From a virus, in the IMG/VR virus record IMGVR_UViG_3300008113_000328, positions 1-57,665 of that record: a stretch of 57,665 bases of DNA, one strand, 5' to 3'. A program made the position numbers and the translations under genes. Under the pieces are notes generated by a model that had not been told where the DNA came from, made no database searches, and worked only from the letters and a program-made list of their open reading frames with translations. This document shows, one piece after another, positions 1 through 57,665 of the stretch (within the stretch, counting starts at the first letter, position 1; every line of letters begins with the position of its first letter).

Positions 1-1
1 A

Positions 2-3000
2 TATGCCGAGCGGATACACGGACGTGCTGTATCACAGCGCATAGTTGGCACTGATGGTGGTATGATTATCTACGACTCATCCAACAAGCCTGTTGCTATT
101 CTGATAAATGATGAGGTGTCAGACCCTACTACTTTTCCACACGAAGTATGGCACGCAATCTTCTTCAAAGCGTTTGGTAATAACCCTGAATTATTCAAAG
201 AGTTTCAAGACAGAACCCGTCAGATTCTACTTGACAATGGCTATGATGAAATCGTAAATCAGTTAGATACATTTGTTGAGACTGATGAATATCAAGAGTC
301 AGACACACAGGCTGAGGAGTGGATGGTTCAACTTGGCGGTGCTTTAACGGCATCAGGAATTGACGCTAAGAATTTGAATCAAAGGTCAAAGACATTGCTT
401 GAGCAAATCAAAAATCTGTTCAATCAGTTTGCGATGAGGATTGCAGGTCAACCTATATTCTTGGAGGACGCTACTCCTGAGGATGTACTTGACTTTATGG
501 TATCCATCTCCGACCGTATGGCACGAGGAGAGAGCATAGCTGAGTTCTTTAAAGAACAAGAGCAGAAGCAGACGCAGGGTGCAGGGCCACGAGTAAGTAA
601 GCAAATCGTTGGAGAAAATGCAAGGCTAACAGAACAGGTCAAGGCTGACCTAAATGTTGCTAAGCAAATGGAAGCAGCGGGGAAAAATGTTAGAACTATA
701 CGACTTGCAACAGGATGGGAAAAAGGTATTGATGGAAAGTGGAGGTATGAGACTCCTGACAATATACCATTCTTAAAAGATACGGTTAGTCAGATAAAAC
801 AAATCATAGAGGAAGAAGATATTCAAGAGGGCGTTTCTCAAAAAGCAAACTATTTCTTGCCCTCTGAGTTAATCTCACTATACCCTGAACTAAAGGATTT
901 GACCATACAGTTTGATAGAGAGTTTTCTCCAAACAAACACGAAGGTTCATATAGTCCAAAAAAAAATAAAATAGTTGTAAGTTTTGGGGATAACGTATCT
1001 ATTGAAGATAGGGTTTCTACATTGCTTCACGAGATTCAACACGCAATACAGGAGATAGAAGGCTTTGCTAAAGGAGGGTCGCCTTCTGAGATGACAACAG
1101 CTAACGAAGTTGTTCAAAGTTTAGCGTCTCCAATAAATCTTCCAAACCTAACTAAGGAAGAGAAAACAATTGCACGACAGAAAACAAAAGAGAGGGGAAT
1201 ACGCTTTAGTCAAGTATTTTATTATGACGTTATAAGCGATGACCCAATTGTTCTTGAAGATGCAATAGAAAGGCTTGAGGTATTAAATGAAATATCTCCA
1301 AATGAAGCGTATGAAAAACTAATTCAAGCCCTTGACCTCAGACTTATGGAGATGGGTGGTCAAGATGTTGCGCTTGAAAAATATATGCGACTTGCAGGGG
1401 AAGTAGAGGCTCGCAATGTTGAGACTCGTATGAATATGACACCCAAGCAACGCAGACAATTCCCTCTACAAGAAACTGAAGACCGTGAAAGAAGAGAGCA
1501 AGTAATAAAGAAGTCTACAGGAAAGACAGGGTTTGATGTTGAATCCATTGCTTCTGCTATTAAGGACTATGACAGGAATCAAGAAGGATACTATGTAGGC
1601 AAAGAACCTTCTTTATTCCCTCAAATCGAAAAGTTAGATAAGGAAATACAGGGCAAAGAATTTTATGGATACCATAGCTCTAAGTCCAACTTCAACGACC
1701 AATACAGTAAAGGGCCAATAGACCCGCAATACGAAGAAGCTATATTGGAATCGTATCAAACATACATTGCCGAGTATGATGACAATGTTGTAAATGAAGA
1801 TTACGAAGCGATGGCTTCCGAATTGGAGGATAATGGTTTTGGTTTTACGTTTGTATCAACTCAAGGACCATTAATGGTTAGCAATAAATACAAGTATGGA
1901 GATAACTTGTACAAGATATATGGTGATGAAGACGTATTGAAATTAGACGATGCTAATGAGTTAAATGCTGATATAATAGTATCTCAAAAACCCTTGTACT
2001 TTAAACGAGTAAAGGACGCTTATGATATTGCTGAGGAATATGTAAAGGCAAAAGAGAATAACTCTAATCCTGAGTTAGTAAAAATTGTCGAAGGTGTAAT
2101 TGGAGTTAATGGTTCTAACATAAAGAAGTCTAAAGGCGAAACAGGGTTTAAAGAAGTTGCTCCTAAAGCTGAAAGTCTAAAGAACATTGACGTAAAACTT
2201 ATCCGCACACTTAGTCGTGCAGGTAAGCGAGTATCAAAAGGCTTAGCCGTATATACAAAGGATAAAAAGAAAGTAGTTGAAGAAGCTCCTGAACTATCGC
2301 TTCAGTATGTAAAAGAAAATGCGCCTAAGCTATTTATCAGTAACGCCAACCTTATAAAGAACTACCCCATTATAAAGGGAGTAAAAGAGTTTGGCAACAT
2401 AACTACCGCTGAACAGGCACAGGAAGTATACGACATCTTTACCCGTCAGATTGCAGATAACCTGAAGTATCTGATGGATAACTTTAGAGAAGACCTGCGT
2501 GATATTGCAACGCTATGGTATGACGGAGCAAACATATTGGCTCAGAACCTTGGCAAGCAGTACGGCATTACAACCGAACAAGCGGCAGGTATGATAGCAT
2601 CATTGTCACCGCAAAAGGATTGGTATCAGAACGTGCGTCTTGCCGAGTTGGTAATGATGGCATTCAAGGACAATCCGGTGATGACTGATGAGATGATTGC
2701 CAAGCAAAAAGAAATATCAGCCAAGGGTTTAGAAAAATATGAAAAGGCAGCTGCTAAAGCTGAGGCTTCTTACAAGAAAAGCCGTTCAAATAAACGCGCT
2801 GAAAAATTAAGAGAGGAAAAGAAAAAGTTAGAAGAAGTAAAAACAAAGAATGACAAGGTTATAGCAGACCTTGCCAAATATGTTGGCACAGATATGAACA
2901 CTGCGCCCGACTATCTCAAGCCATATTACGCTCGCCTATATCACGAAATAAATACAACGAAGGACTACAACATTCTTAGCCCTGATGGAAACGTGCTTGG

Positions 3001-5386
3001 CATTGCAAAGAAAAAGGGAGGAGAAAATGCAAAGGTTGCTTGGGGTTCATATACTGAGATAGGAAAAGCTGTAGATATCTACCTTGATGGAAGCCAAGAG
3101 AATATCACAAGGACTCTTGGTGAGATGCACAAGATTCGCAACTTCTACAACAACATCATTGACCCAATGTCCCCTGATAAGGACGTGACAATGGATACCC
3201 ACGCTGTAGCCGCTGCATTATTATTGCCTTTGTCAGGAGAAGCAAAACAAGTAAAGGCTAACTTTGGTACAGGCACAGCAAACTCAGCCCCTCTTGGTAT
3301 TAAAGGATTGTACTATGCATTTGCTGAAGGGTACAACTTAGCTGCTGAGGAATCAGGACTCTTACCACGACAGGTACAGAGTATTACTTGGGAGGCAGTC
3401 CGTGGTTTATTCACGGATGACTTTAAAAGAAATGCCAAGAAGGTTGCAGAAATCAATGGCATAGTAAACGATTACGCAAATAAAAAAATCACATTAGATG
3501 AATCAAGAAAAAAAATCTTTGAATCCGCAGGAGGAATCAACACCCCAAGTTGGGCAGGTGGACCTCTTCAGGAAGGGCTTGGAGAAAATGTTGAACAAAA
3601 AAGTGTCGGAGGAGGAAGCAAACGAGTTGGACTTGGTGCTGTCGGGACTGAGCGGGGAAAGCCAAGAGTAAAGAAATCTAAGGCGAGTCCTGAGGGTGCA
3701 TTCCTTTTCAGAACAGAAGAGAACGCCAACATCGGATTCCAATACGACACCGATAAGGTAGCGCGTGAGCGTTTTAATATCTACAGGTTGGAGAAGATAG
3801 GCGCAGGTAGCGACCGTGTTGTGTTTGACTTGGGTGACGGAAAGGTTCTCAAGGTTGCCAAGACTGCACGTGGTCTTGAGCAAAACATTTATGAGGGTGA
3901 CGCATACAACAGCGTGATTCCAACAGTATATGAACGTGGCCTTAACTATGTCGTAACTGAAAAGGCAGACCCACTCCGTGCAAACAATATGGTTCCCGTG
4001 TACAATGAGGATGGTGACCAAATAGGTGAGGCACGTGCAGCGGATATGATTAATGATTTGGAAGGCTTCATTCAAAAAGACTTTAATAATCACACAACAG
4101 AACTGCAAGATGTGCTGATGAAGTACGGACTGCAAGACATCATAAACTATGACGTATTATGGCCTGACTTTGCTGCAATGCGCAATTGGGGATACAAAGA
4201 CGGTATGCCATTGCACGTTGATGGAGGTACGTTTGGCGGTGTAGATATGCTCAAGTCTCGACCAACAGCAAGTCTAACAGACCCTGAGTTCAAAGAGATA
4301 TATGAAAGAAGCAAGAAAGCTAAGAAAGAGTTTGGTGATACTGACGAATACGTTAAGTTCCAAAAGACAGGCAAGACAGGATATGAGGAAGTAACAAAGA
4401 TTGCTCAGCGTTACAACGTGAACACTCAAGGCTTCGCGCCTAAGCAAGTTAATGATGCAGCAATGAGAAAAGAACTTGCACCGTTTGGTTTCTCAGTGAA
4501 GCGTGCAAGAGTGGACGAGCAGGGCAGAGGCGGTGGTGTGTTTATCATAGATGGCAACGGACGATTCTATAATCCGTTCTCACCTAAGGTGAAGAAGATG
4601 GACCTTAGCGGTGGTAGATTCTTTAATGAAGAAGATAACATCGCTAACATCCCCGGGTATGACCGATTGATTACCGAGATAGAAGGTATCATTCAAAGAG
4701 GAAAGACGAGAGGCGCAGCACCCGACCGTATAATGCAGGGTGTGATGAACTACGTGATGACCTCTGCCGTTTATGAGAGAGCCAATGACGTGCAGCGTGA
4801 GCAGATGGTTCGCAATATCCAAACTGAATTTGGAAAGCGATTGAAGTCAGCACCATCAGTTGGAAGATTGCTCGGCACTATCAAGGACATCAAGAAGATT
4901 ACACTTACCGAGAAAGAACTCCTCAAGCAACAGATAAAGAGTTTGGCAAGAGGAGCAAGAACATCTATCGCTGCTTGGAGAGCGGCAAGCAGAGAACTTG
5001 TCAAAGAGATAGACGAACTCAGACTATCAGGAAAGGTTACTACTAAGCAGGTGTCTTCAATAATTAAGAGATTCGCTAACGTCAATATGTTCAACGAAGA
5101 TTCAGTAGATAAGTTCGTTGATTATATGGTTAAGGTATTTGAGGATGCCAACTACGCAGAGAAGATTGACCGCGCACGCAGAATGTTGCCAACTGCTAAG
5201 AGAAACATCCGCACTAAAATTGGTATCGCTGAAGCAGCGGGTCCACTATTGCAGCAGATGTTTGCCATTAACCCAAGCCTCATCCCTGATGCGGTATTGG
5301 ATAAGTATCTGTCGCTCGTTGAGATGTTCGGTGAGAAGGCGACCGTACTTAAACTTGGTGAAGTAACCAATGTGATTGCAACGTAA
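2..5386 (+). CDS. Giant multidomain (large polyvalent-type) phage protein, N-terminally truncated by the window edge
   Basis: The frame is open from base 2, so the true start lies left of the window; the first internal ATG is at 62. Counting from that ATG, an HExxH zinc-peptidase motif (HEVWH) lies at residues 27-31 and a second (HEIQH) at 323-327. Around 1247-1410 there is a kinase-like stretch: a glycine-rich GAGSDRVVF loop, a lysine in VLKVAK, and a later NWGY...HVDGG segment recalling a kinase catalytic loop plus metal-binding Asp. Short linkers of the form KSTGKTGF recur between modules. The C-terminal part is helical. Such proteins in podovirus-like phages are usually virion proteins injected with the DNA; that role is inferred here. 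The reading frame stops at 5384-5386 and continues in another frame (next entry). Confidence 0.8.
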   Translation, partial: YAERIHGRAVSQRIVGTDGGMIIYDSSNKPVAILINDEVSDPTTFPHEVWHAIFFKAFGNNPELFKEFQDRTRQILLDNGYDEIVNQLDTFVETDEYQESDTQAEEWMVQLGGALTASGIDAKNLNQRSKTLLEQIKNLFNQFAMRIAGQPIFLEDATPEDVLDFMVSISDRMARGESIAEFFKEQEQKQTQGAGPRVSKQIVGENARLTEQVKADLNVAKQMEAAGKNVRTIRLATGWEKGIDGKWRYETPDNIPFLKDTVSQIKQIIEEEDIQEGVSQKANYFLPSELISLYPELKDLTIQFDREFSPNKHEGSYSPKKNKIVVSFGDNVSIEDRVSTLLHEIQHAIQEIEGFAKGGSPSEMTTANEVVQSLASPINLPNLTKEEKTIARQKTKERGIRFSQVFYYDVISDDPIVLEDAIERLEVLNEISPNEAYEKLIQALDLRLMEMGGQDVALEKYMRLAGEVEARNVETRMNMTPKQRRQFPLQETEDRERREQVIKKSTGKTGFDVESIASAIKDYDRNQEGYYVGKEPSLFPQIEKLDKEIQGKEFYGYHSSKSNFNDQYSKGPIDPQYEEAILESYQTYIAEYDDNVVNEDYEAMASELEDNGFGFTFVSTQGPLMVSNKYKYGDNLYKIYGDEDVLKLDDANELNADIIVSQKPLYFKRVKDAYDIAEEYVKAKENNSNPELVKIVEGVIGVNGSNIKKSKGETGFKEVAPKAESLKNIDVKLIRTLSRAGKRVSKGLAVYTKDKKKVVEEAPELSLQYVKENAPKLFISNANLIKNYPIIKGVKEFGNITTAEQAQEVYDIFTRQIADNLKYLMDNFREDLRDIATLWYDGANILAQNLGKQYGITTEQAAGMIASLSPQKDWYQNVRLAELVMMAFKDNPVMTDEMIAKQKEISAKGLEKYEKAAAKAEASYKKSRSNKRAEKLREEKKKLEEVKTKNDKVIADLAKYVGTDMNTAPDYLKPYYARLYHEINTTKDYNILSPDGNVLGIAKKKGGENAKVAWGSYTEIGKAVDIYLDGSQENITRTLGEMHKIRNFYNNIIDPMSPDKDVTMDTHAVAAALLLPLSGEAKQVKANFGTGTANSAPLGIKGLYYAFAEGYNLAAEESGLLPRQVQSITWEAVRGLFTDDFKRNAKKVAEINGIVNDYANKKITLDESRKKIFESAGGINTPSWAGGPLQEGLGENVEQKSVGGGSKRVGLGAVGTERGKPRVKKSKASPEGAFLFRTEENANIGFQYDTDKVARERFNIYRLEKIGAGSDRVVFDLGDGKVLKVAKTARGLEQNIYEGDAYNSVIPTVYERGLNYVVTEKADPLRANNMVPVYNEDGDQIGEARAADMINDLEGFIQKDFNNHTTELQDVLMKYGLQDIINYDVLWPDFAAMRNWGYKDGMPLHVDGGTFGGVDMLKSRPTASLTDPEFKEIYERSKKAKKEFGDTDEYVKFQKTGKTGYEEVTKIAQRYNVNTQGFAPKQVNDAAMRKELAPFGFSVKRARVDEQGRGGGVFIIDGNGRFYNPFSPKVKKMDLSGGRFFNEEDNIANIPGYDRLITEIEGIIQRGKTRGAAPDRIMQGVMNYVMTSAVYERANDVQREQMVRNIQTEFGKRLKSAPSVGRLLGTIKDIKKITLTEKELLKQQIKSLARGARTSIAAWRAASRELVKEIDELRLSGKVTTKQVSSIIKRFANVNMFNEDSVDKFVDYMVKVFEDANYAEKIDRARRMLPTAKRNIRTKIGIAEAAGPLLQQMFAINPSLIPDAVLDKYLSLVEMFGEKATVLKLGEVTNVIAT

Positions 5387-8300
5387 CGGCAAGTTAGATT
5401 ACGCGGCCACACTTGCACAGATGCAGGAGCAGAACGTCATCACAGAAGAGGATGCCAAGCTGATGCAGAAGTACAAGAACCTCATCCTGCCCAAAATTCA
5501 AAAGCCTGAGATGACTGAGGCTGAGATTGAGCAGGAGAAGAACGTACTAATCTCAGTGATTAACTCATTGGATGTGGATGACGGCAGGTTGCCAACAAGA
5601 GATGAGCGAACCTTGGCGAAAGAACTAAAGGCATTATTGAAGCCCGAGATTCTAAAGCAGTTGACCATTCCTCAGTTGAAGAATGTGATAAAGCTGATTG
5701 ACAACATCAACAATGGATACTTGCCTCACTACGCTGAGTTGACTGTTGAGAGACTTGACTCGTTTAAGAACTCAAAAGATTTGGTTGAAGCTGTAGAATC
5801 AGCCAAGCCATTGTCATTTACAAAAATATATGCGAGACTAAAGTCTGTACTCACAAGAAAGAACGCAACGCTTGAGATGATTAGACGCAGTCCGTTGTAC
5901 TACATCGACCAAGTCTTTGGTGACTTCAAGACTAAAAAGATTTTCGATGCCGTGTTCAAAGGAGTTGCCGAGGCTCAGGCTTTGTTTGATTCTGAGATGA
6001 ACAAAATAAACAAGAAGTTGGACGAAGCTCACGAGGCAGTAAACAAATCATTCAAGTACGATTCAAACAAATCACTTATGTCTTCATTCAAGATGATGAC
6101 GTATATGTTGCAACTTGAATACGAGAGCAATCCAAACAACAAGGAAGTGCACCCTGTTTCAAAAGTACTGAAGGCTACCATCAAACATATTGATAACGGC
6201 AAGTCTAAGTATGGAGATAGAGAGGCCAATATGCTGCAAGAGATTCTTGATAAGTATACTACAGATGGAGAGATTGACATCAACAGATTGTATGATTCAT
6301 TCAATCCGGCAGAGAAGAAAGCTATCAAGACTATTCAAGAACTTAACGAGTCATTGCGTGACAAGGCTGTATACACTGCTGCTGTTATCCGTGGCGATAG
6401 GATTAACCCGCTCAACAACTATGTTCACCACTATGTGATGCACGAGTATGCTCCTGACAATAACGCTACAGGAACTCAGACAGCCGATGAGTACAACAAT
6501 TCAATGCGCCCATCTACCCGTGCTCAATCTCTCATCGAGAGAACAAGAGTGGTATCACCAATGAACTTTGATGTGTTCGCATCCGCTCAGCGTGGAGCGA
6601 AGTTCGTTCTCTTGGATTATACTATGACCAAGCCAATACGCACAGCGCGTAAGACACTGAGCCAAACGCAGATTAAATTGGAAGAGCAAGGCCGTGTCCC
6701 AAAAGAACAGCGTGAAGTATTCAATGCTATTGATGCAGCGTTTGATGAAGCGGTAAGAAATGTACTGACCAATAACTTTATCACTGACTCAGTTCTTGAG
6801 GAGGCTGTAAACTTTATATCAAAGACAGGATACCGAGCAATCCTTGCGAGCGTACCAAGGTTCATTGCTGAATTGTCATCCAACATTGGCTTTGTTATGA
6901 TATCAGACCCTAAGGGTTTTGCCAATGGTATGAAGTACAAGTCAATAGTAATGTCTCCATCAGCAGTAAGTGTGTTGGATAACGTGGGTAGTAAGCAGAC
7001 GACTCGTCTATTCCACGGTGATACACTGAGCGGACGATTGATTGACAGGTCTATTATCAGTCAGTCAAGCGGTGTCAAGGGCGCAGCAGCTAAGAATGAT
7101 GTGGCTAATGTGGCTAACGCCATCTATAATATGTCGCTCAAGAAGTATAAGAACGCTGTCGAGTTATTAGCCGATGGTCTTATCTCTACTCCTGATAAAA
7201 TAGTTATGCGTCCACTTTGGTTTGGTACGTTTGCTACTGAGTTCAAGAGTCAGACAGGACAAGAGGTTAACTTTGATAAGATAGCATCCAACGATGAGGC
7301 GTATATGAACGAGCACAAGGAAGCCATCAAAAATGCAAAGGACAAAGCAGACGAGAGAACAACACTCGCGGGTGCTACTGACAATGCATTTATGGGTATG
7401 CTTAAAGGAACATCGAAGCCGAATCAAAGCGCATTCATTAAAGCCTTCAACAACTTTAATAACTTTATGACTCGCTTCGCCATCTATGAATACACCACTG
7501 CACGTCAAGGTATATATGCTGCGATGGGTAACGGTACTCTATCAAGAAAAGAAGGAATTGCATTGCTTGCTGCCGTTACAACAAGGATGACAACTTATAC
7601 TTTGCTGTCTACTTTATTGGGTAATGGTATGCTCAGTCTGTTTGCTGATGACGATGAAGAGGATGAGAAGTCATTTATGCAGAAGTTCTCTCAGTCACTT
7701 GCATCAACAGCGACAGGACTTGTTCTTGGACGTGACTTTGGAAACGCAACAAAGAGTATGATTAACTACGGTGTTGAAGAAATGAATGAGAAGTTCTTGA
7801 CGGGATTGCGTGAGGGTGACTATGACCCATACAAAGATGCCATCTCGTACTCTATCATTCCAAAAGAACGCAAGGGTCATAGGACAAATCTCACTGACTT
7901 TATCACTCAGATGGGTGGCTCATTTGGCCCTGCCCTCAAGACCGCTGACCTTATTGCACGCAAGATGTTTGAGGCTCCAAAGAAAGAGGAAGCCGCTATC
8001 GAGAGAGGTAAGCAAGAGACTCAGGTGAGGATACCGCTTGAAGTATTGGGTCACTTGGGATACGTTCCGCTATACAAGGACATCCGTAAGATTGTGATGG
8101 ACCAAATGTATAAAGACCTTGAGAACGCTGACAAGAAAGTGAAGGATAAAAAGCAAGCCGAGAAAGAAATGCTTCACGGATATGAGAACAAGACTGATAT
8201 GAAGCGTTACAATCCTGAACTTTACGAACAGGTCTTTGGTGAAAAGTCCCCCGGCTATGATGCTGAACAGGCCAAGCGAAAGATTGAGAAGGAGAAGGAA

Positions 8301-8447
8301 GACTTGGAGCGTAGAAGAAAGGATGAGTTATACGATTACACGCCAAAGAAAACACAGGAGAAGTCAGGTGGTTTTGGAAGCAAGCAGTTTGGAGAAGGTA
8401 CTAAGAAGCAGTCGGGAGGATTTGGAAGCAAGAAGTTTGGAGAGTGA
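5376..8447 (+). CDS. C-terminal part of the giant phage protein, in a shifted frame
   Basis: Encodes 1023 residues from a TTG codon that overlaps the previous gene by 11 bases; an in-frame stop lies directly before the TTG. The N-terminus continues the helical character of the upstream product, so the two frames probably encode one ancestral polypeptide. Around residues 720-760 is a hydrophobic segment (TLLSTLLGNGMLSLF) followed by the acidic run DDDEEDE, as seen near the C-terminus of large polyvalent phage proteins. The protein ends in two glycine-rich SGGFGSKxFGE repeats. It is convergent with the minus-strand replication block, the stop codons being adjacent. Whether the two parts are made separately or joined by a +1 shift cannot be told from the sequence. 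Confidence 0.75.
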   Translation: MQRNGKLDYAATLAQMQEQNVITEEDAKLMQKYKNLILPKIQKPEMTEAEIEQEKNVLISVINSLDVDDGRLPTRDERTLAKELKALLKPEILKQLTIPQLKNVIKLIDNINNGYLPHYAELTVERLDSFKNSKDLVEAVESAKPLSFTKIYARLKSVLTRKNATLEMIRRSPLYYIDQVFGDFKTKKIFDAVFKGVAEAQALFDSEMNKINKKLDEAHEAVNKSFKYDSNKSLMSSFKMMTYMLQLEYESNPNNKEVHPVSKVLKATIKHIDNGKSKYGDREANMLQEILDKYTTDGEIDINRLYDSFNPAEKKAIKTIQELNESLRDKAVYTAAVIRGDRINPLNNYVHHYVMHEYAPDNNATGTQTADEYNNSMRPSTRAQSLIERTRVVSPMNFDVFASAQRGAKFVLLDYTMTKPIRTARKTLSQTQIKLEEQGRVPKEQREVFNAIDAAFDEAVRNVLTNNFITDSVLEEAVNFISKTGYRAILASVPRFIAELSSNIGFVMISDPKGFANGMKYKSIVMSPSAVSVLDNVGSKQTTRLFHGDTLSGRLIDRSIISQSSGVKGAAAKNDVANVANAIYNMSLKKYKNAVELLADGLISTPDKIVMRPLWFGTFATEFKSQTGQEVNFDKIASNDEAYMNEHKEAIKNAKDKADERTTLAGATDNAFMGMLKGTSKPNQSAFIKAFNNFNNFMTRFAIYEYTTARQGIYAAMGNGTLSRKEGIALLAAVTTRMTTYTLLSTLLGNGMLSLFADDDEEDEKSFMQKFSQSLASTATGLVLGRDFGNATKSMINYGVEEMNEKFLTGLREGDYDPYKDAISYSIIPKERKGHRTNLTDFITQMGGSFGPALKTADLIARKMFEAPKKEEAAIERGKQETQVRIPLEVLGHLGYVPLYKDIRKIVMDQMYKDLENADKKVKDKKQAEKEMLHGYENKTDMKRYNPELYEQVFGEKSPGYDAEQAKRKIEKEKEDLERRRKDELYDYTPKKTQEKSGGFGSKQFGEGTKKQSGGFGSKKFGE

Positions 8448-8834
8448 TTAAACGAATCGAATGTACTTGAATGAGCGTTGCTTATCATAGTACACCATCA
8501 TCTCATCACCATCAAACTTTATATCGCCAATAAGTTTGTCTGCCTTGCCGTAGATAATCCCATCCTCGCAAGACCATATGACTACAGGGGCAAGACGCTT
8601 GTCAATTAACTTGACAAGTTTCTTTGCTGATATGGGCAGCGGGTATGCGTTTCTTATTGTCCTGATTCTACCACTTATCTCCGCGTATGCGATGAGGTTC
8701 TTGTTCTTGTCAAAGATTTTGTAGTCAACATCTGACGCATCAAGTTTCTGATACGTGCCACCGAAAGTATTCACGAATACCTCGATGGCTTTCTTCTGTA
8801 TTCGTTTCTCTTCTTCTGTTTCAAAAGTCATCAT
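8448..8834 (-). CDS. Hypothetical protein, possibly nuclease-fold
   Basis: A 128-residue protein at the downstream end of the minus-strand replication operon, overlapping the upstream gene by 14 bases. The middle has the pattern DYKIFD...YAEISGR followed by two strands, reminiscent of PD-(D/E)XK nuclease cores, but the catalytic lysine is replaced (E-x-S), so activity is doubtful. No signal peptide or membrane segment is seen. I do not recognise the family; the operon position suggests a DNA-metabolism role. Confidence 0.7.
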   Translation of the reverse strand: MMTFETEEEKRIQKKAIEVFVNTFGGTYQKLDASDVDYKIFDKNKNLIAYAEISGRIRTIRNAYPLPISAKKLVKLIDKRLAPVVIWSCEDGIIYGKADKLIGDIKFDGDEMMVYYDKQRSFKYIRFV

Positions 8835-9003
8835 CAGGGATAGATTTTAGTATTAGTTTCATTTCCATTATCAGGAACTTGATGTCTGTTTCCACTGACT
8901 CAAAGTTCCTATCTACCAAGGATTCATATACGTTGTTCATCACCGAGTGGTATTCACCAATGCGGAACGCTAACCGCTCCGCTCTTTTATTTTCCTCTTC
9001 CAT
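8821..9003 (-). CDS. Small hypothetical helical protein
   Basis: A 60-residue, charged and probably all-helical protein. Its stop overlaps the start of the 128-residue gene, indicating translational coupling. It has no recognisable motif. The ATG follows an A-rich leader, as for other genes here. Confidence 0.6.
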   Translation of the reverse strand: MEEENKRAERLAFRIGEYHSVMNNVYESLVDRNFESVETDIKFLIMEMKLILKSIPDDDF

Positions 9004-9015
9004 TTCATATAGTTT

Positions 9016-9543
9016 TTATTGCGTAAGTCCGTTAAACATTTCGCGTATCTTTTTTTCAACGAGTTCTTCTTTTCCATAATGAGTTCTTTCTTCGATTAGA
9101 TTTATAATTTTATTTATTCGCTTTGTCTTCTTCACCTTCTCATCCAACTCACGTGATAGCATCTTATTTTCTGCTGTCAATCCGTATACTTTTTCTTTGA
9201 GTACATCCAATTGCTCTGATAAATTACCTTCAGAGTTTTGGGTTTCGATTGGTTGTATTTCTCCTAAAAATAAAGCCTTGCATTCAAAGTATTTCTTTTC
9301 CAAGAATCTATCCTGCATAAAGATATTAGATGCACATCTAACGTAGTAGATAATTGTGGCGTGGTCTCTATTAAGAGAGCGAGCAATAGACTCGTGTGTA
9401 TATCCACGCTCACGTAATATCTTAGCATATACAAGGCGAGCATTGACATAGTCTCTCTTTCTTGTATTGGTATTCAGGTCAAGCCCAAACTTTTTATTGA
9501 CTATGACTTTTAGTTGAATCATTTCAGGTTCTATCTGTCTCAT
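9016..9543 (-). CDS. DnaA domain IV-like DNA-binding protein
   Basis: A 175-residue protein. Residues about 25-75 (RKRDYVNARLVYAKILRERG, then LNRDHATIIYYV) match the helix-turn-helix and signature region of bacterial DnaA domain IV, whose signature is typically GRDHSTV. There is no AAA+ ATPase domain, so this would be a stand-alone origin-binding-like module. The C-terminal half is coiled coil. Start uncertain: the ATG at 9543 overlaps the nuclease gene, while the ATG at 9522 lies one base after that gene's TGA. It may recruit the phage helicase to the origin or act as a regulator. A second such protein is encoded at 16578-16880. Confidence 0.75.
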   Translation of the reverse strand: MRQIEPEMIQLKVIVNKKFGLDLNTNTRKRDYVNARLVYAKILRERGYTHESIARSLNRDHATIIYYVRCASNIFMQDRFLEKKYFECKALFLGEIQPIETQNSEGNLSEQLDVLKEKVYGLTAENKMLSRELDEKVKKTKRINKIINLIEERTHYGKEELVEKKIREMFNGLTQ

Positions 9544-9787
9544 TGTTTTCTCCTTTGTAAATTTCTGTTTTTAATCCGTGTTCATTAAGTTCTTTTATCC
9601 TAAACTCTTGCAGCTTTGATAGCCTACCATTGGGTTGCTTCACCTCAATGAATAGAACGTCAGCATTCTTGGGTATCGCTATCAGGTCAGGGATTCCATT
9701 CTTGTTGGTGTTAATCAACTTGATTACGTAGTAACCCTCAGCTTCTAGTTGCTTAATCCTCTTGGTCTGTATCTGTTGTTCTTTCAT
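9524..9787 (-). CDS. VRR-NUC family nuclease
   Basis: An 87-residue stand-alone VRR-NUC domain of the PD-(D/E)XK superfamily. The catalytic core is visible as GIPDLIAIPKN...LFIEVKQPNGRLSKLQ: Asp after the conserved GxPD, then Glu-x-Lys, then Gln in the following helix. Members are structure-specific endonucleases; in phages they lie with replication and recombination genes, as here beside an SF2 helicase. The length is typical of the minimal phage form. It overlaps both neighbouring genes. Confidence 0.85.
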   Translation of the reverse strand: MKEQQIQTKRIKQLEAEGYYVIKLINTNKNGIPDLIAIPKNADVLFIEVKQPNGRLSKLQEFRIKELNEHGLKTEIYKGENNETDRT

Positions 9788-9857
9788 TTACTTGCTTTAG
9801 TGTGTCATAAAGTACAACGGATATAATCAAAAAGAGAATTGATAGTATACACATCAT
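9753..9857 (-). CDS. 34-residue small membrane protein
   Basis: A short gene whose ATG overlaps the stop of the upstream gene as ATGA (9854-9857); it runs 35 bases into the nuclease gene. The product begins MMCILSILFLIISVVLYD, a single hydrophobic helix, followed by a polar tail rich in Thr, Asp, Gln and Glu. The start-stop overlap, repeated at many genes here, is the main support that it is translated. Function unknown. Confidence 0.6.
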   Translation of the reverse strand: MMCILSILFLIISVVLYDTLKQVNERTTDTDQED

Positions 9858-10171
9858 ATCGTATTATGATTTGTTATTTGTATTTGCTCGGTCAGTTCCT
9901 CAATTGATTCTCTGATATGGTATGAGTCATAGATGAGTTGATGCAAGTCATTCAAGTCTCCCTTGCGTATAGCGAATCGCTTTGCCAAGAAGTACTCGAA
10001 GGGTGCGCACGACTCGTCCAAGTTTATCTCAACAAGTTGAACAGCGAGCTGCTTCTGTGGCCTGATGAACTGAGCAAACATTATCGTGTACTCCTTTCCT
10101 TTCTCTACCCATTTTTCCTGTGGAATTTTGGATGGTCTGTCTTTGTCATTGACGCATATGCATTTAATCAT
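9854..10171 (-). CDS. Hypothetical protein
   Basis: A 105-residue soluble protein starting MIKCICVNDKDRPSKIP, a form common in Bacteroidota phages, with predicted beta strands followed by a C-terminal helix. It overlaps the helicase gene by 8 bases and the small membrane gene by 4, so it belongs to the same operon. No catalytic motif is recognised. Confidence 0.7.
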   Translation of the reverse strand: MIKCICVNDKDRPSKIPQEKWVEKGKEYTIMFAQFIRPQKQLAVQLVEINLDESCAPFEYFLAKRFAIRKGDLNDLHQLIYDSYHIRESIEELTEQIQITNHNTI

Positions 10172-11636
10172 TAGTCATTGCTTTTTTAAAGTGTGAAACT
10201 GTATAGTCTTTCTTCTTAGTAACCGCCTTGTATATGTCCTGCTCAATGCCGCCCTTGGTGAACACCCAATACACGTTGTTCGCAGGTCTGTCCTTCGTAG
10301 TCATCCTGTCCTTGCTCTGCCAATAACTTGTTGCACTGAAGTCAATGTTGTAGTACACCAAGAACTCAGCTTGCTTGAGCGAGATACCCTCCCTGCCCGA
10401 GACAATCTGAAGAGCGATGTTCTTATCGGTGTCTTCAAAGACACTCAGTTCAGTTGTCAATGCATCACCGAATACCTGCTTCAATGCGTTGAGTTCTTCC
10501 TTGAACTTGTAGAAGATTCCAATCTTCTTGCCCTTGAATTTCCTCTTAATGAACTCAGCCTTGGTGGTATCTATTACCATCGAGTTGCCGCTTTCAAACT
10601 TGACCGTGCCCGAGTATATCTGATGCAGCTTCATCATCAACTTAACAGGAGTGTCAGCCAATATCACCTCATCTCTTCCCTCAATCACCAACTCTTTCTT
10701 GAGACGATTAGCTAATGAATAAGTTGACTGCCTCATCTCAACCTCAAGTATCTCCTCAGTAGTTGTGGTTACAAACCCTGCCTGAGCCTGAGTGTAGCTA
10801 ATGGTATATGGCTTCATCACCTCAAGTATATCCTCGCTACCCTTAGAGTAATCCTTAATGACCAATCCGTTGATTCTTTTCTCTCGAACCTTAACGTACT
10901 TGTCACAGAACCTGTAGAAGTTTTGGAACTCAGCGAATGGATTACCCGGTATGCCGTACACCTGATGGTACATCTGAGAATACGACTCAGGCGTTGGTGT
11001 CCCCGACAGAAGGATGACCATTGGCTTGTGCTTTCTGATTAGGTCTTTTACCATTAGCGCACGCTGACTTGGCTTAGGGAATGCGCCTATGCTATGCGCC
11101 TCATCACAGATAATCAAGTCCCATTTAATGCTTGAGTCAATCGTATGCAGACTCTCGTAGTTGATGATGTGCAAGTTGTAGGTTGGACTCAGCAAGTTAT
11201 AGTCCCGCTCAATAGATTCTATTGCCTTCTTCTTTGTTATGAACAGGACGTTGTTAGCATTCATCTTCTGAGAGATGCCAAGGCTTGTTAGTGTCTTGCC
11301 CGTGCGCACCTCCATCGCAAGATAAAGAAACCTATACTTTGAAAGTATGACAGAACCCTTGAGAATGATTTCTTTTTGATAATCCCTTAGCATTAACTTA
11401 CTCTCCCTTTCTACATCCTGCTCGTGCAGTTTCTTATAGTACTCACAACTGCGAAGTATTCGGTCGATAGTTTCCCTGTCTGTCTTGTGCTTGGGAACCT
11501 CAACTATTTTTACCTGCTTGCCCCTTCCTTCTTTTACCTGCTTGGTTGCTAACACTACTTGTTTCATAAGTTCGCACTCTTTCCACATATACAGGTTGCT
11601 TGTACCTGATACTCGTTCAATGATATCCTCTTTCAT
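10164..11636 (-). CDS. SF2 (DEAD/SNF2-type) DNA helicase
   Basis: A 490-residue helicase. The first RecA domain has motif I (MEVRTGKT, near residue 110), motif II DEAH (near 178) and motif III SGTPTP (near 212). The second domain ends with the motif V/VI region VSGREGISLKQA...SYWQSKDRMTT. The order is that of compact phage SNF2/UvsW-like ATPases that remodel forks or recombination intermediates. It lies between the VRR-NUC nuclease and the primase-helicase. Motif I has Arg-Thr before GKT instead of the more usual Gly-Ser or Gly-Thr, as in several SNF2-like phage enzymes. Confidence 0.9.
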   Translation of the reverse strand: MKEDIIERVSGTSNLYMWKECELMKQVVLATKQVKEGRGKQVKIVEVPKHKTDRETIDRILRSCEYYKKLHEQDVERESKLMLRDYQKEIILKGSVILSKYRFLYLAMEVRTGKTLTSLGISQKMNANNVLFITKKKAIESIERDYNLLSPTYNLHIINYESLHTIDSSIKWDLIICDEAHSIGAFPKPSQRALMVKDLIRKHKPMVILLSGTPTPESYSQMYHQVYGIPGNPFAEFQNFYRFCDKYVKVREKRINGLVIKDYSKGSEDILEVMKPYTISYTQAQAGFVTTTTEEILEVEMRQSTYSLANRLKKELVIEGRDEVILADTPVKLMMKLHQIYSGTVKFESGNSMVIDTTKAEFIKRKFKGKKIGIFYKFKEELNALKQVFGDALTTELSVFEDTDKNIALQIVSGREGISLKQAEFLVYYNIDFSATSYWQSKDRMTTKDRPANNVYWVFTKGGIEQDIYKAVTKKKDYTVSHFKKAMTND

Positions 11637-11968
11637 TTAATTAATCTTTTATTGCATTTAGCACATTTCATTTTCTTAGTATACTCTGCTATCTCAGGAC
11701 ACTCGCAATCGCAAGACTCAATCTTAGATGTGCCATCCTCATTAAAGTTCTTGGACATATACTCACTGATTGCAAGGCAGTGCTCATACATCTCCTGCTG
11801 TTGGAAGTAGTACATTATAAAGTTGAGTGCCTCAATACTTATCTCCTCATCAGGGATATGAGAAAAAAGCGGTACGCCCGAATCCATTATCTCGTCAATG
11901 GTAAACGCTTCGGTGATTACATTGTATGAGTTAAGCATAGCAATGTGTATCTTCTGTTGCTCCGTCAT
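11633..11968 (-). CDS. Hypothetical protein with C-terminal zinc-ribbon-like cysteines
   Basis: A 111-residue protein. I place the start at 11968, where ATG overlaps the upstream stop as TAATG; an ATG 20 codons upstream lies inside the primase gene and is less likely. The C-terminus carries CDCECPE followed about 11 residues later by CAKC, which could bind zinc. The rest is helical. The neighbours suggest a replication accessory role. The stop overlaps the helicase start by 4 bases. Confidence 0.7.
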   Translation of the reverse strand: MTEQQKIHIAMLNSYNVITEAFTIDEIMDSGVPLFSHIPDEEISIEALNFIMYYFQQQEMYEHCLAISEYMSKNFNEDGTSKIESCDCECPEIAEYTKKMKCAKCNKRLIK

Positions 11969-14391
11969 TAGTCTATGTTTGTTTGGTTTTGAAATTCTGA
12001 ATCCTGTTTTTTCTTGATGATAATCCAACGCCCTGATTGGTCGCGTCCTTCCTCAGGCATTGTACCCTCCTTGAACATAGCGTAAGATACTAACCACTTA
12101 TAGAACCTTGTTCTGCTGATGGTCATCTTAGACTTAGGCCCGTAGTCAGGATACTCCTCAATGAAGTTATAGTACAGGTCGTTCTTGTATAGACGGATGC
12201 CTGAGTCAAGTACAACATTGCGCTCTTGATTATCGACAAGACCACACCATTCGATAAACTCGTGGCAAGTCTCTGCTGATAGCTGACGAACCTTGAGGTT
12301 AACGAACTTGGACTTGACCAATCCCGTGCGGAGGTATGACTTGAGACATCCAATCATATAGTTGTCGAAGTCGCACCAATCGTCATCATTCCAATCACCG
12401 AACATCAACTTTCCAAACTCATCTAGCGGAGTGAAGTCTTTCCTGTAGTACTGATGTAGTTCAAGTTCCCACTTGCGTCTAGCGAATGAGTTACCTGCAC
12501 CCTTAATTGCATAGTTGGTAGTGATGGCAATCTTCGGTGACTTGCTAAATGGAATCTTGATTGCATCCTTGTTCTTCTTCTCGAGTGTCAACCCCTCAGT
12601 TACCACAGAGAACAGACGCTCGAAGTCGAAGTGTTTCTTCACGTCATCAAAGCAGAGTATCTGCGTGTCGGCAGACACAAGTTGGTACGCGAATGAACGC
12701 TCAAAGGTGAACGACTTACCATCAATCACCACAAGTTTCTTCAGGTTGCTCAGCGCGTTCATCAGAAGTCCCTTGCCTGTACCACCCTCAGGGTTGTCGC
12801 TAATCACCTCATCGTTTAAGATGATGGCAGGGCAGAACGATAGGTTCTTATACCCGTGCATCAGGAATCCGATGGTGCTCTCCATAGACCTGACCCTGCT
12901 CTCGTCACCGCCATTGATGTTGACAACGAGCTGCTTGAAGTCGCACCTGCCCGTCACCTCACAGATGCTGAAGACCCTATCTATCACGTGGTCTTTCCAC
13001 ACGTAACCGCCAAGGTCGAGGTAGTCGATTGGTGTTACCTCGTCCTTTGTAATCTTCACCGCGCAGTTCTTGTAGTATAGGTACGAGCAGTCTTTGTTGT
13101 CGGCAATGAAGTAGATGTCTATGGTAGACAGCATTGACAAGAACTCTTCCTTGAAGAACCTCGTGTTGTCTGCAAAGTAGTTGTATACGGATATGTCATC
13201 CAACTCAAGCAGGTGCGCAAGCACGAAGTCCTTTATCTCTTTCTCTGATGTGTGGTCGATGAGGTTGTTGGTTACCTTAACGAACACGTAGTTCTTACCA
13301 CCCTCGGGGCAGTACTTGTAGAACCCATTGTCTTCCAAGAACTGCTTGAACAGGATGTGGATTATCTTGATGACTCCCTTATCGTTCTTAGTCCAAAAGG
13401 TTTGCTTGGCGTTCTCTTCCTCGACCTTGTTCAGGACTGATTCAATTACCTCACTATCCAAGTTAGAGTCTTGCAGTTGGTAGCGTATCTCTTTTTTTGA
13501 TACGCCCCTCCGCAACTTAGCTTTGATTTGATTGACCCTCTCCTCGTCCTCGTAGTACTTAGTTCCGAAGTTTGCCGTGTGCTTGTACGCTGAGTCAATT
13601 GTTGTTGCAATCTCACGTGTGGTGAAGTCTTCGGTAGCGTATTGGTTGAGCACGTATGATGCAAGACCCTTGTTGATTCCAAAGTCATTGAACGCCATCG
13701 CAAGTACGTATGCGTTCTGATTCCTCTGCCCCTCATACATCGGGTATTTCTTTGTCCACCACTTTACGAGGATATCCACAATCTTATTCTCGTCAGTGAT
13801 TGGGATAGTCGGTTGGTCTTTGACCTTACTCACCTCATTGTACTCAGCCTCCTCAATCGTGTCCCATATGGACGAGTTCTCGTTGACGTGGATGAGTGGG
13901 TCGTATGACTCGTAACATACACGGCTCAGGTTCTTGCTCGTCTTGTCGAAGTACGGAGAGTTGAAGTGTTTCTCAAGTGAGTTGAAATAGTTGGTGTGGT
14001 TCTCGGGGTCAGCAGGTATCTTGACGAGAGCCTTGAGACCATTGCCTGATGGTGAGATGAATACGCTGAACACGTACTTGCTCTTGCTCAGGTTCTCCTT
14101 GTCCTGTAGTAGTTCCTTCTGCTTGGTGTACCCATCGAAGTCCAAACAGATTAGACCTGAGTGCTCGATGATTGCGCTGTCTGAACGCTTGTTGAACTTA
14201 CCACTGAAGCAGATGGCAGGCAGTTGCTTCTTCATCTCGTTGCGCTCGGGCTTCCGCTTCTCTGCGCGGATGCGCTTGACCAAGTCTTTGCTTGCCCCGT
14301 CCTTGATGCGCTCAAGTATCTTGTGTACCTCTCTGAAGAAAGGTGTGTCCGTGTCACGGATGTTCTGAAAGATGGTTATCGTGCCGTTCAT
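11968..14391 (-). CDS. Primase-polymerase-like / SF3 (D5-type) helicase fusion
   Basis: An 807-residue replication protein. The N-terminal ~190 residues match the VirE/BT4734-like domain found in Bacteroidota elements (HSGLICLDFDG..., then SPSGNGLKALVKIP), which is related to primase-polymerase modules. A primase C-terminal-like helical segment follows (about 215-280). The C-terminal half holds an SF3/D5-type ATPase: Walker A GGTGKG near residue 535, Walker B ILCFDD near 578, and the sensor region KIAITTNYAIKG, then a winged-helix tail. It is probably the main replicative primase-helicase. No replicative DNA polymerase gene is present in the window. It leads its operon, after an AT-rich intergenic region. 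Confidence 0.9.
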   Translation of the reverse strand: MNGTITIFQNIRDTDTPFFREVHKILERIKDGASKDLVKRIRAEKRKPERNEMKKQLPAICFSGKFNKRSDSAIIEHSGLICLDFDGYTKQKELLQDKENLSKSKYVFSVFISPSGNGLKALVKIPADPENHTNYFNSLEKHFNSPYFDKTSKNLSRVCYESYDPLIHVNENSSIWDTIEEAEYNEVSKVKDQPTIPITDENKIVDILVKWWTKKYPMYEGQRNQNAYVLAMAFNDFGINKGLASYVLNQYATEDFTTREIATTIDSAYKHTANFGTKYYEDEERVNQIKAKLRRGVSKKEIRYQLQDSNLDSEVIESVLNKVEEENAKQTFWTKNDKGVIKIIHILFKQFLEDNGFYKYCPEGGKNYVFVKVTNNLIDHTSEKEIKDFVLAHLLELDDISVYNYFADNTRFFKEEFLSMLSTIDIYFIADNKDCSYLYYKNCAVKITKDEVTPIDYLDLGGYVWKDHVIDRVFSICEVTGRCDFKQLVVNINGGDESRVRSMESTIGFLMHGYKNLSFCPAIILNDEVISDNPEGGTGKGLLMNALSNLKKLVVIDGKSFTFERSFAYQLVSADTQILCFDDVKKHFDFERLFSVVTEGLTLEKKNKDAIKIPFSKSPKIAITTNYAIKGAGNSFARRKWELELHQYYRKDFTPLDEFGKLMFGDWNDDDWCDFDNYMIGCLKSYLRTGLVKSKFVNLKVRQLSAETCHEFIEWCGLVDNQERNVVLDSGIRLYKNDLYYNFIEEYPDYGPKSKMTISRTRFYKWLVSYAMFKEGTMPEEGRDQSGRWIIIKKKQDSEFQNQTNID

Positions 14392-14562
14392 ATGTCGATT
14401 TTATGATAGATTTTTTTTAGCTAAGTGACTGACCCATAGTATCTATGTCTTTTATGTCAATTTTTTAATTAAAATAATAATAATAAAAAAAAGAGAGAGA
14501 AGAGAAGTATATATAGAGAGATAGGGGTCTTTGTCTTGGCATCTTTGACATTGGTTAGAGCC
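14392..14562. promoter_or_regulatory. AT-rich intergenic control region upstream of the primase-helicase
   Basis: A 171-base gap, strongly AT-rich, with an ATAATAATAATAAAA run, a purine run (AGAGAGAGAAGAGAAG) and a TATATA stretch. It must carry the minus-strand promoter for the primase-helicase operon, though I see no clear TAnnTTTG box. Parts resemble the region at 26208-26416: TTTTATGATAGAT, a T-run followed by AGCTAA, repeated TATGTC, and AATAATAATAA. It could hold a shared promoter type or an origin-like unwinding element. Confidence 0.4.
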
Positions 14563-14587
14563 AAAAAAAGGGGGATGTTCTCCCCCT
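14563..14587 (-). terminator. Rho-independent terminator after the SSB-like gene
   Basis: On the minus strand AGGGGGA and TCCCCCT pair around a five-base loop and are followed by seven T residues. It lies 21 bases past the stop of the SSB-like gene and closes that transcription unit. Confidence 0.85.
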
Positions 14588-14607
14588 ATTTTGGGTTAAC
14601 TCATTGA

Positions 14608-14916
14608 TTAGAAAGGTAGTTCCTCTTCCTCCTCGCTTGTCTGCTTGGGCTTAGGACTTGCTTTCGCTGTGGGTTTTTCCGACACCTTTGGTTCAGCCTT
14701 GGCTGCGCTCTTAGGTTCGTAGGTGTCCAACTCAAGGTAGTAGTTACCACTACGCGCTTGTTTGACATTGAGGTTTGTCCATCCTCCCTTCTCGTGTTTC
14801 TTGAGAAAGGCGATAGCCTCATCCACTTTCATTGATAGTCTACCGACAACGAAGTCGGGTGCATTCTCGCTACGCTTGAACGAGAATCCGTCTGCAAAGA
14901 TTTTCTCTTCTGCCAT
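14608..14916 (-). CDS. Single-stranded DNA-binding-like protein
   Basis: A 102-residue protein with a compact beta-rich N-terminal ~65 residues, a Lys/Pro/Ala-rich linker and an acidic C-terminus EEEEELPF. That tail (acidic run ending in hydrophobic-Pro-Phe) is the hallmark of SSB proteins that recruit partners through the last residues. The N-terminal domain is too divergent for me to call an OB fold directly. The recombination genes next to it (exonuclease and annealing protein) fit an SSB role. Its leader contains a possible H-type pseudoknot (14935-14987), which may control translation. Confidence 0.7.
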   Translation of the reverse strand: MAEEKIFADGFSFKRSENAPDFVVGRLSMKVDEAIAFLKKHEKGGWTNLNVKQARSGNYYLELDTYEPKSAAKAEPKVSEKPTAKASPKPKQTSEEEEELPF

Positions 14917-14934
14917 TTGAATTGATTTTTGTTT

Positions 14935-14987
14935 GCCCCAATCTGTTTGTTAACTGAGCAATGAATCCTTGGGGCTGAACTCATTAC
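14935..14987 (-). ncRNA. Candidate H-type pseudoknot in the SSB-like gene leader
   Basis: Read on the minus strand, GUAAUGAG (14987-14980) can pair with UUCAUUGC (14965-14958), while GCCCCAA (14975-14969) pairs with UUGGGGC (14941-14935). The two helices interleave, giving an H-type pseudoknot with loops of 4, 3 and 16 nt. It ends 18 bases before the ATG and is followed by an A-rich unstructured leader. This is the position taken by hammerhead ribozymes at other genes in the window. The 8-bp helix contains two G-U pairs. Prediction made by eye only. Confidence 0.5.
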
Positions 14988-14994
14988 TTAGTGG

Positions 14995-15010
14995 GTGTCT
15001 TTAAAGACAC
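14995..15010 (-). repeat. Sense-strand hairpin, fully palindromic variant GTGTCTTTAAAGACAC
   Basis: A variant of the recurrent hairpin in which one base change makes it fully palindromic. It lies between the tRNA-like gene and the SSB-leader pseudoknot, where it could end or bound the tRNA precursor. Confidence 0.7.
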
Positions 15011-15014
15011 TTGT

Positions 15015-15106
15015 AGTCAGGACAGGACTCGAACCTGTAAAAAGGTAGGCTATGTACACTTGCCGTTTGAAGAACACTTGCAATTACCCATTTCTGCCAC
15101 CTGACT
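15015..15106 (-). tRNA. Putative class II tRNA (Leu-like), imperfect anticodon arm
   Basis: On the minus strand a 92-nt cloverleaf-like sequence has a perfect 7-bp acceptor (AGTCAGG/CCTGACT), TG at positions 8-9, a D arm with GCA/TGC and a GGG-containing loop, and a perfect T arm ACAGG-TTCGAGT-CCTGT. The length implies a long variable region, as in Leu, Ser or Tyr tRNAs. The anticodon stem is weak; the best reading is a loop TTCAAAC with anticodon CAA (Leu), whose stem needs a bulge. No CCA is encoded. It may be degenerate, or a tRNA-like element, rather than a working tRNA. Confidence 0.6.
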
Positions 15107-15117
15107 ATTTAGAAGAG

Positions 15118-15138
15118 GGAGGGGTAGCTATCCCCTCC
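15118..15138 (-). terminator. GC-rich hairpin upstream of the tRNA-like gene
   Basis: GGAGGGG and CCCCTCC pair perfectly across a 7-base loop. There is no U-run directly after it, so it may be a processing or boundary hairpin between the exonuclease mRNA and the tRNA rather than a classical terminator. Confidence 0.55.
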
Positions 15139-15157
15139 GATTGAATTACTGACCACA

Positions 15158-15184
15158 CTCAGAAGTTACTCGAGTCGTTCTGAG
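15158..15184 (-). terminator. Hairpin after the exonuclease gene
   Basis: CTCAGAA and TTCTGAG (7 bp) enclose a 13-base loop that itself contains the palindrome ACTCGAGT. It lies 31 bases past the exonuclease stop codon, in the intergenic stretch leading to the tRNA-like gene. Confidence 0.5.
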
Positions 15185-15215
15185 CGCAGAGGTTCTGTTC
15201 ACTCTTCCAAATTTA

Positions 15216-15956
15216 TTAATCTAATGTCTCGTCAATGTAGTAGTTGATGATGTCATCCGTTGGGTTCTCACCGAAGTACTTGTTGTACACCTCGATGGCA
15301 CGGGCAACTTTCATCTCACCACCCTTGATAAAGTTCTCAGTTGGTCTGAACACACCAAGCTGTCCTGTCTCCTTGTCTACCACGTAGAACACGAGCGGCT
15401 TGCCAAACAACTGCTGATAGATGTAGCACTGAGAGTCGTAGTTGTACGCCTTAGCTGACCACTTGAACTTGTTGATGTCTGAGGTGGTCTTCAGGTCAAT
15501 GATGCAGTCAGCTGTTACGATGTCGGCCTTACCCTTCCACATCATCCCCTGTATCTCACCTACCGATGGCAACTCATACTGATTGCCTTCCTGATATATC
15601 TCATCATAGAACGTGATGTTCCCCTTCATCAAGGACACAAGATGCTCCACCTCCTCGACCTCCTTCTTCAGCATACAGAACGGCAGGTTGTGGGTCTCGC
15701 AGTAGTTTTTGTACTCCTTGGTGTTACGTGTGGTCACGTCCACGAACTTGACATCCTTCGCCTTCTCAGGTTCAATCATTAGCTGATGGAAGTACCTGCC
15801 CTCCATAAATGATTTGTTATCCTCACGTGGCTTGCCAAAGTTCTTAGGGTTGGTCAGCAGTGTGCCGATGTCTGAGTTGGATAAGTACTCCTTGCCAACT
15901 CCGTTGTAGTATTCGTAGTCATCCTTCAATGACTCAATGATTGATGTGTTACTCAT
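15216..15956 (-). CDS. RecE/exonuclease VIII-like PD-(D/E)XK exonuclease
   Basis: A 246-residue protein with the exonuclease core: a helix carrying SFMEGRYFHQLM near residues 48-60, then MMWKGKADIV...CIIDLKTTSD with the catalytic Asp and Asp-x-Lys, and the helix AYNYDSQCYIYQQ with the conserved Gln and Tyr. This is the pattern of RecE C-terminal/DUF3799-type nucleases that resect double-strand ends. The adjacent upstream gene encodes a single-strand annealing protein, so the pair forms a phage recombination system of RecE/RecT type. The genes are 4 bases apart. Confidence 0.88.
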   Translation of the reverse strand: MSNTSIIESLKDDYEYYNGVGKEYLSNSDIGTLLTNPKNFGKPREDNKSFMEGRYFHQLMIEPEKAKDVKFVDVTTRNTKEYKNYCETHNLPFCMLKKEVEEVEHLVSLMKGNITFYDEIYQEGNQYELPSVGEIQGMMWKGKADIVTADCIIDLKTTSDINKFKWSAKAYNYDSQCYIYQQLFGKPLVFYVVDKETGQLGVFRPTENFIKGGEMKVARAIEVYNKYFGENPTDDIINYYIDETLD

Positions 15957-15960
15957 ATGA

Positions 15961-16563
15961 TTAAGCGTTGATTAAGTTAGTGATTTCCTTCTTTACTGCG
16001 GCTGATAGCTTATACTTTCTACCAAGCTGTTGGGTAATCTTATTAACACCCAATTGTTTATTGGCAGCAACGTACTGCACCACCTTGTTCCACGTTGGTG
16101 ACTGAGTGTCAACAGCCAAGTCAGCTAACGCAGGGGCAGGTGCTGCCTCCTGTGTGGTTGTCATCTCGGGCATATCCTCCCCTGTCCACAGGCTGAGTCC
16201 GAGTCCGTGCATTGCGATAGCCTTAGCTGTTGAACGCTGAATAGTTTTGTTCACGTCCATCGCGCTAATCTTCTCAAGCGGAATCGCATTGTTGCGGTAG
16301 TCCATCACGGGCAGGTAGTCGATGTGCTCAAGTCCGTTAACGATGATGCCCACCTTCACGTATGCTGTCTTGCCATCGGTGAAGTAGTTGAACCCTGTGT
16401 GGTCGTGCTCATAGACCTTGCGCTGTGCATCAGGGTAGATATGTTTGAGCATAGCCCAAGCATTCGCCCACGATAGGTAGTCAAGATTACCCTTGCGCTC
16501 TATCTTTTCCTTGACATTGATTGATGATAGTGTGCTGAACACTGATTGATTTGATTGTGACAT
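15961..16563 (-). CDS. Sak-like (DUF1071) single-strand annealing protein
   Basis: A 200-residue protein. The N-terminal half has the family pattern LDYLSWANAWAMLKHIYPDA followed by VYE and a GKTAYVKVGI strand, then the conserved segment KTIQRSTAKAIAMHGLGLSLW near residues 107-127. Members anneal complementary single strands during phage recombination. It is paired with the RecE-like exonuclease immediately downstream. After an Ala/Pro linker the C-terminal ~60 residues may form a small accessory domain. Confidence 0.88.
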   Translation of the reverse strand: MSQSNQSVFSTLSSINVKEKIERKGNLDYLSWANAWAMLKHIYPDAQRKVYEHDHTGFNYFTDGKTAYVKVGIIVNGLEHIDYLPVMDYRNNAIPLEKISAMDVNKTIQRSTAKAIAMHGLGLSLWTGEDMPEMTTTQEAAPAPALADLAVDTQSPTWNKVVQYVAANKQLGVNKITQQLGRKYKLSAAVKKEITNLINA

Positions 16564-16577
16564 ATGATGATTAAGTT

Positions 16578-16880
16578 TTAGATTGATACTGATTTACTGA
16601 TTTCTTTTACGAGGTGGCGGTAGTCTATGTCTCGCTCGACCTTCTTCTCTACAGAGTTAATCCCGTGTATGATTGAGGAGTGCTGAATGTCGTAGCCATT
16701 CTCCTTCAAATACTTTTGGATATAGGTTATCTGTATGTGGCGAATTGAACATAGGAAGTACAACAGGTGTCTTGCATCAGCTAGGTCTCTGCGTTTGTTC
16801 TTAGAGAACAACTCTTCCCTGCTTATCCGTGCCTGTTCAACAACCTTCTCAACGTACTGATTAAAAACATCTTGCTTCAT
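16578..16880 (-). CDS. DnaA domain IV-like DNA-binding protein (second copy)
   Basis: A 100-residue protein consisting almost entirely of a DnaA domain IV-like fold: SREELFSKNKRRDLADARHL, then IQKYLKENGYDIQHSSIIHG in place of the GRDHSTVxHA signature. It has no ATPase domain. The leader AAATCCAATCGAAATG matches the window's A-rich start context. It precedes the annealing protein in the operon, so it may regulate or initiate replication and recombination. It is not a close copy of the protein at 9016-9543. Confidence 0.75.
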   Translation of the reverse strand: MKQDVFNQYVEKVVEQARISREELFSKNKRRDLADARHLLYFLCSIRHIQITYIQKYLKENGYDIQHSSIIHGINSVEKKVERDIDYRHLVKEISKSVSI

Positions 16881-16900
16881 TTCGATTGGATTTTATGGTA

Positions 16901-16908
16901 CAAAGATA
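16901..16908 (-). promoter_or_regulatory. Bacteroidota-type -7 box (TATCTTTG)
   Basis: A TATCTTTG box on the minus strand, 20 bases before the DnaA-like gene. No TTG is found at the usual -33 distance, so strength is uncertain. Confidence 0.5.
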
Positions 16909-16944
16909 GTCAATATGTGTATCATTTGTACATTTATTTAATAA

Positions 16945-17202
16945 TTATTTTAACTTGTTTATAACTTTCTCAGCGTACAGATACCACAGCGCAGACTCAA
17001 CCGCGTCAAGTACTTTGTGTTGTATCTCACGCTTGCCCTTCTTGATATAGAAGTCGTTTGATTTAAGCACCTGTATGATGAAGTCGTGTGTGTACATCAC
17101 AACCTCCGCGCAGTTTGGGTTCAGCTTTACATTGGGGTTCTCCTTCAGATATACCGCAATCGGGGTGACCCTTCCCGTCTTTACAAAGTCTTCAAATTTC
17201 AT
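16945..17202 (-). CDS. Hypothetical protein
   Basis: An 85-residue soluble protein of mixed helix and strand, without a recognised motif. Its start overlaps the stop of the upstream membrane protein by 4 bases (ATGA), so the two are co-translated. It is the last gene of the operon starting at the 19060 promoter; the next promoter box lies 37 bases beyond its stop. Confidence 0.65.
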   Translation of the reverse strand: MKFEDFVKTGRVTPIAVYLKENPNVKLNPNCAEVVMYTHDFIIQVLKSNDFYIKKGKREIQHKVLDAVESALWYLYAEKVINKLK

Positions 17203-17420
17203 CTTCTTGTTTTGTGTTTAAATGATAGTGATACAATCAAAGCACCCAAGACTACAATTATCATTAGCCAAAAGGTGTCGAGTAGAATTGCCTTGAGTAG
17301 GGACGATGGGCTTTCAGCCTCATCAATCAGGTTAAGCATAGCCCTCACTGAATAACCTGCAATAATGATGTAGATTAATCCGAGGAACAGAGCCTCGTAA
17401 ACTTTTAGAATCTTATTCAT
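17199..17420 (-). CDS. Small membrane protein with two transmembrane helices
   Basis: A 73-residue protein with hydrophobic helices at about residues 9-30 (EALFLGLIYIIIAGYSV) and 45-66 (DTFWLMIIVVLGALIVSLSF), and a basic C-terminus KHKTRR. It lies 11 bases after the preceding gene. Function unknown; a role at the host membrane is plausible. Confidence 0.65.
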   Translation of the reverse strand: MNKILKVYEALFLGLIYIIIAGYSVRAMLNLIDEAESPSSLLKAILLDTFWLMIIVVLGALIVSLSFKHKTRR

Positions 17421-17431
17421 TGTATATTGGT

Positions 17432-17836
17432 TTAGATGATTGACCTTCTTTCCACCTTGTATATCTCATATCCACCTGCCCTTCGCAAGCACTCGATGGC
17501 TTCCTCCTCAGTTATCACGGGCAATGTTTTGAACACAACCTTGTTAGTACTGAGCACAGCCTCGCCATTCTTTTTGTCGTTGTACAGGCTCATCGTTTTG
17601 CGATGCTCTTTAAAAAACACAGACAGCTGTTTAGTTGACAAGGGTTCAGGGGCAATCCAATTGTAGTGTCCCTTTGAAGAGGACACAATCCAATTGAGTT
17701 TGCGAAGTGTGACAAAGACCTTGGCATCAACCCTTGCTTTCTTGCGAATCTCATCGAGGTTGAATGTCTTTAAGCGTGAGCATTCTTTTAATAGGAGAGT
17801 CCATCTCTCCTCGGCTTGTTTACTTACTTGTCTCAT
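17432..17836 (-). CDS. Hypothetical protein, possibly winged-helix, translated from a ribozyme-processed leader
   Basis: A 134-residue protein. The open frame extends upstream to 17929, but that part lies within hammerhead ribozyme 1. I choose the ATG at 17836 because it follows the standard leader TAAATCTAATCAA. The product is basic in its N-terminal half (MRQVSKQAEERW, then VFVTLRKLNWIVSSSKGHYN), resembling a helix-turn-helix plus wing, but the family is not recognised. The 5' end of its mRNA would be set by ribozyme cleavage at 17905/17904. Confidence 0.65.
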   Translation of the reverse strand: MRQVSKQAEERWTLLLKECSRLKTFNLDEIRKKARVDAKVFVTLRKLNWIVSSSKGHYNWIAPEPLSTKQLSVFFKEHRKTMSLYNDKKNGEAVLSTNKVVFKTLPVITEEEAIECLRRAGGYEIYKVERRSII

Positions 17837-17859
17837 TTGATTAGATTTAATTTGAGTTA

Positions 17860-17910
17860 CCCGTTTCATCCTTTCGGAATCATCAGCTGAGGCACACACC
17901 TCAGTACGGG
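17860..17910 (-). ncRNA. Type III hammerhead ribozyme 1
   Basis: On the minus strand: stem III CCCGU/ACGGG, cleavage triplet GUA, stem I CUGAGG-(UGUGUG)-CCUCAG, core CUGAUGA, stem II UUCC-GAAA-GGAU, core GAAA. Predicted cleavage is between 17905 and 17904. Position 10.1/11.1 is U-U instead of the usual G-C, which may slow cleavage. It lies between the amidotransferase gene and the 134-residue gene, 23 bases before the latter's ATG. Confidence 0.9.
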
Positions 17911-17933
17911 GGAGTGTCTTTGAAGACACCCCC
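17910..17933 (-). repeat. Recurrent sense hairpin before hammerhead 1
   Basis: The 16-base GTGTCTTCAAAGACAC core (17914-17929) is extended by a G-U and three G-C pairs to about 11 bp. Its outermost C (17910) is also the first base of ribozyme stem III. It starts 5 bases after the amidotransferase stop codon. Confidence 0.85.
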
Positions 17934-17938
17934 TGTGA

Positions 17939-19000
17939 TTAGCTGTAGGTTATAATCTCTGACTGAGAGAACCATCCATTACAACCAAGGCAGTGGTAGT
18001 GGTTGAACCCATCGAACTCCAAGTCGTGGTAGCAGTCTATACAGATTGGCTTCTTGGACTCATCAGCAAAGTCAAAGTCAAACTCAGTAGTCTCGTGCTC
18101 GTAGTCATACTTGCTGTCGAATAGTTCATAGTTCTTGGCAGGGGTTGGCTTCTTCCAATGTTGCTCATAGCTTTTGTGCAACTTGGCTCCGCCCTCTATG
18201 TCCTTGCCGTTGAAGTATATCCAACAGGTGAGCACACGCTTCTTCATCTGAATCTGAATCTGCTTGCGCACATACCAACGTGGGTGACCCTCGAGTCTGT
18301 CCAACTCTTCAAGCGTCTCTGAGTTTACCTTGAACACATCCACGTCCACGTTGTACCCAATACCCTTCTTCTCAATTAGGTACGGCAGTCCGCTAACAAC
18401 GAGCGGATACCTGTCCTTGGTTTGTCCTGCGCCAAGGTATCCTGCTGAGCGCAGGTAGTGGTAGTAGTTTGAGTTGCCCTTCTTGAGCGTGCCGTACACC
18501 GCGACCAAGTGTTCCTCAAGCACGTTGTCCTTAGAGAACCATATGCCATCGCGCTGTGTCCACAGGTGCTTGTTGTAAATCTGATAGGTGCGGTTGCGTG
18601 TGTTGATGGTAACGAAACGGCAGGGGTGCTTCTCGAGTTCTGCCTTCCACGTGTGACGAGGTATCTCGCCAAGCGATATAGCCAACGCCTTGGTGTCTGA
18701 TATCTGCGCATTGCCTAGCCCGTAGATAGTTCCGTTCATCATAAGCCACTCCTTTGAGTTAGCACCACACTCAAATGGATGAGTGTTCTCCCTGTTAATT
18801 GCACCGATGGTAGCGTATCGGAAGTGAGCAATGAACGGACGCTTGGTATCTAGCTGTCTGTATTCCTTGGACTCGTGATAGGTAACCTCAAAGGTGTCGA
18901 GCCAAATGATGCCGAGTCCGTGAGGGTTGATACGCGCTGATGATTTGGCGACACTTACAGGCAGTCGCATACCCTTTTGTTTGATGATGATTACACACAT
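17939..19000 (-). CDS. Class II glutamine amidotransferase fused to gamma-glutamylcyclotransferase-like domain and zinc ribbon
   Basis: A 353-residue protein; start at 19000 so that Cys2 becomes N-terminal after Met removal, the class II (Ntn) glutaminase nucleophile (MCVIIIKQKG). Further glutaminase landmarks: HFRYATIG (59-66), NTHPFE (72-77), MMNGTI (87-92) and SDTKALA (101-107), as in EgtC/YafJ-type enzymes. Residues 165-290 form a GGCT/AIG2-like domain: VAVYGTLKKGN, then LEELDRLEGHP containing the candidate catalytic Glu. The C-terminus has CxxC (320/323) and CxxC (337/340), a zinc ribbon. The N-terminal domain would release ammonia from glutamine; the second acts on gamma-glutamyl amides. 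An upstream in-frame ATG at 19090 overlaps the promoter and is rejected. An amidoligase-like enzyme is encoded at 23604-24494. Confidence 0.88.
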   Translation of the reverse strand: MCVIIIKQKGMRLPVSVAKSSARINPHGLGIIWLDTFEVTYHESKEYRQLDTKRPFIAHFRYATIGAINRENTHPFECGANSKEWLMMNGTIYGLGNAQISDTKALAISLGEIPRHTWKAELEKHPCRFVTINTRNRTYQIYNKHLWTQRDGIWFSKDNVLEEHLVAVYGTLKKGNSNYYHYLRSAGYLGAGQTKDRYPLVVSGLPYLIEKKGIGYNVDVDVFKVNSETLEELDRLEGHPRWYVRKQIQIQMKKRVLTCWIYFNGKDIEGGAKLHKSYEQHWKKPTPAKNYELFDSKYDYEHETTEFDFDFADESKKPICIDCYHDLEFDGFNHYHCLGCNGWFSQSEIITYS

Positions 19001-19059
19001 AGTGATTAGATTTATGGGCATCGTACTAAACGAAGAACCCTGATTGAACTGATTTTGCA

Positions 19060-19090
19060 CAAAGGTACGACAATCTTTAGACAATGTCAA
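19060..19090 (-). promoter_or_regulatory. Promoter A, with inverted repeat in the spacer
   Basis: On the minus strand TTG, exactly 20 bases, then TACCTTTG: a Bacteroidota-type promoter. The spacer has GACAAT and ATTGTC half-sites in inverted orientation, shared with the promoters at 21270 and 22809, suggesting a common operator. It drives the amidotransferase fusion gene. Confidence 0.8.
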
Positions 19091-19099
19091 GTAAAATCT

Positions 19100-19261
19100 T
19101 TATGACGAACTCCGTGCTATTGATAGCAGGTCAGCCCTATCTTGCAGTTCCTTCTTTAGTTTGAGTAGCATCGGCATTGTTTCCTCGTAGGTTATCTTGC
19201 CATCGTCAAACTGCTTTGATAGATTTCTCATATCGTCAATCATATCTTCCATTGTCCTCAT
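19100..19261 (-). CDS. Small helical protein
   Basis: A 53-residue coiled-coil protein starting MRTMEDMIDDMRNLSKQF, with heptad-like charge pattern. The open frame extends further upstream, but that part overlaps the preceding gene; the ATG at 19261 lies 7 bases after its TAG and is preferred. It is the last gene of the operon that begins at 21300. Function unknown. Confidence 0.6.
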   Translation of the reverse strand: MRTMEDMIDDMRNLSKQFDDGKITYEETMPMLLKLKKELQDRADLLSIARSSS

Positions 19262-19268
19262 CGCCTGC

Positions 19269-19517
19269 CTAATGTGTTGAGGTAGACACCCATTCCTTGG
19301 GGCTGACTTTCTCCTCCTTTGTTTCTCTGTAGCTGAGGTAGTCTGTGATGTAGTCATCAATTGCTTCGGTCTGACTGCCATAGTCACGCTCCCAAATCTT
19401 TCGCTTGATAGACAGGCCATCATTCTCCTCAGTGATATACACGCTGAATATCTCGCATTTGTTTCTTGAGATGGGGTCTACATATTCTTCGACCCTAAAG
19501 ATAAGTTCTGTTGTCAT
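19269..19517 (-). CDS. Hypothetical protein
   Basis: An 82-residue acidic protein, beta strands (ELIFRVEEYVD, CEIFSVYITEEN) then a C-terminal helix. No known motif. Leader AATTAAATCAAAAATTCAT precedes the ATG. Part of a run of small genes with short spacers. Confidence 0.6.
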   Translation of the reverse strand: MTTELIFRVEEYVDPISRNKCEIFSVYITEENDGLSIKRKIWERDYGSQTEAIDDYITDYLSYRETKEEKVSPKEWVSTSTH

Positions 19518-19534
19518 ATGAATTTTTGATTTAA

Positions 19535-19825
19535 TTAGTCAGGAAATTTCTCTTCGTCATTGTCATCCAAGTACATCTCCCACCCCGATGGCTCGTCAAA
19601 GAACAGGCGTAGCTGATGCATCTCTGTGTCAATGTCCTCGGCATCGTAGAAGTGTGAGGTCTCTGCCCAATCGAAGAACTCAGCACGCTCACCCCTCTCC
19701 ATTGCGTGGAAGAGGTGGCGAGCCTGTGCCTTTTGTCCGTTGGCAATACTCTCGATGATGTACTCGAAGTACTCTTCTGCGGAATCAAATCCGTAGTCTT
19801 GAATTAGTTTCTGTAGTGCTCCCAT
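19535..19825 (-). CDS. Hypothetical acidic protein
   Basis: A 96-residue, strongly acidic helical protein (pattern YGFDSAEEYFEYIIES, C-terminus DDNDEEKFPD). Such acidic small phage proteins sometimes act as DNA mimics or inhibitors, but nothing here proves it. Two bases separate its start from the stop of the upstream gene. Confidence 0.6.
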   Translation of the reverse strand: MGALQKLIQDYGFDSAEEYFEYIIESIANGQKAQARHLFHAMERGERAEFFDWAETSHFYDAEDIDTEMHQLRLFFDEPSGWEMYLDDNDEEKFPD

Positions 19826-19827
19826 AG

Positions 19828-20208
19828 TTATCCAAATATAGTTTCGTTAAAGAATACTTGTTGAAGAATCACGTCAGCCGTAACGGCATCATCATTCTCG
19901 TTGATGGCATCCATCAGGTGACGAATGTCTGTGTTCTGTACTCGCTCGTGTACATCCTGCATCGTAATGGTTCGGGTGTACTCGCCCTCGTATCCAATGT
20001 CAACCAAGGTCAGGCTGTTGCCGTCTTTGAGGATTTGGATTAGCGTATCCTCGTGACAGGGTGACGTTAGTTTCTTAGACGCATCAACGTAGTCTTTGCG
20101 CTTGTAAGTTAGGTCGAGGTCATATCCACACTCTATGTATGCAAGTCCGTTGCACAGAGCGGTGTGGAATAGTTCCTCTGATTCTTGTGGGGTCAGTGTT
20201 ACTTTCAT
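19828..20208 (-). CDS. Hypothetical protein
   Basis: A 126-residue acidic protein starting MKVTLTPQESEELFHTAL, mixed alpha/beta, without recognised motif. It begins 5 bases after the stop of the gene at 20214 and belongs to the run released downstream of hammerhead 2. Confidence 0.6.
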   Translation of the reverse strand: MKVTLTPQESEELFHTALCNGLAYIECGYDLDLTYKRKDYVDASKKLTSPCHEDTLIQILKDGNSLTLVDIGYEGEYTRTITMQDVHERVQNTDIRHLMDAINENDDAVTADVILQQVFFNETIFG

Positions 20209-20213
20209 CGTGA

Positions 20214-20621
20214 TTAGTTTTTGGGTTTATAATTTCCTTCAGCGAGGTGGTCAATCTCATTGTTCACATCCTCGATTGTCCTGTCGATTGCATCGGTCAG
20301 CAGTTCGTATGCCTCGAGTTCACTGCACTCGTACTTGTCCATCACATCGCTCACGTGCCATAGGCTTTCAGCGTGGTAGCCGTTCCTTCTCAGTGCCTGT
20401 TTTATTTCCTTGTTGGTGTATAGGAAGCCCACGTCAATGCCGATTGGGTTGCCTCTCTCGAGTGCCTCATTCAACTGCTCCTGCGTTTCGATGAGTGACT
20501 CTGAGTCATCATCGTGCAGTTCATAGATTGACAGTGCGCCTGAACTTAGTAGTTCCTTTGCCGCGTAGGTTACGATGCACCACACGTAGCCATCGTCTGT
20601 TACTTTGATTTTGTGTGACAT
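20214..20621 (-). CDS. Hypothetical protein downstream of hammerhead 2
   Basis: A 135-residue protein beginning MSHKIKVTDDGYVWCIVTY; beta-rich start, then helices with many acidic residues. The family is not recognised. The start lies 19 bases after the 3' end of hammerhead ribozyme 2, so its mRNA 5' end is probably made by self-cleavage. Confidence 0.65.
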   Translation of the reverse strand: MSHKIKVTDDGYVWCIVTYAAKELLSSGALSIYELHDDDSESLIETQEQLNEALERGNPIGIDVGFLYTNKEIKQALRRNGYHAESLWHVSDVMDKYECSELEAYELLTDAIDRTIEDVNNEIDHLAEGNYKPKN

Positions 20622-20640
20622 AAAATTGATTGTGTTAGTT

Positions 20641-20691
20641 TCCGTTTCATCCTTTTGGAATCATCAGTCGGGACACTCATCCCGATACGGA
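20641..20691 (-). ncRNA. Type III hammerhead ribozyme 2
   Basis: Minus strand: stem III UCCGU/ACGGA, triplet GUA, stem I UCGGGA-(UGAGUG)-UCCCGA, core CUGAUGA, stem II UUCC-AAAA-GGAU, core GAAA. Cleavage is predicted between 20686 and 20685. Stem III and stem I differ from copy 1 by compensatory changes. Like copy 1 it has U-U at 10.1/11.1. Confidence 0.9.
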
Positions 20692-20716
20692 GCAGTGTCT
20701 TTGAAGACACCGCCCC
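20689..20716 (-). repeat. Recurrent sense hairpin before hammerhead 2
   Basis: Core 20695-20710. G-C, C-G and G-U pairs extend the stem to about 13 bp. The last two C residues (20690-20689) also belong to ribozyme stem III, so the full hairpin and the full ribozyme exclude each other. Confidence 0.85.
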
Positions 20717-20727
20717 TAACACACACA

Positions 20728-21234
20728 TTAAACAACTAACACCATATCTTCCCTGAGGTTGAAGTACAAGGGCGTATCTATCCCGTCAAACAGCACGTTG
20801 TATCTGAACAGGGAGCCGTCCTCGAACTCAATACGATTAACCTTGCGCCCACTCTTCGCCTCAATCAACAGCCTTGCACCCTCGAGCACAGGGGTTGCTT
20901 CCCACTTTAGCTTTCTCTTCTCATTGTACAGGCGGTAAAGCGTGTAGCTATCCACTTTGTTGAACGACTCAGCCATCGGGCACAACCACTCGAGCGCATC
21001 CATTATCATACTCGGATAAAGACTATCCTTGTCCCAATCCTTTATGTACTGCTTGCATCCTTCCAATTCATACCACATATACTTATCGAACAGGGTTGGC
21101 CTGTCTTGATAGTAGACACTCACCCAATGCCCGTCATCTTCATTGCGGTAGATACTGACCACACCACCATCTTCCGTCAGGATATTAACCTCATCGTTGT
21201 TGAGGATTTCAACTGCGTAATTCATTTTAACCAT
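20728..21234 (-). CDS. Hypothetical protein
   Basis: A 168-residue protein, promoter-proximal in its operon. Start at 21234 (leader AACAATTATCACA); an ATG three codons later is also possible. The sequence is beta-rich (VEILNNDEVNILTEDGGVVS) with many aromatic residues, and a C-terminal beta segment. No known domain recognised. A hairpin and hammerhead 2 follow its stop codon. Confidence 0.7.
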   Translation of the reverse strand: MVKMNYAVEILNNDEVNILTEDGGVVSIYRNEDDGHWVSVYYQDRPTLFDKYMWYELEGCKQYIKDWDKDSLYPSMIMDALEWLCPMAESFNKVDSYTLYRLYNEKRKLKWEATPVLEGARLLIEAKSGRKVNRIEFEDGSLFRYNVLFDGIDTPLYFNLREDMVLVV

Positions 21235-21269
21235 TGTGATAATTGTTAGAAGTTTGAACTAATTTTGCG

Positions 21270-21300
21270 CAAAGATACGACAACGAATGAACGATGTCAA
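21270..21300 (-). promoter_or_regulatory. Promoter B, same design as promoter A
   Basis: Minus-strand TTG, 20 bases, TATCTTTG, with GACA and TGTC half-sites flanking the spacer. It drives the 168-residue gene. A DnaA-box-like TTATCAACA sits just upstream at 21307-21315 (plus strand). Confidence 0.8.
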
Positions 21301-21309
21301 ATAAAGTTA

Positions 21310-21471
21310 TCAACAGGGGTACTCCCCGTACACCTTGAAGTAACACTCTTCGCAGTCAGCGTCAGTGCCTTCGGTGTTGTCGATACACTCTTGCAGTAGT
21401 ATCTCTTTGTCAAATTCTGATGCCGCCCATATGCCCACGGCAAATACAACGGCAAGGATTACTTTCTTCAT
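21310..21471 (-). CDS. 53-residue exported small protein
   Basis: The start overlaps the upstream stop as ATGA. The N-terminus MKKVILAVVFAVGIWAASEF is a typical signal peptide or anchor: two lysines, then a hydrophobic core. The mature part is acidic and holds four cysteines (QECID, DCEECYF, YPC), compatible with disulfides outside the cytoplasm. It is too small for most gene finders. Role unknown; possibly envelope modification or superinfection exclusion. Confidence 0.65.
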   Translation of the reverse strand: MKKVILAVVFAVGIWAASEFDKEILLQECIDNTEGTDADCEECYFKVYGEYPC

Positions 21472-21656
21472 TGCTGTGCTGTTTTAGTTGGTGATTGAAC
21501 TGCCTTTGATGTGAGGTAGATTAGCTTGTCAACGAGGTCGAACTCAGCCTGTGTCACAGGCTCAGGTAGGAACAGCGCGTCCAATACGACTTTGTCCATA
21601 TGAACGAAGTCAATCTTTGTCTCATCGAATGAGAACGTGATGGTTACTTGTGTCAT
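21468..21656 (-). CDS. Small hypothetical protein
   Basis: A 62-residue protein starting MTQVTITFSFDETKIDF. The ATG at 21656 overlaps the stop of the lipoprotein gene as TAATG; the frame extends further upstream but that part is antisense-free overlap with the lipoprotein reading frame and is rejected. Beta hairpin then helices; no motif. Confidence 0.6.
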   Translation of the reverse strand: MTQVTITFSFDETKIDFVHMDKVVLDALFLPEPVTQAEFDLVDKLIYLTSKAVQSPTKTAQQ

Positions 21657-21838
21657 TAGCTTGGGAAGTTTAGGGTTCTGTAGTTCTGTTTGCAACCCTT
21701 GAAGTTGGGGTTGTGGTCGTGACGGAAGTTTCCGTGGCTCCGACTCTTTGATTGCTTTGTTCTGTAGGCTTGGTGCTGTGAACCACAGCTTTGGAACAGG
21801 ACAGCGATTGCTGTCAGGATTGTGATTGCTTTTCTCAT
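21656..21838 (-). CDS. 60-residue putative lipoprotein
   Basis: N-terminus MRKAITILTAIAVLFQSCGS is a lipoprotein signal peptide: basic start, hydrophobic core and a lipobox-like LFQSC with the cysteine at residue 18. The mature ~42 residues are basic and His/Asn/Lys-rich. Bacteroidota phages rarely encode lipoproteins; superinfection exclusion is a possible role (inference). It is coupled on both sides, with ATGA at its start and TAATG at its end. Confidence 0.65.
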   Translation of the reverse strand: MRKAITILTAIAVLFQSCGSQHQAYRTKQSKSRSHGNFRHDHNPNFKGCKQNYRTLNFPS

Positions 21839-22032
21839 TTGCGTGGAAGTATTTCAAAGTAAGATGGTTTGTAAAACTTGTGATTCACCCAAGGGTAGAC
21901 AGCCTCTGTCCATTCTCTGTCGTTGATACGCTCGTGGATAGACGGGTAGCTTAACACCTTGGTCTTGATGAGGGTCACAAGCATTGGTGCGCCCTCGTAA
22001 CGGAACCTGCCGTAGTAAGTTGGTGTGCTCAT
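21835..22032 (-). CDS. Small hypothetical protein
   Basis: A 65-residue basic protein rich in Tyr and Pro (MSTPTYYGRFRYEGAP). No domain recognised. It overlaps its downstream neighbour by 4 bases and its upstream neighbour by 1, within the run of exported-protein genes. Confidence 0.6.
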   Translation of the reverse strand: MSTPTYYGRFRYEGAPMLVTLIKTKVLSYPSIHERINDREWTEAVYPWVNHKFYKPSYFEILPRK

Positions 22033-22346
22033 TATTGTGGGGTTTGGATTACTTGATAGTTCTCGATTAGAAAGTCGTTGTACTCGAACTTGCCTGTCTT
22101 GATGAACTCAAGAATCTCAGGCTCGTAGGCGTACTCAATGACACACTCCTCGAAGTACAGGGTGTACATCGCCAAGCCCGTGTCATCGTCCTGACCCTCG
22201 TAGACAATCGTGCCCTCGTCCTGTAACTCTAAGAACAGGACACGTGCCGCGTTGTCGTTCATCTTTTCGATACTCACAAAGCCTTCGCTCTGTGCCTTTG
22301 ATTGCAGTGCAATGAACATCATTGCCGAAATGAATAGTGCTTTCAT
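22032..22346 (-). CDS. Exported protein downstream of hammerhead 3
   Basis: A 104-residue protein with a clear Sec signal peptide (MKALFISAMMFIALQSKAQS, cleavage probably after KA or AQ). The mature part is acidic and beta-rich, with one cysteine. Its leader (AATCTAATCACAA) follows hammerhead 3 by 24 bases. It is the first gene released by that ribozyme and is followed by three more small genes plus the lipoprotein. Confidence 0.7.
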   Translation of the reverse strand: MKALFISAMMFIALQSKAQSEGFVSIEKMNDNAARVLFLELQDEGTIVYEGQDDDTGLAMYTLYFEECVIEYAYEPEILEFIKTGKFEYNDFLIENYQVIQTPQ

Positions 22347-22370
22347 TTGTGATTAGATTAAATTAGATTT

Positions 22371-22419
22371 CCGTTTCGTTCTTTTGAACTCATCAGGTAG
22401 GACACTCATCCTACTACGG
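22371..22419 (-). ncRNA. Type III hammerhead ribozyme 3
   Basis: Minus strand: stem III CCGU/ACGG, triplet GUA, stem I GUAGGA-(UGAGUG)-UCCUAC, core CUGAUGA, stem II GUUC-AAAA-GAAC with normal G10.1-C11.1, core GAAA. Cleavage is predicted between 22415 and 22414. Stem II differs from copy 5 by a compensatory pair. Confidence 0.93.
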
Positions 22420-22439
22420 GAGTGTCTTTGAAGACACTC
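22420..22439 (-). repeat. Recurrent sense hairpin before hammerhead 3
   Basis: GAGTGTCTTCAAAGACACTC, a 9-bp stem directly abutting ribozyme stem III. It lies 12 bases after the stop of the 46-residue gene. Confidence 0.88.
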
Positions 22440-22451
22440 ACGCTTTGCTCA

Positions 22452-22592
22452 TCAGCTTGCTTGAAGTACCGACTCAATTACCTTCATCATCCCATATCCC
22501 TCAGCCTTCTCGTTGGAGTTACCCAAGTCGATTAGTTCTTGTGCCTGCTCTTCTAGTTCCGCAAGTAGCTTGCTTAATTTTTGATTCTTCAT
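22452..22592 (-). CDS. 46-residue helical protein
   Basis: A short gene starting at 22592 after the leader ACACTAATCACT. The product begins MKNQKLSKLLAELEEQAQ and is an amphipathic, leucine-rich helix or coiled coil. It lies 5 bases after the upstream gene and directly before the hairpin-ribozyme unit. Function unknown. Confidence 0.6.
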   Translation of the reverse strand: MKNQKLSKLLAELEEQAQELIDLGNSNEKAEGYGMMKVIESVLQAS

Positions 22593-22597
22593 AGTGA

Positions 22598-22777
22598 TTA
22601 GTGTTTAGGGTTTGACTCGAATGTGACTGCGACAATAGACAGCAGTGAAAGAAGACCGCACAGGTATCCTAACCATACCGCTACGCCAATGTTTAAGGTG
22701 TGACCGATTGAAATAACAACCATTGAAAGGGCTGTCATTACTGCGCAAACAAGCGCGATGTGTTTTGTGTGTGACAT
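22598..22777 (-). CDS. Small two-helix membrane protein
   Basis: A 59-residue protein with two hydrophobic helices (IALVCAVMTALSMVVISIG and GVAVWLGYLCGLLSLLSIVAV). I place the start at 22777, 32 bases past promoter C; the frame extends upstream through the promoter and is not used. It is the promoter-proximal gene of the operon. Holin-like in shape, but its location argues for a host-membrane role. Confidence 0.65.
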   Translation of the reverse strand: MSHTKHIALVCAVMTALSMVVISIGHTLNIGVAVWLGYLCGLLSLLSIVAVTFESNPKH

Positions 22778-22808
22778 AGATTTAAGTATTAAATGAACTA
22801 ATTTTCGA

Positions 22809-22839
22809 CAAAGGTACGACATTGAATAGACAATGTCAA
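22809..22839 (-). promoter_or_regulatory. Promoter C, with perfect 7-bp inverted repeat
   Basis: Minus-strand TTG, 20 bases, TACCTTTG. The spacer contains GACATTG-N6-CAATGTC, the most perfect version of the inverted repeat shared with promoters A and B, and a likely operator. Confidence 0.82.
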
Positions 22840-22893
22840 ATAAAGTTATGAACACCCTGTTGTTTGTGGCTTCAGGGTGCTCATAGCTGTGCA

Positions 22894-23151
22894 CTACCAC
22901 TGCACAGGTCGTGGTGCTGTTGCGTGGTACTTTGAGCCACTCGCCTCAGGGTTCAGGCTCATATCGTGCTGTGCATTCTCAAGCCACTGCGCAAACTCAA
23001 GCATAAGCATTGCAAAGGCAGTGTCGTTGTGGCACTCAAGACGCACGACAAGTACGTCTGAGTCGTTAATAATTTGGTGTCCGTCAACCTTGCGCTCGTT
23101 GATGAAAGCGTGAAACATAGGTGACCAATCGAGGAAATAAGTACGTGTCAT
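22894..23151 (-). CDS. Hypothetical protein downstream of hammerhead 4
   Basis: An 85-residue protein (start MTRTYFLDWSPMFHAFINE), mixed alpha/beta, no recognised domain. Its ATG is 28 bases after hammerhead 4. It is the last gene of the operon that begins near 25206. Confidence 0.62.
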   Translation of the reverse strand: MTRTYFLDWSPMFHAFINERKVDGHQIINDSDVLVVRLECHNDTAFAMLMLEFAQWLENAQHDMSLNPEASGSKYHATAPRPVQW

Positions 23152-23179
23152 TTGTGTGACTGAATTAAGTTATGTGTGT

Positions 23180-23233
23180 TCCTGTTTCGTCCTTCGTGGA
23201 CTCATCAGCACAGGCAACTACCTGTGGACAGGA
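23180..23233 (-). ncRNA. Type III hammerhead ribozyme 4
   Basis: Minus strand: stem III UCCUGU/ACAGGA (6 bp), triplet GUC, stem I CACAGG-(UAGUUG)-CCUGUG, core CUGAUGA, stem II GUCC-ACGAA-GGAC, core GAAA. Cleavage is predicted between 23227 and 23226. It is the most divergent copy: all three stems and both loops differ, yet every pair is kept. Confidence 0.93.
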
Positions 23234-23260
23234 GGGCAGGTGTCTTTGAAGACACCGCCC
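23234..23260 (-). repeat. Recurrent sense hairpin before hammerhead 4
   Basis: Core 23240-23255, extended by one G-C pair and, after a small internal mismatch, three more G-C pairs. It lies 8 bases after the stop of the 74-residue gene and directly abuts ribozyme stem III. Confidence 0.85.
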
Positions 23261-23268
23261 CTGTGCGC

Positions 23269-23493
23269 TCAATTGAGCGTCATCAAAAAGTACTTTGAGC
23301 GACCGCGCCACTCACCATACTGCTTGTCAATTTCGTAGGCGAATACGCTCAGTACAAGTGTGCGCTCAGCCCCGTACATAGTCACGTACTGCGACTGCTC
23401 TTCGCCCTCGTTAGTCCAAATTTCTACGCCCTCACCAAGGCGTACTACCTGTTCGTCTGTGATTTCAGTCAGATTGAATTTTTCAAAGTTCAT
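23269..23493 (-). CDS. Hypothetical protein between hammerheads 4 and 5
   Basis: A 74-residue acidic protein (start MNFEKFNLTEITDEQVVRLG). Its gene is flanked on both sides by hairpin-ribozyme units, so self-cleavage would release it as a monocistronic mRNA of about 330 nt. No recognised domain. Confidence 0.65.
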   Translation of the reverse strand: MNFEKFNLTEITDEQVVRLGEGVEIWTNEGEEQSQYVTMYGAERTLVLSVFAYEIDKQYGEWRGRSKYFLMTLN

Positions 23494-23516
23494 AACGTGT
23501 GTGTTTTTAAGGTTTG

Positions 23517-23565
23517 CCGTTTCGTCCTTTTGGACTCATCAGACAGGGCACTCACCCTGTTACGG
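23517..23565 (-). ncRNA. Type III hammerhead ribozyme 5
   Basis: Minus strand: stem III CCGU/ACGG, triplet GUA, stem I ACAGGG-(UGAGUG)-CCCUGU, core CUGAUGA, stem II GUCC-AAAA-GGAC, core GAAA. Cleavage is predicted between 23561 and 23560. It lies 23 bases before the ATG of the 74-residue gene. Confidence 0.94.
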
Positions 23566-23567
23566 GA

Positions 23568-23595
23568 GGGGCAGTGTCCTTGAAGACACCACCCC
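23568..23595 (-). repeat. Recurrent sense hairpin before hammerhead 5
   Basis: Variant core GTGTCTTCAAGGACAC (23574-23589), extended by two G-U and four G-C pairs to an 11-bp stem. It begins 8 bases after the amidoligase stop codon. Confidence 0.85.
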
Positions 23596-23603
23596 TGCTT
23601 CCC

Positions 23604-24494
23604 TTAGTACCTCGGGAGGTACTGACGGATGCTCTCAGACACCGCGCCCGTGTCGATGAACTTTTGAAAGTCAACCGCAAGGTTCAGCACCTTCATCGCC
23701 TTTGTAGTGTCCCCGTTGTACATTAGAACTACAAGCGGTGAAATGTGCTTCAGGAACGTCTTTGTAGTAGTGTTCGGGGCTGTGATTGCCACGTTCACCA
23801 CCTCGTACATTAACTCGTAGCGTCTCATCAACTGCTTCACGCTCTCGAATCGGCTCACCACACGAAACTCGAGCACGTTGCCCTTGTTTAAGGCCACTTG
23901 ATATTTGTGGTGATAGCGCAAGTGCTGTCCAATGTCCATAGCTGTATGCATACGCAGGTTGTGGTTGCAAAAGTCATTTTTGAGGCGGTTGCGGAACAGC
24001 GCGTAAATAATGCCCGAATACTTGCGCACGGCTGTGTTGATTTCATCGCCTGTCATCCCTTCGACACCGATAGTCATATGACCACCGCAACGGCTGTCAG
24101 ACGGGCTGTATTGGTCTTCGATAATGTAACGGGCTTTGTGCATCATATCGTACACCTTTGTGCGCCACTGACCCTGTGGGAGCAAAGGCAGGATGTGGCT
24201 CACAGCCTCGTAGCCGCACGATGCATCACGCTCGAAGCCGCAAAACAACTCGTACTCACGCACCGAATTGCGGTGCAATTGGTTCTTTTCAACCTCAATG
24301 CCGATAGTGAAACGGCTTGCAATAGCCCCGTTGATGAGGGCAAAATTGTCGCGCTGTTGACGTGGCTTGAGTCCTGCAATGTCTATGCGGTGACGTGTCA
24401 CGCTCAATTTGTTTGGTGCAGGCTTGTAGTGGTATGAGTGAACTACGCCACGAGCGTGCTCGCCTGTCAATCTGTATTGGATACCTGTGTTCAT
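23604..24494 (-). CDS. Amidoligase-like (COOH-NH2 ligase, glutamine-synthetase-fold) enzyme
   Basis: A 296-residue protein with the landmarks of the Amidoligase_2 group: the metal-binding strand FTIGIEVEK (62-70), FERDASCGYEAVSHILPL (87-104, where SCGYE matches the D-x-S-x-x-x-E pattern), CGGHMTIGVEG (136-146, the G-G-H-x-H/T motif) and LEFRVVSRF near 225. Such enzymes use ATP to form amide or peptide bonds. Related families are often encoded near class II amidotransferases and AIG2/GGCT-like proteins, and such a fusion is present at 17939-19000. The acceptor is unknown. It sits between a hairpin and hammerhead 5. Confidence 0.8.
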   Translation of the reverse strand: MNTGIQYRLTGEHARGVVHSYHYKPAPNKLSVTRHRIDIAGLKPRQQRDNFALINGAIASRFTIGIEVEKNQLHRNSVREYELFCGFERDASCGYEAVSHILPLLPQGQWRTKVYDMMHKARYIIEDQYSPSDSRCGGHMTIGVEGMTGDEINTAVRKYSGIIYALFRNRLKNDFCNHNLRMHTAMDIGQHLRYHHKYQVALNKGNVLEFRVVSRFESVKQLMRRYELMYEVVNVAITAPNTTTKTFLKHISPLVVLMYNGDTTKAMKVLNLAVDFQKFIDTGAVSESIRQYLPRY

Positions 24495-24513
24495 TGTGTG
24501 TGTGGTTTTAAGT

Positions 24514-24539
24514 GGGCAGTGTCTTTGAAGACACCGCCC
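24514..24539 (-). repeat. Recurrent sense hairpin without a ribozyme
   Basis: Core 24519-24534, extended by a G-U and four further pairs to 12 bp. It lies in the short gap between the 217-residue gene and the amidoligase gene. Unlike other intergenic copies in this region, no hammerhead follows. Confidence 0.85.
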
Positions 24540-24552
24540 TGTTTATGATTGT

Positions 24553-25206
24553 TTATTGGTTAACTGCGTATTTCACTTTGGTGGTGAACAGGCGAATAGC
24601 CTCTAACACTGCGTCCTTGTCAGCAGTGGTGTGAATAGCCCCGTCTGTATCGATTCGCACAGCTATGTTAGCCCCTTCGGGGTTCTTGAAAGTGAATGAA
24701 AATACCACCTGTGGACGCACCTCAATTGCAGGCTCTTCGCCTTCGCCTTCGCCCTCTTCACCGCCTTCGCCTGTTCCACTGCTCTCTTGTCCCTGTTCCA
24801 AAGCCTTAGCGAACTTATTGAGAGCCTCAATACTGCGAACAGGCTTCTCGCCTGTGCTCTCAGCCTCATCGCACTTTGCGTTGAACGTCTCAATCACCTC
24901 AGCAGGTAGTTCACCTGCCTTGACTAGCTTGCAGAAAAACGACTTCTTGTATCCAAACACCTTTTCGCCAAGGGCTTCCTTAGTGAACGTCACGCCCTCC
25001 TCTTCGCACAGGGCTTTACCCTCTGCGCTGTTCACCCAAGCCCAAGCCTGTGCCGACAGCTTTGCCATACTCAGAGTGTTCTCAAACGTCTTCTTCTCAG
25101 CCTTAGCCATAGTGCGCTGTAAGGCTGTCACCTGTTGCAGGTTCATACCTGCCTTAACCTGTGGATTGCTGAGGAACGATGCCTCAATTGATAGTAAATT
25201 GCTCAT
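24553..25206 (-). CDS. Hypothetical protein with Glu/Gly-rich linker
   Basis: A 217-residue protein: an N-terminal helical domain (~120 residues, with FGYKKSFFCKLVKAGEL resembling a helix-turn-helix/ParB-like segment), a linker of Gly and Glu repeats (about 142-158), and a C-terminal beta domain (VVFSFTFKNPEGANIAVRID). It is the first gene of its operon and directly follows the 25267 promoter. A DNA-binding regulator is possible but unproven. Confidence 0.68.
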   Translation of the reverse strand: MSNLLSIEASFLSNPQVKAGMNLQQVTALQRTMAKAEKKTFENTLSMAKLSAQAWAWVNSAEGKALCEEEGVTFTKEALGEKVFGYKKSFFCKLVKAGELPAEVIETFNAKCDEAESTGEKPVRSIEALNKFAKALEQGQESSGTGEGGEEGEGEGEEPAIEVRPQVVFSFTFKNPEGANIAVRIDTDGAIHTTADKDAVLEAIRLFTTKVKYAVNQ

Positions 25207-25266
25207 AAAGTGTTGATTTTGAATGTGTTATGTTATTTTATAGCTCCCGTTCGTCGGTTGCCGTGG

Positions 25267-25274
25267 CAAATATA
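25267..25274 (-). promoter_or_regulatory. Bacteroidota-type -7 box (TATATTTG) for the 217-residue gene
   Basis: TATATTTG on the minus strand 60 bases before the ATG. An inverted repeat GTGTAT...ATACAC (15-base gap) overlaps its upstream side, a possible operator. No -33 TTG at 19-20 bases. Confidence 0.6.
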
Positions 25275-25319
25275 GTGTATTCCTTGTCTATTTCGATACA
25301 CTCAAGTGTGAATAAATGT

Positions 25320-25665
25320 GAACAAGTTATCAACAGGCTGATTTGTTTGCGCCTGTAAAGGGTTGCAGGGGCGTAGCCCTCTGTCATCGGGCGTGCTCAG
25401 TGTCTTTGAGGACACTTCTACAGGGGCGGAGGAGGAGCGGAGGGCAGGTGACAGGGGCGAACAGCTGTGCGGGACAGGTGCACCGCCCTGCGCTATGCAG
25501 GGCAGTGCTACGGGGCTACAGGCGGCTACAGGATGACAGGGCGAAAAGCCAAAAACCTCACAGGGGCGCACCGAAATCTGACCCCCACCCCTTTGCCAGA
25601 GAGCCGTTTCCGCGCGGGGGGTGGCGCGCGTGCCGTGGGGGGTTACCCCAACACTACTACCATCT
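25320..25665. other. GC-rich non-coding region in the divergent intergenic gap
   Basis: About 340 bases much richer in G+C than the rest of the window, located where transcription diverges. Seen in it: GCCCTGC-GCTAT-GCAGGGC (a perfect 7-bp hairpin near 25485-25503), ACAGGC/GCCTGT near 25334-25357, G-runs (GGGGGG twice) near 25616-25652, repeated GGCTACAGG, and a minus-strand copy of the recurrent hairpin (GTGTCCTCAAAGACAC, 25400-25415). A DnaA-box-like TTATCAACA is at 25327-25335. Open frames here are low-complexity and not gene-like. It could hold a structured RNA, an origin or a packaging site. Confidence 0.5.
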
Positions 25666-25677
25666 AATAATTTTGAT

Positions 25678-25685
25678 TACCTTTG
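25678..25685 (+). promoter_or_regulatory. Bacteroidota-type -7 box (TACCTTTG), rightward
   Basis: TACCTTTG 24 bases before the ATG of the 85-residue gene, marking the start of rightward transcription. Confidence 0.6.
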
Positions 25686-25709
25686 TTGTGTACTAAAAAA
25701 ATTACTACT

Positions 25710-25967
25710 ATGAAAATGAAACTGAATGTAGGTAACAGTGTTTACCAAGGAGGTTATAACGGTGGAGGCTCGGGCTTGACCGTTAAGAATGGTCGTTTGA
25801 TTAACAATGCTCCTGACGGTCGTATGGGAATCACTAAGATTGCTGATACGGTAAAGGAGATGAAGCGTAATCAGAAGATTGATATGCAGACTCAGGCTAT
25901 TCTTCGTGCTGAGGCTATTGAGAAGATGAACGAGATGATGGGTGGGGAGTGCAGCGAGTGTGATTAA
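25710..25967 (+). CDS. Hypothetical protein
   Basis: An 85-residue protein starting MKMKLNVGNSVYQGGYNGG; glycine-rich first part, then a charged helix and a C-terminal CSECD. The frame is open upstream through the promoter box; the ATG at 25710 is chosen because it follows that box. Often such proteins accompany phage holin genes in Bacteroidota phages; role unknown. Confidence 0.65.
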   Translation: MKMKLNVGNSVYQGGYNGGGSGLTVKNGRLINNAPDGRMGITKIADTVKEMKRNQKIDMQTQAILRAEAIEKMNEMMGGECSECD

Positions 25968-25991
25968 GTAAATTTCTAAACTTTTAATACG

Positions 25992-26153
25992 ATGGTAAAC
26001 AAAGAGCAAGTGCTTGGATTGATTCGTCACGCTTTGACTTTTGTCGGAGGTTGTTTGGTGGCGAATGGTATTTTGACTGACTCTATGTCTGCGGATATAG
26101 TTGGGTCTTGTATGGCTTTGATTGGAACTATTTGGTCCTTGATTGTGAAATGA
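25992..26153 (+). CDS. 53-residue holin-like membrane protein
   Basis: Two transmembrane segments (HALTFVGGCLVANGIL and GSCMALIGTIWSLIVK) joined by a short polar turn. The pattern (RHALTFVGG near the start, MALIGTIWSLI near the end) matches small Pam3-gp28-type putative phage holins. It lies 24 bases after the preceding gene and is followed by a terminator. The endolysin is encoded about 6.7 kb downstream. Confidence 0.72.
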   Translation: MVNKEQVLGLIRHALTFVGGCLVANGILTDSMSADIVGSCMALIGTIWSLIVK

Positions 26154-26181
26154 TAGTTGCTATGGTTTAGTGTTTGAAAAG

Positions 26182-26207
26182 GGGAGACTAACGAGTCTCC
26201 CTTTTTT
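26182..26207 (+). terminator. Rho-independent terminator after the holin-like gene
   Basis: GGGAGACT-AACG-AGTCTCCC (8-bp stem) followed by six T residues, 28 bases past the stop codon. Confidence 0.92.
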
Positions 26208-26394
26208 ATGATAGATAATCGACATTACTATGTCATTTTTATGTTTGTTTTTTTATAGCTAACTTATTGATTATTATTATTTATGTCGATTATGTCGATT
26301 TTAAGAGAAGTTTCTAATATATAAAATAATAATAAAAGGAGGGAAAATATATATATATATAGGGACGAAGAAGATTGACATTTCGTCATTGCTC
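26208..26394. other. AT-rich intergenic region upstream of groEL
   Basis: Strongly AT-rich, with two ATGTCGATT repeats (near 26283 and 26293), TTATTGATTATTATTATT, AATAATAATAAAA and a (AT)n run near 26347-26360. No gene fits. It resembles the region upstream of the primase-helicase (14392-14562) in order of elements. Confidence 0.4.
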
Positions 26395-26424
26395 TTGTTT
26401 CTTTGTAAAGGTGGTGTATATTTG
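26395..26424 (+). promoter_or_regulatory. groEL promoter (TTG, 19 bases, TATATTTG)
   Basis: A complete Bacteroidota-type promoter 23 bases before the groEL start. It lies after the terminator at 26182-26207, so the chaperonin genes form a separate unit. Confidence 0.78.
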
Positions 26425-26447
26425 CCCTAACAATTAAATCCAATCAA

Positions 26448-28064
26448 ATGATAGACAATCAAGGTTACTCTCCCAAGGACTTACGTTTTGGTTCTGATGG
26501 GCGAGACAAATTAATTAGGGGTGTCACTAAGATGGCCCGGGCGGTAAAGAGTACACTTGGGCCTAACGGCAACACTGTACTGATAGAGTCGCCAACTCAC
26601 ACACACGGTATTACGGTAACGAAGGATGGTGTCACGGTAGCCAAGGCGGTTGACCTGATGGACCCTACTGAGAACCTTGCGGTTCGGATGATGAAGGAGG
26701 CGGCAGACCGCACGGCTACATCAGCGGGTGATGGTACGACAACGGCCATTGTGTTGACTGAGGCTCTTGTGCTTGGTGGTGTTGAGCATATTACTGAGAA
26801 GCATAATCGGACGCAGGTGTTGCGTCATATGGTGGAGATATCGGACAAGGTGGTGGAGAAGTTAAAGAAGAAGAGCAAGAAGCTATCGAGTTCAATGCTT
26901 CTTGACGTGGCTACTATCTCATCTAACAATGACAAGGAGATTGGCAGTATCATCGCAAAGGTTTATAAGGAGGTTGGCAAGAATGGTATTGTAACTGTTG
27001 AGAAGTCACAGACATCTGAGACGTATTCGGAGACGACCTTGGGTTTGAAGTTTGACCGTGGGTATTTGTCTCCGTTGTTTATCAACAACCACAAGAAGGA
27101 CGAGTGTGTGTTTGAGGATGTGATGGTCTTGGTTGCTGATATGGAGATATCGAACATCTTGCAGATTGAGAACGTGCTCAAGCCAATTATCACTGAGGGG
27201 AAGAAGTTATTGATTATCTCTCCCTGCAATATGAATGTGGTAAACACGCTTGCGGCAAACGTGATGAAGGGTAATCTGAAAGTATGTGTTGTGCCACCGC
27301 CCAACTTTGGATACAAGCAGCACGAGCTGATGCAGGACATTGCTTTGAGTGTTGGTGCTACATACTTTAGTGAGAAGACGGGTGACGACTTGAGCCTTAT
27401 TAATTATGGTTGTCTTGGTCACGCGGCTAAGGTGATTGTGTCGAAGGACAAGACGGTGATACTGAAGTCTGAGGCTCGTGTAAATGCTGATGCTATAGCT
27501 GAGCGAGTGAGTGAGCTATGGGCTGCTCACGCGGTAGCTAAGAAGAAGTCTGACAAAGATTTCTTGTTGGAGCGTATTGCGTCATTGACGGGTGGCATCG
27601 GTGTCATCTTTGTTGGTGGGAATACTGACCTTGAGCAGAAGGAGTTGTATGACCGTGTGGATGATGCGGTATGTGCTGTTCGTTCTGCACTTGAGGAGGG
27701 CATTGTGCCGGGGGCAGGTAAAGCTTTGTTTGAGTTTAATCTGAATGAGTTCTTATCAGACAATTCTACCAATGAGTACAAGGCTGCCATTAAGATTATG
27801 CAGTCGGCACTTGAGGCTCCGCTCACTCAGATTCTTGAGAACGCGGGACTGTGTATGACCAATGTGTATGGTGGTAGAATGAAAGAGGGTGAGGGGTATA
27901 ATGTGAAGACGGGGGAGATTGGTGACCTCATTGAGATGGGTGTTATTGACCCGACTAAGGTTACACGTAGTGCTCTTCAGAACGCGGTGAGTGTGGCGAC
28001 AACTATCCTTAGCACAAATGCAATCATTACGATGGCTCGTAGTTATGAGGAGGCCGCGCTATGA
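26448..28064 (+). CDS. groEL: Phage-encoded chaperonin GroEL
   Basis: A 538-residue Cpn60. Family marks are clear: nucleotide-binding VKSTLGPNGNTVLI (34-47), TVTKDGVTVAKAV, GDGTTTA with the catalytic Asp near residue 88, the apical region, and the C-terminal DRVDDAVCAVRSALEEGIVPG (close to the bacterial consensus). The C-terminal GGM repeat of bacterial GroEL is missing; the protein ends ...ARSYEEAAL. It should form a folding chamber with the GroES encoded 247 bases downstream. Codon use and promoter fit the rest of the phage. Confidence 0.95.
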   Translation: MIDNQGYSPKDLRFGSDGRDKLIRGVTKMARAVKSTLGPNGNTVLIESPTHTHGITVTKDGVTVAKAVDLMDPTENLAVRMMKEAADRTATSAGDGTTTAIVLTEALVLGGVEHITEKHNRTQVLRHMVEISDKVVEKLKKKSKKLSSSMLLDVATISSNNDKEIGSIIAKVYKEVGKNGIVTVEKSQTSETYSETTLGLKFDRGYLSPLFINNHKKDECVFEDVMVLVADMEISNILQIENVLKPIITEGKKLLIISPCNMNVVNTLAANVMKGNLKVCVVPPPNFGYKQHELMQDIALSVGATYFSEKTGDDLSLINYGCLGHAAKVIVSKDKTVILKSEARVNADAIAERVSELWAAHAVAKKKSDKDFLLERIASLTGGIGVIFVGGNTDLEQKELYDRVDDAVCAVRSALEEGIVPGAGKALFEFNLNEFLSDNSTNEYKAAIKIMQSALEAPLTQILENAGLCMTNVYGGRMKEGEGYNVKTGEIGDLIEMGVIDPTKVTRSALQNAVSVATTILSTNAIITMARSYEEAAL

Positions 28065-28306
28065 TTGACAAGATAATTGAGGCTTACCCTGAGGAGGTGT
28101 TCTTGAAAGCAAATGGTTTTGATGATGCTATCATCGGAGTTGACGAAAGCAGTATGCGTCTTATCTACTCTGAGTTGAAGTGCATTGACATCTTGCAAAA
28201 CGAGCACGATATGACATCTATTGATGCGATTGAATATTTTGAGCATAACGTAAAGTGCGCATACGTAGGGGAGCATACTCCGATATGGTGCGCTGATATG
28301 ATTTAA
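28061..28306 (+). CDS. Hypothetical protein between groEL and groES
   Basis: An 81-residue acidic protein (start MIDKIIEAYPEEVFLKANGF), mostly helical, coupled to groEL by a 4-base overlap (ATGA). No known domain. Its placement inside the chaperonin operon suggests a folding-related or regulatory role, which is inference. Confidence 0.68.
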   Translation: MIDKIIEAYPEEVFLKANGFDDAIIGVDESSMRLIYSELKCIDILQNEHDMTSIDAIEYFEHNVKCAYVGEHTPIWCADMI

Positions 28307-28311
28307 GAAAA

Positions 28312-28569
28312 ATGAAACCAATAGGAAAATACATTGTCGTTGTTACGACAGAGGAGGAAGTGAAGACCGAGTCAGGATTAATCTTGTCGGGAGATGACGT
28401 GAATCAGTTTCGCTACAAACGTGGTGTTGTGGTTGAGCCGGGAACTGAAGTGGCTAATATAAAGAAAGGAGACAAGATTTATTTTGATAAGGCGCATAGC
28501 TTCGCAATGATTATCAATGACAATCAATACACCATCATTCGCGAGTCTGATGTCGTTGTTGTCGAGTAA
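28312..28569 (+). CDS. groES: Phage-encoded co-chaperonin GroES
   Basis: An 85-residue Cpn10. It has the N-terminal strand MKPIGKYIVVV, the mobile-loop equivalent KTESGLILS (23-31, hydrophobic tripeptide LIL for GroEL contact), the core KRGVVVEPGTEV and KKGDKIYFDK, and the C-terminal YTIIRESDVVVV. It is slightly shorter than bacterial GroES (about 95). Its 3' end overlaps the convergent regulator-like gene by 35 bases. Confidence 0.9.
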   Translation: MKPIGKYIVVVTTEEEVKTESGLILSGDDVNQFRYKRGVVVEPGTEVANIKKGDKIYFDKAHSFAMIINDNQYTIIRESDVVVVE

Positions 28570-28978
28570 AGGCGTTCATCTCTTTAATCATATTTCTATA
28601 GACCTTGTCTGTGTAGTTTACTTTACGGAGGAACATAGGATTGTGATTGTTACTAACGGGGATTTCTTCCCCGTTTAGTTTTTGATAGATTGAGTGTACC
28701 ATTCTTGATGCTTTGTATGAGAGTTGGTATACGGTACGTCTGTTGCCTACTTTCTTTCTGAAGGATTGAATCCAACCATCTTTGAGTAGGCGGTTGAATC
28801 TCTTCACGTCCCAACTAAGCAGTTCATCGAACTCATCAAATTTTCCCTTGTCAAAGTATTTTTCTGAGTAGAGGAAAAGGATTATGTCGAGGTCAGCTTG
28901 ACTTAGCTTGTATTTTGCCTTGACGAAGTATCTGATTACACGCCAATACTTTAAATAATCGGGGGCAGTTTTTTTCAT
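28535..28978 (-). CDS. Winged-helix (MarR-like) DNA-binding protein, putative regulator
   Basis: A 147-residue basic protein. Residues 24-95 (YKLSQADLDIILFLYSEKYF, then a recognition-helix region and the wing GNRRTVYQLSYKA) fit a winged helix of MarR/PadR type. It is the only minus-strand gene between 25.7 and 57 kb, convergent with groES and divergent from the next gene. The leader AAATCTAATCAA precedes its ATG. It could control the divergent promoter at 28994; its transcript would be antisense to the groES end. Confidence 0.7.
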   Translation of the reverse strand: MKKTAPDYLKYWRVIRYFVKAKYKLSQADLDIILFLYSEKYFDKGKFDEFDELLSWDVKRFNRLLKDGWIQSFRKKVGNRRTVYQLSYKASRMVHSIYQKLNGEEIPVSNNHNPMFLRKVNYTDKVYRNMIKEMNAFTRQQRHQTRE

Positions 28979-28993
28979 TTGATTAGATTTGAT

Positions 28994-29001
28994 TACATTT
29001 G
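28994..29001 (+). promoter_or_regulatory. Bacteroidota-type -7 box (TACATTTG)
   Basis: TACATTTG 19 bases before the 131-residue gene. The same box recurs at 29704 and 31121, each before a small structural-type gene. Confidence 0.65.
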
Positions 29002-29020
29002 TAAAGCAAAATTATAGGAT

Positions 29021-29416
29021 ATGTCTCTTCTTACAAATAGAAAAAGCAGAACTACAGACCCTGAGCTTCCTAAGAAGGCTGCGCCTGCTAAGCCGGGAGA
29101 AGTGTATGTTACAAAAGAGAAGGTTGACTTTGGTGTTAACGCAAGACGCAATATGACTGATGACAAAGATAAGCGTATGGCGGCATCGGGCTATATACCT
29201 GAGGTGGATGAAAAAGGAAACAGGACGGGTGCTTATACGGTGAATAGGAACAGGCAACCAACTCGAGAGACTGTAACAAAGCCTAAGCCTGCTCCTGAGC
29301 CTAAGGGCAGACCATCCGCTCCTGTTATGCAAGCAGACCAAAAAAAGTCTACAGGTCAGAAGCAAGTTGCAAAGAGGGTTTGGGATGATGAGAAGAAACA
29401 ATGGAAAATGGTTTAA
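29021..29416 (+). CDS. Hypothetical basic protein, MSLLTNRK family
   Basis: A 131-residue, Lys/Pro-rich, mostly disordered protein beginning MSLLTNRKSRTT. The first eight residues are shared with the next gene, so the two are paralogous at least at the N-terminus. It is probably a minor virion or DNA-associated protein; no domain is recognised. Confidence 0.65.
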   Translation: MSLLTNRKSRTTDPELPKKAAPAKPGEVYVTKEKVDFGVNARRNMTDDKDKRMAASGYIPEVDEKGNRTGAYTVNRNRQPTRETVTKPKPAPEPKGRPSAPVMQADQKKSTGQKQVAKRVWDDEKKQWKMV

Positions 29417-29426
29417 TATCTAACAT

Positions 29427-29696
29427 ATGTCACTACTTACAAACAGAAAGAAATCATCTGCTCCTTGTCCTGACTGCAAACTCAGTATGACAGAGGATGG
29501 AATGTATAAGTATGGCTCTGAGACTACGGGCTATAAAACATCTTCAGATAGAGAAACAGCAAAAAAGAAACATCAGCAAGCATATCCCGATTCTTACAAG
29601 CCAAAGATGGAGATGCCCAATGACGTTAAGCAGTCTTACAAGGCTGCAATGGACACCTCTTCTACTCCTATGAAGATGCCTACTTTAAAAAAGTAA
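29427..29696 (+). CDS. Hypothetical basic protein, MSLLTNRK family, with CxxC
   Basis: An 89-residue protein starting MSLLTNRKKSSAPCPDCKLS. It shares its N-terminus with the preceding gene; the CPDC pair could be half of a zinc site. Lys/Ser/Met-rich, low complexity. Confidence 0.62.
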   Translation: MSLLTNRKKSSAPCPDCKLSMTEDGMYKYGSETTGYKTSSDRETAKKKHQQAYPDSYKPKMEMPNDVKQSYKAAMDTSSTPMKMPTLKK

Positions 29697-29703
29697 TTTT
29701 GAT

Positions 29704-29711
29704 TACATTTG
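29704..29711 (+). promoter_or_regulatory. Bacteroidota-type -7 box (TACATTTG)
   Basis: TACATTTG 15 bases before the ATG at 29727. Confidence 0.6.
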
Positions 29712-29726
29712 TATAAACCAAAAGAT

Positions 29727-30017
29727 ATGAAAAAAACAGGTGACCCATTAAAAAAAGTAGAGACTAATAAGTCTTCAGCTGATGCTACCAACGTAAGTAT
29801 GAATGTTCCTAAAGCACCAATCCGTGAAAGGATAAGCAACATCCCGAATCGTTTTCAAGAGAAACAACAAGAGCAGATACGTATGCTACAAGAACGTGGA
29901 TATATGCCTATGTATAAAAGCGATGGTAAGGGTGGGATGATGTTGGAGGGATATGCTCCTCGAGGAAAGAATTTTGCTGTAGAGGCTCAAGAGAACAGAA
30001 TGAAGAAATATAAATAA
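29727..30017 (+). CDS. Hypothetical basic protein
   Basis: A 96-residue protein beginning MKKTGDPLKKVETNKSS; a frame-extending TTG at 29709 lies in the promoter box and is not used. Charged, with helix FQEKQQEQIRMLQERGYMP. Role unknown, probably a small virion-associated protein. Confidence 0.62.
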   Translation: MKKTGDPLKKVETNKSSADATNVSMNVPKAPIRERISNIPNRFQEKQQEQIRMLQERGYMPMYKSDGKGGMMLEGYAPRGKNFAVEAQENRMKKYK

Positions 30018-30018
30018 T

Positions 30019-30111
30019 ATGGCAAGGAAGTCTTCTGACGTAAATCTAAACTATACTCTCGACAGTGTGTTCGGGAGAAAGAGTGGCATGACTAACGGCT
30101 ATCTTGGGTGA
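30019..30111 (+). CDS. 30-residue small protein
   Basis: A short frame starting one base after the preceding stop. The product is MARKSSDVNLNYTLDSVFG followed by 11 residues. It is in register with the tightly packed gene run, the only support for it. Confidence 0.4.
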   Translation: MARKSSDVNLNYTLDSVFGRKSGMTNGYLG

Positions 30112-30156
30112 CCAAGATGTAAATCAGTATTTAAAACCAAAAACAAAAAAGAAAAA

Positions 30157-30324
30157 ATGAAGTCAACTCCAAATCTCCCTGCATCATCACGTATGCAGAT
30201 GCCAAGTGGTGGTGGGTCAGTTAAGGCTCCTGCTAAAAAAGGCGCAGCTTCTGCCGATGTAAAATCAGCAGGCGAATCAGGCGGCCTAATCAAGAAAAAA
30301 AGCAAAATGAAAATGAAAAAATAA
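30157..30324 (+). CDS. 55-residue basic low-complexity protein
   Basis: Gly/Ser/Lys-rich, begins MKSTPNLPASSRMQMPSGGG and ends KKKSKMKMKK. The next ATG follows its stop by one base. It could bind nucleic acid or the virion interior. Confidence 0.5.
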   Translation: MKSTPNLPASSRMQMPSGGGSVKAPAKKGAASADVKSAGESGGLIKKKSKMKMKK

Positions 30325-30325
30325 A

Positions 30326-30499
30326 ATGGGAAAGAAGTCAGGTTTAATTGAAAACGCTGTAGAGGAGACTGCTCCTTCTGCAAAAGATTCTGTAAAAGAA
30401 ACTCCTAAGGCTGAAACTCCTGTCGTTGAAACTCCTAAGCAAGAAACTACGATAGCGGGTTATCCAAGTCGTGATTTCAAACATCGTTTCAATGGCTGA
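30326..30499 (+). CDS. 57-residue hypothetical protein
   Basis: Begins MGKKSGLIENAVEETAPS and contains degenerate VKETPKAETPVVETPKQET repeats (Glu-Thr-Pro). It overlaps the next gene by 8 bases. Likely disordered. Confidence 0.5.
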   Translation: MGKKSGLIENAVEETAPSAKDSVKETPKAETPVVETPKQETTIAGYPSRDFKHRFNG

Positions 30500-30782
30500 T
30501 AAGTCAAAGATGAAATGTAACCGTCCTGTTCCCTCGGATAGACCGGGGAAGAAGAAGATGGTTAAAGCCTGTTCCAATGGGGAGGAGAAACTCCTCCACT
30601 TTGGAGCAAAGGGCTATGGCAATAACTATTCAGCCGCAGCCCGAAAAAGTTTCAAGGCTCGTCACAGTTGTGATACAGCCACTGATAAGTTGACTCCACG
30701 CTATTGGGCCTGTAAGAATTTATGGGCAGGTCCGGGTGGAGCGACAACATCGAATCCTTCTAATCGAAAAGGGAAGTACTGA
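30492..30782 (+). CDS. Small conserved phage protein, Cys/His-containing
   Basis: A 96-residue protein with the segment EKLLHFGAKGYGNNYS, then FKARHSCDTATDKLTPRYWA; conserved in many phages and large DNA viruses and often annotated as a DUF. Cys and His spacing (C..., RHSC, WACK) suggests a metal-binding knuckle. I start at 30492 (MADKSKMKCN) rather than at an upstream ATG inside the previous frame. Function unknown. Confidence 0.7.
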   Translation: MADKSKMKCNRPVPSDRPGKKKMVKACSNGEEKLLHFGAKGYGNNYSAAARKSFKARHSCDTATDKLTPRYWACKNLWAGPGGATTSNPSNRKGKY

Positions 30783-31120
30783 TGAAAGACGCTTGCTACA
30801 AAAAGGTAAAAGCACAGTACGATGTTTTTCCATCGGCAAGAGCTTCCCAAGCTATTGCAAAATGTAGGAAGGCTTCAGGCAATGTAAGAAAAACGGAAGA
30901 GGGTACATCTCTCAAGCGTTGGGAGAAAGAGAAGTGGGTTGATACTCGCACGGGTAAAGCCTGTGGTGCAGGTGGCAAGAACGAGTATTGCAGACCTACA
31001 ACAAGAGTGTCTTCAAAGACACCGAAAACAAAGTCAGAGATTTCACCATCTCAGTTAGCTTCCAAGAAAGCGGAGAAGTCTCGTGTTGGAATGGGTAGAA
31101 AAGTTTCCAAAATAAATTAG
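30782..31120 (+). CDS. DUF5872-like small phage protein
   Basis: A 112-residue protein with the recognisable order DACYKKVKAQYDVFPSARAS, then KWVDTRTGKACGAGG and YCRPTTRVSSKTPKT, typical of the DUF5872 family in phages and giant viruses. The start overlaps the previous stop (TGATG). It carries an exact sense-strand copy of the 16-base recurrent hairpin (31007-31022), encoding the VSSKT part. Role unknown. Confidence 0.72.
   Translation: MKDACYKKVKAQYDVFPSARASQAIAKCRKASGNVRKTEEGTSLKRWEKEKWVDTRTGKACGAGGKNEYCRPTTRVSSKTPKTKSEISPSQLASKKAEKSRVGMGRKVSKIN
31007..31022 (+). repeat. Recurrent hairpin within coding sequence
   Basis: Exact GTGTCTTCAAAGACAC, sense orientation, inside the DUF5872-like gene. 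Flanking bases add no further stem. Confidence 0.85.
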
Positions 31121-31128
31121 TACATTTG
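31121..31128 (+). promoter_or_regulatory. Bacteroidota-type -7 box (TACATTTG)
   Basis: TACATTTG directly after the preceding stop codon and 4 bases before the next ATG; if used, the mRNA would be nearly leaderless. Confidence 0.45.
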
Positions 31129-31132
31129 CGAT

Positions 31133-31288
31133 ATGAGTAAGTTTAGTAAACTAAGTGCTAAGATTCAGCAGAAGCAGGGTATTAGCAAGCAGAGTGCAGA
31201 CGCTATCACGGCTACTATTGGTCGTAAGAAATATGGAGCTAAGAAGTTTCAAGAGATGGCTACTGCGGGACGCAAAAAATCCAAATAG
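31133..31288 (+). CDS. 51-residue basic phage protein
   Basis: Begins MSKFSKLSAKIQQKQGISKQ and has IGRKKYGAKKFQEMA, a motif recurring in small basic proteins of Bacteroidota phages. Ends GRKKSK. Probably nucleic-acid- or virion-associated. Confidence 0.65.
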   Translation: MSKFSKLSAKIQQKQGISKQSADAITATIGRKKYGAKKFQEMATAGRKKSK

Positions 31289-31291
31289 AAT

Positions 31292-31474
31292 ATGAAGATT
31301 ACTTATTTAGGAAAGAGCCGAGGACTTGGTGATACTGTTGCCAAGATAACTGAGGCGACAGGTATTAAGAAAGTGGTAGATACAATTGCTGAGGCGACAG
31401 GGACTGACTGCGGTTGTTCCAAGCGTCAAGAGAAATTAAATGAAATGTTCCCTTATAATAACGAAGAAAAATGA
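31292..31474 (+). CDS. 60-residue conserved small phage protein
   Basis: Has the pattern SRGLGDTVAKITEATGIKKV, then GTDCGCSKRQEKLNEMFPY. The CGC-x-KRxxxLNxxFPY ending is typical of a small family found in Bacteroidota phages near structural genes. The function is unknown. It overlaps the next gene by 4 bases. Confidence 0.7.
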   Translation: MKITYLGKSRGLGDTVAKITEATGIKKVVDTIAEATGTDCGCSKRQEKLNEMFPYNNEEK

Positions 31475-31743
31475 GCGCACAAAAACTGCAAGCTAATAGA
31501 GCTGCCGTAATAACTCCAAGTAATACAAAGAACATTGTACCACCTTGGGTCAATGTAGATGAAGATTCTCTTCCTGAGGTTGGTTGTCTTTTGTACATTG
31601 GAGGAACGGGTAATGTAAGAGTTCTTACAACAGGCAATGATGACGTAACCTTTACTGCTGTTGCTGCGGGATTCTTTCCTGTTCAAGTAGTTCGAGTTTT
31701 TGCCACAGGTACAACTGCAACCAACATAATAGGTCTTTGGTAA
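31471..31743 (+). CDS. Putative small virion structural protein
   Basis: A 90-residue beta-rich protein (VITPSNTKNIVPPWVN, GCLLYIGGTGNVRVLTTGND, GFFPVQVVRVFATGTTATNI). This pattern is typical of phage head-decoration or fibre-adaptor proteins whose strands resemble small jelly-roll subunits. Assignment is by similarity of style and position, not by a diagnostic motif. Confidence 0.65.
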   Translation: MSAQKLQANRAAVITPSNTKNIVPPWVNVDEDSLPEVGCLLYIGGTGNVRVLTTGNDDVTFTAVAAGFFPVQVVRVFATGTTATNIIGLW

Positions 31744-31744
31744 G

Positions 31745-32479
31745 ATGGCTTTATTTTTAAATTGTAATACGGGGGCAAGTGGTTTGTTACCATCACCAAG
31801 TTTTAATGGTATATATTCAACTTGCGTGGTAACTATTCAAGGAAATCTTACTACAAATACTCCGGGAGGTGAAACAATAGTAAACATTAATGTTGTTCAG
31901 AACACTATAGGCGTTAATAATTTACAGTTTGATGGTGTTCCTGTAAGTTTTCCGTATACTGTAGACCCTTTAAATCCTACTGTATTTTCATTTGATATTA
32001 CACCATCAGGAAGTCCGGGAAATTTTGATTTTATCAGGATTAATTTTAGTACTACAATCGGTGGTGGTTCCGGCTTTGATTACGACATAACTGAATTAGA
32101 TATTCAAGATAGTATTACGATAGCTAACAATACGCTTCCTCTTGACTTTGGTAGTGTAGAAGTTGGCAGTTCTTCTCTTCCTGTTTCATTTGTAATAAAC
32201 AACGAGTCTATTTATAGATATAATTACACTTTATCAAGTGATAGTGGTGATATAACTTTTAACATAGGCAGCGCATCTCTTTTTCCAAGAACTAATTATA
32301 CTGATGTAGCAACTTGGACTCCTAAATCTGCTTATGACCTTAGTGCTTTTGCAATATTCTGTGATACTGACTGTGGTCAAGCCCTTTATGTTTTATTGGG
32401 AGAATCTACCGAGCCTCCTCCTCCTGTTGGCGGAGCATCTGCTAAAAAACTAATCATATCCAATAGCATTTCAATATAG
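31745..32479 (+). CDS. Putative beta-sandwich virion protein
   Basis: A 244-residue protein rich in Thr, Ser, Asn, Gly and Ile, with alternating beta strands in two Ig-like blocks (about 25-110 and 130-215), a Pro-rich linker EPPPPVGG and a short basic-hydrophobic tail. No signal peptide. Probably an adhesin or decoration protein on the virion. It begins one base after the preceding stop codon. Confidence 0.62.
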   Translation: MALFLNCNTGASGLLPSPSFNGIYSTCVVTIQGNLTTNTPGGETIVNINVVQNTIGVNNLQFDGVPVSFPYTVDPLNPTVFSFDITPSGSPGNFDFIRINFSTTIGGGSGFDYDITELDIQDSITIANNTLPLDFGSVEVGSSSLPVSFVINNESIYRYNYTLSSDSGDITFNIGSASLFPRTNYTDVATWTPKSAYDLSAFAIFCDTDCGQALYVLLGESTEPPPPVGGASAKKLIISNSISI

Positions 32480-32518
32480 AACATCTTATTAATATCTACT
32501 GAAAAACAAAGAAACAAG

Positions 32519-32716
32519 ATGGTACATTTTGACGATATAAAGGTGTTAGGTGCTAACACTATATGTATGGTCTTAGCTAAGATTCAGAATATGAACGATT
32601 CCCTGCAAGCCATTTTGTTTTTTGCTACGATTGCATATACCGTTGTAAGGACAGTCAACGAGATAAATAAATTAAAGAAAGATGGCAAAGCAGATAGCAA
32701 CAACGACCCGAGCTAA
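32519..32716 (+). CDS. Small membrane protein with one transmembrane helix
   Basis: A 65-residue protein with one hydrophobic helix (LQAILFFATIAYTVVRTVN) followed by a charged tail. The location just before the endolysin suggests a lysis-accessory role. It overlaps the next gene by 35 bases. Confidence 0.6.
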   Translation: MVHFDDIKVLGANTICMVLAKIQNMNDSLQAILFFATIAYTVVRTVNEINKLKKDGKADSNNDPS

Positions 32717-32816
32717 TATCAAGATTAGAAGAAAAGGTGTTCACGCAAAGACTCAGTCGAGTCATTTAAAGTCAAGTAAGTTATACAAAAAGAAATATAA
32801 AGGTCAAGGACGATGA
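32682..32816 (+). CDS. 44-residue basic phage protein
   Basis: Begins MAKQIATTTRANIKIRRKG and ends KKKYKGQGR; about one third Lys/Arg. Very similar short proteins are common beside lysis genes in Bacteroidota phages. The stop overlaps the endolysin start as ATGA. It probably binds nucleic acid. Confidence 0.68.
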   Translation: MAKQIATTTRANIKIRRKGVHAKTQSSHLKSSKLYKKKYKGQGR

Positions 32817-33277
32817 CTACAGGACAGATAGTAAAAAAGTACGGTGCTCCTAACGTGACGGGAGAAGGGTACTTGGTTAGCATAAATCTTCCATATCCTA
32901 TGCGTCTTGCTTGGGATAAAGACACTACCGTAAATAGAATGCGTTGCCATAAGTTAGTGGCTAATAATTTTATGTTAGTGTTTAATGACTTGCTTTTTCA
33001 CTACGGGTATGAGCGTATAAAAGAGTTAGGCATTGACCTTTTTGGTGGATGCTTTAGCTATCGTAAGATGAGAACAGGCTCTGCTTGGTCATTGCACTCT
33101 TGGGGAATAGCAATTGACTTAGACCCTGCAAGAAATACTCTTAGTGAGACAAAAGCAACCGCTCGATTCGCGAAGCCTGAATACAAGGCTATGATAGATA
33201 TCTTCTATAAGCACGGATTCATTTCATTAGGCCGTGAAAAGAACTTTGATTGGATGCACTTTGAAATAAAAGAGTAA
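32813..33277 (+). CDS. M15 peptidase endolysin (VanY/L-alanyl-D-glutamate peptidase-like)
   Basis: A 154-residue single-domain peptidase. The zinc site is visible: SLHSWGIAIDLD (about 92-103; His and Asp ligands of the S-x-H-x-x-G-x-A-x-D motif) and DWMHFE near the C-terminus (catalytic Asp/His of the W-x-H-F/x-E motif). Such enzymes cut peptide stems in peptidoglycan for host lysis. No signal peptide, so export needs a holin. The next gene encodes a membrane protein with two C-terminal helices. Confidence 0.88.
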   Translation: MTTGQIVKKYGAPNVTGEGYLVSINLPYPMRLAWDKDTTVNRMRCHKLVANNFMLVFNDLLFHYGYERIKELGIDLFGGCFSYRKMRTGSAWSLHSWGIAIDLDPARNTLSETKATARFAKPEYKAMIDIFYKHGFISLGREKNFDWMHFEIKE

Positions 33278-33732
33278 TGCCTGAGAAAAAAAAGTTTAGA
33301 GACACCCGTGTCGGGAAGTTTCTTATGACGAAATCACCCAAAGTATTAGACATTGTGGGTGATTTGCTGCCAAGTAGTGGTGTTTTAGGCGTAGCCAAAA
33401 ACCTTATTAACCTTTCTGAGGACTTATCTCAGGAAGAAAAGGATATGCTCAATGATGAACTTGTGAGAATGATGGAGTTGGAGGTGGCTGATAGAGATTC
33501 TGCTCGTAAGCGTGAGATTGAAATCGCTTCACACGGAAAGTTTGACTTTCTTTTCTACATTACAGGGCTAATAGGGCTATCAGCGTTTTGTTTTATCGTG
33601 TATGCTATAGCATTTTTAAGTATACCTGAGCCAAATAAGGAGATATGGATACATCTTATTGGTATTACTGAGGGTGTAGTGCTGTCTATTTTTGGTTACT
33701 ATTTTGGTAGTGCTATAAAGCGGAATGTTTAG
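33277..33732 (+). CDS. Putative holin (GTA-holin-like) with two C-terminal transmembrane helices
   Basis: A 151-residue protein. The N-terminal ~80 residues are soluble and end in the helix ELEVADRDSARKREIEIA, as in GTA-type/3TM holins. Helices follow at about 92-115 (FLFYITGLIGLSAFCFIVYAI) and 125-145 (IHLIGITEGVVLSIFGYYF). It overlaps the endolysin gene by 1 base (TAATG), supporting a lysis cassette. Confidence 0.72.
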   Translation: MPEKKKFRDTRVGKFLMTKSPKVLDIVGDLLPSSGVLGVAKNLINLSEDLSQEEKDMLNDELVRMMELEVADRDSARKREIEIASHGKFDFLFYITGLIGLSAFCFIVYAIAFLSIPEPNKEIWIHLIGITEGVVLSIFGYYFGSAIKRNV

Positions 33733-33746
33733 TAAGAAAAAACGCT

Positions 33747-33754
33747 TATCTTTG
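33747..33754 (+). promoter_or_regulatory. Bacteroidota-type -7 box (TATCTTTG)
   Basis: TATCTTTG 27 bases before the ATG at 33782, with the repeated leader AAATCAAATCAAATCAA in between. Confidence 0.65.
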
Positions 33755-33781
33755 TCCAATAACAAAATCAAATCAAATCAA

Positions 33782-34021
33782 ATGAACAAAACTTTTATTA
33801 GTAAGGAAGAACTTACCAAGATTCAAGAGATGAACTCTGACTTCAGTAAAGCAAAGATGGCTATTGGAGATATTGAGCTTCAAAAGCAGGGGCTTATTCG
33901 CCACATTGACGCTATGAAGGCTGAGTTTTCTGAGCACGAAAAGATGCTTATTGAAAAGTACGGTAAGGACTCTGTGATTAATATCCAAACAGGTGAGGTA
34001 ACTCAAAAACAAGACTCGTAA
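33782..34021 (+). CDS. Hypothetical coiled-coil protein
   Basis: A 79-residue helical protein (MNKTFISKEELTKIQEMNSD, with heptads through residue 65). The start is set by the leader; the frame is open upstream to 33725 through the promoter. It precedes the fibre gene by 2 bases, and could be a chaperone or adaptor for it. Confidence 0.6.
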   Translation: MNKTFISKEELTKIQEMNSDFSKAKMAIGDIELQKQGLIRHIDAMKAEFSEHEKMLIEKYGKDSVINIQTGEVTQKQDS

Positions 34022-34023
34022 CA

Positions 34024-35415
34024 ATGGCAAAAATTAGTACATATCCTAACGTATCAACTCCTACTCTTTCCGATATGCTTATCGGTACGGAGGTAACTGA
34101 TAACAATGCTACAAAGAACTTTCAGATATCTGATATCCTCGGTTTGATTGGTTCGTTGGGATTGTATGTACCGTATACGGGGGCCACGTCAGATGTAGAC
34201 TTAGGCACGTATCTCATTTTTGCAGGAGGTGGTACTTTTTTTGGTCCTGTGTATCTTGATGATGCGTTATTTGATGGGACAGGAAGCTCGGGAAATGTAG
34301 GTCAAATATTGTCTGCTACCGCTACAGGCACTCAATGGATTGACCCTTCTTCTTTTATTAATCTTCAGGTTACTCTTGACGGTGGTAATACGGCTGATGA
34401 GGACATTATCTTGACAGGAGTGTCTAATAAATTTGAGCAGACGGGTGCTAACTCATTTATCCGTCAAACAGGAATAAGTTCTTTTATTCAACAAACAGGA
34501 GGAACCGCATTTATTTCGCAGTCAGGTGCTAATGCATTTATTAATCAGTCAGGAAATAATGCAAGTATTCTTCAAACGGGAACGGATAGTCTTATCCAAC
34601 AGCAAGGTATTGACTCAGTATTTAGGCAGATAGGTGCTAATGCAAGTATTCAGCAATCAGGTGCTAATTCTTATATCGACCAACAGGGTGCTAATGCATT
34701 TATAACACAGTCAGGTCTTAATTCAATTATTGAGCAAACAGGAAATAATGCTTTTATTACGCAGTCGGGAGCCAATTCATTTATTGAGCAAACAGGGGCT
34801 AATGCAAGCATTCAACAAACAGGGGCCAATGCATATATCTCACAGGCAGGGACCACAGGTTATATTCAGCCTGCTCAGATTTTAGACTCAACATCGTCTT
34901 TAGGGGTAGTAGATGAAGTGCTTGTGTCTCTTGGCCCGGGACTTGGAGTTCAATGGAAAGATAAGAATCAGATAGGGTCTTTTTATGATATCGCAAATCA
35001 AACTCCTGTTGCGGGTGTAGCTGTTCCTATGAGATTTGGAACCAATGATATTACAGGTTTTGGTGTTTCAGTTACTCCTGACATATTTACAAATAGAACT
35101 CAGATTGAAGTAACTACTACAGGGTATTATAACATACAGTTTTCTGCACAGCTTCGTAATGGAGCGGGTGCTGCTGAAGTAGATATATGGTTTCGTAAAA
35201 ACGGTACTGACATTGCTAATTCAAATACCAATGTATCAATGCAGTCAAATAGTTTTCAAGTAGCTTCTTGGAACTATCTTATAAAATTAGACCCCGGTGA
35301 TGTTTTTCAGATTATGTGGACCCAAGATAATTCAGCACTTATATCCGCAGGTCCAATTTCAGCTTTACATCCTGCAACGCCATCAACTATCCTTACTGTA
35401 AATAGAGTTCGTTAA
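34024..35415 (+). CDS. Tail fibre or adhesin with sixteen nonapeptide repeats and a C-terminal trimeric-type domain
   Basis: A 463-residue protein. Residues 1-138 are an N-terminal attachment region including YTGATSDVDLG. Residues 139-282 are sixteen 9-residue repeats Q-[TSQ]-G-x-[ND]-[SA]-[FY]-I-x, likely forming beta-solenoid turns; the Q-x-G-x-N pattern recalls curlin repeats. Residues about 315-463 form a beta-rich domain (VAVPMRFGTNDI, WFRKNGTDI, DVFQIMWTQDN) like the C1q/TNF-type trimeric heads of many phage fibres. It is a good candidate host-recognition protein. Confidence 0.78.
   Translation: MAKISTYPNVSTPTLSDMLIGTEVTDNNATKNFQISDILGLIGSLGLYVPYTGATSDVDLGTYLIFAGGGTFFGPVYLDDALFDGTGSSGNVGQILSATATGTQWIDPSSFINLQVTLDGGNTADEDIILTGVSNKFEQTGANSFIRQTGISSFIQQTGGTAFISQSGANAFINQSGNNASILQTGTDSLIQQQGIDSVFRQIGANASIQQSGANSYIDQQGANAFITQSGLNSIIEQTGNNAFITQSGANSFIEQTGANASIQQTGANAYISQAGTTGYIQPAQILDSTSSLGVVDEVLVSLGPGLGVQWKDKNQIGSFYDIANQTPVAGVAVPMRFGTNDITGFGVSVTPDIFTNRTQIEVTTTGYYNIQFSAQLRNGAGAAEVDIWFRKNGTDIANSNTNVSMQSNSFQVASWNYLIKLDPGDVFQIMWTQDNSALISAGPISALHPATPSTILTVNRVR
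34438..34869 (+). repeat. Tandem 27-bp repeats (x16) in the fibre gene
   Basis: Sixteen degenerate 27-base units encoding the nonapeptide repeat. The DNA is diverged at third positions while the Q-x-G frame is kept, so the array is old and under protein-level selection. Confidence 0.9.
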
Positions 35416-35417
35416 TC

Positions 35418-35645
35418 GTGGATATTAGAAAGATATCGGTTGGTCCTGACTACAAAGGAGGGGCAATGCATTACATTGTTGGGCAAAAAGTGCTTGGCAA
35501 TAGTAATGAGATACGCCATATCAAGTACAATCAACAGCGTGAGTCAATACAGATTTACATCATAAATGAAAAACAAGAGGTAGTTCTTTGGAAAGAGTTC
35601 ACCTCAACCATTCCAATTTCAATCGAATTTAATATAGATTTTTGA
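35418..35645 (+). CDS. Hypothetical protein
   Basis: A 75-residue beta-rich protein with GTG start (MDIRKISVGPDYKGGAMHYI). No motif known. It lies 2 bases after the fibre gene and overlaps the next gene by 4 bases. Confidence 0.62.
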   Translation: MDIRKISVGPDYKGGAMHYIVGQKVLGNSNEIRHIKYNQQRESIQIYIINEKQEVVLWKEFTSTIPISIEFNIDF

Positions 35646-36208
35646 TGAAGTCACCATTCTACTTTATGGCAAAGCCATTAAAGGGGAAGCGTTACGACAA
35701 CACAAAGGACATAGGTGGAGTAGAGTTTATAGTGAGTACCTCAGAGGAGGACCACAAGTTCTCCAACAGGTATGCTGAGGTTGTTGAGACCCCCTTGGGA
35801 TATTCGGGACCAATTGAACCCGGAGATATCTTGATAGTGCATCACAATGCATTCAAGTTTTACAATGATATAAAAGGCAACCGCAAAAGCGGTCGTAGCT
35901 TTTTTAGAGAAGATATCTTTCTTATAGACTCTGAGCAATTCTTTATGTATAAGAAAGGCGATACTTGGTATGCCTATGATAGATATTGTTTTGTAAAGCC
36001 TATACCCGCGACTGAGTCGTATATCAAGAAGCCTTTTTCTGAGGAGCCGCTGATGGGAATAATGAAATATCCCAACGCTTATCTTTGTAGTCAAGGAGTA
36101 AACGCAGGAGACACTGTATGTTTTGCTCCTGAAACTGAATATGAATTTATCGTAGATGATGAGAAACTATACCGAATCTACGACCACCAAATAACAATTA
36201 AGCTATGA
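35642..36208 (+). CDS. Hypothetical beta-barrel protein, possibly co-chaperonin (Cpn10)-like
   Basis: A 188-residue protein built of two similar beta halves. PGDILIVHHNAFKFYNDIKG, then KKGDTWYAYDRYCFVKPI and later NAGDTVCFAPETEYEFIVDD resemble the V-x-x-G-D-x-V strand of GroES-type barrels, twice. With a true GroES encoded at 28312, a tandem Cpn10-like fold is plausible but not proven. A mobile loop is not obvious. It could alternatively be a virion component. Confidence 0.55.
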   Translation: MMKSPFYFMAKPLKGKRYDNTKDIGGVEFIVSTSEEDHKFSNRYAEVVETPLGYSGPIEPGDILIVHHNAFKFYNDIKGNRKSGRSFFREDIFLIDSEQFFMYKKGDTWYAYDRYCFVKPIPATESYIKKPFSEEPLMGIMKYPNAYLCSQGVNAGDTVCFAPETEYEFIVDDEKLYRIYDHQITIKL

Positions 36209-36675
36209 ACTTATTATCACTCGATAACATTATTAGAGACCCAAAGGCATATGTTGAAGACATTTTTAAATATGACTTTCAAGATATATTTGATGGAGAG
36301 CGTACATTTAAAAATATACAACCAAGAGATGACGATGAGTTTTCTCGGACCGTATCAATAATTTTTCCTAATTACACTGTGAAGTGGAACTTTATACGTA
36401 AGTCTCCTTTAAATCAAGAAGAGCCAAACTTTATTCATTCAGACGAGATGATGGGTGACTTTACTGTTATCCTTTATCTCAACGAGACTCATCCTGAGAA
36501 TGACGGCACAACAATATACGATGAGAATAAAAAACCATTGTGTACTGTGTACTCAAAATTCAATCGAATGATTGCGTTCAACTCAGACGCTCCTCACTCT
36601 CGAAACATTTATGAGAACTTTGGAAGTGGCAATGAGGCTCGTTTGATTCAAGTAATCTTTTTAGAGGAAAAGTAA
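36205..36675 (+). CDS. 2-oxoglutarate/Fe(II)-dependent dioxygenase (prolyl-hydroxylase-like)
   Basis: A 156-residue enzyme of the double-stranded beta-helix fold. The metal ligands are in order: H-S-D in FIHSDEMMGDFTVILYLN (near 77-79), the distal His in SDAPHSRNIY (near 131), and the 2OG-binding Arg in NEARLIQVIF (near 146). Phage P4H-like enzymes may hydroxylate virion or host proteins; the substrate here is unknown. It overlaps the gene before it by 4 bases and precedes the terminase genes. Confidence 0.85.
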   Translation: MNLLSLDNIIRDPKAYVEDIFKYDFQDIFDGERTFKNIQPRDDDEFSRTVSIIFPNYTVKWNFIRKSPLNQEEPNFIHSDEMMGDFTVILYLNETHPENDGTTIYDENKKPLCTVYSKFNRMIAFNSDAPHSRNIYENFGSGNEARLIQVIFLEEK

Positions 36676-36676
36676 T

Positions 36677-36958
36677 ATGGACAGCAAAGAGATGAAGCTG
36701 AAAATTATTGCTGCCGCAGAGAAAGCGGTTGAGCAATTGATAAAGGTTGCTGAGGAAGAAATCATTAAGCCTCATAGTGAGGATGAGTTAGCTGCTGATA
36801 GATTGAAGAATGCGGCTGCAACAAAGCGGTTGGCAATCTTTGATGCATTTGAGATACTCAATAGGATAGAAACAGAAAGAGATAGTCTTAATGATATAGC
36901 TAAAGGCATAAGTAAAACTGAAACTAAACAGGGATTTGCAGAGCGAAGGTCTAAATAA
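36677..36958 (+). CDS. terS: Putative terminase small subunit
   Basis: A 93-residue helical protein (MDSKEMKLKIIAAAEKAVEQ, then LAADRLKNAAATKRLAIFDA). It lies immediately upstream of, and overlaps by 23 bases, the large terminase gene, the usual place for TerS. The helical central region could be the oligomerisation domain. The call rests mainly on position; a DNA-binding HTH is not clear. Confidence 0.55.
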   Translation: MDSKEMKLKIIAAAEKAVEQLIKVAEEEIIKPHSEDELAADRLKNAAATKRLAIFDAFEILNRIETERDSLNDIAKGISKTETKQGFAERRSK

Positions 36959-39185
36959 CTCATTGTATTTTACGGTCCGTGACCTAATACCCAACCCTGT
37001 TCTTTTAAAAAAGAATAAGGCAAAGACTTGGGCATATGGTTATGACGAGAAGTATGACGTTGTAGTAATCTCCAAGACGGGAGAGATAGGTCAGATAATA
37101 AATGTATCGGGCCTTAATATCGCTTTGCCTGCCCAACCTAAGGAGTGTCTTCAAAGACACTCAAAACCATCTGAGCAGTATTGGGAGAGGCAAGAGTTGC
37201 CAAAAGAACTTGCGAAGATTCAGTCTATCTTTCATTGGAATGAGAAACCTAAAGAGTTTAAGGATAGATGGGTTGACTACATCGAGAAAGAGTTTGACTA
37301 TAGAGAGGAAGGATTTTGGTTTATGAACAACGGGAAGCCCTGTTATATTACAGGTGCTCACTATATGTACCTTCAGTGGTCAAGCATTGACGTTGGATAT
37401 CCTGACTTTAGAGAGGCCAATCGAATCTTCTTTTTGTTTTGGGAGGCGTGCAAAGCTGACCCAAGAGCATTTGGAATGATATATCTCAAGATTAGACGTT
37501 CAGGATTTTCCTTTATGGCTTCGTCTGAATGTGTAAACATTGGTACGCTCGCTCGTGATGCACGTGTAGGAATATTATCTAAGACGGGTGCGGATGCAAA
37601 GAAGATGTTTACAGATAAGGTTGTACCCATCAATAGTAGACTTCCATTCTTTTTCAGACCTATTATGGATGGTATGGATAAGCCAAAGACCGAGTTGGCG
37701 TTCCGCGTGCCTGCCTCCAAGATTACAAAAAAGAATATGTATGAGTCTTCTGATGATGAGATAGAGGGATTAGATACCACTATAGATTGGAAGAACACAG
37801 AAGAGAACTCTTATGACGGAGAGAAGTTAGCTTTCTTGGCTCACGATGAGTCGGGCAAGTGGGTCAAGCCAAATAACATCCTAAACAATTGGCGCGTAAC
37901 TAAGACCTGTTTGCGTTTGGGTAGTAAGATAATCGGAAAGTGTATGATGGGTTCTACCTCTAATGCTTTGAGCAAGGGGGGTGATAACTTTAAAAAACTG
38001 TATGAGGATTCCCACATAGGGATACGTAACGCCAATGGTCAGACCAAAAGTGGAATGTACTCGTTGTTTATTCCAATGGAGTGGAATATGGAAGGCTTCA
38101 TTGATATACACGGGATGCCTGTATTTAGAAAGCCTGAAGAAAGGGTAAGAGGAGTAGATGGCAATTGGATTAGTAATGGTGCTATAGATTATTGGGAGGC
38201 TGAGGTTGATTCGCTCAAGCACGACTCAGATGCACTCAATGAATTTTATCGTCAGTTCCCAAGAACAGAATCCCACGCATTTCGTGATGAGAGCAAGCAA
38301 GCCCTGTTTAACCTAACTAAAATATATCAGCAGATTGACTACAACGATTCTTTGATAATAGACCAACACGTAACTCGTGGCAGCTTTATGTGGAAGGACG
38401 GAATCAAGGATACGCAGGTTATATTTATGCCTGATAAGCGTGGGCGTTTTGCAATTACGTGGGTTCCTCCAAAGCAGATGCAAAACAATGTGCACCTGCG
38501 CAATGGTATTAAGTATCCCGGCAATGAGCACTTAGGCTCGTTTGGGTGTGACTCATATGATATCTCTGCTGTTGTGGATGGAAGGGGGTCGAATGGTTCT
38601 CTTCACGGAATGACTAAGTTCCATATGGATGAGGCTCCTATAAACGAGTTCTTTTTGGAATACATTGCTCGACCACAAACGGCTGAGATATTTTTTGAAG
38701 AGGTTCTTATGGCTTGTGTATTTTATGGTATGCCTATCTTGGCGGAGAATAACAAGCCTCGTTTACTATACCACTTTAAGAATAGAGGATATCGTGGGTT
38801 CTGTATGAATAGGCCCGATAAACAATATGCTAAACTATCTAAGACTGAGCGTGAACTTGGAGGCATACCTAACTCATCTGAGGATGTAAAGCAGGCTCAC
38901 GCTGCTGCGATAGAGTCGTATATTGAGAAGTTTATTGGTATGGATTTATCAGGTGCTTATAGAGATTCCGATGAGATGGGGTCTATGTTATTTACAAGAA
39001 CACTTGAGGATTGGGCTAAGTTTGATATTAACGATAGAACTAAGTTCGATGCATCTATCAGTTCGGGACTAGCTATTATGGCTAACCAAAAACATCTTTA
39101 TATGCCTGAGAAAAAAGAATCCAAAATAAGTATTAACTTCGCAAGGTACAAGAATGACGGAAACACAAGTCAATTGATTCGATGA
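36936..39185 (+). CDS. terL: Terminase large subunit
   Basis: A 749-residue packaging motor. The ATPase domain has a Walker-A-like IRRSGFSFMAS (near 187), Walker-B LAFLAHDES with catalytic Glu (near 298) and a coupling motif GSTSNA. The RNase H-type nuclease domain begins with GCDSYDIS (near 538), giving the first catalytic Asp. The length and motif spacing fit crAss-like and related podoviral terminases. The start is a TTG at 36936; a second TTG lies nine codons later. The gene carries a sense-strand copy of the recurrent hairpin (37145-37160). Confidence 0.92.
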   Translation: MQSEGLNNSLYFTVRDLIPNPVLLKKNKAKTWAYGYDEKYDVVVISKTGEIGQIINVSGLNIALPAQPKECLQRHSKPSEQYWERQELPKELAKIQSIFHWNEKPKEFKDRWVDYIEKEFDYREEGFWFMNNGKPCYITGAHYMYLQWSSIDVGYPDFREANRIFFLFWEACKADPRAFGMIYLKIRRSGFSFMASSECVNIGTLARDARVGILSKTGADAKKMFTDKVVPINSRLPFFFRPIMDGMDKPKTELAFRVPASKITKKNMYESSDDEIEGLDTTIDWKNTEENSYDGEKLAFLAHDESGKWVKPNNILNNWRVTKTCLRLGSKIIGKCMMGSTSNALSKGGDNFKKLYEDSHIGIRNANGQTKSGMYSLFIPMEWNMEGFIDIHGMPVFRKPEERVRGVDGNWISNGAIDYWEAEVDSLKHDSDALNEFYRQFPRTESHAFRDESKQALFNLTKIYQQIDYNDSLIIDQHVTRGSFMWKDGIKDTQVIFMPDKRGRFAITWVPPKQMQNNVHLRNGIKYPGNEHLGSFGCDSYDISAVVDGRGSNGSLHGMTKFHMDEAPINEFFLEYIARPQTAEIFFEEVLMACVFYGMPILAENNKPRLLYHFKNRGYRGFCMNRPDKQYAKLSKTERELGGIPNSSEDVKQAHAAAIESYIEKFIGMDLSGAYRDSDEMGSMLFTRTLEDWAKFDINDRTKFDASISSGLAIMANQKHLYMPEKKESKISINFARYKNDGNTSQLIR
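37143..37162 (+). repeat. Recurrent hairpin within the terminase gene
   Basis: GAGTGTCTTCAAAGACACTC, a 9-bp stem identical to the copy before hammerhead 3, here inside coding sequence (ECLQRHS), sense orientation. Confidence 0.88.
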
Positions 39186-41617
39186 AAGATATAGAAATCA
39201 ACATACTGTCTACAAGCTTCCCAAGTCAGTTTGCTACTGATGCAGAAAAAGAATCAGATGCATTTGGGCTTCAAGTTGGACAAGCCATTCAATATGAATG
39301 GTTCAGAAAGGATGGAACCTCTTGTAGATATTATAATCAGTGGCGTGATTTCCATAGACTCCGTCTCTATGCTCGTGGAGAACAAGGCACGGCTAAATAC
39401 AAAAATGAATTAGCTATTGATGGTGACTTATCTTATCTCAATTTAGATTGGACACCTGTTCCTGTTATACCAAAGTTTGTAGATATCGTAGTTAACGGTA
39501 TGTCAGACCGAATGTTTAAAGTGAAGGCGTATGCACAAGATGCTATGTCTCAGGCTAAGCGTAGTAAATATCAGGAGATGATTGAAACTCAGATGGCAGG
39601 TAAGCCTGTACTTGAGAAGATTCAAGAACTGACAGGAGCTAATCCATTTATGGTTGAGCCTGATGAGTTGCCTGAAAGTGATGATGAGTTGTCATTGTAT
39701 ATGCAGCTCAACTACAAACCCGCTATCGAGATAGCAGAGGAAGAAGCAATCAATACAATCTTTGACGAGAATCATTATCAAGACACACGTAAAAGACTTG
39801 ACTATGATAGCACCGTATTGGGTATAGCTGTTTGTAAGCACGAGTTCTTGCAAGGTACGGGAGTTAAGATTTCATACGTAGACCCTGCAAATATTGTATA
39901 CAGTTATACTGAAGACCCATATTTCAAAGATTGTTTTTATTGGGGTGAGATTAAAACTGTACCGCTTACTGAGCTGTATAAGATTGACCAATCACTCACT
40001 GCTGAAGACCTTAAGGAGATATCTCAATATAGTCAAGGATGGTATGACTACTACAACGTAGCAAGATTCTACGAGAACAGCGTATTCTTTAGAGACACTT
40101 GTACTTTGATGTACTTCAACTACAAGACCACCAAGAAGATTGTATACAAGAAGAAGAGACTTGACAATGGTGGTACACGTGTAATTGAAAAAGATGATAC
40201 GTTCAACCCTCCAACTGAAATGATGGAGGAGGGCAACTTTGAAAAGATTGAAAAGACAATTGACGTATGGTATGAGGGAATTATGGTTATGGGAACCAAC
40301 ATCCTTTTGAAATGGGAGTTGGCTCATAATATGGTTCGACCTAAGTCAGCTTCTCAGCACGCGCTTCCTAATTATTTTGCTTGTGCTCCTCGTATGTACA
40401 AGGGTGTTATTGAATCGTTGGTTCGCAGGATGATTCCATTTGCTGACCTTATTCAAATCACCCACTTAAAGTTGCAGCAAGTTATTGCGCGTGTAGTTCC
40501 TGATGGTGTGTTCATTGATGCTGATGGCTTGAATGAGGTAGACCTTGGCACGGGCAATGCGTACAATCCCGAGGACGCACTTCGTTTGTATTTCCAAACG
40601 GGTAGTGTTATTGGACGCAGCTTTACACAAGATGGTGATTTCAATAACGCCCGTGTCCCTATCACTCAGTTAACATCTAATTCAGGAGCGGCCAAGACTC
40701 AAATGTTGATTGCTAATTACAATCACTATATGGATATGATTAGAACAGTAACGGGTCTTAACGAAGCCCGGGATGGTTCTACTCCTGACCCACATTCATT
40801 GGTTGGTCTTCAAAAGTTAGCAGCCTTAAATTCAAACACGGCTACTCGTCATATTCTTGAGAGTGGATTGAATATCTATCGCTCATTAGCAGAGGCGATT
40901 ACTTATCGTATATCTGATATCTTGGAGTATGCTGACTTTAAAGAAGAGTTTATAAATCAGATAGGTCGATTTAATGTATCTATTCTTGGAGACATATCAG
41001 ACTTGTACATATATGACTTTGGAATCTTCATTGAAGTTTCACCTGACGAGGAACAGAAGGCTCAGCTTGAACAGAACATTCAGATGGCATTATCTAAGGG
41101 TGACATCAATCTTGAGGACGCAATTGATATCCGTGAGATAAAGAATATAAAGCTTGCTAATCAACTCCTCAAGTTAAAGCGAACTAAGAAAGAGCAACGT
41201 GAAGAGAAGATGGCTATGCAAAAGCAGGCAATGATTGCTCAGCAACAGTTTAAGTCTCAGGAGTTGGCATCGCAAGTTGCAATGCAAAAGATACAGGCAG
41301 AAGCACAAGCTAAGATGCAAATTAAACAGGCTGAGATTGCTTTTGAAATTGAGAAGATGAAGCAAGAGGCCGCAATGAAATCTCAACTTATGGCTCAGGA
41401 GTTTAACTACAATATGCAGTTAGGCTCTATGGAGACATCAAGTTTGACACAGCGAGAGAAAGAAAAAGAAGATGCTAAGGCCAAACGTATTAGTATTCAG
41501 AACACTCAGCAATCTAAATTGATTAATCAAAGAAAGAACAATCTTCCTCCAATGAACTTTGAGTCTAATGAGGATAGCTTAGATGGGTTTGATTTGGCTG
41601 AGTTTTCACCTCGATAA
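39182..41617 (+). CDS. Portal protein
   Basis: An 811-residue protein, overlapping terL by 4 bases. The central region (ACAPRMYKGVIESLVRRMIP, ...HLKLQQVIARVVPDGVFIDA, then TGLNEARDGSTP) is the portal core including the stem/clip region. The C-terminal ~150 residues are Gln/Lys/Glu-rich helix (barrel), as in crAss-like and P22-like portals. Position after terL and before the capsid genes agrees. Confidence 0.88.
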   Translation: MKDIEINILSTSFPSQFATDAEKESDAFGLQVGQAIQYEWFRKDGTSCRYYNQWRDFHRLRLYARGEQGTAKYKNELAIDGDLSYLNLDWTPVPVIPKFVDIVVNGMSDRMFKVKAYAQDAMSQAKRSKYQEMIETQMAGKPVLEKIQELTGANPFMVEPDELPESDDELSLYMQLNYKPAIEIAEEEAINTIFDENHYQDTRKRLDYDSTVLGIAVCKHEFLQGTGVKISYVDPANIVYSYTEDPYFKDCFYWGEIKTVPLTELYKIDQSLTAEDLKEISQYSQGWYDYYNVARFYENSVFFRDTCTLMYFNYKTTKKIVYKKKRLDNGGTRVIEKDDTFNPPTEMMEEGNFEKIEKTIDVWYEGIMVMGTNILLKWELAHNMVRPKSASQHALPNYFACAPRMYKGVIESLVRRMIPFADLIQITHLKLQQVIARVVPDGVFIDADGLNEVDLGTGNAYNPEDALRLYFQTGSVIGRSFTQDGDFNNARVPITQLTSNSGAAKTQMLIANYNHYMDMIRTVTGLNEARDGSTPDPHSLVGLQKLAALNSNTATRHILESGLNIYRSLAEAITYRISDILEYADFKEEFINQIGRFNVSILGDISDLYIYDFGIFIEVSPDEEQKAQLEQNIQMALSKGDINLEDAIDIREIKNIKLANQLLKLKRTKKEQREEKMAMQKQAMIAQQQFKSQELASQVAMQKIQAEAQAKMQIKQAEIAFEIEKMKQEAAMKSQLMAQEFNYNMQLGSMETSSLTQREKEKEDAKAKRISIQNTQQSKLINQRKNNLPPMNFESNEDSLDGFDLAEFSPR

Positions 41618-41636
41618 AAGATTGAAAAATTTGTTG

Positions 41637-41644
41637 TAAGTTTG
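41637..41644 (+). promoter_or_regulatory. Possible -7 box (TAAGTTTG)
   Basis: TAAGTTTG 21 bases before the scaffold-like gene; no clear -33 TTG. Confidence 0.45.
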
Positions 41645-41665
41645 TAACCAATAAAATTAAATCTA

Positions 41666-42763
41666 ATGCAATTTAAAGAAGTAAGGGTAATTGACACAGG
41701 AGACACCAAGGGTGTAGCAGAGAAAGAAGCTGAATTACTTGCTAAGCACGAAGCTGCGCAAGTAGATGCTGAAGCAAATGCGGTAGTACAAGCAGAAGAG
41801 CCGCCTGCAAATGCGGACTCTCAGTTGCCCGAGCTAAAAGAAGAAGACGTTCTTTCATATATTGGAAAAAGATACAATAAGCAAATCAACTCTTTTGATG
41901 AGTTGATGGCTGAACGTCAGCAGGCAGAACAGATGCCTGAAGACGTAGCCGCTTATATGAAATTTAAGAAGGAGACAGGTCGTGGATTCGATGACTTTAT
42001 CAAACTGAATAAAGATTACGATTCTATGGACGCTGATATCCTTCTAAAAGAATACCTTTCCTCTACACAAGAGGGACTTGATGCCGAAGACATTGAGGCT
42101 TTGATGGATGATTATAGATATGATGAAGACCTTGATGATGAATCGCGAGTTAAAAAGGTAAAGATTGAGAGAAAGAAAACTATTGCTGAGGCAAAGAAAT
42201 TCTTTAACACTCAAAAGGAAAAGTACAAGATACCCCTTGAGTCAAGTGCGGTTGGTGTTCCTGCTGAGGATAAAGAAGAGTATGAAGCGTTCAAGCAGTA
42301 TATAGGCAAGGCGAAGACCATAGAGGAGGAGAACAACCGTAAGCGTCAATGGTTTGACCAAAAAACGGACGAGGTGTTTAGCGGAGAGTTCAAAGGTTTT
42401 GAGTTCAACGTGAATGACCGAAAGTTCAAATTTTCTCCCGGAGACGCTGCTGAGTTGAAGAAAGTCCAATCAACTCCTGCGAACTTTATTAATAAGTTCT
42501 TGGATGAAAATGGATTGATGAAAGACGCAGCAGGCTACCATAGGTCGTTAGCTATTGCTATGCACCCCGACAAGTTCGCCAAGTACTTCTATGAGCAAGG
42601 ATTGGCAGACGCAACTGATGATGTTGCCCGTAAGATTAAGAATGTAAATATGTCTGAACGGAAAGCTCCTGAGGTTACGTCAACTAATAGTGGGTTTCAG
42701 GTGAAAGCGGTCAACCCTGATTCCGGAAGGAAACTAAAAATCCGTAGTGCAAAACGAATTTAA
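41666..42763 (+). CDS. Putative scaffolding / capsid-assembly protein
   Basis: A 365-residue, highly charged protein: an Ala/Glu-rich coiled coil (residues 15-60), acidic helices, and a basic C-terminus (PDSGRKLKIRSAKRI). Location between portal and major capsid genes, absence of a known fold, and a positively charged tail fit an internal scaffolding protein. No protease domain seen. Confidence 0.72.
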   Translation: MQFKEVRVIDTGDTKGVAEKEAELLAKHEAAQVDAEANAVVQAEEPPANADSQLPELKEEDVLSYIGKRYNKQINSFDELMAERQQAEQMPEDVAAYMKFKKETGRGFDDFIKLNKDYDSMDADILLKEYLSSTQEGLDAEDIEALMDDYRYDEDLDDESRVKKVKIERKKTIAEAKKFFNTQKEKYKIPLESSAVGVPAEDKEEYEAFKQYIGKAKTIEEENNRKRQWFDQKTDEVFSGEFKGFEFNVNDRKFKFSPGDAAELKKVQSTPANFINKFLDENGLMKDAAGYHRSLAIAMHPDKFAKYFYEQGLADATDDVARKIKNVNMSERKAPEVTSTNSGFQVKAVNPDSGRKLKIRSAKRI

Positions 42764-42784
42764 CGAATTTAAAAATTAAACAAA

Positions 42785-44230
42785 ATGGCAGGTTCTATTT
42801 TATCAAACCCTACCTTTTCGCTGCAACCCGCTCCCGAACAGGTGGCTTTACAAACAAATTACATTACTGACTTTGATTTCTTAAATCAGTATCTCCCCGA
42901 TACTTACGAGAAGGAATTTGAGCGTTATGGTAATCGTACAATTGCATCATTCCTCCGTATGGTAGGAGCTGAGATGCCCTCAAACTCTGACCAAATCAAA
43001 TGGGCAGAACAAGGTCGTCTTCACATTAAGTACAGTAACTGTACTACTGCTGCTGCTGCCGGTGCGAGTACAGCTACGTTTCAGGTAAATACTGTAGCGG
43101 GAGCAATTGCAACAGTTGCTATTCGTGTTGGTCAAACTGTAATGATTCAGCAGAACACTACAGGTGTTTTCAACAAAGCTATCGTTACAGCTGTTACTCA
43201 AACAAACACTGCAACAGTAGCAGGTACATTTACTGTAGCTTACTATGAAGCAGGTGGTCAAGCTGCCGCAGGTGCGGGTGCTACGTTTACTGTATTCATT
43301 TATGGTTCTGAGTTCCGTAAAGGAACTAATGGAATGGTTGGTTCTTTGGAAGCTGAAGATGATATCTACAGCAACAGCCCAATCATTATCAAGGACAAGT
43401 ATGCTGTAAACGGTTCCGATATGGCTCAAATCGGTTGGGTTGAGGTAACTACTGAGAATGGTGCTACAGGATATCTTTGGTATCTGAAGAGCGAGCACGA
43501 GACTCGTCTTCGCTTTGAGGACTACCTTGAAACTGCAATGATTGAAGCCGTTCCTGCTGCGTCAGGTTCAGGTGCTGCAACCGCAGGTTTCAAAGGCTCT
43601 GAAGGCATCTTCTATGTAGTTAACAACCGTGGTAACGTATGGGGTGCAGGTACTCCAACTACTCTTGCGGAGTGGGATACCATCGTTCAGCGTTTGGACC
43701 GTCAAGGTGCAATTGAAGAGAACGTAGTATTCGTTAACCGTCAGCTTAGCTTTGACATTGATAATATGTTGGCTACCTTAAACGGTTTCAACGGAGGCTC
43801 TGCCGCAGGTGCTGCATCATTCGGTCTATTCGACAACGACATTAATATGGCGTTGAACCTCGGATTCACAGGATTCCGCAGAGGTTATGACTTCTATAAG
43901 TCAGATTGGAAATACCTTAACGACCCAACAATGCGCGGTGGCTTGAACGCTACTGCTGCAACTGCAACAGGTACTGTAACAGGTCTTCTTGTTCCTGCGG
44001 GTTCTACTTCAGTGTATGACCAAATTATGGGCAAGAACGCTAAGCGTCCATTCCTTCACGTGCGTTACCGCGCATCTGAGGCTGAAGACCGCAGATACAA
44101 GACTTGGATTACAGGTTCTGCGGGAGGTGCTGCTACAAGCGACCTCGATGCAATGGAGGTTAACTTCCTTTCTGAGCGTGCAGTATGTACCTTAGGTGCG
44201 AACAACTTTATCTTGTTCCGCTACGGATAA
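42785..44230 (+). CDS. Major capsid protein (HK97-type presumed)
   Basis: A 481-residue protein. The N-terminus ends in a short arm (FSLQPAPEQVALQTNYITDF) followed by LPDTYEKEFERYGNRTIASF. An Ala/Thr-rich beta insertion occupies about 80-180. The C-terminal part contains GLFDNDINMALNLGFTGFRR and a YRASEAEDRRYKTWITG segment. Size, position after portal and scaffold, and a strong terminator after the gene fit the major capsid protein of a crAss-like or related phage; the HK97 fold is inferred. Confidence 0.82.
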   Translation: MAGSILSNPTFSLQPAPEQVALQTNYITDFDFLNQYLPDTYEKEFERYGNRTIASFLRMVGAEMPSNSDQIKWAEQGRLHIKYSNCTTAAAAGASTATFQVNTVAGAIATVAIRVGQTVMIQQNTTGVFNKAIVTAVTQTNTATVAGTFTVAYYEAGGQAAAGAGATFTVFIYGSEFRKGTNGMVGSLEAEDDIYSNSPIIIKDKYAVNGSDMAQIGWVEVTTENGATGYLWYLKSEHETRLRFEDYLETAMIEAVPAASGSGAATAGFKGSEGIFYVVNNRGNVWGAGTPTTLAEWDTIVQRLDRQGAIEENVVFVNRQLSFDIDNMLATLNGFNGGSAAGAASFGLFDNDINMALNLGFTGFRRGYDFYKSDWKYLNDPTMRGGLNATAATATGTVTGLLVPAGSTSVYDQIMGKNAKRPFLHVRYRASEAEDRRYKTWITGSAGGAATSDLDAMEVNFLSERAVCTLGANNFILFRYG

Positions 44231-44243
44231 TCGTTTTTAAAAT

Positions 44244-44275
44244 GGGAGAGTGTCTTCAAAGACACTCTCCTTTTT
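44244..44275 (+). terminator. Terminator after the major capsid gene, built on the recurrent hairpin
   Basis: The core GTGTCTTCAAAGACAC (44250-44265) is lengthened to a stem of about 13-14 bp (GGAGAG/CTCTCC) and followed by five T residues. Here the repeated hairpin is a full Rho-independent terminator, 13 bases past the stop. Confidence 0.93.
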
Positions 44276-44308
44276 ACTTAATTAAATCAAATTCAATTAA
44301 ATATAGTT

Positions 44309-45052
44309 ATGAAGAATAAAGTTTCTGCCGATAAAGTATATCGACTACTAAATGGAAGTCCGCTTTCTTACACGTTGATATCAAGAAATAACCCTCGGTT
44401 TCCACTGATGTGGTTTGATGAGGAAAAAAACATTAATCGAGTTCTTAGATACGCATCCAATCAAAAGTCTCCATTTGAAGACGAACAAGATGGAAATGTT
44501 ATTTTAGAACCAATAGTTTTTGAAGACGGGATGCTATCTGTTCCAAGAACAAATCCCGTACTACAAGCATTTTTACATTATCATCCCCATAACGGAACCG
44601 TTTTCGTTGAAGTTGATAAAGAGAAAGATGCTATGGCTGAAGTAGAGGATTTGAATATAGAGGTGGATGCATTGATTCAGGCTCGTCAATTGACAATAGA
44701 GCAAATTGAAATGCTTACTCGTGTGTTCTTTGGTAAAGACCCATCGACAGTATCAACAGCTGAATTGAAGAGAGACCTTTTGATTTTTGCAAAAAGGTAT
44801 CCTCAGTCATTCTTAGATACATTGAATGACCCCGAACTTCAATTCCAATCGAAAGTGCGATTGTTCTTTGAGAGCAGCCTGTTGACTCTTAGAAATGGAG
44901 GCAAGGAGATATGGTTTAATACTGCCACTAACAAAAAGAAGATGTGCTCTGTTCCATACGGACAAGAACCATATGAGACGGCAGAGGCATTCTTGAAAAG
45001 TGACGATGGTCTTGATGCGCTTAAAATGCTAGAGACTATGATTGAGAAATAA
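44309..45052 (+). CDS. Putative head-associated structural protein
   Basis: A 247-residue protein starting MKNKVSADKVYRLLNGSPLS. Residues 1-100 are beta-rich, with VIFED and FVEVDKEKDAMAEVEDL; the rest is helical (KRDLLIFAKRYPQSFLDTLN). A protein of this size follows the capsid gene in crAss-like phages. Its role is unknown, possibly a head vertex or cargo protein. Confidence 0.65.
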   Translation: MKNKVSADKVYRLLNGSPLSYTLISRNNPRFPLMWFDEEKNINRVLRYASNQKSPFEDEQDGNVILEPIVFEDGMLSVPRTNPVLQAFLHYHPHNGTVFVEVDKEKDAMAEVEDLNIEVDALIQARQLTIEQIEMLTRVFFGKDPSTVSTAELKRDLLIFAKRYPQSFLDTLNDPELQFQSKVRLFFESSLLTLRNGGKEIWFNTATNKKKMCSVPYGQEPYETAEAFLKSDDGLDALKMLETMIEK

Positions 45053-45102
45053 GGTTTGGATGTGTTATAGTTATTGTGATTAGATGATTAGTTTACTGAT
45101 GA

Positions 45103-45132
45103 GGGAGGGGCTTAGTGCCCCTCTCTTTTTTT
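45103..45132 (+). terminator. Rho-independent terminator
   Basis: AGGGGC-TTAGT-GCCCCT with further outer pairs, followed by seven T residues. The promoter box at 45135 starts directly after it. Confidence 0.9.
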
Positions 45133-45134
45133 AG

Positions 45135-45142
45135 TATATTTG
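45135..45142 (+). promoter_or_regulatory. Bacteroidota-type -7 box (TATATTTG)
   Basis: TATATTTG 13 bases before the next ATG, immediately after a terminator, so the tail genes form a separate late unit. Confidence 0.7.
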
Positions 45143-45155
45143 TAAAAAAGAAGGG

Positions 45156-46109
45156 ATGATAAACTCAGTCAGAAACACAGTCTTATCCGTGCTCAACAAA
45201 AACAACTACGGATATATCTCTCCCTCAGACTTTAACCTATATGCCAAGCAGGCGCAGATGGAGCTGTTTGAGGATTACTTTAGTGACTACAACAAGTCTG
45301 TTGTATATGAAAACCAACGAGTTTCAGGCACTGACTATGCTGATGTCAAGAAAGCAATCACGGAGCTATTAGAGCTTTTCTTGTCTAATAACTTTTTGCA
45401 TCCCGTTATTTCTTCAGCAGGCACACTTACAAATAGGTTCTTTATGCCATCAGATATAACTACAGGTGATAGAGCTTATATGCTTAGCAGAATTATTTAT
45501 TATAATCAGCTGAAGAGTCAAGGCTCTAACACTTTAGTTGTTCCGTTTCAACTTGAAGACTCGGGTGCTTTATTCGTCACTAATGGTGTTGTGGCGGGAG
45601 ATATCGTTACAAATAATGTAAACTTTTTAAGTGCCACCGTATTAGCAGTCATAGGTCAAACTCAGCTGCTATTAGACACTGATATATTTACAGCCACTCC
45701 TGTTACTTACAGTATATTTTCTTCAGTAAGTTTATCGGAAGCAGAGCCTGTAACAGACGGTAAGATAACAGCATTGAGTATATCTCCATTGACTGCTCCG
45801 TCTACAATGTTTCCTGCGTATACATTGAATAGTGAATTTATGGCTACGTATCCATCTATTCTCACGGGATACGGTTCAGTTCGTGCTTCATACTTTAGAT
45901 ATCCTAGAGACCCAAAGTGGACGTTTATTACCTTGGTTAATGGCGAACCTGCCTTTGACCAAACTCAACCTGACTATCAAGACTTTGAACTTCCGCTTGA
46001 GGATGAATATAAACTCGTTATGAAAATCCTTCAGTACTGTGGGATATCTATACGTGAAACTCAAGTTGTTCAATACGCTATGAATCAGGAGCAACAGGCG
46101 AACGCATAA
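45156..46109 (+). CDS. Putative head-tail ring / adaptor protein
   Basis: A 317-residue protein starting MINSVRNTVLSVLNKNNYGY, then QMELFEDYFSDYN. The region VSLSEAEPVTDGKITALSIS and the C-terminal YKLVMKILQYCGISIRETQV are seen in adaptor/ring-like proteins of Bacteroidota podoviruses. Position between capsid and nozzle genes supports this. Confidence 0.65.
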   Translation: MINSVRNTVLSVLNKNNYGYISPSDFNLYAKQAQMELFEDYFSDYNKSVVYENQRVSGTDYADVKKAITELLELFLSNNFLHPVISSAGTLTNRFFMPSDITTGDRAYMLSRIIYYNQLKSQGSNTLVVPFQLEDSGALFVTNGVVAGDIVTNNVNFLSATVLAVIGQTQLLLDTDIFTATPVTYSIFSSVSLSEAEPVTDGKITALSISPLTAPSTMFPAYTLNSEFMATYPSILTGYGSVRASYFRYPRDPKWTFITLVNGEPAFDQTQPDYQDFELPLEDEYKLVMKILQYCGISIRETQVVQYAMNQEQQANA

Positions 46110-46134
46110 TTAATCGTGAACAAATAACTTTCTA

Positions 46135-47058
46135 ATGGCCTATATATCTCAATATCAATACTATGCCAATAATGGCAACGTGCCCGAGGATGCCAATTGG
46201 GGCAGCTATCAGTATGTTAGTCTTCAAGACATTGTGACTAACTTCATATTGATGTACTCAGGGAACCATTCTCTTGTAAATAATGAGGAGCGGTATAAGA
46301 TTTTGTTCCACGCTAAGAGAGCAATACAGGAGCTAAACTACGATGCGTTCAAAGAGATTAAGGTATTAGAACTAACTGTTGCTGAGAATTTAAAGTTTGT
46401 GCTTCCATCTGACTATGTGAATTGGGTTCGCATATCTCTTTATAAAAATGGATATCTACGTCCATTGAGTGAGAATATACAGGCGTTGTCATCAGATGCT
46501 TATCTTCAGGATAACAATGGTAAGATTCTATTTGACATCAATGGAAACATTTTGAAACCCGCAGATTCAATGATTGATTATGATAGACTTCACAAGTTAA
46601 AGAAGAGTATCTACCTCAATCAAGGTAATCAATTTCACGGTCAGATGGGATGGTGTGTAGATGGGAATTGGTACTTTGATTACGCTATTGGTGCTGCATT
46701 TGGCTTGAACACAGAGACAGCAAACTTCAATCCTACATTCAACATAGATAAAAAAGCAGGTGTTATAAACTTTGACTCAAGTATGGTCAATGAGTTATGC
46801 ATCCTTGAGTATGTGTCTGATGGTATGGAGAATGGAGATAACTCGTTAATTACAGTCAATAAATTGTTTGAGCAGTATATCTATGCTGCCATTAAATATG
46901 AGATTCTAAACTCTAAATTTGGTGTTCAAGAATATGTAGTGGCACGTGCTCGTAAAGAGAAAGCGGCACTGCTTCGCAATGCTAAGATTAGAATAAGCAA
47001 TATCCACCCCGGACGATTGCTGATGAACTTACGTGGTATGGATAAGACAATCAAATAA
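46135..47058 (+). CDS. Putative tail/ring structural protein
   Basis: A 307-residue protein starting MAYISQYQYYANNGNVPEDA. Its N-terminal helical part has YKILFHAKRAIQELNYDAFK, then VAENLKFVLPSDYVNWVRIS, a pattern shared by gp4-like head-completion/tail proteins in many Bacteroidota phages. Structural role inferred from this and from location. Confidence 0.68.
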   Translation: MAYISQYQYYANNGNVPEDANWGSYQYVSLQDIVTNFILMYSGNHSLVNNEERYKILFHAKRAIQELNYDAFKEIKVLELTVAENLKFVLPSDYVNWVRISLYKNGYLRPLSENIQALSSDAYLQDNNGKILFDINGNILKPADSMIDYDRLHKLKKSIYLNQGNQFHGQMGWCVDGNWYFDYAIGAAFGLNTETANFNPTFNIDKKAGVINFDSSMVNELCILEYVSDGMENGDNSLITVNKLFEQYIYAAIKYEILNSKFGVQEYVVARARKEKAALLRNAKIRISNIHPGRLLMNLRGMDKTIK

Positions 47059-47059
47059 T

Positions 47060-50000
47060 ATGGCAAACATTACGAGGAATTTCATAAGAGGTAGAATGAA
47101 TAAGGTCGTTGATGAACGACTTGTTCCTGACGGAGAATACATAGATGCTATGAATATCCGAATGGGTTCTACTGAAAATTCCGAGATAGGAGTAATAGAG
47201 AACACAAAAGGAAATGAACCCCTTACTGCTCTCTCATATACTGATGGAACTCCATTAAGTACTGAGGCCGTGTGCATAGGTGCTATTGATGATAGTGCTA
47301 ATGAAACTATTTATTGGTTTGTTCACGACCCTAACTTTTCTATTGGAGCAACAGGAAAGCTTGACTTGATTGTATCATTCAACGTGCTGACAAACATACT
47401 TACGTATCACGTGATTAGTATTGATGATGGCACAGGTGTCAACACTACTCTGAACTTTAATCCAAGCTACCTGATAACAGGCGTTGACATAGTTTCAAAT
47501 CTTTTATTTTTTACTGATAACTATAACGCTCCGCGCTTTATCAATATAAAGAAAGGATACGCTAATCCGAACGCACTCAATATTGACTTTAACGGTTTAC
47601 CATCTCAGTTAGCTGAGGCCATTCTTGTTATAAAGCAACCACCTATAGAGTCGCCTACCATACAGCCAATTGTTACAGGGGGTCAGAACAACTATCTTGA
47701 AACTCGATTTATTTGTTTTGCTTATCGCTATCGTTATGCTGATGGCGAATATTCAGCAACATCTCAATGGTCTGAACCCGCCTTTATACCTAATAGCTTT
47801 GCATTTGATTTGACAAGTTACTTGAATATTGGTATGACCAATTCTTGTAACGCAGCAAACATTACTTACTATACGGGAGGTCCGCTTGTTGTTGGCATAG
47901 ACTTGTTGTTTAAACAAGCTGATAATAATATCATTAAAGTTATTGAGAAACTTGATAAGTCCGAGTTAGGTATTCCTGACTTCTCTTATCAATCATTTAC
48001 ATTTGACAACAGTAAGATATTTACGGTACTGCCTGAAACTGAGATACTACGTCTTTACGATAATGTACCGCGATTTGCCAAAGCGCAAACCATTATGGGC
48101 AATAGGCTTATGTATGGTAACTATATTGAGGGATATGACCTTATTGATTTATATGGCAATCCAACTCGATTAGAATATCAAACTCAATTGGTAACTCAGA
48201 CGGTTGGTAATTCAGACATACCCGATGGGACGCTAAGCGGTTCATATTTAATAGACACTCCAACAACTGTAGCAAATTCAATTGTAACAATTGATTTGAC
48301 AGGATTAGACCTTACAGTTGGTTCTTCAATCAGCTTAGATGTAACAATCCTGCATAATTCTTTTAGTGGTCAAGCACCTTTCCCAACTGCAACAACTGCT
48401 GAAACTTCATTTGTTTTTTCATTTATATTACCAACATCATATACATCCGTATATGAAATGGCTACAAGTATAGAGTTTCAAGATATAGTTGGAACAGCTG
48501 CTAACATTAAACCTGTATATAGTGCTGTTGTTGGAGCTGAAACATCTTGTGATGGAACCACATTTACAGACCAAGTTAACTGTAATATCCCAAACACATT
48601 AGCAACTCCTAATGCCGTAAGCAGTGTAACAAAATTTGCAAGCGGAATAGCTGCCGTTAATGAACCAATAAAGATTTTAACATCACCAAGTAGCAACTTA
48701 ATTGGACTTCAATTTATTGCTATGCAATACGTTGATAATGTTACCGCTCCAACTCAGACTGTTTACGAATACTATAAAGTAACTTTCGCTGAAGCGGTTT
48801 ATCAAAAAATTGCATCCCCAAGAAGTCTTCATAGTAATCGTGGTTATGAGATAGGTATTGTTTATATGGATGAGTTTAATCGAGCGACAACAGCATTGGT
48901 TAGTCCATACAATACTGAGCACGTCCCTTGTGGATATTCAGCAAGTCAAAACTCTATATCTGTAAATATACCTATATCGCAACGCGCTCCCGCTTGGGCT
49001 AAACGATATAAGTTTGTTTGCAAGGCTGATGCAGAAGGATACGAGACAATATATACCAATTTGTTTTTTACGGACCCCAATACTAATGAGACATACTTCC
49101 TTCTTGAGGGAGAAAACACGAGAAAGGTAGAGCCGGGAGATAGACTTATTGTGAAAAGAGACACGGGAGGTCCAACTCAAAATTGTATATATGCTACTGT
49201 TCTTGAAAAAGAAGCAAAGTCAGCAAATTTTATTTCGGGAGTAGCTGCCCCCGCGGGAGTTTATATGAAGATAAATCCCAATGCATTTCAAGTTACTCAA
49301 AGCGAAAACGCAGTTATAACTTATGGTAGTCTAACTCAGGATGAAAATGACTCAGGAGAATATCCTCGACTATATTATCCAATGAATATTCCCGACCCAT
49401 CAACCGCGGGGATGTATATAGATTACACAGTTCCCGCAGGCAGTAGAGTCGAAATAAACATAAGATGGCAGCGATTAGGCCCGGGAGATGGAAATAGAAA
49501 ATGTGAGAGAAGGATTTATAATCTAAACGTAACACTCACTTCTTCTGCAAGCTATGACAATATGTATGATTGGTTTGTTGGTGAAAATGTTCAACTTGTT
49601 TTGAATGATGGAACCTATGAAGTTGGAGATGGTCAATGCGTTCCAACAAATGTATTTATATCCGGCATAGCTACTTCTCCGCCTAGCTTTGGAGATTTAT
49701 GTACAAACTTTCTTCAATTTGCTAGGAATACATCAAGCAATCAATTAGCACTTGTTATATCGGGAACCGTAAGATGCAATGGAGGTACAAGTCAGGATAA
49801 GCGCAGGTCTTCTGTTACTGCTGAGATTATTGTATACCGAGCAGATAACACCTTAATATTTGAGACTGAGCCACTCGATACATTACCTGATGTGTTTTTT
49901 GAAAATGATTTATCGTTCTCAATTGACTCACAAGGAAACCATCTTGGTAATGTAGCAGCAGGTGATATTGACCAAGACATAGCGGGAGGAATCGCAGGAT

Positions 50001-52615
50001 ATATACAGACAGGATTCTTTAATTGTTTTTGTTTTGGCAATGGAGCAGAGTCATATAAGATTCGTGATTCAATAATTGGAAGAACTTTTAACTTAGGTAA
50101 TCGAGTGACCTCTGTATCTGCTCAGGATTACAAAGAAGCAAGTCGATTCGCTGATATTACATATAGCGGTGTATATAACCAAGAGACCAATGTAAATAAA
50201 CTTAATGAGTTTAACTTGGGCTTGGTTAACTTTAAAAACTTAGAGACATCGTTTGGCCCTATTCAAAAAATGGATGGTAGGGAAACAGATATACTTGTTC
50301 TTCAAGAGGACAAAATATCATACGTATTAGCAGACAAAAACTTATTGTCTGATTCTACGGGAGGTGGTACAATTTCTTCTGTGCCTGAAGTTCTTGGGAC
50401 TCAGATTGCTCGTATTGATAAGTATGGTATTAGTTCTAATCCCGAGAGTTACATTCAATGGGGGTATGATAAATATTTTACGGATATAAAAAGAGGAGCT
50501 GTGCTTATGTTAAGAGGAAACTCTCCATCAGAACAGCTAACCGTAATATCTGAATCTAATATGAGAACGTGGTTTAGGGACACGTTTATTACCCATCCAA
50601 ACAATCAAATGCTTGGAGCCTTTGACCCATATATGAACGAATACGTTTTATGTGTAACAGATAGAGAACTTCCAAGTAATCCCGAGTGTCTCGCTTGTGG
50701 CATCACTCAAGCATTTACATTAATAGGTGAGTCCGTTGGGAATACAGTTAATTACTGTGTAGAACTTGGAGCACTCGTAGGAGATGTTGCTTTTTCTTGG
50801 ATAGTGTCCTCTGTTAGTCCCGGTTCTTTATTCAGCATACAGGTTACTTATAATGGCAATACCTACTCTTCAGGTCTTACATCGGTAGACGGTCAAATTG
50901 ACTTCTTTAAAGGATTAATTAATGTTCAGACCGCTGAAATTACAATCACCTATTTAGGTGACATTGTTTTAAATGTAACGGCTCAATGTCCGCAAGCTGT
51001 AGAATTAAACATTGTTGAAGTTGTTTTAACAAGTGATGTTGATTCAGGGAAAAGTATTCACACCCAATATAGATATACTCAAGGACCATTTATAGGACCG
51101 CTTCAATCAAACTCTGTTTTGTTTCAAAGCAGTCCAATCAATCCAATTGTTTCAAGATACAATATAACAACAGGCTATGTTGGAACAGGTTCGTTTCCTC
51201 CTGAATTAAGCACATTTACTATTCAAACTAATCAGATTTCACCTGACAACTATGTGTTTAATCCGACATCAGACAACTTTAAATATCTAAGAAGCAACGT
51301 ATACTATGCAAATACCCCTTCTCAGATAAATGCATTGATTGCCGCATCTTCATACGCAACGCCTATAACAGGTGGACCTATTATTTATACTGCTGACTTT
51401 ATAGTTCCTTCATCTTCATTAGGTAACTATTTATATTTGATTTGGGACCTTAGACAATCAATAGCTAAAGAGTTGTGTTATACAGATGATAGTGCTGAAG
51501 TACCTACTATATTGTGTTGCGAGTGTGCTCCTTGCGATGAGAATTGTGTTAGTTTGGTTTTCACAAACGAGTCATCGGAGAATGAGGCTCAGATATACTT
51601 ACCATTAGGATTATGCGCTCAAAAAATACCTGTTACAATAACATTAGACCCATCTGAAACTACTGCGCCAATATGTATAGACAATGCTCAGTATCAGATT
51701 TCATTTGGAAGTGTAAGTGTAGATATTATCGAATGTGGATGTGTGCCGTGCACAGAGAATTGTACAGAGTATGCCATATATACACAAGAAGAGGATTCAA
51801 AAATTGGTTACACGGACTGTGATGGTAATCCTGTTACAAACTATACCATTCTTTCAGAAAGCATTACATTGATTTGTGTTGAGACAGGCTCTGCACCGCC
51901 AATATTTGAAACAGGAAGTGGTATTATTCAAGCTACAAACAGCTGTGGCTGTTGCGCTACCCCTAATCCTTGCATAACCTTTTTGATAACTGATTTGACA
52001 GGAGAAGGGTATGCATTCACTTACAATGATTGTAGTAATGATGTTCAGTCTGTAACGCTTGGCCCAAATGAATCAATAGAGATATGCGGACTTGCTTCTA
52101 ATTTATTTGACGGTCAAACACCATTTGATTATACAGAAGCATCAATATCTATTTCGGATACTTGTGCCTGTTTAGTTCCTTGCCCTGAGACTTGTCAGAG
52201 CTACACAGTTGTTTGCGAAGGAACTGTTTGCAATGGAGCATCAGGAAATTATATTGATTGCAATGGAGACCCACAAACATTTACAATAAACAAAGGTCAA
52301 TCATTAACTCTTTGCTGCCCTATAGGAAATGCTCCAACTATTACCCCGGAAGGTAGTGTCTATATAGCATCAACTTGTGGATGTTGTACTCCTACTTGTC
52401 AAACTTATAAAGTAACTTTTGCAGGAACAACAGCTCAAGATTATAGCATAGCATATAGAGATTGCAGTAATACGTTTACAGTAGACAACTATCCTGCGGG
52501 AGCACAAGTTATTTATGTATGCTCTTATGTTAACACTGTCCCCGGAATTAGTGGAAGTCTTGACATTATTGATTGGACTGTTGAATTAACTGACGGCTGC
52601 GGCTGTGGATTTTAA
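47060..52615 (+). CDS. Very large tail nozzle-like protein with C-terminal cysteine-rich repeats
   Basis: An 1851-residue protein (start at 47060, one base after the previous stop; an in-frame ATG at 47033 is inside the previous gene). The first ~600 residues (RNFIRGRMNKVVDERLVPDG, MNIRMGSTEN, ...) match the N-terminal pattern of the P22 gp10-like/crAss-like tail nozzle protein. The middle is long and beta-rich. From about residue 1488 there are four to five Cys-rich modules, each around 70-90 residues, opening with CxxC...C and containing Y-x-D-C and CGC. The Cys-rich tail is unusual for a nozzle and may be an exposed adhesin. Confidence 0.78.
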   Translation: MANITRNFIRGRMNKVVDERLVPDGEYIDAMNIRMGSTENSEIGVIENTKGNEPLTALSYTDGTPLSTEAVCIGAIDDSANETIYWFVHDPNFSIGATGKLDLIVSFNVLTNILTYHVISIDDGTGVNTTLNFNPSYLITGVDIVSNLLFFTDNYNAPRFINIKKGYANPNALNIDFNGLPSQLAEAILVIKQPPIESPTIQPIVTGGQNNYLETRFICFAYRYRYADGEYSATSQWSEPAFIPNSFAFDLTSYLNIGMTNSCNAANITYYTGGPLVVGIDLLFKQADNNIIKVIEKLDKSELGIPDFSYQSFTFDNSKIFTVLPETEILRLYDNVPRFAKAQTIMGNRLMYGNYIEGYDLIDLYGNPTRLEYQTQLVTQTVGNSDIPDGTLSGSYLIDTPTTVANSIVTIDLTGLDLTVGSSISLDVTILHNSFSGQAPFPTATTAETSFVFSFILPTSYTSVYEMATSIEFQDIVGTAANIKPVYSAVVGAETSCDGTTFTDQVNCNIPNTLATPNAVSSVTKFASGIAAVNEPIKILTSPSSNLIGLQFIAMQYVDNVTAPTQTVYEYYKVTFAEAVYQKIASPRSLHSNRGYEIGIVYMDEFNRATTALVSPYNTEHVPCGYSASQNSISVNIPISQRAPAWAKRYKFVCKADAEGYETIYTNLFFTDPNTNETYFLLEGENTRKVEPGDRLIVKRDTGGPTQNCIYATVLEKEAKSANFISGVAAPAGVYMKINPNAFQVTQSENAVITYGSLTQDENDSGEYPRLYYPMNIPDPSTAGMYIDYTVPAGSRVEINIRWQRLGPGDGNRKCERRIYNLNVTLTSSASYDNMYDWFVGENVQLVLNDGTYEVGDGQCVPTNVFISGIATSPPSFGDLCTNFLQFARNTSSNQLALVISGTVRCNGGTSQDKRRSSVTAEIIVYRADNTLIFETEPLDTLPDVFFENDLSFSIDSQGNHLGNVAAGDIDQDIAGGIAGYIQTGFFNCFCFGNGAESYKIRDSIIGRTFNLGNRVTSVSAQDYKEASRFADITYSGVYNQETNVNKLNEFNLGLVNFKNLETSFGPIQKMDGRETDILVLQEDKISYVLADKNLLSDSTGGGTISSVPEVLGTQIARIDKYGISSNPESYIQWGYDKYFTDIKRGAVLMLRGNSPSEQLTVISESNMRTWFRDTFITHPNNQMLGAFDPYMNEYVLCVTDRELPSNPECLACGITQAFTLIGESVGNTVNYCVELGALVGDVAFSWIVSSVSPGSLFSIQVTYNGNTYSSGLTSVDGQIDFFKGLINVQTAEITITYLGDIVLNVTAQCPQAVELNIVEVVLTSDVDSGKSIHTQYRYTQGPFIGPLQSNSVLFQSSPINPIVSRYNITTGYVGTGSFPPELSTFTIQTNQISPDNYVFNPTSDNFKYLRSNVYYANTPSQINALIAASSYATPITGGPIIYTADFIVPSSSLGNYLYLIWDLRQSIAKELCYTDDSAEVPTILCCECAPCDENCVSLVFTNESSENEAQIYLPLGLCAQKIPVTITLDPSETTAPICIDNAQYQISFGSVSVDIIECGCVPCTENCTEYAIYTQEEDSKIGYTDCDGNPVTNYTILSESITLICVETGSAPPIFETGSGIIQATNSCGCCATPNPCITFLITDLTGEGYAFTYNDCSNDVQSVTLGPNESIEICGLASNLFDGQTPFDYTEASISISDTCACLVPCPETCQSYTVVCEGTVCNGASGNYIDCNGDPQTFTINKGQSLTLCCPIGNAPTITPEGSVYIASTCGCCTPTCQTYKVTFAGTTAQDYSIAYRDCSNTFTVDNYPAGAQVIYVCSYVNTVPGISGSLDIIDWTVELTDGCGCGF

Positions 52616-52628
52616 AACTTAAACGAAT

Positions 52629-53579
52629 ATGCCTACATTTTTTATAAACGGAACAAGTCTATCGAACTCAACTGCTGTGTTCTTAGACTCTGAACAATTA
52701 ATATGCGCTCCTGATGGATACTATTCAGATGGAGTAATTACACGTGAACAAGTTGGATGCGCTTTGCTTCCTCAAAATTCGTGTCCTTCTTGTGAAGTTA
52801 ACTGCCCTGCCTCGGATTTAGCTGTTAGCGCATCACCAAGAGCAGTTTTTTATATGTCTATAAATGTAGGAACAGGGACAGGAGTAGTATTAGTTAGGTT
52901 TAATCCTCGCTATGAGCCTGATGGAATCATTGCTGAATATAATGGCTTTTATTATAATCAGCTTAGCTCACCTGTTTACGGATACTTTGCTGCCCCAAGT
53001 AATCTGCCGGTTTTTGTTGGGAACTCAGGTTTTTGCAGTTGCCCAACTATTGGAACATCGGGATGTACATATTCATTGGCAAAACGTGAATGGAATGGGA
53101 CTACATTTGTGACTGTCCCCGGTATTGAAACAATAAATGTTGTTAGTACACAGGTATCAAATGCAGCAGGCCCTGTGGGATTTTGTGTAATGGTTATTCC
53201 TAAGACTATACCATCTGTAACAACAGTAAATATACGCGCATATATTACGTGTCCGGGTAGTCTTTTTGATATATCTGTAGGATGCGTTCAGCCGCTTCAG
53301 ACATTTCAAGCGTCCGACAGAGTGTTTTCGCCTTTACAACCGGGATATTGTGGATTGTCTCCATTTACAAATACTTTTTATGTAGCAAAGGTTGCCCTTA
53401 ATCCACCCTTTCCATATATTGCCGAGAATGATTGGGTATTTCAAGATATGAATGGAGAAGTTAAACTTGCAGATGGGTATTATAGAACAAATAATATCGT
53501 ATCTACTCCTCTTTTTCCAAAAGATACTATATATGTACAGAATGGAGTTGTTGTAGCCATTACACAAGAGTGTCCATAA
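52629..53579 (+). CDS. Tail-associated structural protein with DGYYSDGV-type motif
   Basis: A 316-residue protein. It opens with FFINGTSLSNSTAVFLDSEQ and the short motif PDGYYSDGVI, which recurs near the C-terminus as LADGYYRTNNI; it has many cysteines, like the tail end of the preceding nozzle protein. Such proteins follow nozzle genes in Bacteroidota phages. Role not known. Confidence 0.65.
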   Translation: MPTFFINGTSLSNSTAVFLDSEQLICAPDGYYSDGVITREQVGCALLPQNSCPSCEVNCPASDLAVSASPRAVFYMSINVGTGTGVVLVRFNPRYEPDGIIAEYNGFYYNQLSSPVYGYFAAPSNLPVFVGNSGFCSCPTIGTSGCTYSLAKREWNGTTFVTVPGIETINVVSTQVSNAAGPVGFCVMVIPKTIPSVTTVNIRAYITCPGSLFDISVGCVQPLQTFQASDRVFSPLQPGYCGLSPFTNTFYVAKVALNPPFPYIAENDWVFQDMNGEVKLADGYYRTNNIVSTPLFPKDTIYVQNGVVVAITQECP

Positions 53580-53580
53580 T

Positions 53581-54402
53581 ATGAGTTATACACTAACATA
53601 TGACCAAGGAGTAGACGGATGGGTGTCCTTCTACTCTTACTATCCCGATTGGATGATTGGGATGAACAACTACTTCTATACCTTTAAGGGTGGTGACCTA
53701 TACCGTCATAACGTCAACCCTCTTCGTAATACTTTCTATGAGCAGTGGTGGACCAAGGTGGGAACACCTGCTGAAGCATTCAAGCCAAGCACACTTCAGA
53801 GCGTGTTCAATGTGTCTCCGCTTGAGAACAAACTATTTAAGACTATAAACTTAGAAGGAGATGCGTCTTGGGATGTTCAGCTAAGTACTGACTTACAGAA
53901 CTCAGGATTTATCAATAGTTCTTGGTTTGAAAAAAAGGAAGCATCTTGGTATGCGTTTGTTCGCAATTCGGGAACTATTCCTGCTGACCCAAGTGAGTAT
54001 CCACTTAGAAGCCTAAATGGTATTGGTGCTTGCTCAGGTGTCTTAGGTGGTGGTACAACTATTACCTTCTCAATAGTGCCTCTGATATCGTTCAGCAACA
54101 TCAGTATTGGCGACTATATTTATTGGGCTACGCTTCCATCAACTGCACTAACACTTGGCGGACGGGTGACTGCAATCAATACCAACTATCCCGCAGGAAT
54201 AAACGAACTCGTAATAAACATAACCATTCCGGGGACAATACCCGTGTCAGCGGCAGGTGATTACATCCTGTTTATTAAGGGTGCTGTAGCTGAGTCTCAC
54301 GGTGTATTGGGTCACTATTGTGTATTTGATATGCAGAACTCATCAAGCGATAAGGTTGAGTTGTTTGCGGTTGAGAGTGAGGTGATGAAGAGTTTCCCAT
54401 AA
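53581..54402 (+). CDS. Putative tail structural protein
   Basis: A 273-residue protein beginning MSYTLTYDQGVDGWVSFYSY and containing SPLENKLFKTINLEGDASWD and an insertion with beta strands (about 155-230). The N-terminal pattern is common in small tail/ring proteins of Bacteroidota phages. No enzymatic motif. Confidence 0.66.
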   Translation: MSYTLTYDQGVDGWVSFYSYYPDWMIGMNNYFYTFKGGDLYRHNVNPLRNTFYEQWWTKVGTPAEAFKPSTLQSVFNVSPLENKLFKTINLEGDASWDVQLSTDLQNSGFINSSWFEKKEASWYAFVRNSGTIPADPSEYPLRSLNGIGACSGVLGGGTTITFSIVPLISFSNISIGDYIYWATLPSTALTLGGRVTAINTNYPAGINELVINITIPGTIPVSAAGDYILFIKGAVAESHGVLGHYCVFDMQNSSSDKVELFAVESEVMKSFP

Positions 54403-54408
54403 ATTTAA

Positions 54409-54416
54409 TACCTTTG
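54409..54416 (+). promoter_or_regulatory. Bacteroidota-type -7 box (TACCTTTG)
   Basis: TACCTTTG 7 bases before the acetyltransferase ATG; the mRNA would be almost leaderless. Confidence 0.55.
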
Positions 54417-54423
54417 TGCGTAT

Positions 54424-54837
54424 ATGGATTCTCTAATTGTACGACCACTAAACGAAGATGATTACGAACATATTCTTATGGAATGGTGGAGGCAGTGGGG
54501 ATGGAGAGCACCTATGCGTGATTTTCTCCCTGACAATGGCGCAGGTGGTATAATGATAATGGATGGAGACGTTCCTGTATGCGCAGGATTTATGTACCTA
54601 ACCAATTCAAAAGTAGCTTGGGTAGATTGGATTATATCTAACCGAGAGTACAATGAAAGAGACAAGAGAAAGAAGGCTATTAAGTTGTTGGTCGATTCGT
54701 TGACTAACATATGTAAAAGCTCAGGTGCTAAGTATGCATATGCATTGATTAAAAATGAAAGTTTAATTAAAACATATGAGGACGTTGGATACTTTAAAGG
54801 CGACTCATATTCACACGAAATGATAAAACCATTATAA
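54424..54837 (+). CDS. GNAT-family acetyltransferase-like protein
   Basis: A 137-residue protein with the GNAT order: N-terminal strand LIVRPLNEDDYEHILMEWW, a strand VPVCAGFMYL, motif A region AWVDWIISNREYNERDKRKK followed by a helix, and the C-terminal NESLIKTYEDVGYFKGDSY. The usual R/Q-x-x-G-x-G/A acetyl-CoA loop is replaced by N-E-R-D-K-R-K, so CoA binding is uncertain. Location among virion genes is common for such proteins in phages. Confidence 0.75.
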   Translation: MDSLIVRPLNEDDYEHILMEWWRQWGWRAPMRDFLPDNGAGGIMIMDGDVPVCAGFMYLTNSKVAWVDWIISNREYNERDKRKKAIKLLVDSLTNICKSSGAKYAYALIKNESLIKTYEDVGYFKGDSYSHEMIKPL

Positions 54838-54838
54838 T

Positions 54839-55522
54839 ATGGCAGCAGCAACGACAGTAATAGCGGGAATAGGATTAGCAGTTACCGCAGGGACAACAGT
54901 AGCAAGCTTTGTTCAAGCATCAAAGCAACGCAAGCTTATGGAGCAGGCAAATGCCGATGCCGATAAAGCAATGGCTGAGGCTAGAGAAAAACTCAATGTC
55001 AACTTTTATGACCAATTAGCTGTTCAAAAAGAACCATACGAATTAGAACGTGAGGCTCTTCTTTCTGCGGGTGCTCAAGCTATTCAAGCGGGGGTTGAGA
55101 GTGGAAGAGGGGCAGCTGCTACTGCGGGTAGAGTTCAGATGGCTCAGAACGAATCGCAGGCAGGTATTCGCACCGCGATGGGTGAGGAGTTAAGTAATCT
55201 TGCTAAGCTTAGTGCAGCTGAGGAATCTCGCCTTCGGGATATTGGTGTTCAGTTAGACCTTGAAGAAGTTGCCTTAGGTGCTCAGCAAAAAGCATTGGGT
55301 GGTATGGAGTTTAGCCCTGAAGAGTTTGCTAAGTTTGAATCATTAGGAAAAACACCAAGGACCGATGGATTTAGCAGTTTAGACTTTCAACAGATAGGTG
55401 GAATGGACAAGTCTCAATATAAAAACTTTTTGAAGACGCTAAGCCCTAAGCAACAGCAAATGTTGTTCACAAATCCTCAGTACTTACAATCAATGTCAGA
55501 GTATAATCCATTCGCTATATAA
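54839..55522 (+). CDS. Putative internal virion / ejection protein
   Basis: A 227-residue protein. A hydrophobic N-terminal helix (VIAGIGLAVTAGTTVASFVQ) is followed by long Ala/Gln/Glu-rich helices (residues 25-150), like the small ejection proteins (T7 gp14-type) of podoviruses. It lies directly before the larger internal protein gene. The hydrophobic helix could insert in the host envelope during DNA injection. Confidence 0.7.
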   Translation: MAAATTVIAGIGLAVTAGTTVASFVQASKQRKLMEQANADADKAMAEAREKLNVNFYDQLAVQKEPYELEREALLSAGAQAIQAGVESGRGAAATAGRVQMAQNESQAGIRTAMGEELSNLAKLSAAEESRLRDIGVQLDLEEVALGAQQKALGGMEFSPEEFAKFESLGKTPRTDGFSSLDFQQIGGMDKSQYKNFLKTLSPKQQQMLFTNPQYLQSMSEYNPFAI

Positions 55523-55533
55523 ACAATAATTAG

Positions 55534-57327
55534 ATGCCAACATACTACAAATACGCAGAAAGAGAAGCCGACAGTTACGTTGATTGGGGGGCTATTGGAA
55601 AGAGTATGTCTGATATGCTCTTGGAGAAGGACAAAATCCGTAACGAGAAAAGGGCAGCAATTGACGAAGCATCACGACAGTTCGGTGAGGTATTGGCTAA
55701 TGCCCCACAGGGTGAGCATAAAGCTGCTCGTGAGATGGCATTGGAATATGCGAGCAATGCTTCTCAGTTTATGCGGATGCAAGACGTTCTGTTGAAGTCA
55801 GGGCAATTGGATTTAAGGGATTACACAATTGCGCGTCAAAATATATTGGATGATACTGAGCGAGCATTCAAAATGAATGAGGCGTATCAGAAGATGTTCA
55901 AGGAGAAGATGGAGAGATATAAAAACAAGGAGTCTTCTTATTATGAAGTACAAGGAATGGAGCGTGTAGAAGGATTTGGTAACTTTAGTCAGTCAGGTCT
56001 TTGGATTAACCCAACTACAGGCAAGGTCAGTGTTGCAATGAAAGACTTGCAAAAAGTCAATGGTCAGGATGTTTATGTTATGGCTGAGAACCCAAATAAT
56101 ATGACATCTATTGACGCTATCAATGGTCTTATCCTTGGTCAATGGGATAGATATGATTCAGAGGCTGCCACTACTGCTTTAGCCGAGATGAATGGAAAGC
56201 AGATACAGTCAATGATGAGTAGCGGAGCAATTACCAAGATAGAGGACATCCTTCAAAAACCCGACTATATTAACGCTGAAACAAACTATATAAACGCTGC
56301 GCTTGGTGGTGATGATTCATTTGATAGGGTTTCTCTTTTGACCGACTCAATGGTTCAAGCCCCTAATGGAAAGCAGTATAGGTTTACTCGTGATGAGGCT
56401 GATGCCAAGGCAAATCCTGAGGCTATCCTTATGAAGATAGACCCTGCATCAGGACAGGAGACTCCACAAATCTCAGATGAGCAGATGAAAGATTCAACTG
56501 AGTGGATGAGAACACGCGCAAGGTCAAAGTACGACTACGAGAAGACAATAACTCAGAAGCAACAGCGACAGGCTCAGTATGCCCCTGAATATGTGTATGA
56601 GAGAGGAGATAGAGCAGCGCAACAAGAAGCTGAAGCAGGGTCTTGGAACGCAATTCTTATGGCTCAAACCGCGCAGGAAAAGAAGAACGCAGCTGAGGCC
56701 GTGCTTGCATCTCCGGGGGCACAAGCAAGAGGATTAATTGGCGTTGAGATAAATGATGAAACAGGAACAGTAGCATTCACATATGCCGACCCCGCAAAAA
56801 ATACTGTATTTGATATAGCCCCGGGCGGTGTTCCAATCAGCCTTGAAGAATGGGCCAAGAAAGGCGCAGAGATTCACGGAATATCTGACCAACAAAAAGC
56901 AATTAGAGCGGGTGGATTCTATGGTAAAGAACCGTCTACTGATTTCAAGGGAGTTAGGGCTAAACGTCAAGGGCCAACTGCAACTGCAACTACAACAGGG
57001 AACATAACTCCTGACCAAGCAAAAGCTATGGCTAAAACGGATACCGCTTCAATAAGTCAATCAATTATAGTAGATGACCCTGATACAACGGTTGCTAATT
57101 TAGAAGCGAAGTATGGTAAATATGGGTTTACATTTACGCCATCTCCGGGGGTAATGGATGATGAAGTAATTATTACTCCTTTGGCGGGAGGTGAGCCGAA
57201 AACATTTAATATTGATGACTTGGGAGACGCAGCTAATATAGCTGCATTTATCGTACAAAATGCAACGTCAGGATTTATCAACTCTCAAACTCCCGGTGCA
57301 GGAGATGGTATATTTGAACCTCAATAA
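55534..57327 (+). CDS. Large internal virion / ejection-type protein
   Basis: A 597-residue, mostly helical protein; N-terminus MPTYYKYAEREADSYVDWGA, then long helices, a possible structured middle (LPxx WNAILMAQTAQEKKNAAEAV) and an Ala/Thr-rich C-terminus. No enzymatic motif. Position between the ejection-like gene and the giant protein gene, and its composition, fit a virion-internal protein. Confidence 0.68.
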   Translation: MPTYYKYAEREADSYVDWGAIGKSMSDMLLEKDKIRNEKRAAIDEASRQFGEVLANAPQGEHKAAREMALEYASNASQFMRMQDVLLKSGQLDLRDYTIARQNILDDTERAFKMNEAYQKMFKEKMERYKNKESSYYEVQGMERVEGFGNFSQSGLWINPTTGKVSVAMKDLQKVNGQDVYVMAENPNNMTSIDAINGLILGQWDRYDSEAATTALAEMNGKQIQSMMSSGAITKIEDILQKPDYINAETNYINAALGGDDSFDRVSLLTDSMVQAPNGKQYRFTRDEADAKANPEAILMKIDPASGQETPQISDEQMKDSTEWMRTRARSKYDYEKTITQKQQRQAQYAPEYVYERGDRAAQQEAEAGSWNAILMAQTAQEKKNAAEAVLASPGAQARGLIGVEINDETGTVAFTYADPAKNTVFDIAPGGVPISLEEWAKKGAEIHGISDQQKAIRAGGFYGKEPSTDFKGVRAKRQGPTATATTTGNITPDQAKAMAKTDTASISQSIIVDDPDTTVANLEAKYGKYGFTFTPSPGVMDDEVIITPLAGGEPKTFNIDDLGDAANIAAFIVQNATSGFINSQTPGAGDGIFEPQ

Positions 57328-57346
57328 CCTAAGATAGTTTTATACA

Positions 57347-57665
57347 ATGGATAAAGTAGAGCAGTTATACAATCTATATTTAAATAGCGGAATCATTACA
57401 TCTGCAACCTCATTGGATATGTTCAGAGCAGCAAATGCTCAACAGCAATCTCAGTTGTATGACTTAGGAAAACAGAGGAATCTGTTTCAATCTACTGACC
57501 TGCCTACCTTTCAATCTGCTTGGACAGGCGCAGCACCAATGGCAGCTCCTGCTCAGCCTCAAGAAGAGGTAAAAAAAAAAGAAGAATCCGTTACTACGGA
57601 ATTACCTGTGGCAGGTTCTTTATCGGGGTCGCAGTTGCCTCAAGAACCCGTTAAACCACAGCCTG
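57347..57665 (+). CDS. 5' end of a large virion-type protein, cut by the window edge
   Basis: An open frame from ATG at 57347 to the end. It begins MDKVEQLYNLYLNSGIITSA and then becomes Gln/Ala/Pro-rich. It is likely the N-terminus of the giant multidomain protein whose 3' part occupies the left end of the window, if the genome is circular; this is inference. Confidence 0.6.
   Translation, partial: MDKVEQLYNLYLNSGIITSATSLDMFRAANAQQQSQLYDLGKQRNLFQSTDLPTFQSAWTGAAPMAAPAQPQEEVKKKEESVTTELPVAGSLSGSQLPQEPVKPQP

Follow-up and report, generated by a model that had tools for sequence, protein, structure and literature searches.

The five type III hammerhead ribozymes in this 57,665-nucleotide stretch of phage DNA (the window, here meaning the whole stretch analysed) each adjoin a strong hairpin on the upstream side, which ends only a few nucleotides before the cleavage site. 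Each such pair of hairpin and ribozyme is rather probably a self-contained punctuation element that separates phage genes transcribed together and makes an mRNA 3' end. The genes here are encoded on the minus strand, and all five pairs lie on it:

23568..23595, minus strand: 12-bp hairpin directly 5' of hammerhead 5
23517..23565, minus strand: hammerhead 5, type III; cut 23561/23560; stem II GUCC/GGAC
23234..23261, minus strand: hairpin with one bulge, directly 5' of hammerhead 4
23180..23233, minus strand: hammerhead 4, type III; cut 23227/23226 (GUC); stem II GUCC/GGAC
22420..22439, minus strand: 8-bp hairpin directly 5' of hammerhead 3
22371..22419, minus strand: hammerhead 3, type III; cut 22415/22414; stem II GUUC/GAAC
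20689..20716, minus strand: 12-bp hairpin whose 3' arm overlaps the 5' strand of stem III of hammerhead 2
20641..20691, minus strand: hammerhead 2, type III; cut 20686/20685; U-U mismatch at 10.1/11.1
17910..17933, minus strand: 10-bp hairpin directly 5' of hammerhead 1
17860..17910, minus strand: hammerhead 1, type III; cut 17905/17904; U-U mismatch at 10.1/11.1

As far as sequence can tell, the five motifs are confirmed as real type III hammerheads. The initial annotation had placed them at these coordinates as type III, and the layout, with loops closing stems I and II and with stem III open, was borne out. The core CUGANGA...GAAA with its U16.1-A15.1 pair is present in all five copies, and the UH cleavage site reads GUA in four of them and GUC in the fifth. 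The 5' ends predicted earlier (17904, 20685, 22414, 23226 and 23560) are correct, with H17 at 17905, 20686, 22415, 23227 and 23561, as are the distances of 19-28 nt to the next ATG. The further claim that all three stems change between copies with pairing kept holds for stem I; stem II starts with a U-U mismatch at 10.1/11.1 in copies 1 and 2 (G-C in copies 3, 4 and 5), and stem III differs in one copy only. A U-U mismatch at this position has been reported to be compatible with hammerhead activity (PMC3088659). The minimum-energy structure contains the hammerhead for copies 1, 3, 4 and 5; in copy 2 the upstream hairpin occupies the CC required by stem III.

The Rfam search that had been proposed returned the five hammerheads as the five best RF00008 matches in the region, at 38.8, 37.2, 35.4, 29.5 and 23.8 bits; nothing in the window reaches the curated cut-off of 48.5 bits. 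This shortfall was set aside as an argument against the hammerheads, being a problem of sensitivity: the hammerheads of Pseudomonas phages PaP3 and PaP4 are likewise missed by RF00008, even at E 1, and the PaP3 hammerhead scores 64.1 bits with a covariance model of the present family, so that RF00008 is insensitive to phage members. The family model gave 77.2, 76.7, 76.6, 74.9 and 66.3 bits for the window copies, which are themselves among its 70 training rows, and no other match in the window. A strict type III descriptor found nothing in 120 dinucleotide shuffles of the window or on the opposite strands of relatives. A pattern of the core letters only, free of any structural requirement, gave 118 matches on the gene strand and none on the other, and 99 of the 118 are complete by the strict descriptor.

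Selection on the structure of the stems, proposed from the window copies, is upheld by strong covariation across 70 family members, in an alignment that leans towards structure because the descriptor used to collect them requires pairing: 96.9% of cells are paired (70.9% when shuffled), the covariation score is 0.742 (0.229 shuffled, 0.055-0.121 for slid structures), and both sides change in 12 of the 15 pairs. The core is invariant except for N7 across the 70 aligned copies, as are the U of loop I and the last A of loop II, although both are unpaired; these two residues bear on a possible tertiary contact between the loops. At the cleavage site C and A dominate as H in relatives, UH itself being required by the descriptor.

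The coupling to a hairpin extends well beyond the window. Of 106 distinct elements of the family, 88.7% have a strong hairpin ending at most 8 nt from the cut; among 479 intergenic control sites matched for distance to the stop codon, the share is 9.2%. By the same test, about 11% of family elements and 57% of other elements lack one. Among phages outside the family, the hairpin is present at 26 of 61 type III hammerheads, compared with 1.4% of random windows, and in bacterial contigs, mostly of Patescibacteria, at 43 of 99. Two further hairpins in the window bear on its nature:

24514..24539, minus strand: same kind of hairpin, between genes 24553-25206 and 23604-24494, with no hammerhead and no U tract
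44244..44275, plus strand: the same hairpin core, its arms extended and with a U tract, resembling an intrinsic terminator

At junctions like the first of these, seven relatives carry a hammerhead behind a gene of about 220 amino acids, mostly before a member of the 296-aa family described below. The second raises the possibility that the hairpin is a partial terminator and that the hammerhead merely trims read-through RNA, since both at 44250 and in relatives the same core with a U tract resembles an intrinsic terminator. An intrinsic terminator is a GC-rich hairpin followed by a U tract, however, and such a tract is absent from 93 of 94 hammerhead-linked hairpins, only one having at least five U in the next 9 nt. 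We therefore set the terminator reading of these hairpins aside and regard it as improbable.

The hairpin sequence might instead be a DNA-binding site whose proximity to hammerheads is incidental. Each genome has its own palindrome at about 6-13 dispersed sites, some of them within genes at orthologous places, as this would predict. Nevertheless, some hammerhead-associated hairpins are unique in their locus, and stems are extended with G-U pairs at hammerhead sites only: there the first four positions of the extension are 84-88% paired, with 74 G-U against 10 A-C combinations, compared with 36-47% paired and 84 G-U against 109 A-C at other copies of the palindrome. Such paired extensions with an excess of G-U indicate that a hairpin in the sense RNA is the conserved feature, and on this pattern a pure DNA palindrome was set aside; it has scarcely any probability left.

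The place of the elements among the genes is equally regular. The genes and repeats concerned in the window are:

23604..24494, minus strand: 296-aa gene preceding hammerhead 5, its fold weakly similar to glutamine synthetase-like ligases
23269..23493, minus strand: gene between hammerheads 5 and 4, 74 aa
22452..22592, minus strand: small 46-aa ORF preceding hammerhead 3, stop 37 nt before the cut
20728..21234, minus strand: gene upstream of hammerhead 2, 168 aa
19060..19105, minus strand: promoter-like repeat of the Bacteroidota type ahead of the GGCT gene, with sister copies at 21270-21315 and 22809-22854
17939..19000, minus strand: gene upstream of hammerhead 1, 353 aa, class II GATase-like and gamma-glutamyl cyclotransferase (GGCT)

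The family of the 296-aa gene precedes a hammerhead in 51 related genomes. Sequence searches of Pfam, PHROGs and PDB gave this protein no name, and its AlphaFold2 model matches glutamine synthetase-like ligases consistently but weakly (E about 2e-3, TM about 0.3). Four upstream protein families precede 94 of 111 elements, in a sample that favours conserved upstream genes since the loci were fetched with the GGCT gene as query, and the upstream stop codon lies at a median of 41 nt from the cut (IQR 37-43). The downstream genes belong to many small and variable families. The U-U mismatch is concentrated at one site, behind the GGCT gene.

These distances also bear on a different function, in which the hammerhead would mainly serve the downstream gene: its cut would supply that gene with a defined 5'-OH end, a short A-rich leader and two hairpins for protection, the upstream hairpin only insulating the ribozyme fold from the coding region. 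The ATG follows GAAA at a median of 26 nt (IQR 24-31), a distance as tight as that to the upstream stop, and in PaP3, PaP4 and Elemovirus the hammerhead sits in the leader ahead of the first gene; the single hammerhead of the Elemovirus isolates (predicted at 19080-19141 in MT497017) lies 5' of a gene, has no hairpin and has no close annotated gene upstream on the same strand. But such a function has no need for a hairpin ending a few nucleotides ahead of the cut, and position tracks the upstream gene while downstream genes vary, so that the distance to the start codon is not the main clue. We hold a role chiefly for the downstream gene to be rather unlikely. The initial annotation's description of the ribozymes as mRNA joints fits all findings, with the amendment that the joint has two parts, hairpin and hammerhead, and is tied to the upstream stop rather than mainly to the start codon. 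The region may be an early one, a reading drawn from its gene content.

The ribozyme is present in 65 of 71 related phage contigs, with one to four copies each, and a further record likewise contains five. The family model finds nothing in MW202828, the closest relative in GenBank, and only weak partial matches in Cellulophaga phages phi19:3 and phi18:3 (20.2 and 15.5 bits). A near-identical copy of hammerhead 2 occurs in the unrelated Pseudomonas phages PaP4 and PaP3. Taken with the frequency of hammerheads in mobile DNA (PMC3088659), this could point to ribozyme copies that are selfish or neutral and do nothing for the phage; such an origin is hard to reconcile with covarying stems and with a position that stays the same, behind the same genes, across dozens of diverged genomes, and we give it minimal weight. 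Five serial copies had been thought unusual; they are less so, given the second record with five and the serial phage hammerheads already published in 2011 together with a proposal of RNA processing (PMC3088659).

We propose that RNA polymerase reads through the element, as the lack of a U tract after the hairpin would allow. The hairpin would fold just 3' of the stop codon of the upstream gene, and the type III hammerhead would then fold and cleave itself a few nucleotides past it. The upstream message would thereby gain a hairpin-capped 3' end with a 2',3'-cyclic phosphate, an end expected to withstand 3' exonucleases. The downstream message would begin with a 5'-OH, followed by stems I and II as two small hairpins and by an A-rich leader 20-30 nt ahead of the ATG. 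The pieces may then be translated or decay separately, and cutting would be slower at the U-U mismatch sites. Motif, structural conservation, hairpin coupling, place behind the stop codon, absence of the U tract and family distribution are established directly; judged from these, one long message is probably cut into separate ones with protected ends while transcription continues.

Hammerheads are established to leave 5'-OH and cyclic phosphate ends, which are substrates for ligation, and paired hammerheads might thus release cistrons that become circular RNAs by RtcB-type or ribozyme ligation. The near interchangeability of stem III strands between copies would suit such circles. We nevertheless find them highly improbable, as 34 of the 61 loci with any hammerhead by the strict descriptor have one copy only, and circular or spliced products were sought in other phage arrays and none detected (PMC3088659).

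More tentatively, hairpin plus type III hammerhead may be a general, termination-independent 3'-end element of phages and Patescibacteria, splitting operons into separately stable messages without stopping the polymerase, with site-specific core mismatches such as the U-U behind the GGCT gene tuning the fraction cut. What hammerheads do in prokaryotes has been described as an open question (PMC6155905), and such an element, if real, would answer what many of them are for. A fixed partner in the hairpin, a fixed place at the stop codons of conserved genes and a family with cultured relatives make ribozymes as makers of mRNA 3' ends a testable idea, and the element could serve for operon splitting in laboratory constructs.

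As far as we have found, the partnership of hairpin and hammerhead is new, the ribozymes and the idea of cutting being already known; open-licence literature on phage hammerheads, LUZ24, terminators and phage mRNA processing held no earlier report beyond PMC3088659, and an earlier notice is possible. In that study, Perreault et al. (2011) described hammerheads clustered around phage and prophage genes, with arrays cleaved in vitro, and proposed that long phage RNA is processed into gene-length messages (PMC3088659). As in those arrays, several hammerheads here flank genes of one transcription unit; the difference is that here, throughout one phage family, hairpin and hammerhead make up a unit whose position is tied to the upstream stop codon, and a search of the main text of PMC3088659 showed mention of neither a terminator nor a hairpin before the cut. 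The same source lists as active a PaP3 hammerhead with core variation, which is likely the near-identical U-U one. PaP3 and PaP4 (Bruynoghevirus) share with the window type III, the same U-U mismatch, nearly the same stem I and a preceding hairpin ending 4 nt before the cut; unlike the window, they have one copy, which stands in the leader ahead of the first early gene, and neither its hairpin nor the host is related. In haloviruses HF1/HF2, HHphage is a hammerhead variant 13 nt ahead of an early gene, with a 5' end mapped within three nucleotides of the cut (PMC3088659), but its core is variant, the virus is archaeal and a hairpin is unreported. The theta ribozymes of gut phages, mainly phages of Bacteroidota, are likewise small and proposed to form RNA 3' ends (PMC10879173), yet they have an HDV-like fold and lie at the 3' trailers of tRNAs rather than between protein genes. 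With intrinsic terminators, finally, the element shares a GC-rich hairpin right behind the stop codon, giving a hairpin-capped 3' end, but it has no U tract, and that end would arise by self-cleavage during ongoing transcription.

The initial annotation placed five type III hammerhead ribozymes on the coding strand of this region, which is the minus strand, and this was confirmed. They are the best matches in the region in a search with the Rfam type III hammerhead model, yet all score below the curated cut-off. A strict descriptor, in which stem I must be perfect, stem II present and stem III open, and both the core and a UH cleavage site in place, matches exactly these five copies in the window, and gave no match in 120 dinucleotide shuffles.

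Type III hammerheads of the window, with the distance from upstream stop codon to cut
Copy 1: 17860-17910, minus strand, 34 nt
Copy 2: 20641-20691, minus strand, 42 nt
Copy 3: 22371-22419, minus strand, 37 nt
Copy 4: 23180-23233, minus strand, 42 nt
Copy 5: 23517-23565, minus strand, 43 nt

In 80 related loci chosen by protein similarity alone, the descriptor gave 120 matches; all are on the gene strand, and the opposite strand has none. A covariance model trained on 65 relatives plus the window's copies scores the latter, as members of its training set, at 66-77 bits, and detects at least one hammerhead in 65 of 71 whole related records, with a gap in scores between 49.9 and 19.5 bits. Covariation is strong across the family alignment, with the reservation that its members were gathered by structure. 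Five serial copies, previously considered unusual, are indeed the highest count in the family, but another record also has five.

Overlooked at first was a hairpin partner. Directly 5' of every ribozyme of the window lies a hairpin with the core GUGUC-UUCAAA-GACAC, its arms longer and GC-rich in four of the five copies. A strong hairpin ending at most 8 nt from the cut (commonest spacing 4-5 nt) was found in 88.7% of 106 distinct family elements, and in 9.2% of 479 comparable hammerhead-free gaps, matched in distance behind stop codons, in an intergenic control restricted to the family. From lineage to lineage the hairpin keeps its structure and differs in sequence. Its extension pairs in the sense strand include G-U and almost no A-C, at hammerhead sites only, so the conserved feature is the RNA hairpin. 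No U tract follows the hammerhead-linked hairpins. Some bases belong to both the hairpin and stem III in copy 2 and wherever the hairpin extends to the final bases ahead of the cut.

Every family phage also has its own dispersed palindrome (7-bp arms, 2-nt spacer, centre mostly TT-YA-AA; about 6-13 copies per genome), with the arm GTGTCTT in the window and GAGGGTT, GTCCGTT or GTCTCTT in relatives. Copies in the window lie at 10429, 14995, 24519, 25400, 31007, 37145 and 44250, in addition to the five hammerhead hairpins; that at 14995-15010 directly follows a tRNA-like gene (15013-15106, minus strand) with a four-base anticodon call (tcaa). Some copies are intragenic at orthologous places, e.g. 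in the helicase gene, with sequence changed in step. Such a pattern would be expected for sites of a putative fast-evolving binding protein.

Within the family, the median distance from upstream stop codon to cut is 41 nt (IQR 37-43), and from GAAA to ATG 26 nt. Four upstream protein families precede 94 of 111 elements: a 296-aa protein (51 genomes; 23604-24494, minus strand, in the window), the GATase/GGCT protein (24; 17939-19000, minus strand), and proteins of approximately 190 aa (12) and 220 aa (7). Since upstream families are few and the downstream genes belong to numerous small families, the element is associated with conserved genes, at their 3' end. The presence of GGCT is trivial because the loci were fetched through this protein, unlike the non-trivial link to the other three families. 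The 296-aa protein belongs to no named family; a model of it bears a weak but consistent resemblance to glutamine synthetase-like ligases, and together with GGCT it would tentatively suit a gamma-glutamyl or amide-forming pathway.

Behind GGCT, 17 of 24 elements have a U-U mismatch at 10.1/11.1 in place of the usual G-C. This substitution occurs in 6 of 51 elements that follow the 296-aa gene and in none of 12 that follow the ~190-aa family (GGCT versus 296-aa sites, Fisher p 6e-7, with rows that are not independent). A-A stands at this position in several other relatives, in some cases directly behind GGCT. U-U is reported to be the best tolerated mismatch, and a core-variant hammerhead from Pseudomonas phage PaP3 was reported active (PMC3088659). 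Slower, tuned cutting at the GGCT site would be plausible. PaP3 carries a near-identical U-U hammerhead. As PaP3 also encodes an aminotransferase-like protein (35103-36299, annotated as similar to glutamine-fructose-6-phosphate aminotransferase), two unrelated phage lineages have a GATase-like gene and a near-identical hammerhead in common.

The terminase of this 57,665-base IMG/VR virus record is 82% identical to that of uncultured podovirus MW202828, ~46% to that of Elemovirus (Flavobacterium phages) and 31-43% to those of Cellulophaga, Maribacter and Tenacibaculum phages. Because of these relatives, and of Bacteroidota-type promoter-like sites 5' of several minus-strand genes, a host in Bacteroidota is likely. 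Three near-identical 61-nt repeats (minus strand; 19045-19105, 21255-21315, 22794-22854), each containing such a promoter (TTGAC ... TAnCTTTG), stand upstream of the units with hammerheads 1, 2 and 3. Elsewhere, a coding 27-nt repeat array (34444-34838) within ORF 34024-35415 encodes nine-residue units, e.g. GANAFINQS, and the product is perhaps a fibre-like repeat protein.

Outside the family, 48 phage contigs with no detected protein or DNA relationship to it yielded 61 type III hammerheads, 26 of which have the hairpin, versus 1.4% of random windows. On bacterial contigs, most of them Patescibacteria, the hairpin accompanies 43 of 99 such hammerheads. Many Patescibacteria contigs have type III hammerheads, frequently behind a hairpin, and a GTTCTTT motif recurs ~5-15 nt after them. 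Bruynoghevirus phages carry the hairpin as well, within a leader. It is absent at the single hammerhead of the Elemovirus isolate examined.

We infer that the nascent hairpin would fold first and the hammerhead cut behind it while the polymerase continues past the element. The hairpin would then form the protected 3' end of the upstream message, carrying a cyclic phosphate, and the downstream message would begin with a 5'-OH and two hairpins. Where bases are shared, our guess is that full hairpin closure only after cutting could make the cut irreversible.

The open-licence papers searched contained no mention of the hairpin partnership, of the tie to the upstream stop codon, of the distribution across the family or of the site-specific U-U. 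Already published (PMC3088659) are phage hammerheads, also in multiple copies on one transcription unit, together with the proposal that they divide long RNAs into messages of gene length.
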